Below, piece after piece: positions 1 to 22,014 of a DNA stretch of 22,014 bases; position 1 is the first letter of the stretch, and each line of letters opens with the position of its first letter. The translations under genes were made by a program, and so were the position numbers. Origin of the DNA: a virus. The stretch is taken from positions 1 through 22,014 of IMG/VR virus record IMGVR_UViG_3300031772_004153. The stretch is one strand, 5' to 3'. A model generated the notes under the pieces. The model was not told the origin of the DNA. It saw nothing but the letters and a program-made list of their open reading frames with translations, and did no database searches.

Positions 1-3000
1 TGTGGCAGTTTCGCCACCAGAGGATTCATTTGCATAATCAGAAGCATTGTCAGGCTCTAAAATTTCATCATCATCAGTAATTGCACGTATAGAATTTAGA
101 TCCATTGTATCCAAAGCGGCTTGTTCTTTCTTTAAGATTGCAACTGAAATTGCCTCTTTACGCATTTTTCGCTGTTCATCTTCCCATTCAAGCCCAAGTG
201 AACGATAAAGCGTGTGCAAAGATACTCTTTTTTGTCCGCCTTCGCCCTGTGTTAGCTGCGATAGTACATTCATATAATCACCGGCATCAAATAATGACAT
301 ATGATTCCAGTCAATTTCAGGAACTATTAATTGTTTTTCTGATTTACCGCTGCCCTTTTTGTATTCATAAAAACCTTGAATATGTGATATTGGTGCAAAA
401 ATTTTTCTTTTTAACCACATACTCATCATGTTTCTAAATTGCATATATCGTTGGCGCAAAATATCCATCGCAACGCCGCCATTAGCATATGTAGTATCAG
501 AGCCTCCGTCCATTAATACTGACGGAACTTGCAAACCTACATATATTTCTTTTATTAGTTGAGTGATGTCATTACCAATATCTAAAATGCCTTGACCATA
601 CCCAACTCTCTCTACAGACACGCCTTCATGAGTAAAAATCTTGAAGTCTTTATCGTATTGAGCGGAGTTTCCTTGAATTGTTATTTTCCCATTTCTCCTG
701 GTAATAAACAAACCTGTTGGTACCTCAAAGCACCACACTTTACCATTATAGTTTTCGATTATTAATGGATTTGTTTCTTTTAAACTATTGCCTTTATGAA
801 TTAATGGCGTTCTGCCTTTGCCATTAATATCTTCAGACCAAGAAATATCATAAACTTTAGTGCCCCTGGCTGATGTTGCTAAAAGCGGAACATAGCCACA
901 TTTATAAGCCATTTCATACACATCATCTGCAAGTTGTTTAGAAATTGTTGTATATCTACATAATTTTAGCTTATTTAATTTGCTAAAAGAAACGTTCCCA
1001 TCTCCGCAAACCAATGCCGATAATACTATTTTTAATAATCTTGGTGATAACTCTAAAATCCATTTAGGCATTTTCTTATGTGCAGATGTTGAATCGCCGC
1101 CAACTCCAATTTCATTTTTGAAGTACTCATACAAACCTTTATTGGATATTTTCCCTGACCATATACCATTTTTATTAATGTAATGGCTAGTTTTCATGTC
1201 TAATAATTTTGCAAATTCAGTTAAACACTTTCTCATTTTAGGATAATGTTTTTTATCTGTAATAGTAGATTGGCAAATGCTCGTATAGTAATTTCTGCTG
1301 CTTTTATATACACAGCCTTCACTTAATAGGTATCCAATATACTCTAAATAATTTTCTATTGGAACGCTTTTATCGCAAATATTAGTGGACACAATATCTT
1401 TCCCCGTCCACTTTATATGTGACTTAAACTTATGATAATTATTAATTAATAATTTATCGGCACATAATTTATGCCATGACCCATATTTTGATCCATTTTC
1501 TCTTTTTGAAACCCATAATTTGTGATTAGGCGTGACTTTCAAATCAACTTTTTTGTTAGAAAAATGATACATCTCCCCTTCATAATTATATACGCTCGCG
1601 CCTGTAGGTGTATGGTACTCCAATTCTTCATTATTAGGATTAAAACAAGCGATTTTTACATTATTTTTTGGATAAGCTAAACAAATTGGGTAGCTATAAG
1701 TTCCGTCCATAATTTCAGAATACTGTATTACTTCATCGAACCTTTTAAACCCACTATCTGTAAGTACTTCAGTTTCTTCATCATGACATTCAAAGATTTC
1801 GCGCCAAGCATCTAAATCTGCGTGAGTTGGCTTATAATCGCCGGCTCCCCCTCCAACCTTAACTAAAGTTAGTGGATTGATCATACCGTCAGCTTGAGCA
1901 AATTTACTATTTCCATGAATAGCTAATTTGCCGTTACGTCTTGTTATAAATAATCCTGTTGGAACTTCAAAGCACCAAACTTTTCCATTATAATCAATTT
2001 CATTAATTATTGCCCCACCACCAGCCCCATCTTTGCTTTTTGTTCCAGTATAAACCAATGGTTCGTTGCCATAATCTGTATCTGACCACATAACAATATA
2101 TTCTGTTACAATTCGTCCATCAGATTTTTTTGCAACTGAAACGCAAATATTTGGAACAAATCCGATTTTATAAACTAATTCATATACATCGTCAGCCAGT
2201 TGCTTGGAAATAGTTGAATATTTAAATGACTTAGATTCAGTGCCATATTTACTTTGACTTTTTGAACCATCACCAGATACTAATGAATCTAAAACAATAC
2301 TAAGAAGATCTGGTCTAAGGTTAAGTACCCAACGGGGCAAATGTTTATGTTCTGACCGGGTGGACCCGCTAGTACCAATTTCATTTTTAAAATATTTAAC
2401 TAAATCTTTTCCGTGAATTCTACTTTCCCATTTTTCTTTTGGAGTATTTTTTGAATATCCAGAACCTTTAATATCGATATATGAACAACATTTTACATTT
2501 AATTTATCAGCAAATGCCTCAAATGATTGTCTCATATCTTTATAACAACTACTAGACGTTAACTGATTAACACATATAACAGCATCATAACGGTCATTTT
2601 TAGAATTTTCATAAACACAACCTTCAGATATAATGTATCCAAGAACTTTAAGATAAAGCTTAATAGGGATATGTTTATTATAAATAGCTACATTATCTAT
2701 GTATTCACCAGAAACATATTTTGATTTAGAATTAAATTTATAATATTTCTTCTTAAAAAGAAGATCTTGGGCAGGCCGTTTTATGCTCTCTCCCCAAACA
2801 CCATTTGTTTGTTCTTTTACCCACATTTTATGATTAGGGGAAACTAATGTGTCAATTTTTTTACCAGTAAAATGAAGCATTTTTCCTTCATGATGTGACA
2901 TGTGAAGCTCAGTTGGCTTATGATATTCTATTTCATTTGTGTCTGGATTAACGCATGCAACTTTAAAATTTTCTTTCATGGTCAAAATGGAGTTTATTTT

Positions 3001-4053
3001 TCCGTTTTCATCTAAATCAATGCCATTAACATAATTTGGATTAATAGATACGCTAGTTGTTAATTCTGTTAACTGATCAATAGTTTTAAACCCTTTATCA
3101 GTTAAAACCTCCGTGTCATCAGAATAACATTCTCTTAATTTATCAAATAACATTAGTTGTCTAAATATACAAACAGGCAGCCCAGTGCCTCTAATTTCAT
3201 AAGGACTAATTCTTCTTGCCAAATGAGATACATGGAAGTTATCAAGCGGAATATTGTCGCCCCTCTTAACGCAATCAATTATATGCTGGTTCAACTGCTT
3301 TCGTTGAGCTAAATCTGATGGCTTATTTGACTGTACTATTTTTTTCAAACCTTCATCCGGCCGCATCATTATAATGGGATCGCTAGCAACCGCAGTCTTC
3401 TTAACGATCATATAGTCTGGATTCTGAATTAAAAACCTACTCCATTTTCCGCGGCTTTGATCTAACTCTGCATATATAAATGATTCCCCAAGTAACCAGA
3501 ACTCTTGGGCAATCTGAACACAAACATTCATCAAGTCAGTCTCTTCAATCATATCATTAAAAAACTTTTCAACTTCTTTATTAGGGCACTTTATATTTAA
3601 TTTACTGATTGGATAAGTGCTATGAAGGCTTATTGCATTATGAACAAATGGATTTAATGCGTAAAATGCTCGACACCATGCATTTATTGTAGCACGATCT
3701 CTTGGAAGGTTCAAGTTGCTGCTTAACCATAAAGGAGAATATATTTCTGGCGTTTGCTTTACAGTATCGTTTGTGCCCTTAAACCCACCGCCGCTACTTG
3801 TCACTTGGCTTTGTTTTTTAAATCCAATTGAAGCAGATACATTCGACGCATTAGTAATATTATAATTATTTAATGCTGATGAAGATCCGTCTTTAAATAA
3901 TCCTTGCTCAACCTCTTGCGCCAATGAACTCCGTCGCTCGCTAGACACTGCGTTTGCCATCGTTGCGCTAACATTAGGAATTTGATTATTTTTCGGACTA
4001 TTTATAGATTCACTTCTTTGAACATACTTGGTATTTGATTTAAAATTTGACAT
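1..4053 (-). CDS. Phage portal protein with two inteins (3' end outside window)
   Basis: The portal forms the ring at the head vertex through which DNA is packaged and ejected, and is the docking site for the terminase encoded just upstream. I translated the frame through codon 1351; it has no stop and leaves the window. The N-extein (residues 1-308) opens with a Ser/Asn/Gln-rich stretch, then portal-like segments such as FVHNAISLHS (about 133) and EFWLLGESFIYAELD (about 178). Intein 1 covers residues 309-715, a 40-residue middle extein 716-755, intein 2 756-1129, and the C-extein 1130 onward with VPSVLMDGGSDTTYANGG near 1175. Splicing would leave at least 570 residues, normal for a portal. 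The ATG follows AAGG by seven bases. The portal call rests on extein sequence and on adjacency to the terminase; the intein call is firmer than the exact portal family. Confidence 0.85.
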   Translation of the reverse strand, partial: MSNFKSNTKYVQRSESINSPKNNQIPNVSATMANAVSSERRSSLAQEVEQGLFKDGSSSALNNYNITNASNVSASIGFKKQSQVTSSGGGFKGTNDTVKQTPEIYSPLWLSSNLNLPRDRATINAWCRAFYALNPFVHNAISLHSTYPISKLNIKCPNKEVEKFFNDMIEETDLMNVCVQIAQEFWLLGESFIYAELDQSRGKWSRFLIQNPDYMIVKKTAVASDPIIMMRPDEGLKKIVQSNKPSDLAQRKQLNQHIIDCVKRGDNIPLDNFHVSHLARRISPYEIRGTGLPVCIFRQLMLFDKLRECYSDDTEVLTDKGFKTIDQLTELTTSVSINPNYVNGIDLDENGKINSILTMKENFKVACVNPDTNEIEYHKPTELHMSHHEGKMLHFTGKKIDTLVSPNHKMWVKEQTNGVWGESIKRPAQDLLFKKKYYKFNSKSKYVSGEYIDNVAIYNKHIPIKLYLKVLGYIISEGCVYENSKNDRYDAVICVNQLTSSSCYKDMRQSFEAFADKLNVKCCSYIDIKGSGYSKNTPKEKWESRIHGKDLVKYFKNEIGTSGSTRSEHKHLPRWVLNLRPDLLSIVLDSLVSGDGSKSQSKYGTESKSFKYSTISKQLADDVYELVYKIGFVPNICVSVAKKSDGRIVTEYIVMWSDTDYGNEPLVYTGTKSKDGAGGGAIINEIDYNGKVWCFEVPTGLFITRRNGKLAIHGNSKFAQADGMINPLTLVKVGGGAGDYKPTHADLDAWREIFECHDEETEVLTDSGFKRFDEVIQYSEIMDGTYSYPICLAYPKNNVKIACFNPNNEELEYHTPTGASVYNYEGEMYHFSNKKVDLKVTPNHKLWVSKRENGSKYGSWHKLCADKLLINNYHKFKSHIKWTGKDIVSTNICDKSVPIENYLEYIGYLLSEGCVYKSSRNYYTSICQSTITDKKHYPKMRKCLTEFAKLLDMKTSHYINKNGIWSGKISNKGLYEYFKNEIGVGGDSTSAHKKMPKWILELSPRLLKIVLSALVCGDGNVSFSKLNKLKLCRYTTISKQLADDVYEMAYKCGYVPLLATSARGTKVYDISWSEDINGKGRTPLIHKGNSLKETNPLIIENYNGKVWCFEVPTGLFITRRNGKITIQGNSAQYDKDFKIFTHEGVSVERVGYGQGILDIGNDITQLIKEIYVGLQVPSVLMDGGSDTTYANGGVAMDILRQRYMQFRNMMSMWLKRKIFAPISHIQGFYEYKKGSGKSEKQLIVPEIDWNHMSLFDAGDYMNVLSQLTQGEGGQKRVSLHTLYRSLGLEWEDEQRKMRKEAISVAILKKEQAALDTMDLNSIRAITDDDEILEPDNASDYANESSGGETAT
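667..1788 (-). mobile_element. Intein 2 of the portal, with LAGLIDADG homing endonuclease
   Basis: Second in-frame intein, 374 residues. It begins at Cys (1786-1788) with CHDEETEVLTDSGFKRFDEV. Block B is LKVTPNHKLW, His near residue 89. The endonuclease motifs are IGYLLSEGCVY (about 151) and LSALVCGDG (about 256), with acidic residues kept. It ends VWCFEVPTGLFITRRNGK, then TIQGN before Ser+1. Compared with intein 1 it shares the A, B, endonuclease and C-terminal blocks and internal strings such as ISKQLADDVYE and YFKNEIG. It is 33 residues shorter, with gaps spread through linkers. The DNA of the C-terminal blocks is also clearly similar (about 690-750 against 1930-1990). The terminal block has Gln where intein 1 has His, so C-terminal cleavage may be slower. 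Confidence 0.92.
1909..3129 (-). mobile_element. Intein 1 of the portal, with LAGLIDADG homing endonuclease
   Basis: In-frame protein-splicing element of 407 residues. It begins at Cys (3127-3129) with block A CYSDDTEVLTDKGF. Block B is TLVSPNHKMW with its His near intein residue 100. The two endonuclease motifs are LGYIISEGCVY (about 163) and LDSLVSGDG (about 280), with the acidic residues kept (E and D). The C-terminal block reads VWCFEVPTGLFITRRNGK and ends IHGN, followed by Ser as the +1 extein residue. All nucleophiles needed for splicing are present (Cys1, terminal Asn, Ser+1). The residue before the last Asn is Gly, not the usual His; other phage inteins with RRNGK endings, as I recall, also end in GN. 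Both splicing and homing activity look intact. It is homologous to intein 2 over its full length. Confidence 0.92.
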
Positions 4054-4096
4054 TATGGCCTTGGCTTAATATTCTATCTATAATTATATCAGCATA

Positions 4097-5974
4097 TTAC
4101 ATTTTTCTTGATATATGTCCTAAAACTGCCAAAGGCTTATTTGTAGCTGTTTTAGAAGAATTATTGGAAAAATTAAAAGACGGGTTTTTATTTGTAAATG
4201 CGTCAGTTATCAAAAACTTATAAGCAATATAAGCATTTAACAGAGCCATAAACCCATCATTTGGAGTTGATCCTTTAACATAATGTATTGTAGGGTCTCC
4301 ATATTTAGATATCATTGGTTTAATTTCCATACTTGAACAATGATTTATTAGCCAGCCAACTTTTTCAAAATCACCCAATGGAAATCTAATATTTCCAGCT
4401 TTCATTAATTCAAGCAATTCCGCGATATAATAATCTCTTTCAAATACAATTTCTTTTGGGAATGCATCTGCAGTGTATTTAATATTGCCGTTAATCTTGT
4501 TATGAGCCCTTGAAACTAAATATCTATCACCATAAGCTGTGTGCATTATTGTTGAAAAGTCTTGTGAAAACCCGATGTCCCCAATGGCGAGATTAACGCT
4601 ATATTGCCTCATTATTTGGTCTATAATACCTTTTTTGCTCTCTAAATCATTTCTTTTAAATTTTGTTGCAAATTCTATTGACAATAATCCAGGCCCCTTA
4701 AGCGTCAAAACAACTGCGGTGCTATATGATTGGCCCCTCATAGATGTTTTATCTGGATTTGCCAACTGCTCTAAATCTGCTCTTGCACCATAATCTATCC
4801 CTAGAAGAACCATATTTTCTTCTCCAGGAACTATTCTAGCCCTTAGTTTTCTTTCAACATCGCCACATTTTTCTCTTATTTCTTCCGGAGTAATTGGGCT
4901 TGAATCTCCCTGAAAAAACTCTCCTAAGATTTCATTTTGCCAAGACCGTTCTGTTGCAGTAGGACTAACACCAGGTTTTTGTTTCAGAACATCTTCTTTT
5001 GTAAAGTTTGGCATATAAAGCTGATTAAGATGAAACCCAACATATTCGCACTCTTCGGAATCTTTTGATGACACCCATTTACCGCTTTCGGCCGATATTC
5101 TTTTATCTTGCTCAAATCCACAGTGTGTGCACTTAACAATAAATCCATGAAGCCAAATCTTTTCCCATGCATCTGACTCGGGCGTATATAATGGAAAATT
5201 CTTTTTACATTTTGTGCAGCCTAAATAATAATACTGTAATGATGATGATTGCCAAATTTTATGAAAAATAGAACCTTTTTTCTTTGGAGTTCCGAAATAT
5301 ACCTGAACCCCTTGATTTCTTGGGCCATATTTAGATTGCGCCAACATCTTTGTAGCGTTGTTTATTGCATCTTGTGGTATATCTTGAATTTCGTCCATAA
5401 AAATAACGTCAGCACTACGACCACGTAATCTGTCGGCGTCTAGACCAGTTGACTCAATCCAAATGTGATTTCCTCCGGTAAATTGCTTAAAGTGTAATGA
5501 ATCATTGGTGGCAGTGGTGGTATCAATTAAATTTTGCATATACGATTTAATTTTTACACCCTTTTTATCTGTTTGATTTTCTATTAAAGAAGAACTAATC
5601 ATTGGATTAAGTTTAGTTTTTGAATATGCAGCAGCTACCTCTAACTGTGGAAATGCGTGAATAACTCTGATTGGCGGCTTATTTCCAGCTCCAAATAATC
5701 CGCTGCCCATAAAATACATTTCAAGGGCGGCGGCCATTGTAGTTCCACCAACTTGACGACCCTTGACAATAACAACCGGTTTCGCGTCCTTATCTAACGC
5801 TTTGATTCCGACATATCTATATACGTCCGAAAATGGCTTATATCCATTACCACTTAATCTAAACGGCTCGCCTTCAAGAGTTAAATAATGTTCCGCAAAA
5901 CTTACCGGATCAAGATTTAAAAGGGACTTTCTTAATTTATGAAATAATTCATTCTTATCACTTGCATTTGACAT
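4097..5974 (-). CDS. terL: Terminase large subunit, lambda gpA-like
   Basis: The 625-residue DNA-packaging motor: an N-terminal ATPase that drives DNA through the portal and a C-terminal RNase H-like nuclease that cuts concatemers. Seen in order: Walker A-like GRQVGGTT (about 72-79), Walker B VIFMDE (190-195), motif III FGTPKKKGS (228-236), a zinc-ribbon-like insertion CTKC...CTHC (about 253-285), and nuclease acids in LLGIDYG (D394), IGDIGFSQD (D466) and NDGFMALLNAY (about D573). The ribbon between ATPase and nuclease, and a Walker A without lysine in the usual place, both resemble the lambda gpA group. It lies 43 bases upstream of the portal gene, a common pairing. No upstream in-frame start exists before a stop, so the ATG at 5974 stands, although its ribosome binding site is weak. 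No small terminase was recognised. Confidence 0.93.
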   Translation of the reverse strand: MSNASDKNELFHKLRKSLLNLDPVSFAEHYLTLEGEPFRLSGNGYKPFSDVYRYVGIKALDKDAKPVVIVKGRQVGGTTMAAALEMYFMGSGLFGAGNKPPIRVIHAFPQLEVAAAYSKTKLNPMISSSLIENQTDKKGVKIKSYMQNLIDTTTATNDSLHFKQFTGGNHIWIESTGLDADRLRGRSADVIFMDEIQDIPQDAINNATKMLAQSKYGPRNQGVQVYFGTPKKKGSIFHKIWQSSSLQYYYLGCTKCKKNFPLYTPESDAWEKIWLHGFIVKCTHCGFEQDKRISAESGKWVSSKDSEECEYVGFHLNQLYMPNFTKEDVLKQKPGVSPTATERSWQNEILGEFFQGDSSPITPEEIREKCGDVERKLRARIVPGEENMVLLGIDYGARADLEQLANPDKTSMRGQSYSTAVVLTLKGPGLLSIEFATKFKRNDLESKKGIIDQIMRQYSVNLAIGDIGFSQDFSTIMHTAYGDRYLVSRAHNKINGNIKYTADAFPKEIVFERDYYIAELLELMKAGNIRFPLGDFEKVGWLINHCSSMEIKPMISKYGDPTIHYVKGSTPNDGFMALLNAYIAYKFLITDAFTNKNPSFNFSNNSSKTATNKPLAVLGHISRKM

Positions 5975-6005
5975 GACAATTAAATTGACGCCGCGACTTC
6001 CTTAA

Positions 6006-6620
6006 TTATTTTGTGGCGGGTAACAAACTTCTGAACGCATCATCATTTGAAGGATCAATATCAGCATCGTGAGCATCCTGCATCACTCTACCAAGATTAT
6101 TATATTGAGCGTCATTTACAGAATTCTTATTTTTTTCTTCCATATTCATATTGCTAATAAAAATAATTAAATTATCATCTTCCCAATCTTTTGGATCAGC
6201 AATATCGTTTCTATGAAGCTCTTTTATTTTTCCAACAATAGCAGGTATGGTTGAATTACCCTTTGTGTCTTGAATAAAGTTCTCGGTTGTTTTTTTAATT
6301 GCCGGCACCCTGACAAATACAAGTGGCTCTTTAGACGCAAGCTTATTTGTGTAGCTTTGTCCAGATTGTTTAACTTTATTTCTATAAGCAACTAACCCGC
6401 TTCTCTCTTGCATATCATTAACAGCAGCCTCTACTGATGAAAATTTTGATTTTTTAGTATCCATTATTGAAACAATTTGTTCATATATGGATTTTTCTCG
6501 ACGAGGCTCAACTGCATTCCTCTCGAGATTTTTTTCAAATTCATTCATCCAATTATCCTCTGAATTTGACGCCTCGGACTCTCGAATTACTAATGGCAAC
6601 TGTCTCCTAGAATATGACAT
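6006..6620 (-). CDS. Unknown protein upstream of terminase
   Basis: A 204-residue hydrophilic protein that I do not recognise. I place the start at the ATG at 6620 because AAGGAA stands five bases before it; an in-frame ATG at 6653 lies inside the preceding gene and has no such site. The sequence is rich in Lys, Glu, Asp and Asn with no membrane segment or signal peptide. The middle (about residues 65-130) is basic, for example YRNKVKQSGQSYTNKL, and the last 50 residues are acidic and Asn-rich. It ends 31 bases before the terminase gene, so a packaging role such as small terminase subunit or packaging accessory is possible, but no motif supports it. Confidence 0.8.
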   Translation of the reverse strand: MSYSRRQLPLVIRESEASNSEDNWMNEFEKNLERNAVEPRREKSIYEQIVSIMDTKKSKFSSVEAAVNDMQERSGLVAYRNKVKQSGQSYTNKLASKEPLVFVRVPAIKKTTENFIQDTKGNSTIPAIVGKIKELHRNDIADPKDWEDDNLIIFISNMNMEEKNKNSVNDAQYNNLGRVMQDAHDADIDPSNDDAFRSLLPATK

Positions 6621-6628
6621 AAAGTTCC

Positions 6629-7579
6629 TTATGAGCTGAATTGAGCTGACCAATCAACATTATCAGACGATGTACGATCAACATCTTCTTCGCCAATCAG
6701 ACCCCTATCAAGTCTAACTGGAAACCCCATATCAGAAATTAATTGAATTGTTTCCGTCTTTTCACGATCTGTTAGTTTATATTTTTTGCATAGCCCACTA
6801 AACGTGCCCTCTATATCATGACCGGCAGAAATATATCCGTTGATACAAGTCCTTGCAATACTTGAAATTAATAAAGGAACGGTAACATAAATGCCTTGAA
6901 CACCGGTAATCTTTTGAGCCTCTTTAACTATTTCAGAATTAACACTAGCCTTCTTCTTTTTTGTCTTTTTCTTTATTTTTTCTAAACGCTCTTCAAGCCG
7001 CTCAATGCCGTCCTCAATTTTAGAACGAACATCTTCAATTTTATCAGCATCTAATTCGCCATCAAGATCCATTCTCATAGCTTTTGATATTTCATTATCA
7101 AGCTTTTCAAGATATGCCGAAGCTCTTTCAATACCCGAACTATCAAATCCGCTGTGCTTGGGAACTGATTTAAATCTATCTTGTATCCATTCTAAGAAAC
7201 CTTCGGCTCCTTTTGATGACCAATTCCAATGATCTGCTTTTTTTGAAGACTTAGCGTCATTTGTATCCGCCTTTTCATCTTTTACAGGCTCTTTAACGTC
7301 TTCAACAACCTCAAGTAATTTTTCTTTTTCAGGATCTAATTTTCCATTAAGACCCGGAATAGACCCAAGATCTTCGATAACAATTTCTATTTGTACAGGC
7401 TCAGACACCTCCATCATTTCTTCAGGACATTCAAAATGATGCTGGTGGGGTTCGTGATGTTCGTGCATTAGAGCCTCTTCTACTTCTAACGTAATCGGCG
7501 CAACCATTACTGGCATAGCGGAACTATCGTCCTCTATTACCAATTCTTCAATATCATGCGCGTTTGATTGAAATTCCAT
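6629..7579 (-). CDS. Unknown acidic protein with His-rich N-terminal cluster
   Basis: 316 residues, not recognised. The first 110 residues are strongly acidic and probably disordered, and include a dense histidine cluster, MHEHHEPHQHHFEC (residues 38-51), that could bind a metal ion. A long charged helix or coiled coil follows at about 150-215, ending in a lysine tract KIKKKTKKKK. A more folded C-terminal part (about 215-305) contains GVQGIYVTVPLLISS and GLCKKYKLTDREKTETIQL. AGAGG sits eight bases before the ATG. It lies eight bases upstream of the next gene in the same direction. The split between acidic and basic regions would suit an assembly or scaffold-type protein, but this is only a guess. 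Confidence 0.8.
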   Translation of the reverse strand: MEFQSNAHDIEELVIEDDSSAMPVMVAPITLEVEEALMHEHHEPHQHHFECPEEMMEVSEPVQIEIVIEDLGSIPGLNGKLDPEKEKLLEVVEDVKEPVKDEKADTNDAKSSKKADHWNWSSKGAEGFLEWIQDRFKSVPKHSGFDSSGIERASAYLEKLDNEISKAMRMDLDGELDADKIEDVRSKIEDGIERLEERLEKIKKKTKKKKASVNSEIVKEAQKITGVQGIYVTVPLLISSIARTCINGYISAGHDIEGTFSGLCKKYKLTDREKTETIQLISDMGFPVRLDRGLIGEEDVDRTSSDNVDWSAQFSS

Positions 7580-7622
7580 TTTGTGGCCTCTAAATTAAAG
7601 ATGTGCTCTATTATATACATAA

Positions 7623-8150
7623 TTATGGCAATATAACGCCAGTTGGTTTAAAGCATTTTTCAGTATTGCTTATTCCATAATACAAGTTTTTAGTTTCCGC
7701 AGGCTCTTCGTCTATAACCCTCTCGTTTCCATCTTGAATGCCAAAAGGATTAAATTTAATTGGATCCGGGCTATCTTCAGTTCCATAATATAATTTACTA
7801 ATAGGATGACCATCTTTATCTGTTAATTCTGGATTAATATTATCAAGAAGCCCGATCTGCAAAACCTCTTCATATGGTATAGTATTAACACTTTCATCAT
7901 CAATAAAATCTATATTATTTTTATCAGCAGCAAATGCCAGCAAAGCAAGCTTTCGTTTTCTATTTTTTCGATTTCGTTTTTTCTTCAAAAAATCTGATAC
8001 ACTTTTGTATTTATGTATATTTGAAAAAAAACCTGTTCCGGGACCTTGTTTGGCTGGGCCGTTAACACCCTCAGTTTCGTATAAATCATAGTTCTTGAAA
8101 AATACCGGCGGCCTAGTGTAAACACGAGGAGATTTGCTTTTACTGGCCAT
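7623..8150 (-). CDS. Unknown small protein with basic patch
   Basis: 175 residues, no recognised family. The N-terminal part is basic and aromatic (SPRVYTRPPVFFKNYDLYE), followed by a very basic helix KKKRNRKNRKRKLALLAF (about residues 55-72) that could contact DNA or a capsid surface. The remainder is acidic with many Asp, Asn and Pro. A strong Shine-Dalgarno, GGAGGAG, stands five bases before the ATG. The start overlaps the end of the nucleotidyltransferase gene by 11 bases, so the two are probably translated from one message. It has no Cys-pair motif, transmembrane segment or signal peptide. Confidence 0.8.
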   Translation of the reverse strand: MASKSKSPRVYTRPPVFFKNYDLYETEGVNGPAKQGPGTGFFSNIHKYKSVSDFLKKKRNRKNRKRKLALLAFAADKNNIDFIDDESVNTIPYEEVLQIGLLDNINPELTDKDGHPISKLYYGTEDSPDPIKFNPFGIQDGNERVIDEEPAETKNLYYGISNTEKCFKPTGVILP

Positions 8151-8910
8151 TTTTCTCCTCCTTAATTCTTTTTATATAATATGGATATAATTTTTCTGAT
8201 ATCGGAATATAATTCCATAAGCCCATTTTATCTAGTAATTTTAACGTCTTATCAGGATTGTAATCCATTGATTTATTTAATTTTTGAGTTAATGATTTTT
8301 CAGATGCAAACCTAACAGACTCCGGATTTGCTTTTATCCAAGATATTATTTTATCATCAACATCAAAATCAAGCTTTGCGGCAAGATAAATAGCTCTAAC
8401 TACCCTATTTTTGTTTGCCATTAGTGTTGTTGAGGGGTCTAGACAACAAACAATTTTTTTACTTTTTATATCTTTTATTCCGCAGCTTGTAGGGTCTATA
8501 ATTGTTTTAAGATCGAATGACATGAGAAGGGCGTTACATGTAAAATCTCTGCTATAAATTTCTCGTTGCATATCTGTGGGCGCTTTAATTCCTTTGCGCT
8601 TTAATATATTATCTATGTTTGGCGTATTAAAATTTGAAGAAAAATCAATCTTTAACCCGCCAATAAATATAGATGAGTGCCCGTCATCAGCTATTTTTGC
8701 AGTGATTTTATAATCTTTCCCTAATCTTAAGGACGTTTCTTTTGCCAATAAACTTACCGATTTATCGCCGGTTGTTATATCAAGATCAGAAATATTATCT
8801 AGCCTTCCCATTAACTTATCGCGAGACGCACCTCCACATACAAAAGGAGTAGAGTACCCTTTTTCGGAAGCTATTTTACTCATTAGATCTATAATATATT
8901 TTAGTTTCAC
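8140..8910 (-). CDS. CCA-adding/poly(A) polymerase-type nucleotidyltransferase, short form
   Basis: A 256-residue member of the class II tRNA CCA-adding / poly(A) polymerase family, enzymes that add nucleotides to RNA 3' ends. Seen: the signature GGASRDKLMG (26-35) with SDLDI (about D42, D44) supplying the metal-binding acids, a further acid in LKIDFSS (about D89), RDFTCNAL (121-128), and RVVRAIYLAAKLDF (169-182), which matches the conserved RxLRAIRFAxxLGF block. The section after about 200 resembles the bacterial ERI..EL.K linker and ends early. Bacterial enzymes are usually near 400 residues, so the C-terminal body/tail that grips tRNA is largely missing. I see no clear EDxxR nucleotide-selection motif. 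The start is GTG at 8910, with AAGG five bases upstream. Family firm; exact substrate unknown. Confidence 0.85.
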   Translation of the reverse strand: MKLKYIIDLMSKIASEKGYSTPFVCGGASRDKLMGRLDNISDLDITTGDKSVSLLAKETSLRLGKDYKITAKIADDGHSSIFIGGLKIDFSSNFNTPNIDNILKRKGIKAPTDMQREIYSRDFTCNALLMSFDLKTIIDPTSCGIKDIKSKKIVCCLDPSTTLMANKNRVVRAIYLAAKLDFDVDDKIISWIKANPESVRFASEKSLTQKLNKSMDYNPDKTLKLLDKMGLWNYIPISEKLYPYYIKRIKEEKNGQ

Positions 8911-8919
8911 AAAGCCTTA

Positions 8920-10437
8920 TTATTTAGTTGGCACTGGTGCTGCGGATGGAGCTGCGGATGGTTCTGGTGATTGTGCTATTGGAGGAGAAGGCGCCTGTAC
9001 AGGTTGGCCCAAATCCTCTTCAATTTCTATTTCCGGAACCTCCTTTACCTTTTCTTCAAGAGACTTGTTTTCCAGATCTTTTCTCATTTGTTTTTTAGCT
9101 TTGTCTTTCTCTTCTTGATCAGTTAGATGAGATTTTGCAATTTCAATTTGAGGGTTTGATGCTTGACTATGTTCAGACATTAAATCAACATCTCTAGATT
9201 TCAGGGTCCCTCGAAGTTTTGATAAAATATCTTCAACGCGAGTCAATACGTATTGATTGGATTCTAGAGATTTGTTTGTTGCTTCTGCTAATGATGGGAA
9301 AAATGATGCCAGTCCCAATGTATCTAACATCATATCAACTATCGCTAATTGCCTTGGAATCTCTCTTGTTTTAAAGATTTTTGCTAAATCTTCAAGCTTA
9401 AACACAACGTCCTCTATCGTTAGATTCTTTAAAGCTGAATCCATTATACTATCAAATTGACTTGGTGCCTTATCAACAACCTCTAAATTTTCATCTGAAC
9501 TTGCCGGAGCCTCGACCTCTAATTGTTTGGACGGAATTTCTGGCTCAATTGGTGCTTTTGGTTCAGCCGCGTCCTGGGCCTCAACAACCAAGTCTTCCGT
9601 ATCCAAAACATCCAATTCATCAGTAATTGTCCCACCTTTAAGACCATCAAGAAAACCCTTCATGCCATTAGAGACCGGCTCTTCTGGCTCTTGTGATGTA
9701 ATCATATCTGGGGAGGGATTACTTGGAGGTGAGCCTGCATCTGCTTGAGTACCCGGAACAGTTGTTGGTAATCCTGACATTTGTGTTGGCGGAGCTGGAG
9801 ATGGTGTAGTCGGAATTGCTTCATCAGCCAATTTATATAATAAGTCAGCGGCCTCCGAAAACCCTTTTTTAGTTAAAATATTTGCCTCTCGAACAATAAT
9901 ATCTGAATATAATTTTGTTGATGCGCTTTTTTTATTTATTAATTGAATCTTCTTTTTTAATTGATAAATAATTTCTAAAAGCATTTCCAACTCTTTACCT
10001 GCAAAAAGTAGACCTTCATCCGATCTTAATAATTTTTCGGCAGAATCAAGACGTCCAATAACTTTTTTACGTTGATGTTCTATAATTTTCTTTTTTTCTA
10101 CAGCAGATCGCTCATCAAGATCTTTTACTTCATTTTTATCTTCTTCTTGATCTTTTCTAACTGGTAAAAAATATCCGGGTTGAACTCCCTCGTACCAACT
10201 TTGCGCGTATTTATATTTCAAGTGAGTTCCCTCCTCGTAAAATCTGAGCCAATTAAAAAAATTTTGCTGCTCCACATCATCCCATGCCCCAATTGTTGCT
10301 GAAACAGCCGATTGTTTGTCAAGCCCTGTTCGTGTCTTATAATAAATGTCTTTTACTGCATCTATCCACTTTTTTGTATCGTATTTTGGACCGATTGACA
10401 TATAACTATCATAATTTGGATAAGCTCTGTTTTTCAT
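8920..10437 (-). CDS. Unknown protein with coiled-coil and Pro/Ala-rich linkers
   Basis: 505 residues, not recognised. An N-terminal globular part (about 1-85) is rich in Trp and Tyr (KKWIDAVKDIYYKTRTGL, NFFNWLRFYEEGTHLKYKY). A charged helical region follows (about 95-205) and includes GFSEAADLLYKLADEA. Then come a Pro/Ser/Thr-rich linker (about 207-245), an acidic stretch, a second helical domain (about 325-420) and a Lys/Glu-rich tail. The C-terminus is low complexity, with a 12-base tandem repeat near 8940-8963 coding APSA-type units. The build, two helical domains joined by flexible linkers, is typical of phage structural or assembly proteins, but that is inference. It ends nine bases before the nucleotidyltransferase start. 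Confidence 0.82.
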   Translation of the reverse strand: MKNRAYPNYDSYMSIGPKYDTKKWIDAVKDIYYKTRTGLDKQSAVSATIGAWDDVEQQNFFNWLRFYEEGTHLKYKYAQSWYEGVQPGYFLPVRKDQEEDKNEVKDLDERSAVEKKKIIEHQRKKVIGRLDSAEKLLRSDEGLLFAGKELEMLLEIIYQLKKKIQLINKKSASTKLYSDIIVREANILTKKGFSEAADLLYKLADEAIPTTPSPAPPTQMSGLPTTVPGTQADAGSPPSNPSPDMITSQEPEEPVSNGMKGFLDGLKGGTITDELDVLDTEDLVVEAQDAAEPKAPIEPEIPSKQLEVEAPASSDENLEVVDKAPSQFDSIMDSALKNLTIEDVVFKLEDLAKIFKTREIPRQLAIVDMMLDTLGLASFFPSLAEATNKSLESNQYVLTRVEDILSKLRGTLKSRDVDLMSEHSQASNPQIEIAKSHLTDQEEKDKAKKQMRKDLENKSLEEKVKEVPEIEIEEDLGQPVQAPSPPIAQSPEPSAAPSAAPVPTK

Positions 10438-10468
10438 TTTTTTAAACCATCGATATCATTAATATAGT

Positions 10469-11248
10469 TTATTTATTATCGATTCCATTTATTTTCTTAT
10501 GTATATCTTCATTTAATACTTTAACTTCAGCTAACTTGGCCTCAGGGCTTAATTGCATGGCGTCACTTGGATTTTTTAATTTTGACATTCTTTCATTGAA
10601 AACTTCCAAAAAATACATTGCTGATTCAACATCCATTTGTGACAATATATCCTTTATAACATCATGAAATATTGAGATATGTTGATCTACTGCTTGCAAT
10701 GTAATATTATGTTGAATTATTTGATCTGGTGCATGCTCGACAAACTTATAATATTTTTCTAACACAACTCCCAATGTATTTGCATATTCAATCATTAAAC
10801 GATCAATACGAGTGTTTATATTATTAGGATCTTGTTGTATTGAATCGAAAACCTGGGCCATACGAGTTTCGATAGCAAAACATAAATTAATTATCATTTT
10901 TTTAGCATCAATTTCTTGACCAGCCATCTCTAACATCGCAGTCTTATATGCAGAATTATTTCTTACCGCCAACTCTAATGTTTCCGACGTATTGTTTGTA
11001 ATAGCCGTTTTAGTTTTTGCAATATCTTCTTTTAAATAAGTATACATATCTAAATAGTTATCTTGAAAAGTTTTTATCGCCTTTTCAGATAATACAAACT
11101 TATTATCGCTGACATTAGTGTATGTAGCCTTCAACCAATCATGAATATCTTTTCCAGGTATCCCAATGACTAATTTTGATATTATCTCTTCCCTATCTGG
11201 GTGATCTAATATTTTTATCATTGCCGTTTTACTCGGTTGAATTGCCAT
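10469..11248 (-). CDS. Unknown alpha-helical protein
   Basis: 259 residues with an almost wholly helical pattern and no recognised motif. Segments such as VVLEKYYKFVEHAPDQIIQH and AMYFLEVFNERMSKLKNP suggest a helical bundle. There are no cysteine pairs, signal peptide or transmembrane helices. The ATG at 11248 is preceded by a leader that holds a strong inverted repeat (11261-11298), so this gene may be expressed differently from its upstream neighbour. By position inside the structural cluster it is probably a virion or assembly protein. Confidence 0.8.
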   Translation of the reverse strand: MAIQPSKTAMIKILDHPDREEIISKLVIGIPGKDIHDWLKATYTNVSDNKFVLSEKAIKTFQDNYLDMYTYLKEDIAKTKTAITNNTSETLELAVRNNSAYKTAMLEMAGQEIDAKKMIINLCFAIETRMAQVFDSIQQDPNNINTRIDRLMIEYANTLGVVLEKYYKFVEHAPDQIIQHNITLQAVDQHISIFHDVIKDILSQMDVESAMYFLEVFNERMSKLKNPSDAMQLSPEAKLAEVKVLNEDIHKKINGIDNK

Positions 11249-11260
11249 TTTTATTTACCC

Positions 11261-11298
11261 GTAAAATTAAATTACCGGCAGAAAACCGGTAATTTTAC
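11261..11298 (-). terminator. Hairpin in intergenic leader, possible terminator or processing site
   Basis: A perfect 10-bp stem (11269-11278 with 11286-11295, arms AAATTACCGG / CCGGTAATTT) encloses a 7-base loop. The outer bases GTAAAATT and AATTTTAC form an alternative extension. It sits between the stop of the gene at 11325 and the start of the gene at 11248. On the minus-strand transcript the stem is followed by an AU-rich but broken U tract, so it may be a leaky terminator, an RNA processing site or a 5'-stabilising hairpin. It is the clearest intergenic hairpin I see in the window. Confidence 0.45.
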
Positions 11299-11324
11299 TG
11301 TTTCATTGTATATATATCTTGTAA

Positions 11325-12038
11325 TTAAGGTTTGTATCCACCAAGGCGACTCTCTCGATCATCAAAAATTGCATGAGTTTCTGGAATATCCATTTTTGTT
11401 TGATTTGCAACATCACCACCTGGAACTTTCATTCCATTTTCAAGGTCAAACCCTACTTGATAGTTATATGTTTTACCATCCATCTCACATCGCCAAGTAT
11501 ATTCGTCAACTCTGCCCATCTGTGCACCTGGATGGTCTGGACATGTACGTGTGCTTAACGAACCATCTAAAATAGTTGCCTCTGTCATTTTACTATCTTC
11601 AATTGCTTTTTCTGCCTCAATAACCTTGTTCATGTCTTTTAAAGTATCAGTCGTTCCCTGATATTTTTCTCGTAATGTATCAAGCCTCTTATCGTCAGCT
11701 GCACGTTTATTATTTATAGCATTAGGCGGGGCTGCAATTGTAAGTAATAATTCATCTAAAACTGAAGCCTGAACAACTAATTCTGGATCCCCTGACGCAT
11801 CAAAAGCGTTTGCAATATCCACTAATTTATCTAAAGATTCGGCGGTTATAGCCGATTCTGGTTGAGGCTCAATCGATTCTACTTTATTGGCCGCCTTTTT
11901 AAGCAATGCAGCTGCCTCAATACAGGACTCGGCAACAGTTTTTAAACACTCTTCATCATACTCCGAAATTAAAATTGCTTCATTATTCGGATCTTCAAGC
12001 CAAGAAGCCATTGCATTTAACATTTCCGCAATTCTCAT
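11325..12038 (-). CDS. Unknown protein with C-terminal zinc-ribbon-like Cys/His motif
   Basis: 237 residues, family not recognised. The N-terminal half is helical (MASWLEDPNNEAILISEYDE, then an Ala-rich helix ECLKTVAESCIEAAALLKKA). The C-terminal third contains TCPDHPGAQMGRVDEYTWRC, a CPxH...C arrangement (about C166, H169, C184) that looks like half or all of a small zinc ribbon. The tail is Gly/Asp-rich. GAGG stands six bases before the ATG, and the gene begins one base after the preceding gene's stop, so the two are surely co-transcribed. Confidence 0.82.
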   Translation of the reverse strand: MRIAEMLNAMASWLEDPNNEAILISEYDEECLKTVAESCIEAAALLKKAANKVESIEPQPESAITAESLDKLVDIANAFDASGDPELVVQASVLDELLLTIAAPPNAINNKRAADDKRLDTLREKYQGTTDTLKDMNKVIEAEKAIEDSKMTEATILDGSLSTRTCPDHPGAQMGRVDEYTWRCEMDGKTYNYQVGFDLENGMKVPGGDVANQTKMDIPETHAIFDDRESRLGGYKP

Positions 12039-12039
12039 T

Positions 12040-12867
12040 TTAACCTCGTTCCAATAGCTGATTAACTTGTTTTTTTAATTCAGGCTTAACTTTTGATTCT
12101 AATAACTTCTGTTCTAATATTTTATTTTTTAAACTTTTCGGATCATAATCTTCTGATTTTTTATAATCCCTGGTAGCTTTATTCATTCCAAGAAATGCGG
12201 TAATAAGACTTTCAGCTAAATCATGATCTTTATTGCTTATTTTACCCCAGGTTTCCATTCCACTAACACCATAAAATTCGCCAAATCTTAATACTAGCAT
12301 TTCAATTTCTTGCGGAGTTTGTGTCATCCGCCGACGCTTTGTAAGATGCTCTCCACTTGGCAATGTGCGGATACCACCATACTCGTGTGTAATAGACGGT
12401 AATTTAACATCATGCGTTCCAGCGTAAATATAATCCAGCTGCCTAACTATATCTTTCTCTAAACTTTCCAAGGCCTTGTCAACAGTACTAGCCACGCGCT
12501 TTCTCATAAATGATGCCACAAACGCAGGGTCATCTTTATTTAGTTTTATGAAATCATTAAGCTTTGATCTGATATCTTCAATTTTTTCAATAAGCTCAAT
12601 ACCAATACTGTTTAATTCTACTATGCTTATTTTGTCGATATTAGCAATTAACTTGGCAAAAACAGTGTGAAGGTTCTCTAAATGAGGAAAATTATATACT
12701 TGCTTTAATTGTGATAAATTTCCATTATATTCAAGCATAAACTTTTGATACATTTTAGCAAAATTATCTTTTATAAGTTTTTCCAATGCCTCAGCAGAAG
12801 CTTTTGGATCAAATAATTCCGCGGCGTATTTAATTACTAATAATTTTGCCGTTTGGTTTAAGCTCAT
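12040..12867 (-). CDS. Unknown helical protein of the structural cluster
   Basis: 275 residues, not recognised. It begins MSLNQTAKLLVIKYAAELFD, a short amphipathic helix resembling the opening of the next gene upstream (MDKIAKLAVSIAK). A helical body follows (about 25-125, with IVELNSIGIELIEKIEDIRS), then a more compact region with a basic stretch HLTKRRRMTQTP (about 175) and a Lys-rich helical C-terminus. There are no cysteines in pairs and no membrane segment. It lies two bases downstream of the 534-residue gene. The role is unknown; virion or assembly protein is the likeliest guess from position. Confidence 0.82.
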   Translation of the reverse strand: MSLNQTAKLLVIKYAAELFDPKASAEALEKLIKDNFAKMYQKFMLEYNGNLSQLKQVYNFPHLENLHTVFAKLIANIDKISIVELNSIGIELIEKIEDIRSKLNDFIKLNKDDPAFVASFMRKRVASTVDKALESLEKDIVRQLDYIYAGTHDVKLPSITHEYGGIRTLPSGEHLTKRRRMTQTPQEIEMLVLRFGEFYGVSGMETWGKISNKDHDLAESLITAFLGMNKATRDYKKSEDYDPKSLKNKILEQKLLESKVKPELKKQVNQLLERG

Positions 12868-12869
12868 TT

Positions 12870-14474
12870 TTACCCGAATATTTTACTGTTCATAAAATAA
12901 GCGCCTTCATATGATTCGGCCATCCCTCGACGATATAGCGGACAACAATTTCCATGTTGATCTTGATATACTTTGTGTAATGGTAGACCCGTGTGCCCGC
13001 AAACTTCATGCTTGCTTGTTGATGCCTTAATTACCATGCCACATTTCGATTTTGGAGCCTCAGCTTGTTTTACGCCCAGCCCACCCTTAAATAATATAAA
13101 GGCGGCTGCGTATGCCTTTGCGTCCCCAGATTGCCTCAAAACATTCAATGCGTCCTCGGCCCTTGCAATATTTTGAATTTGCATTGCTTCACGAACTTGA
13201 TTTACCAGATCGCTCGGCTTCAGATCATATAAAGGAGAAGCGATTGCAGAAGCCTTATAATCAGACTCATTTTCAATATACATGTTTTGAATTACTTCTG
13301 CGCTAAACTTCGATAATGACCCGTTGCACAGTATTATGCTTGGAAGACTAACTTTTCCGGCATTTACTTTCACCGGAACTGTAAACCCAACTTTTCCACC
13401 ATCTAATGAAACAGCATAAAATATCGCGCTACTGTCAGATCCAGATACTTTAACTTGTGGGTTTTTATGCCCAAATCCAGCTAATACCCTGATAACTACC
13501 TCTGCGCCTGCTTTTACACTATCTTGACCAAAATTAAATTCAGCAACACCTACATTAGAATTTAATTTGTTTTCAAAAGTATCGGCAATCTCTAATCTTG
13601 GAGTCGAAACATCTGCAGAAGCCGCATTGTCCATAGATTGTCCAGTTATTTGATTTGCAAATAACCCGGTCTTCGCTGATTTCGCTGCCTTAAATCGTGC
13701 CAAAGCTAATTCTGCATCGCTTATCCCAGTATTACTCGATGCGGCCTTTTGTAAAACACTTAAAATATTTTCTGCATTAATCTTTAATTTTGTTCCTGCA
13801 TGAGAATATAAATATTGCTTAACATTTACATGGTTCAATTCTTTCAAACCAGCATTGCCCAAAAACACTAGCGATTCATTTATATCATTTCCTGAAACTT
13901 CAATTGGAACATAAAAACTTGTCTTGCCTTTTGGAGTGTCATAATCTGCTTTTATAACCAAAAAATTAGCATTGCCAGTTTCAACATTTACATTCGAAGC
14001 TTTTAAATTGTATATATCTAAAGTTCGTCGGACTAAACCAGTAGCCTTCTCAGCAACTGATTTCCCATATAATTTCAATTGCTTAGAGCTATCAAATACA
14101 CTCTCTAAAGCATTTGCAAGTACCTGATCTGCACAATTAGAGGTATCAATTTCTTTCCCAGAATCTCGTTGATATAATGTTGGCTCTGTAAGGTTTTTTA
14201 TCTCGCCAAGTTCCTCGTGCAAAAGCTCCGCACATTTTGTATTTCGTGTATAGAATTGATTATACATTTTTTTCAATTCGCCACGAGAAATAAATGGTTG
14301 CTTATTAGACAATTTATTAATTATGTTAGCCATCATAATAACTGTTTGATCATTTGGAAACGCGACCGTGCATTTCTTTAATTTTGAAGCCAGTACCGGA
14401 GTCATGAACTTTTCGCTTTCATTGACCGTCTTTGCAATAGATACTGCTAATTTTGCTATTTTATCCATGGACAT
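12870..14474 (-). CDS. Unknown large protein, probable virion component, C-terminal Cys/His cluster
   Basis: 534 residues, family not recognised. A helical N-terminal part (1-110) is followed by what reads as beta-rich domains (about 160-225 and 300-390), with segments such as KTSFYVPIEVSGND and GFTVPVKVNAGKVSLPSI, which look like two related beta modules. The last 57 residues hold a dense set of possible metal ligands: CG near 478, HEVCGH near 489-494, H500, H507 and CC at about 510-511, then the end MNSKIFG. AGGTGA stands five bases before the ATG. The size and repeated beta modules would fit a structural or decoration protein, but I cannot show this. Confidence 0.83.
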   Translation of the reverse strand: MSMDKIAKLAVSIAKTVNESEKFMTPVLASKLKKCTVAFPNDQTVIMMANIINKLSNKQPFISRGELKKMYNQFYTRNTKCAELLHEELGEIKNLTEPTLYQRDSGKEIDTSNCADQVLANALESVFDSSKQLKLYGKSVAEKATGLVRRTLDIYNLKASNVNVETGNANFLVIKADYDTPKGKTSFYVPIEVSGNDINESLVFLGNAGLKELNHVNVKQYLYSHAGTKLKINAENILSVLQKAASSNTGISDAELALARFKAAKSAKTGLFANQITGQSMDNAASADVSTPRLEIADTFENKLNSNVGVAEFNFGQDSVKAGAEVVIRVLAGFGHKNPQVKVSGSDSSAIFYAVSLDGGKVGFTVPVKVNAGKVSLPSIILCNGSLSKFSAEVIQNMYIENESDYKASAIASPLYDLKPSDLVNQVREAMQIQNIARAEDALNVLRQSGDAKAYAAAFILFKGGLGVKQAEAPKSKCGMVIKASTSKHEVCGHTGLPLHKVYQDQHGNCCPLYRRGMAESYEGAYFMNSKIFG

Positions 14475-14492
14475 AAAATCACCTGCTCCTAT

Positions 14493-14957
14493 TTAGGCTA
14501 ATTCCGGGTACTTTTTAAGTATTTCCGCCTTGGTTGCTTCATCAGTTTCGCTCAGCAAAGACATTACAAGCCTCTTGCTTTCTGCTAGTTTCTTTGGTAA
14601 ATATGAAGATACCATAGATATCTCATTGCTTGGTATGCCTAATTTCGATGCAGCAACTTTAACTATTGGAGCGCCTTTGTAATATATCTCAACAACAGAG
14701 GCTGTCTTGTTTAATGACACTTCCCATGTTATAGCTGTCTTTTTTTGCGCTTCCTCTGCCTCATCATACAAAGCTACAATATAATCCCCATCATCGGCGC
14801 TTTGAATTTGCCATAGTCTGCTTGCATCATCATCGTCATTAAAACGAACTACATCAAAGGCAACTTTCTCAATTCGATCACTTACTTCCGAAAGTTTATA
14901 TGCCCTTTTATATATTTTGTTTTCTAAATTTTTATAATTTACCGAGAACTTTGACAT
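14493..14957 (-). CDS. Unknown small protein, first gene of the left cluster
   Basis: 154 residues, not recognised. A helical start (YKRAYKLSEVSDRIEKVAFD) precedes an acidic FNDDDDASRLW turn. A likely beta-sheet section (about 45-105: WQIQSADDGDYIVALYDE, ASVVEIYYKGAPIVKVAA) follows, then a helical C-terminus. A strong Shine-Dalgarno AGGAGA lies five bases before the ATG. It is the first minus-strand gene after the plus-strand endonuclease and faces a 200-base gap that holds the candidate promoter, so it probably heads the transcript running down to the portal. Confidence 0.82.
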   Translation of the reverse strand: MSKFSVNYKNLENKIYKRAYKLSEVSDRIEKVAFDVVRFNDDDDASRLWQIQSADDGDYIVALYDEAEEAQKKTAITWEVSLNKTASVVEIYYKGAPIVKVAASKLGIPSNEISMVSSYLPKKLAESKRLVMSLLSETDEATKAEILKKYPELA

Positions 14958-15061
14958 TACGTCTCCTATTTCAACTTAAAAAGCTCTATGTTTTCGAACT
15001 AATGCCGCTACATACATAGAAAATTATTCATAATCTATGCGATTTATTGAGTAGTTATTTT

Positions 15062-15091
15062 CTTATAGAAGATTATATTTACAGTTGGCAA
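15062..15091 (-). promoter_or_regulatory. Candidate sigma70-type promoter for the left cluster
   Basis: On the minus strand TTGCCA (15086-15091, 5/6 to the -35 consensus) and TATAAG (15062-15067, 5/6 to the -10) are 18 bases apart, about 100 bases before the gene at 14957. The gap 14958-15159 is the largest in this part of the window, holds no gene or tRNA that I can see, and separates divergent genes, so a promoter is expected here. The plus-strand complement TTGGCA could also act as a -35 for the endonuclease gene, but its -10 is poor. AT-rich DNA gives such matches easily. Confidence 0.35.
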
Positions 15092-15159
15092 GGCGCTATT
15101 TAGTTGTTATATGGCTATTATATGTTAACTTAAAACTAAAATTAATTAAAGGATAAATA

Positions 15160-15243
15160 ATGTTGTGCACAATTTATATGCTTACAAACAAAATAAATGA
15201 AAAAAATATACATAGGCCAAACATGGAACAAACCGGAAGATAG
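15160..15243 (+). pseudogene. Displaced 5' part of the frameshifted GIY-YIG endonuclease gene
   Basis: A 27-codon frame starting at an ATG with AAAGGA seven bases upstream, the best ribosome binding site near this gene. It encodes MLCTIYMLTNKINEK, the expected first strand of a GIY-YIG nuclease with its conserved Tyr, then runs out of frame after the A7 run at 15200-15206. The rest of the motif, KKIYIGQTW, lies in the +1 frame. Removing one A would join both parts into one normal nuclease. So the intact gene would be 15160-16063. Confidence 0.8.
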
Positions 15244-16063
15244 AATGGGCAAAGAAGGCGGGAAATATATGAATTCAATATATTTGTATGCCTCAATAGT
15301 TAAATACGGTCACGAAAACTTTGAATACTCTGTCTTGGCACAATACGAAACCCAGGAAGAGGCGGATGCAATGGAAGACTATTATATTGTTTTGTTTCAA
15401 AGTAGAGATAGTGATGTGGGATATAACTTAAAAGCGGGTGGAAGGGGAGGAAAACATTCTGAAGAGTCTAAAAAGAAAATATCAGAATCATTAAAGGGCG
15501 AAAAATCTTACTGGTTTGGCAAACGGCTGTCGAATGAGACGAAACAAAAAATATCAAAAGCAAACAGCGGAAGAGAACGTACCAAAGAAGCAAAACTAAA
15601 GACGTCTAAAACCATGACAGAACATCATAAAAATAATATTCACCCAATGCAGGGTAAAACGCATACGCAAGAAGCAATAAAGAAAATTAGCGAGTCAAGC
15701 AAAGGACGAGTTTTTTCTCCGGAATCATTAAAAAAACGTGGAATTGCAAGAAGAATGAGTAAAGAAAGGGAACAAAAAATTATAGAAGTGTTTTTAACCG
15801 GGATTCCATATGTACAAATGATAGAATTATTAGATACAAACGCACCGACAATACGAAGAGTGATATTACGAAATAATATACCTCTTGAACGTGAAAAAGA
15901 CCATCATCATTGGCTTGGAAAGGTACATTCTGATAAAACAAAAGAACAAATGTCGGAAAATATGATAAAAGCATGGGTAATAAGAAAATTAAATAAGCAG
16001 AAAAAATTAGAATCGATAAATAATGTAGATGATAAGAATGGCAAACGCGAAGAGAGCGATTAA
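15197..16063 (+). CDS. GIY-YIG homing endonuclease with NUMOD3 repeats, N-terminus frameshifted
   Basis: Free-standing homing endonuclease, the only plus-strand gene. From the internal ATG it reads 288 residues: KKIYIGQTW (YIG half of the catalytic motif), a probable catalytic Glu in EADAMEDYY (about E60), GYNLKAGG, then several NUMOD3-type DNA-binding repeats (KHSEESKKKISESLKG, RLSNETKQKISKANSG, THTQEAIKKISESSKG, about 85-175). A helix-turn-helix-like segment follows (about 195-230, REQKIIEVFLTG...APTIRRVILRNN). The GIY half is in another frame upstream, so this product would lack the first strand and its Tyr. The ATG at 15197 directly follows a stop and has no good ribosome site. The 3' end carries a 27-bp copy of sequence from the convergent HTH gene, and the two stop codons overlap. 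Likely broken, or read by slippage at A7. Confidence 0.85.
   Translation: MKKIYIGQTWNKPEDRMGKEGGKYMNSIYLYASIVKYGHENFEYSVLAQYETQEEADAMEDYYIVLFQSRDSDVGYNLKAGGRGGKHSEESKKKISESLKGEKSYWFGKRLSNETKQKISKANSGRERTKEAKLKTSKTMTEHHKNNIHPMQGKTHTQEAIKKISESSKGRVFSPESLKKRGIARRMSKEREQKIIEVFLTGIPYVQMIELLDTNAPTIRRVILRNNIPLEREKDHHHWLGKVHSDKTKEQMSENMIKAWVIRKLNKQKKLESINNVDDKNGKREESD
16022..16048 (+). repeat. Inverted repeat copy A, in the GIY-YIG gene
   Basis: 27 bases coding NVDDKNGKR near the endonuclease C-terminus. It matches, in inverted orientation, 25 of 27 bases of 16165-16191 in the HTH gene, and the match is in the same reading frame in both genes. The two differences are a synonymous third base (GTA/GTC) and one substitution (Asp/Tyr). 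Similarity ends abruptly after the last base, while at most a base or two match beyond the other end. Confidence 0.9.
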
Positions 16064-16500
16064 AACTTCTCTTCTCGCAATTCTCGCATACGACTTAATA
16101 TTTCCATTATACGCGTATCATTTTGAATAATTTTACTTAATTTCTTTTTGGCTCCACCATAAATGCGTTTGCCATTCTTATAATCGACATTACCGTTTAT
16201 GCTTTTTGTGATACTGCTCTGATTGACATTTAACATTTTAGCTATTTCCATTTGAGTATAACCATCAGCATATAATTTAATAACCTGTTTCTGTCTATCA
16301 GTTAAAAGACTATTCACGACCCTCCAAAATTCACCGCGAAGTTCCTCTTCCAAATCAATCAGTTCTTCATTATACATAAATGAATCGAGCCTATTAGATA
16401 TGCTGTCAGAGTTTGTGAACGATTCCATCATATCATTGCTACAAACCGTCTCAAGAAGAATATATTGGTAACGGTCAGATCTGTTTTGCCTTCTATCCAT
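16060..16500 (-). CDS. Sigma-region-4-like helix-turn-helix protein
   Basis: 146-residue DNA-binding protein, probably a phage transcription regulator or minimal sigma-like factor. The HTH spans about 65-103: LTDRQKQVIKLYADGYTQMEI, then AKMLNVNQSSITKSING, the pattern of sigma-70 region 4 and LuxR-type domains. A Lys-rich helix follows (IYGGAKKKLSKII). The N-terminal 60 residues are acidic and helical and lack an obvious sigma region 2, so full sigma activity is uncertain; a terminase-small-subunit-like role is another option for a short HTH phage protein. GGAG stands five bases before the ATG, which overlaps the end of the upstream GIY-YIG gene by eight bases. Its 3' end overlaps the plus-strand endonuclease stop. 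Confidence 0.8.
   Translation of the reverse strand: MDRRQNRSDRYQYILLETVCSNDMMESFTNSDSISNRLDSFMYNEELIDLEEELRGEFWRVVNSLLTDRQKQVIKLYADGYTQMEIAKMLNVNQSSITKSINGNVDYKNGKRIYGGAKKKLSKIIQNDTRIMEILSRMRELREEKF
16165..16191 (-). repeat. Inverted repeat copy B, in the HTH gene
   Basis: 27 bases coding NVDYKNGKR at about residues 104-112 of the HTH protein, directly after its helix-turn-helix. This is probably the original copy, because it lies inside a continuous conserved-looking segment (SINGNVDYKNGKRIYGGA), whereas copy A sits at an otherwise unrelated tail. The 116-base segment between the copies contains the 3' ends of both convergent genes. Confidence 0.9.
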
Positions 16501-17257
16501 TAGAACTCCATTTTATGTTATTTCGTATCAAAATTTCTCTTATTGTAGTTTTGCAACAATTAAATTTTTTAGCCATCCCAGCTCTTGTTATTCCTCCTGC
16601 CAAGTAAACATCACATATTTCTTTTTCTTTATCTGGCGTGAAAATATTGTTTCCGTTTCTATGACCAGTGTAATTAGATTTTCGCATTTTTATATTATGT
16701 CTAATCAGAATATTAATTATTAAAGGTCTATTGCAGTTGAATTGTTTTCCCAAAAAGTAAGTTGATTTGTTGCTATTTACATATAAATCACATATTTGCA
16801 TTTCAACTTCTTCTGCAAACCGTCTTCTTTCTTTTAATTCCGTGCCCACTAAGCTTTTAGATATATTATTTTTCCACTCATCGGAAAATACTTTACCTGC
16901 ATTTGTGCCGGGTTTTCCGATTGAAGATTTGGATATATTATTTTTCCATTCTTCTGTTCTTGGTGAAGTATTTCCACCTAAACCAACATTATACCCTATT
17001 TGTTTGTCAGTTCCATTATATTGATTTATAACTTCAGCTTCAAGAATATTTGCATCATATAAGTTTTTTGTGGTAGCAATAACCTCAAAAACAAAAAACT
17101 CGATGCCGTATTTAATCATGGCTCGAGTAATTAATAGATTATTATTCCCACATTTAGCTTTAGATTTATGGTTTGACCAACGACTATTAGGATTATTAGT
17201 TTGACCTATATAAATCTTCTGGTTTACTATATTCGTTATTTTGTAGATATAATGCAC
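16493..17257 (-). CDS. GIY-YIG homing endonuclease, intact
   Basis: 254-residue free-standing homing endonuclease. I start it at the GTG at 17257, four bases after GGAG, giving the typical opening MHYIYKITNIVNQKIYIGQT; a TTG at 17270-17272 would add five residues with no ribosome site. Catalytic features are complete: Tyr of IYK (about 4-5), YIG (16-18), Arg/His in SRWSNH (about 26-30), Glu in ILEAEVI (73) and Asn in GYNVGLGG (90). Two NUMOD3-like units follow (TEEWKNNISKSSIG, SDEWKNNISKSLVG). The C-terminus has two related HTH-like repeats (about 150-190 and 208-248), each ending ILIRxNIK. Its 3' end overlaps the HTH gene start by eight bases. It differs clearly from the plus-strand GIY-YIG enzyme. 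Confidence 0.9.
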   Translation of the reverse strand: MHYIYKITNIVNQKIYIGQTNNPNSRWSNHKSKAKCGNNNLLITRAMIKYGIEFFVFEVIATTKNLYDANILEAEVINQYNGTDKQIGYNVGLGGNTSPRTEEWKNNISKSSIGKPGTNAGKVFSDEWKNNISKSLVGTELKERRRFAEEVEMQICDLYVNSNKSTYFLGKQFNCNRPLIINILIRHNIKMRKSNYTGHRNGNNIFTPDKEKEICDVYLAGGITRAGMAKKFNCCKTTIREILIRNNIKWSSNG

Positions 17258-17326
17258 CAGGCTCCAGTACAATTTATTCTTGCTATGTGGAACAAACCTT
17301 ACTGAGTTATATATATCTTAATATTA

Positions 17327-18085
17327 TTAGTTTTTTACAATAAAATAAGGCATCTCTGGAGTTAAACTTAAACATTCATCAAGGTCTTTTACTGTTTGTT
17401 GTAAATAGAAGTTCTTTATATTTGCGTGTTGACCAAATTTTTGCATTATTAAACTTCTGCCTTTTTCACCAGCATCATCATTATCTAACAATAGTTTTAT
17501 ATTTCGCGTATATCTAGAAATAAGCGTAAATTGTTGCATTGTCATATTAGCAGAACCCAAAGCAACTACATTTTTAAGACCTATTTCATGAGCCTTAATT
17601 ACATCGAATTGGCCTTCAACAATAAAAACTGAGTCGTTTTCAATAATATTCTTTTTAGATTCAAATAAACCAAAAAGATTATTTCCTTTTTTGAATGTTG
17701 TATTTTTATATTTGGTAATGTCCGATTTTTTTCTTTCATCTTCAGATAACAAAGTTCTGCCCATAAGACCAATAATTTTGCCGTAAACATCACGATATGG
17801 CATAATAAGTGGATGATGTTCAAAAAAAAGTCGGTTTACTGTTCTTGGACATAAAGAATCTGAAACTTCAAATTTTAATATAAGTTCAGCTTTATATAAT
17901 GGCTCTTCCCCAATTTCCATAATAAGCGCATCTATATAGTTGGCCGGAGGAAAATAACCTAATTTGAAAGACGTTTGACTTCCACTATTTAATCTAATGT
18001 CAATATAATCTTTGCATTGTTTAGCCGCAGGAAAATTGTTTAATAAATAATGGCAGCAGTCGGTAATAGATTCGAAATAATTCAT
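17327..18085 (-). CDS. DnaG-type primase catalytic core (TOPRIM)
   Basis: 252 residues, predicted to make RNA primers for phage DNA replication. The N-terminal part (about 15-115) matches the DnaG RNA-polymerase-domain layout, including FKLGYFPPANY and LIMPYRDVYGKIIGLMGR. The TOPRIM fold follows with VFIVEGQFDVIKAHEIGL (Glu about 157) and the metal motif LLLDNDDAGEKG (about 198-209). It has no CHC2 zinc finger and no helicase domain, so it is a minimal catalytic core. I start it at the ATG at 18085, whose ATGA overlaps the stop of the upstream zinc protein, which implies translational coupling. An upstream in-frame ATG at 18166 lies fully inside that gene and is unlikely. Confidence 0.87.
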   Translation of the reverse strand: MNYFESITDCCHYLLNNFPAAKQCKDYIDIRLNSGSQTSFKLGYFPPANYIDALIMEIGEEPLYKAELILKFEVSDSLCPRTVNRLFFEHHPLIMPYRDVYGKIIGLMGRTLLSEDERKKSDITKYKNTTFKKGNNLFGLFESKKNIIENDSVFIVEGQFDVIKAHEIGLKNVVALGSANMTMQQFTLISRYTRNIKLLLDNDDAGEKGRSLIMQKFGQHANIKNFYLQQTVKDLDECLSLTPEMPYFIVKN

Positions 18086-18417
18086 GCAATTTCTTTTGAT
18101 TTCTTTAATTGATCCTTTAACATGGTAATAAATATTGGGCTTAGGTTTGTTAATGGTTTTTGACAAGATGAACAGGTAATAACGCCATTATTTAAAATTG
18201 GAGTGTCTTCATTATTGCAGATATTACATTTAACAGAAAAACGGGAAATTGTTTTTTGTTTATATTGTTTTAATGTTTTTAATTGAACTTTTGTAAAATG
18301 GTTAACTTGCATTTCTTTTCCACAGTCGGCACAATAAACTTTATCTACTTTTGGATCTAAATAAGCCTCTGTTAGCTTCATACAACCTTTTTCTTTGCAC
18401 TGTAATTGAATTGGCAT
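18082..18417 (-). CDS. Small protein with two four-cysteine zinc modules
   Basis: 111 residues, not assigned to a family. It contains two apparent zinc modules: C7-x4-C12 with C29-x2-C32, and C64-x2-C67 with C82-x2-C85, each with ribbon-like spacing (YCADCGKE, KCNICNNE, TCSSCQKP). A basic linker KTLKQYKQKTISRF lies between them. It starts two bases after the dnaJ stop and overlaps the primase start (ATGA). Since the primase lacks its own zinc-binding domain, this protein may supply single-strand DNA recognition in trans. That is inferred from position and cysteine content only, and the motif is not the classical CHC2 finger. Confidence 0.82.
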   Translation of the reverse strand: MPIQLQCKEKGCMKLTEAYLDPKVDKVYCADCGKEMQVNHFTKVQLKTLKQYKQKTISRFSVKCNICNNEDTPILNNGVITCSSCQKPLTNLSPIFITMLKDQLKKSKEIA

Positions 18418-18419
18418 TG

Positions 18420-19382
18420 TTAATGTTTCTCCAAATGTTTCACTAAATATTTTATATCAGACGGATACTCAACATTAATATTTACAATTTGATTTCCTTT
18501 TCTTGCAACACCAAGATTTGAAATACTAATCGAATCTTTATTTTTTGTTTTTTTAGGAATCGTTATTTCATGCTGGCCATCAAGAGTTTTCACAGAAATT
18601 GTACGCCCTTTTAGAGCGTCAAGAAGCGAAATTGTTGTAGACGTATGCACATCCTGATCCTTAACCGAGAAATTATCCAGGGGTTCTACATTTATTTGTA
18701 TTAACGCGTCTGTAAATGCATCTCCAGATTGAAACATATTGTTTACCGATTCAACAAAATTACCCATACCTTCCAATCTCAAAGTATTTCCGTTTGATAC
18801 GCCAGGAGGTATTAAAACAGAAATGCTGCTTGTTGAAGATATTCCTCCTGTCCCAGAACATTTTTTACATGATTCGGTTTGTCTTTTGCCCCCGCATGAT
18901 CCGCAAGTTGTCTGCATTATCATATTACCTTGCCTTGTAACCGTCACACCTCTTCCTTGGCATTGCTGACACCCATTGTGAAGAGTATATTGACCTTGAC
19001 CTTCACAATCTTCACATTTTATATTACGATCATATTTAAATTCTTTTGATACGCCAAATACGGCTTCCTTAAAAGAAATAGATGTTTTTAAGTGAATTGG
19101 CTGTGGTTGCTTGTTATGCCTTTGCTGCTGTTTATGCATACCACCAAAAAAATCATGAATATTAAACCCTGGCTGCCCATGAAATTGTTGTGGCTGATGG
19201 TCTTCTCCTTTTTTAATTGTTTCATATGCTTGATTTATTTGCTTAAATTTATCTTCGGCGCCAGGTTCTTTATTTACGTCAGGGTGATACTTTTTTGTTA
19301 GATCACGATATTTTTTCTTCGCATCATCTTCGGAAGAAGTTGGTGGAATGCCCAATACAGAATATGCTTCTTGTAGTCTCAT
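18420..19382 (-). CDS. dnaJ: DnaJ (Hsp40) co-chaperone, class A
   Basis: 320 residues. The J domain (1-60) has YSVLGIPPTSSEDDAKKKYR and the essential HPD (33-35), which stimulates DnaK ATPase. A short Gly/His/Gln-rich linker (about 62-95) replaces the usual Gly/Phe region. The cysteine-rich domain has four repeats: CEDCEGQG, CQQCQGRG, CGSCGGKR and CKKCSGTG (about 123-179), the third departing from CxxCxGxG at its end. C-terminal substrate-binding domains follow. Bacterial DnaJ is about 375 residues, so the linker and tail are shortened. No DnaK or GrpE is in the window, so it would work with the host DnaK, for example in replication-complex remodelling or virion protein folding. It is part of the resolvase-primase cluster. 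Confidence 0.93.
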   Translation of the reverse strand: MRLQEAYSVLGIPPTSSEDDAKKKYRDLTKKYHPDVNKEPGAEDKFKQINQAYETIKKGEDHQPQQFHGQPGFNIHDFFGGMHKQQQRHNKQPQPIHLKTSISFKEAVFGVSKEFKYDRNIKCEDCEGQGQYTLHNGCQQCQGRGVTVTRQGNMIMQTTCGSCGGKRQTESCKKCSGTGGISSTSSISVLIPPGVSNGNTLRLEGMGNFVESVNNMFQSGDAFTDALIQINVEPLDNFSVKDQDVHTSTTISLLDALKGRTISVKTLDGQHEITIPKKTKNKDSISISNLGVARKGNQIVNINVEYPSDIKYLVKHLEKH

Positions 19383-19482
19383 AAATTATTTTTCATCCAG
19401 GTTAATTAGAAATATCTATATAGCGTTTAGCAACTATCAAAGCAATATAACCATCGAATATTTTTAATCAATACCACATCAT

Positions 19483-20022
19483 TTATTTTTTAATTTTGCC
19501 GGTTAATATGTAAGAATAATATAATGCAACGGCAATTCCATCAGCCATATCACAATTTTCTTCTTTTGGCTTTCCACTCTTCTTATACTCATACGGAAAT
19601 TTAATGCCAAGATGATTAGACACAAGCTCTGGCATATCTTCTTTTTTCGGAAATTGTTTATTTAATTTTAACCCGTGCCTAATTGTCATTACATTTAATA
19701 ATTCAGGACTTTTATTTAAATAATCATAAGCTAATAAACATATCATCCTATTAAATGTAGCTAAAACAATTACGGTAGATGCCGTGCTTTTTGGCATAAA
19801 CTTAATTAAATCTTCAATGCCAATATAATCTGGTTTGACATCTTCTATTATTTTTTTAATTTTTGTTCTTGTATGTGCAATTCGTTCAATTATAGTTCCA
19901 GATTTAATCGGTTTTAAATAACCGCACTTCACAAATTTGATTTGCTTAGATTTCTCATCAAATTGTATAACGCACCAGCCTATTGTTGAGCTGGAAATAT
20001 CAAATCCTAAAACGCGCGCCAT
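19483..20022 (-). CDS. RuvC-like Holliday junction resolvase
   Basis: 179-residue RNase H-fold nuclease expected to cut branched DNA during phage recombination or before packaging. Catalytic acids are visible in VLGFDISSSTIGW (D8), YIGIEDLIKF (about E70) and the C-terminal CDMADGIAVALYY (about D158 and D161), the usual D-E-D-D layout and length of RuvC-type resolvases. I choose the ATG at 20022 because AAAGG stands five bases upstream; an ATG at 20043 would add seven residues without a ribosome site. The 100 bases after its stop, before dnaJ, hold no gene and no convincing promoter. Confidence 0.87.
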   Translation of the reverse strand: MARVLGFDISSSTIGWCVIQFDEKSKQIKFVKCGYLKPIKSGTIIERIAHTRTKIKKIIEDVKPDYIGIEDLIKFMPKSTASTVIVLATFNRMICLLAYDYLNKSPELLNVMTIRHGLKLNKQFPKKEDMPELVSNHLGIKFPYEYKKSGKPKEENCDMADGIAVALYYSYILTGKIKK

Positions 20023-20061
20023 ATTAACCTTTCTAATTGACATATAACGAGAGATTAATTT

Positions 20062-20424
20062 TTAGAAAACAATTACAATGTCTAATAATGTATGGCCGCT
20101 TGGAGGTGTTAAATTAGGCGTGCCTGTGCTAGTCCATACCTCATAAACGCCGCCAATTACATACCAGCCACGCATTTTAAATGTTTGTATTGGTATTTCT
20201 GGTAGAACAGGCCTATCAGCCCCTATCAAGGCGTCGAAAGAGAATGTTTTTCCTAAATCTGGTGTTTGAAACTCAAATGGTGGTGCAGGGTTATTTTGGC
20301 TCCATGTTGGCACATCATATCTCCCATGTGCAGAAGAAACTTGGGAGCCTAAAATACCATATCCATCTGATTGAAAATCATTGCGTAAATAATAAAACGA
20401 ATCGCCTTGAGCAACAGATGCCAT
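20062..20424 (-). CDS. Small probable virion protein
   Basis: 120 residues, no recognised family. It is rich in Gly, Pro, Ser and aromatic residues and reads as beta structure (DSFYYLRNDFQSDGYGILGS; KMRGWYVIGGVYEVWTSTG), with no cysteines and no signal peptide. Its ATG overlaps the stop of the 471-residue gene as TAATG, so the two are translationally coupled and probably form parts of one structure. Composition and coupling suggest a tail or surface component, but there is no direct motif. Confidence 0.78.
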   Translation of the reverse strand: MASVAQGDSFYYLRNDFQSDGYGILGSQVSSAHGRYDVPTWSQNNPAPPFEFQTPDLGKTFSFDALIGADRPVLPEIPIQTFKMRGWYVIGGVYEVWTSTGTPNLTPPSGHTLLDIVIVF

Positions 20425-21839
20425 TATTGCACCGGAGTTGTGGAGCCGTCATAAGGCCCGACACCAACGCAACCTGTGGTTGCTGTCGCTATACTACAAG
20501 CAATCCATGTCTTATTGTCATACGTGTCATAAGTGCTACCGACAGGAAATGACGCAATCCAGCGCGTCCGCCCCTTAATCTGACGTTGCGTCACGGGGCT
20601 ACCTGGCGTACCAATAGTGTAATGATCTCTTACCATGGGTGTGCTACCAGTGGCTGCAGGATGATTCAAAACTCGCATCGCAGATGGAAATCCAACAATT
20701 AATAATAAACCAGAAGTATTATACTGTAGGCCGAAAGCCGCATAATTCATATACCCGTCGCGGGCCGCGATTGGACACCCTCGCGCAGAGTATCCTACCC
20801 ATCCATGATCGCCAGTTGTGTTATTCACCCACATACCTAAACTTGTGGATACCTCGTTCAAAGCCGCGGTATTTAAAACTGACGCTGTAGCGCTCCACGT
20901 CGAGGGCGCCGGCGCCGCCGCCGCCCACCAAATATATGGATCGCAATCACCAGGCTCCGTATCGTCTAAACGTGTAAATGAAAGCAAGTATGCCGTATTC
21001 GCAACTGACGTGTTTGATAATAGACAATAAAATGATCCGTCAGCGCTAACGCCGGTAGATGGCGTCGCGTTTACGCAACCGATTTGCGCATTATTTTGAA
21101 ACGAAGTCCCTAACTGAAACCAGTTGCCAACGGTGACGCCTCCACCCGTGCCCCGGATCGCGATGCCCTTGACCGGGAACCCATTGTTTGTGCTGCCACC
21201 TCCAGGAGGCACTGCAGCCGTACATCCGGTTTGTGTGGCAAGAGCGCTATATAATTGTGCTGACTCACCCGATGCATCTGCCACAATGTAAAAAATTTGG
21301 CCCGCAATAGTGCTTGCGGCGGAAGATTTTGAGAAAACTATTTGCCTTTTGAATTCGATGACAGTGCCAGTTGGAGTAAATGTGGCTCCGCTTGATGCCC
21401 CTGTAACCACATTGGTATTATTAAATGTTCCAGTCATCGGCAGAATAGCAGCCCATCCACTTAAACTAACTGTATCCCAAACATGTCCTAATAATTCGCC
21501 TTCAGCTAAAGAAGTCGCTTGAGTTATTTTTTCTCCACGTAAAAAAACACCTGTTGGAGCCGCATTTAATGGAATTTTTATCGTTGATGGTCCCTCTAAA
21601 ACAATCCATCCTGCTGTAGCATCTGTCATAGAGTTTGGGGGATATGTATCTAAAAGAGGGTTGGCATTTCCGCCCCATTTATCACTAGTTGCCACCCCAG
21701 TTGTTTCTTTAGTAGTACCATCACTACTTGCTTTATAAATCCAGCCCGCAGATTTCATTACGCGAGTTAGTTTCCAAATACATTGAAAAACATTAGTAGC
21801 GGAAGGTATTGGAAAATTTGCTGCATATGCGTTAGCCAT
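20424..21839 (-). CDS. Probable virion surface or tail protein
   Basis: 471 residues, family not firmly recognised. It is rich in Gly, Ala, Ser, Thr and Trp and looks like successive beta domains, with segments such as RGEKITQATSLAEGELLGHV and GIAIRGTGGGVTVGNWFQLG that recall phage tail or adhesin modules. An Ala/Pro run WWAAAAPAPSTW lies near residue 310. The DNA is mosaic: both ends match the AT-rich genome, while the middle (about 20.75-21.25 kb) is far richer in G+C (41 of 60 bases in 21121-21180), as if exchanged horizontally, which is common for host-contact proteins. GAGG stands close before the ATG. The start MANAYAANFPIPSATNVFQC is conserved-looking and AT-rich. Confidence 0.8.
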   Translation of the reverse strand: MANAYAANFPIPSATNVFQCIWKLTRVMKSAGWIYKASSDGTTKETTGVATSDKWGGNANPLLDTYPPNSMTDATAGWIVLEGPSTIKIPLNAAPTGVFLRGEKITQATSLAEGELLGHVWDTVSLSGWAAILPMTGTFNNTNVVTGASSGATFTPTGTVIEFKRQIVFSKSSAASTIAGQIFYIVADASGESAQLYSALATQTGCTAAVPPGGGSTNNGFPVKGIAIRGTGGGVTVGNWFQLGTSFQNNAQIGCVNATPSTGVSADGSFYCLLSNTSVANTAYLLSFTRLDDTEPGDCDPYIWWAAAAPAPSTWSATASVLNTAALNEVSTSLGMWVNNTTGDHGWVGYSARGCPIAARDGYMNYAAFGLQYNTSGLLLIVGFPSAMRVLNHPAATGSTPMVRDHYTIGTPGSPVTQRQIKGRTRWIASFPVGSTYDTYDNKTWIACSIATATTGCVGVGPYDGSTTPVQ

Positions 21840-21878
21840 TTGTCCTCATTATTTTCTTTAATACAAAATTATTATATA

Positions 21879-22014
21879 TTATATTTCCCTGATTAAAAAC
21901 TCTGGGGCTTCATCTGTTCCACCACCAGATGTAATTATTTCATCATCTGCAGACGGCACTTTGGTTGGACTTGGATTACCCATGATAAATTTACTTGATG
22001 CAGAAAACTTAATT
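21879..22014 (-). CDS. C-terminal fragment of an unknown gene (5' end outside window)
   Basis: An open frame enters from the right edge and stops at a TAA at 21879-21881. It codes about 44 residues, ending ADDEIITSGGGTDEAPEFLIREI. An in-frame ATG at 21983 has no clear ribosome site, so I read this as the end of a longer gene, not a 34-residue peptide. It lies 39 bases upstream of the tail-type gene in the same direction. The function cannot be judged. Confidence 0.55.
   Translation of the reverse strand, partial: IKFSASSKFIMGNPSPTKVPSADDEIITSGGGTDEAPEFLIREI

Follow-up and report, generated by a model that had tools for sequence, protein, structure and literature searches.

The window, by which we mean the whole stretch of 22,014 nucleotides of viral DNA that we analysed, opens with a gene (1..4053) that family matches and an adjoining terminase gene assign to a phage portal protein. 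The precursor is read on the minus strand, as are all features given below, in a single frame from 4053 to 1 (1351 residues) with zero internal stops. Its 3′ end is open at the contig end; the homologous ORF in a second assembly (L082) measures 1369 residues from stop to stop. The frame encodes an N-extein of 308 residues that ends in QLMLFDKLRE (3130..4053), intein A of 407 residues (1909..3129), a middle extein of 40 residues running from SKFAQADG to WREIFE (1789..1908), intein B of 374 residues (667..1788) and a C-extein of 222 residues that starts SAQYDKDFKIF (1..666) and is supported by the portal family match. The preliminary description had reported two inteins 40 residues apart in one portal gene, with coordinates and lengths that agree exactly with the ORF and the segment sequences. 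Directly upstream lies the gene for the large terminase (4097..5974; Pfam GpA_ATPase, 6.5e-17; phrog_675 terminase, 3.8e-58), which has no intein.

With both inteins removed, the exteins align as one continuous portal, and the portal profile search to which the preliminary description had pointed returned two families. The 570-residue spliced product matches the portal protein family phrog_16240 (E 1e-54, residues 105–454), in an alignment that runs across both joins, 308/309 and 348/349, without a break; it also matches phrog_2833 (E 3e-26). The window portal is 35% identical to that of Bacillus phage G. No PDB entry matched the portal by sequence, and the AlphaFold model of a relative's portal (L002) was unusable (pLDDT 45.6).

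Both insertions appear to be full-length class-1-type inteins with predicted LAGLIDADG homing endonucleases. Each begins with Cys1, ends in Gly-Asn and is followed by Ser+1, and each keeps the block B His, the terminal Asn and the two LAGLIDADG acidic residues (SEG and GDG). The block B Thr/Ser and His lie within SPNH in intein A and TPNH in intein B. Alignment places the parts of intein A as follows: block B (VSPNHKMW) at 2821..2844, the first LAGLIDADG motif (..LGYIISEG) at 2617..2652, the second (..LVSGDG, also covered by Pfam LAGLIDADG_3) at 2266..2301, and blocks F and G (VWCFEVPTGLFITRRNGKLAIHGN) at 1909..1983. In intein B, the same alignment puts block B (VTPNHKLW) at 1513..1536, the two motifs (..IGYLLSEG and ..LVCGDG) at 1312..1347 and 997..1032, and blocks F and G (KVWCFEVPTGLFITRRNGKITIQGN) at 667..741. 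That both inteins hold two LAGLIDADG motifs had been claimed before; the alignment bears it out, as do AlphaFold and Foldseek for intein A.

Intein profiles, another search proposed in the preliminary description, gave a divided answer. Pfam LAGLIDADG_3 matches both intein A (1e-08) and intein B (1.6e-05), NCBIfam TIGR01445 (intein_Nterm) matches residues 1–92 of intein B (E 0.00098) but falls short of its curated cut-off, and the Pfam intein-splicing model was reached by neither. AlphaFold models intein A with a pLDDT of 90.7, and the best Foldseek matches to the model are the homing-endonuclease inteins TliVMA, PhoVMA, PI-PfuI and PI-SceI (PDB 7qsu, 7qst, 1dq3 and 1vde; E down to 8.7e-16). 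In its predicted structure, intein A has their Hint plus LAGLIDADG layout, but they are only 10–15% identical to it in the structural alignment. The Hint fold is thus predicted from a model for intein A and from homology for intein B.

The catalytic residues are conserved in the single inteins. Among 53 of these, Cys1 is found in all 52 copies whose start is present, the block B His in 53/53, the first LAGLIDADG acid (E) in 53/53 and the second (D) in 52/53. The penultimate residue is Gly rather than the common His in both window inteins and in 43 of the 53 single-intein rows. Natural inteins without a penultimate His still splice (PMC7664689), so the Gly is no bar to class 1 membership. These residues suggest that both inteins splice and that both endonucleases are active; excision and cleavage are predicted here from sequence. 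We found neither group I introns nor tRNAs in the window.

Ancestry and distribution of the inteins

Inteins A and B are homologous, as the preliminary description had it: they are 42% identical over 409 columns (E 7e-105), the common blocks that it quoted are present, and an identical stretch of 22 residues lies near the C-termini. Their DNA similarity is merely patchy (at best 80% over 83 nt), so neither a recent copy nor an assembly duplication accounts for the pair. Same-site inteins of other phages reach 73% identity to window intein A and 61% to window intein B. In the intein tree, window A is sister to the site-A intein of L083 (99/91) and window B clusters with the site-B inteins of L110 and L144 (99/95). 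A and B therefore belong to separate lineages, each tied to its own site. A tree with the portal inteins of other phages had been suggested at the outset; it upholds the homology and, in place of the implied recent paralogues made within one phage, gives two site lineages. The split is imperfect, in that four site-B inteins (L137, L147, L152 and L156) branch near the base or inside the A clade, mostly with weak support.

Gene conversion between the window inteins was considered and is unsupported: the shared C-terminal block is widely conserved, being present in most of the family, and at the DNA level just 80% of bases agree. The intein pair recurs in the second assembly, an IMG/VR contig of 21,129 nt that is 99.976% identical; this twin may derive from the same community through a related sample and is not fully independent. 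A cellular origin was considered and set aside: in genome contigs, the nearest cellular inteins reach only about 28% identity and are mostly archaeal.

A census of 80 close relatives, seeded on the C-extein, found 65 portals with no intein, 6 with A only, 5 with B only, 3 with both (the twin contig, plus one other phage represented by two assemblies) and 1 with a double at site A. Sites A and B, and the middle extein between them, are unbroken in 80 intein-free relatives. The closest relative of the window portal, L002, its sister in the portal tree, has neither intein. Intein state is sporadic on that tree, with 25 label changes. Doubles at A and B occur in four separate portal lineages, the tree needing four changes for the four cases, and further sites are occupied in related portals; the neighbouring pair that had been singled out as unusual is real, and its rarity was overstated. 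At position 349, most empty portals have Glu and most carriers of a site-B intein have Ser.

Site switching and turnover in relatives

Inteins also change places. L151 has a B-lineage intein at site A. The AU test rejects a tree constrained to unite all site-A inteins (p-AU 4.3e-06), but not once L151 is omitted (p 0.215). The 328-residue N-exteins of L151 and L173 are identical, yet the inteins that these two carry at the same site are only 43% identical. This contrast points to one intein replacement and, with the sporadic distribution, lends indirect support to homing. The portal ORF of another related contig, L174, has five inteins.

That the sites share target DNA is no more than a hint. 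Compared at the insertion points themselves, A (309) and B (349) agree in 8.4 of 30 bases, which is chance level (fraction 0.47). Near site C, target similarity is raised at register 406 (fraction 0.005) and absent at the true junction, 407; one codon on from site B, at register 350, where some B inteins sit, 14.1 of 30 bases are alike (fraction 0.003), both registers having been picked after the data were seen.

Two contigs, L096 and L295, have back-to-back inteins at one site with complementary catalytic losses, and a search for further junctions of this kind returned the same two contigs only. The first unit keeps Cys1 and has lost the block B Thr and His and the block F Cys; in the second, blocks B, F and G are kept but Cys1 is replaced (by Ser in L096 and by Ala in L295). 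We consider it an even bet that these pairs have fused and decayed complementarily, and that they would splice only as a composite of ~765 residues with two intact-looking homing endonucleases. A more tentative alternative is that two independent inteins splice in succession, the second by a class-2-like or Ser1 route and the first without the block B His. Splicing is possible in inteins with no block B His or no N-terminal nucleophile (PMC7664689), and the second L096 intein does have Ser at position 1. However, its L295 counterpart has Ala there, the same first-unit losses and the loss at second-unit position 1 recur in both contigs, and single inteins retain Cys1, the block B His and the block F Cys.

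Discussion

The window pair is best explained as two homing elements that entered the portal gene of this large phage at neighbouring sites and independently of each other, each belonging to a site-specific lineage; we put the probability at about 0.88. Independent double invasion most simply accounts for the separate lineages and the sporadic distribution. Each lineage would home into empty alleles between phages, one at site A (after portal residue 308) and the other at site B (after residue 348), and the window phage would have been invaded at A and at B on separate occasions. Each intein is predicted to excise itself, so that exteins of 308, 40 and 222 residues are ligated to give a normal portal. 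The Glu+1 typical of site B would have given way to the Ser nucleophile needed for splicing, probably through co-conversion as the intein homed. An earlier shift of an intein from one portal site to the other is the likeliest reason that the two lineages are related.

Could the pair travel between phages as one unit instead? Both inteins are intact, and with just 120 bp of extein in between, one conversion tract could take both. But the doubles of the window, L091 and L094 combine A and B inteins from differing clade positions, the L097 double holds yet another A intein, and singles outnumber doubles in the census. Co-homing of neighbouring inteins is inefficient in haloarchaeal MCM, and phylogeny does not support it there (PMC10643990). 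We regard joint transfer as very unlikely.

The preliminary description had suggested that order-dependent splicing acts as a timing step for head assembly, which would make ordered double splicing the reason that both inteins are kept. An unspliced precursor would be unlikely to form a ring, and the idea draws on this. It does not fit the intein-free state of the closest portal (L002) and of 65 of 80 close relatives, the sporadic distribution on the portal tree, the complete catalytic set in each window intein or the unconserved pairing of A with B, and we consider it highly improbable. Also rejected is the reading that one intein was duplicated inside the phage, or by an assembly error, to give true local paralogues: the identity and common blocks would suit such an origin, but each window intein is nearer to same-site copies elsewhere than to its neighbour, the DNA match is patchy and both inteins are found again in the second assembly.

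Genes with several inteins and portal inteins are already known; the novelty lies in the window's relatives. The window double is a clean, ordinary case from a portal gene that is an intein hotspot, with two related site lineages, at least one clear site change, intein swaps in portals that are otherwise almost identical, back-to-back fusions and, in one relative, five inteins. It has long been asked how inteins arrive at new sites; ectopic moves count as very rare, since an intein is usually more similar to its same-site counterparts than to inteins at other positions (PMC1635734). Ectopic homing and merging are testable here with small constructs. If the L096 and L295 pairs are indeed composites, then, together with the switch between A and B, the portal gene would be a place to catch inteins colonising new sites and merging.

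A close parallel is provided by the MCM-a and MCM-d inteins of haloarchaea (PMC10643990). There, too, two LAGLIDADG inteins occupy close sites of one essential gene, gain and loss are independent and sporadic, the lineages are allelic, and splicing requires that an extein residue be changed to Ser (from Pro in MCM, from Glu in the window). The MCM inteins differ in residing in an archaeal helicase and in having had their homing measured, whereas the window pair lies in a phage structural gene and is known from its sequence. Unlike in MCM, the two site lineages of the portal gene are related to each other, and one intein or more has moved between sites.

Other systems share single features. Mycobacterium smegmatis DnaB also has two inteins in one protein (PMC6195587), but one is a mini-intein without an endonuclease (PMC10643990); the window inteins both keep their motif pairs. 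The ribonucleotide reductase of Trichodesmium erythraeum, as cited in PMC1635734, has four inteins in one gene, but that gene is cellular, and the L174 portal exceeds it by one. Among phages, the delta-group crAss-like TerL resembles the window portal in having two inteins in one packaging gene; the gene is another, the inteins are of another type (named Hint-Hop in the available text of PMC7886860), and site lineages are not traced in that text. Cluster C1 mycobacteriophages have an intein in the portal protein, like the window; the available text of PMC5050341 gives six phages and one PORT entry and reports no double. For intein A, the best matches in mycobacteriophages reach only about 25% identity and belong to a different gene.

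The portal gene and its two inteins

The portal protein is encoded by a single open frame of 1351 residues (window 4053 to 1, minus strand) that runs off the contig end and has the large terminase gene directly upstream. It comprises an N-extein of 308 residues, intein A (407 residues, 3129-1909), a 40-residue middle extein, intein B (374 residues, 1788-667) and a C-extein of 222 residues, in exact agreement with the preliminary description. Residues 105-454 of the spliced extein, a stretch that includes both joins, match the phrog_16240 portal protein (E 1e-54). The closest portal from an isolate is that of Bacillus phage G (35% identity). Contigs with related portals reach 480 kb, so the phages that encode them are probably jumbo phages.

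The two inserts are both inteins. They begin with Cys, end in Gly-Asn and are followed by Ser; block B reads SPNH in A and TPNH in B, and each insert has two LAGLIDADG motifs. Cys1, the block B His and both endonuclease acids are essentially invariant across 53 aligned single relatives. The best solved-structure matches to an AlphaFold model of intein A (pLDDT 90.7) are the homing-endonuclease inteins TliVMA, PhoVMA, PI-PfuI and PI-SceI. The Pfam splicing model was sub-threshold on the window inserts, and the splicing part would therefore be missed by sequence models alone. We infer that both elements splice and cleave, and they are best regarded as selfish homing elements that would be excised harmlessly. 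The suggestion that splicing times head assembly finds no support, because near relatives lack inteins and each window intein looks self-sufficient. The pair belongs among known multi-intein genes, portal inteins and neighbouring inteins; the targets for specialists to test are the related intein fusions and the site change described below.

Origin and distribution

Viral contig searches recovered about 50 distinct relatives, located in portal genes. In the intein tree, window A falls among site-A inteins, with L083 as its sister, and window B among those of site B, next to L110 and L144; the nearest neighbours of each are again same-site inteins when trees are built from the full-length intein, its splicing portion or its endonuclease portion. 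Inteins A and B share 42% protein identity and patchy DNA similarity, and the same pair occurs on a second contig with 21,129 nt in common with the window at 99.976%. On the patchy DNA, the second contig and the same-site neighbours, local duplication is rejected as the origin of the pair.

Among 80 census loci selected solely by the C-extein, no intein is present in 65; A occurs by itself in 6 and B in 5, 3 have both, and the remaining locus has a pair of inteins at site A. Of the three with both, one is the window's twin and the other two are assemblies of a single different phage. On a 127-portal tree, four separate changes are required to account for the four A+B cases; L002, sister to the window, is without an intein.

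Portal position 309, the first extein residue after intein A, is Ser in 80 of 80 empty portals. At position 349, most of the 80 empty portals have Glu and most site-B carriers have Ser; the site-B splicing nucleophile was therefore probably brought in by co-conversion. Haloarchaeal MCM has a like conversion, there from Pro to Ser (PMC10643990). Some B inteins are inserted one codon further on (FEE|SQYD), and the L104 intein has Gln as its C-terminal residue.

Site change and turnover

The intein of L151 (L151:5001-6203) nests well within the B lineage, with L149 as its sister (100/99), yet is inserted at site A. Grouping of all site-A inteins is rejected with L151 included (p-AU 4.3e-06) and not rejected with it left out (p 0.215). 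This is a clear change of insertion site. Four site-B inteins (L137, L147, L152 and L156) branch close to the base of the tree, with weak support; site B may accordingly be the older of the two.

L151 and L173 have identical N-exteins over 328 residues, whereas their inteins, at the same site, are just 43% identical and have only about the first 50 residues in common at the DNA level: a sign of intein replacement within one phage population.

Other sites are also occupied. L134 (4125-7982) and L159 (3075-6831) have an intein near portal residue 406 (DT|TYANGG) plus another at or near site A, and L107 (5001-6191) has a related intein at residue ~132. When L095/L172 is compared with L094, two near-identical contigs (99.96%), an apparent deletion within the endonuclease portion disrupts the reading frame of intein B in L095/L172; it may be genuine or result from misassembly.

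Fused and multiple inteins

In L096 (3770-6058) and L295 (2577-4874), site A is occupied by two inteins placed back-to-back without any intervening extein (..RRNGK[IV]T[IV]QYAN|[SA]YDE..). Unit 1 keeps Cys1, with the block B Thr and His changed to Leu and Ser and the block F Cys to Asn; in unit 2 Cys1 is Ser or Ala and the remaining residues are kept. None of the aligned single inteins shows even one of these losses. Both endonuclease acids are kept in all four units. The losses are complementary, and each tandem is most simply read as a composite splicing unit, probably a single intein with two endonucleases. Possibly the units instead splice one after another by non-standard routes, as inteins without those residues are known (PMC7664689). 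The first units are sisters (support 100), as are the portals (support 90); the second units differ in their nearest relatives.

The L174 portal frame (L174:1434-8681, 2416 residues) has five inteins of 429, 394, 335, 146 (a mini-intein) and 340 residues, separated in places by exteins of only 6 and 4 residues; boundaries of inteins 1, 2 and 4 were placed by eye. The second sits at the same place as that of L107. With all five removed, the protein aligns with the window portal across every join. The L174 frame is matched by Pfam Intein_splicing at 1e-29. In the literature consulted, the largest count named for one gene is four (PMC1635734). The L174 frame also has a DUF559/MTES_1575 nuclease-like domain fused at its C-terminal end (residues ~2284-2361).

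Other window genes

Two GIY-YIG homing-endonuclease genes lie at 15197-16063 (+) and 16493-17272 (-). The first carries NUMOD3 motifs and is encoded on the strand opposite to its neighbours; Rfam found no group I intron in the window. The phage also encodes a poly(A)-polymerase-head nucleotidyltransferase (8140-8910, minus strand) and a full DnaJ homologue (18420-19382, minus strand).
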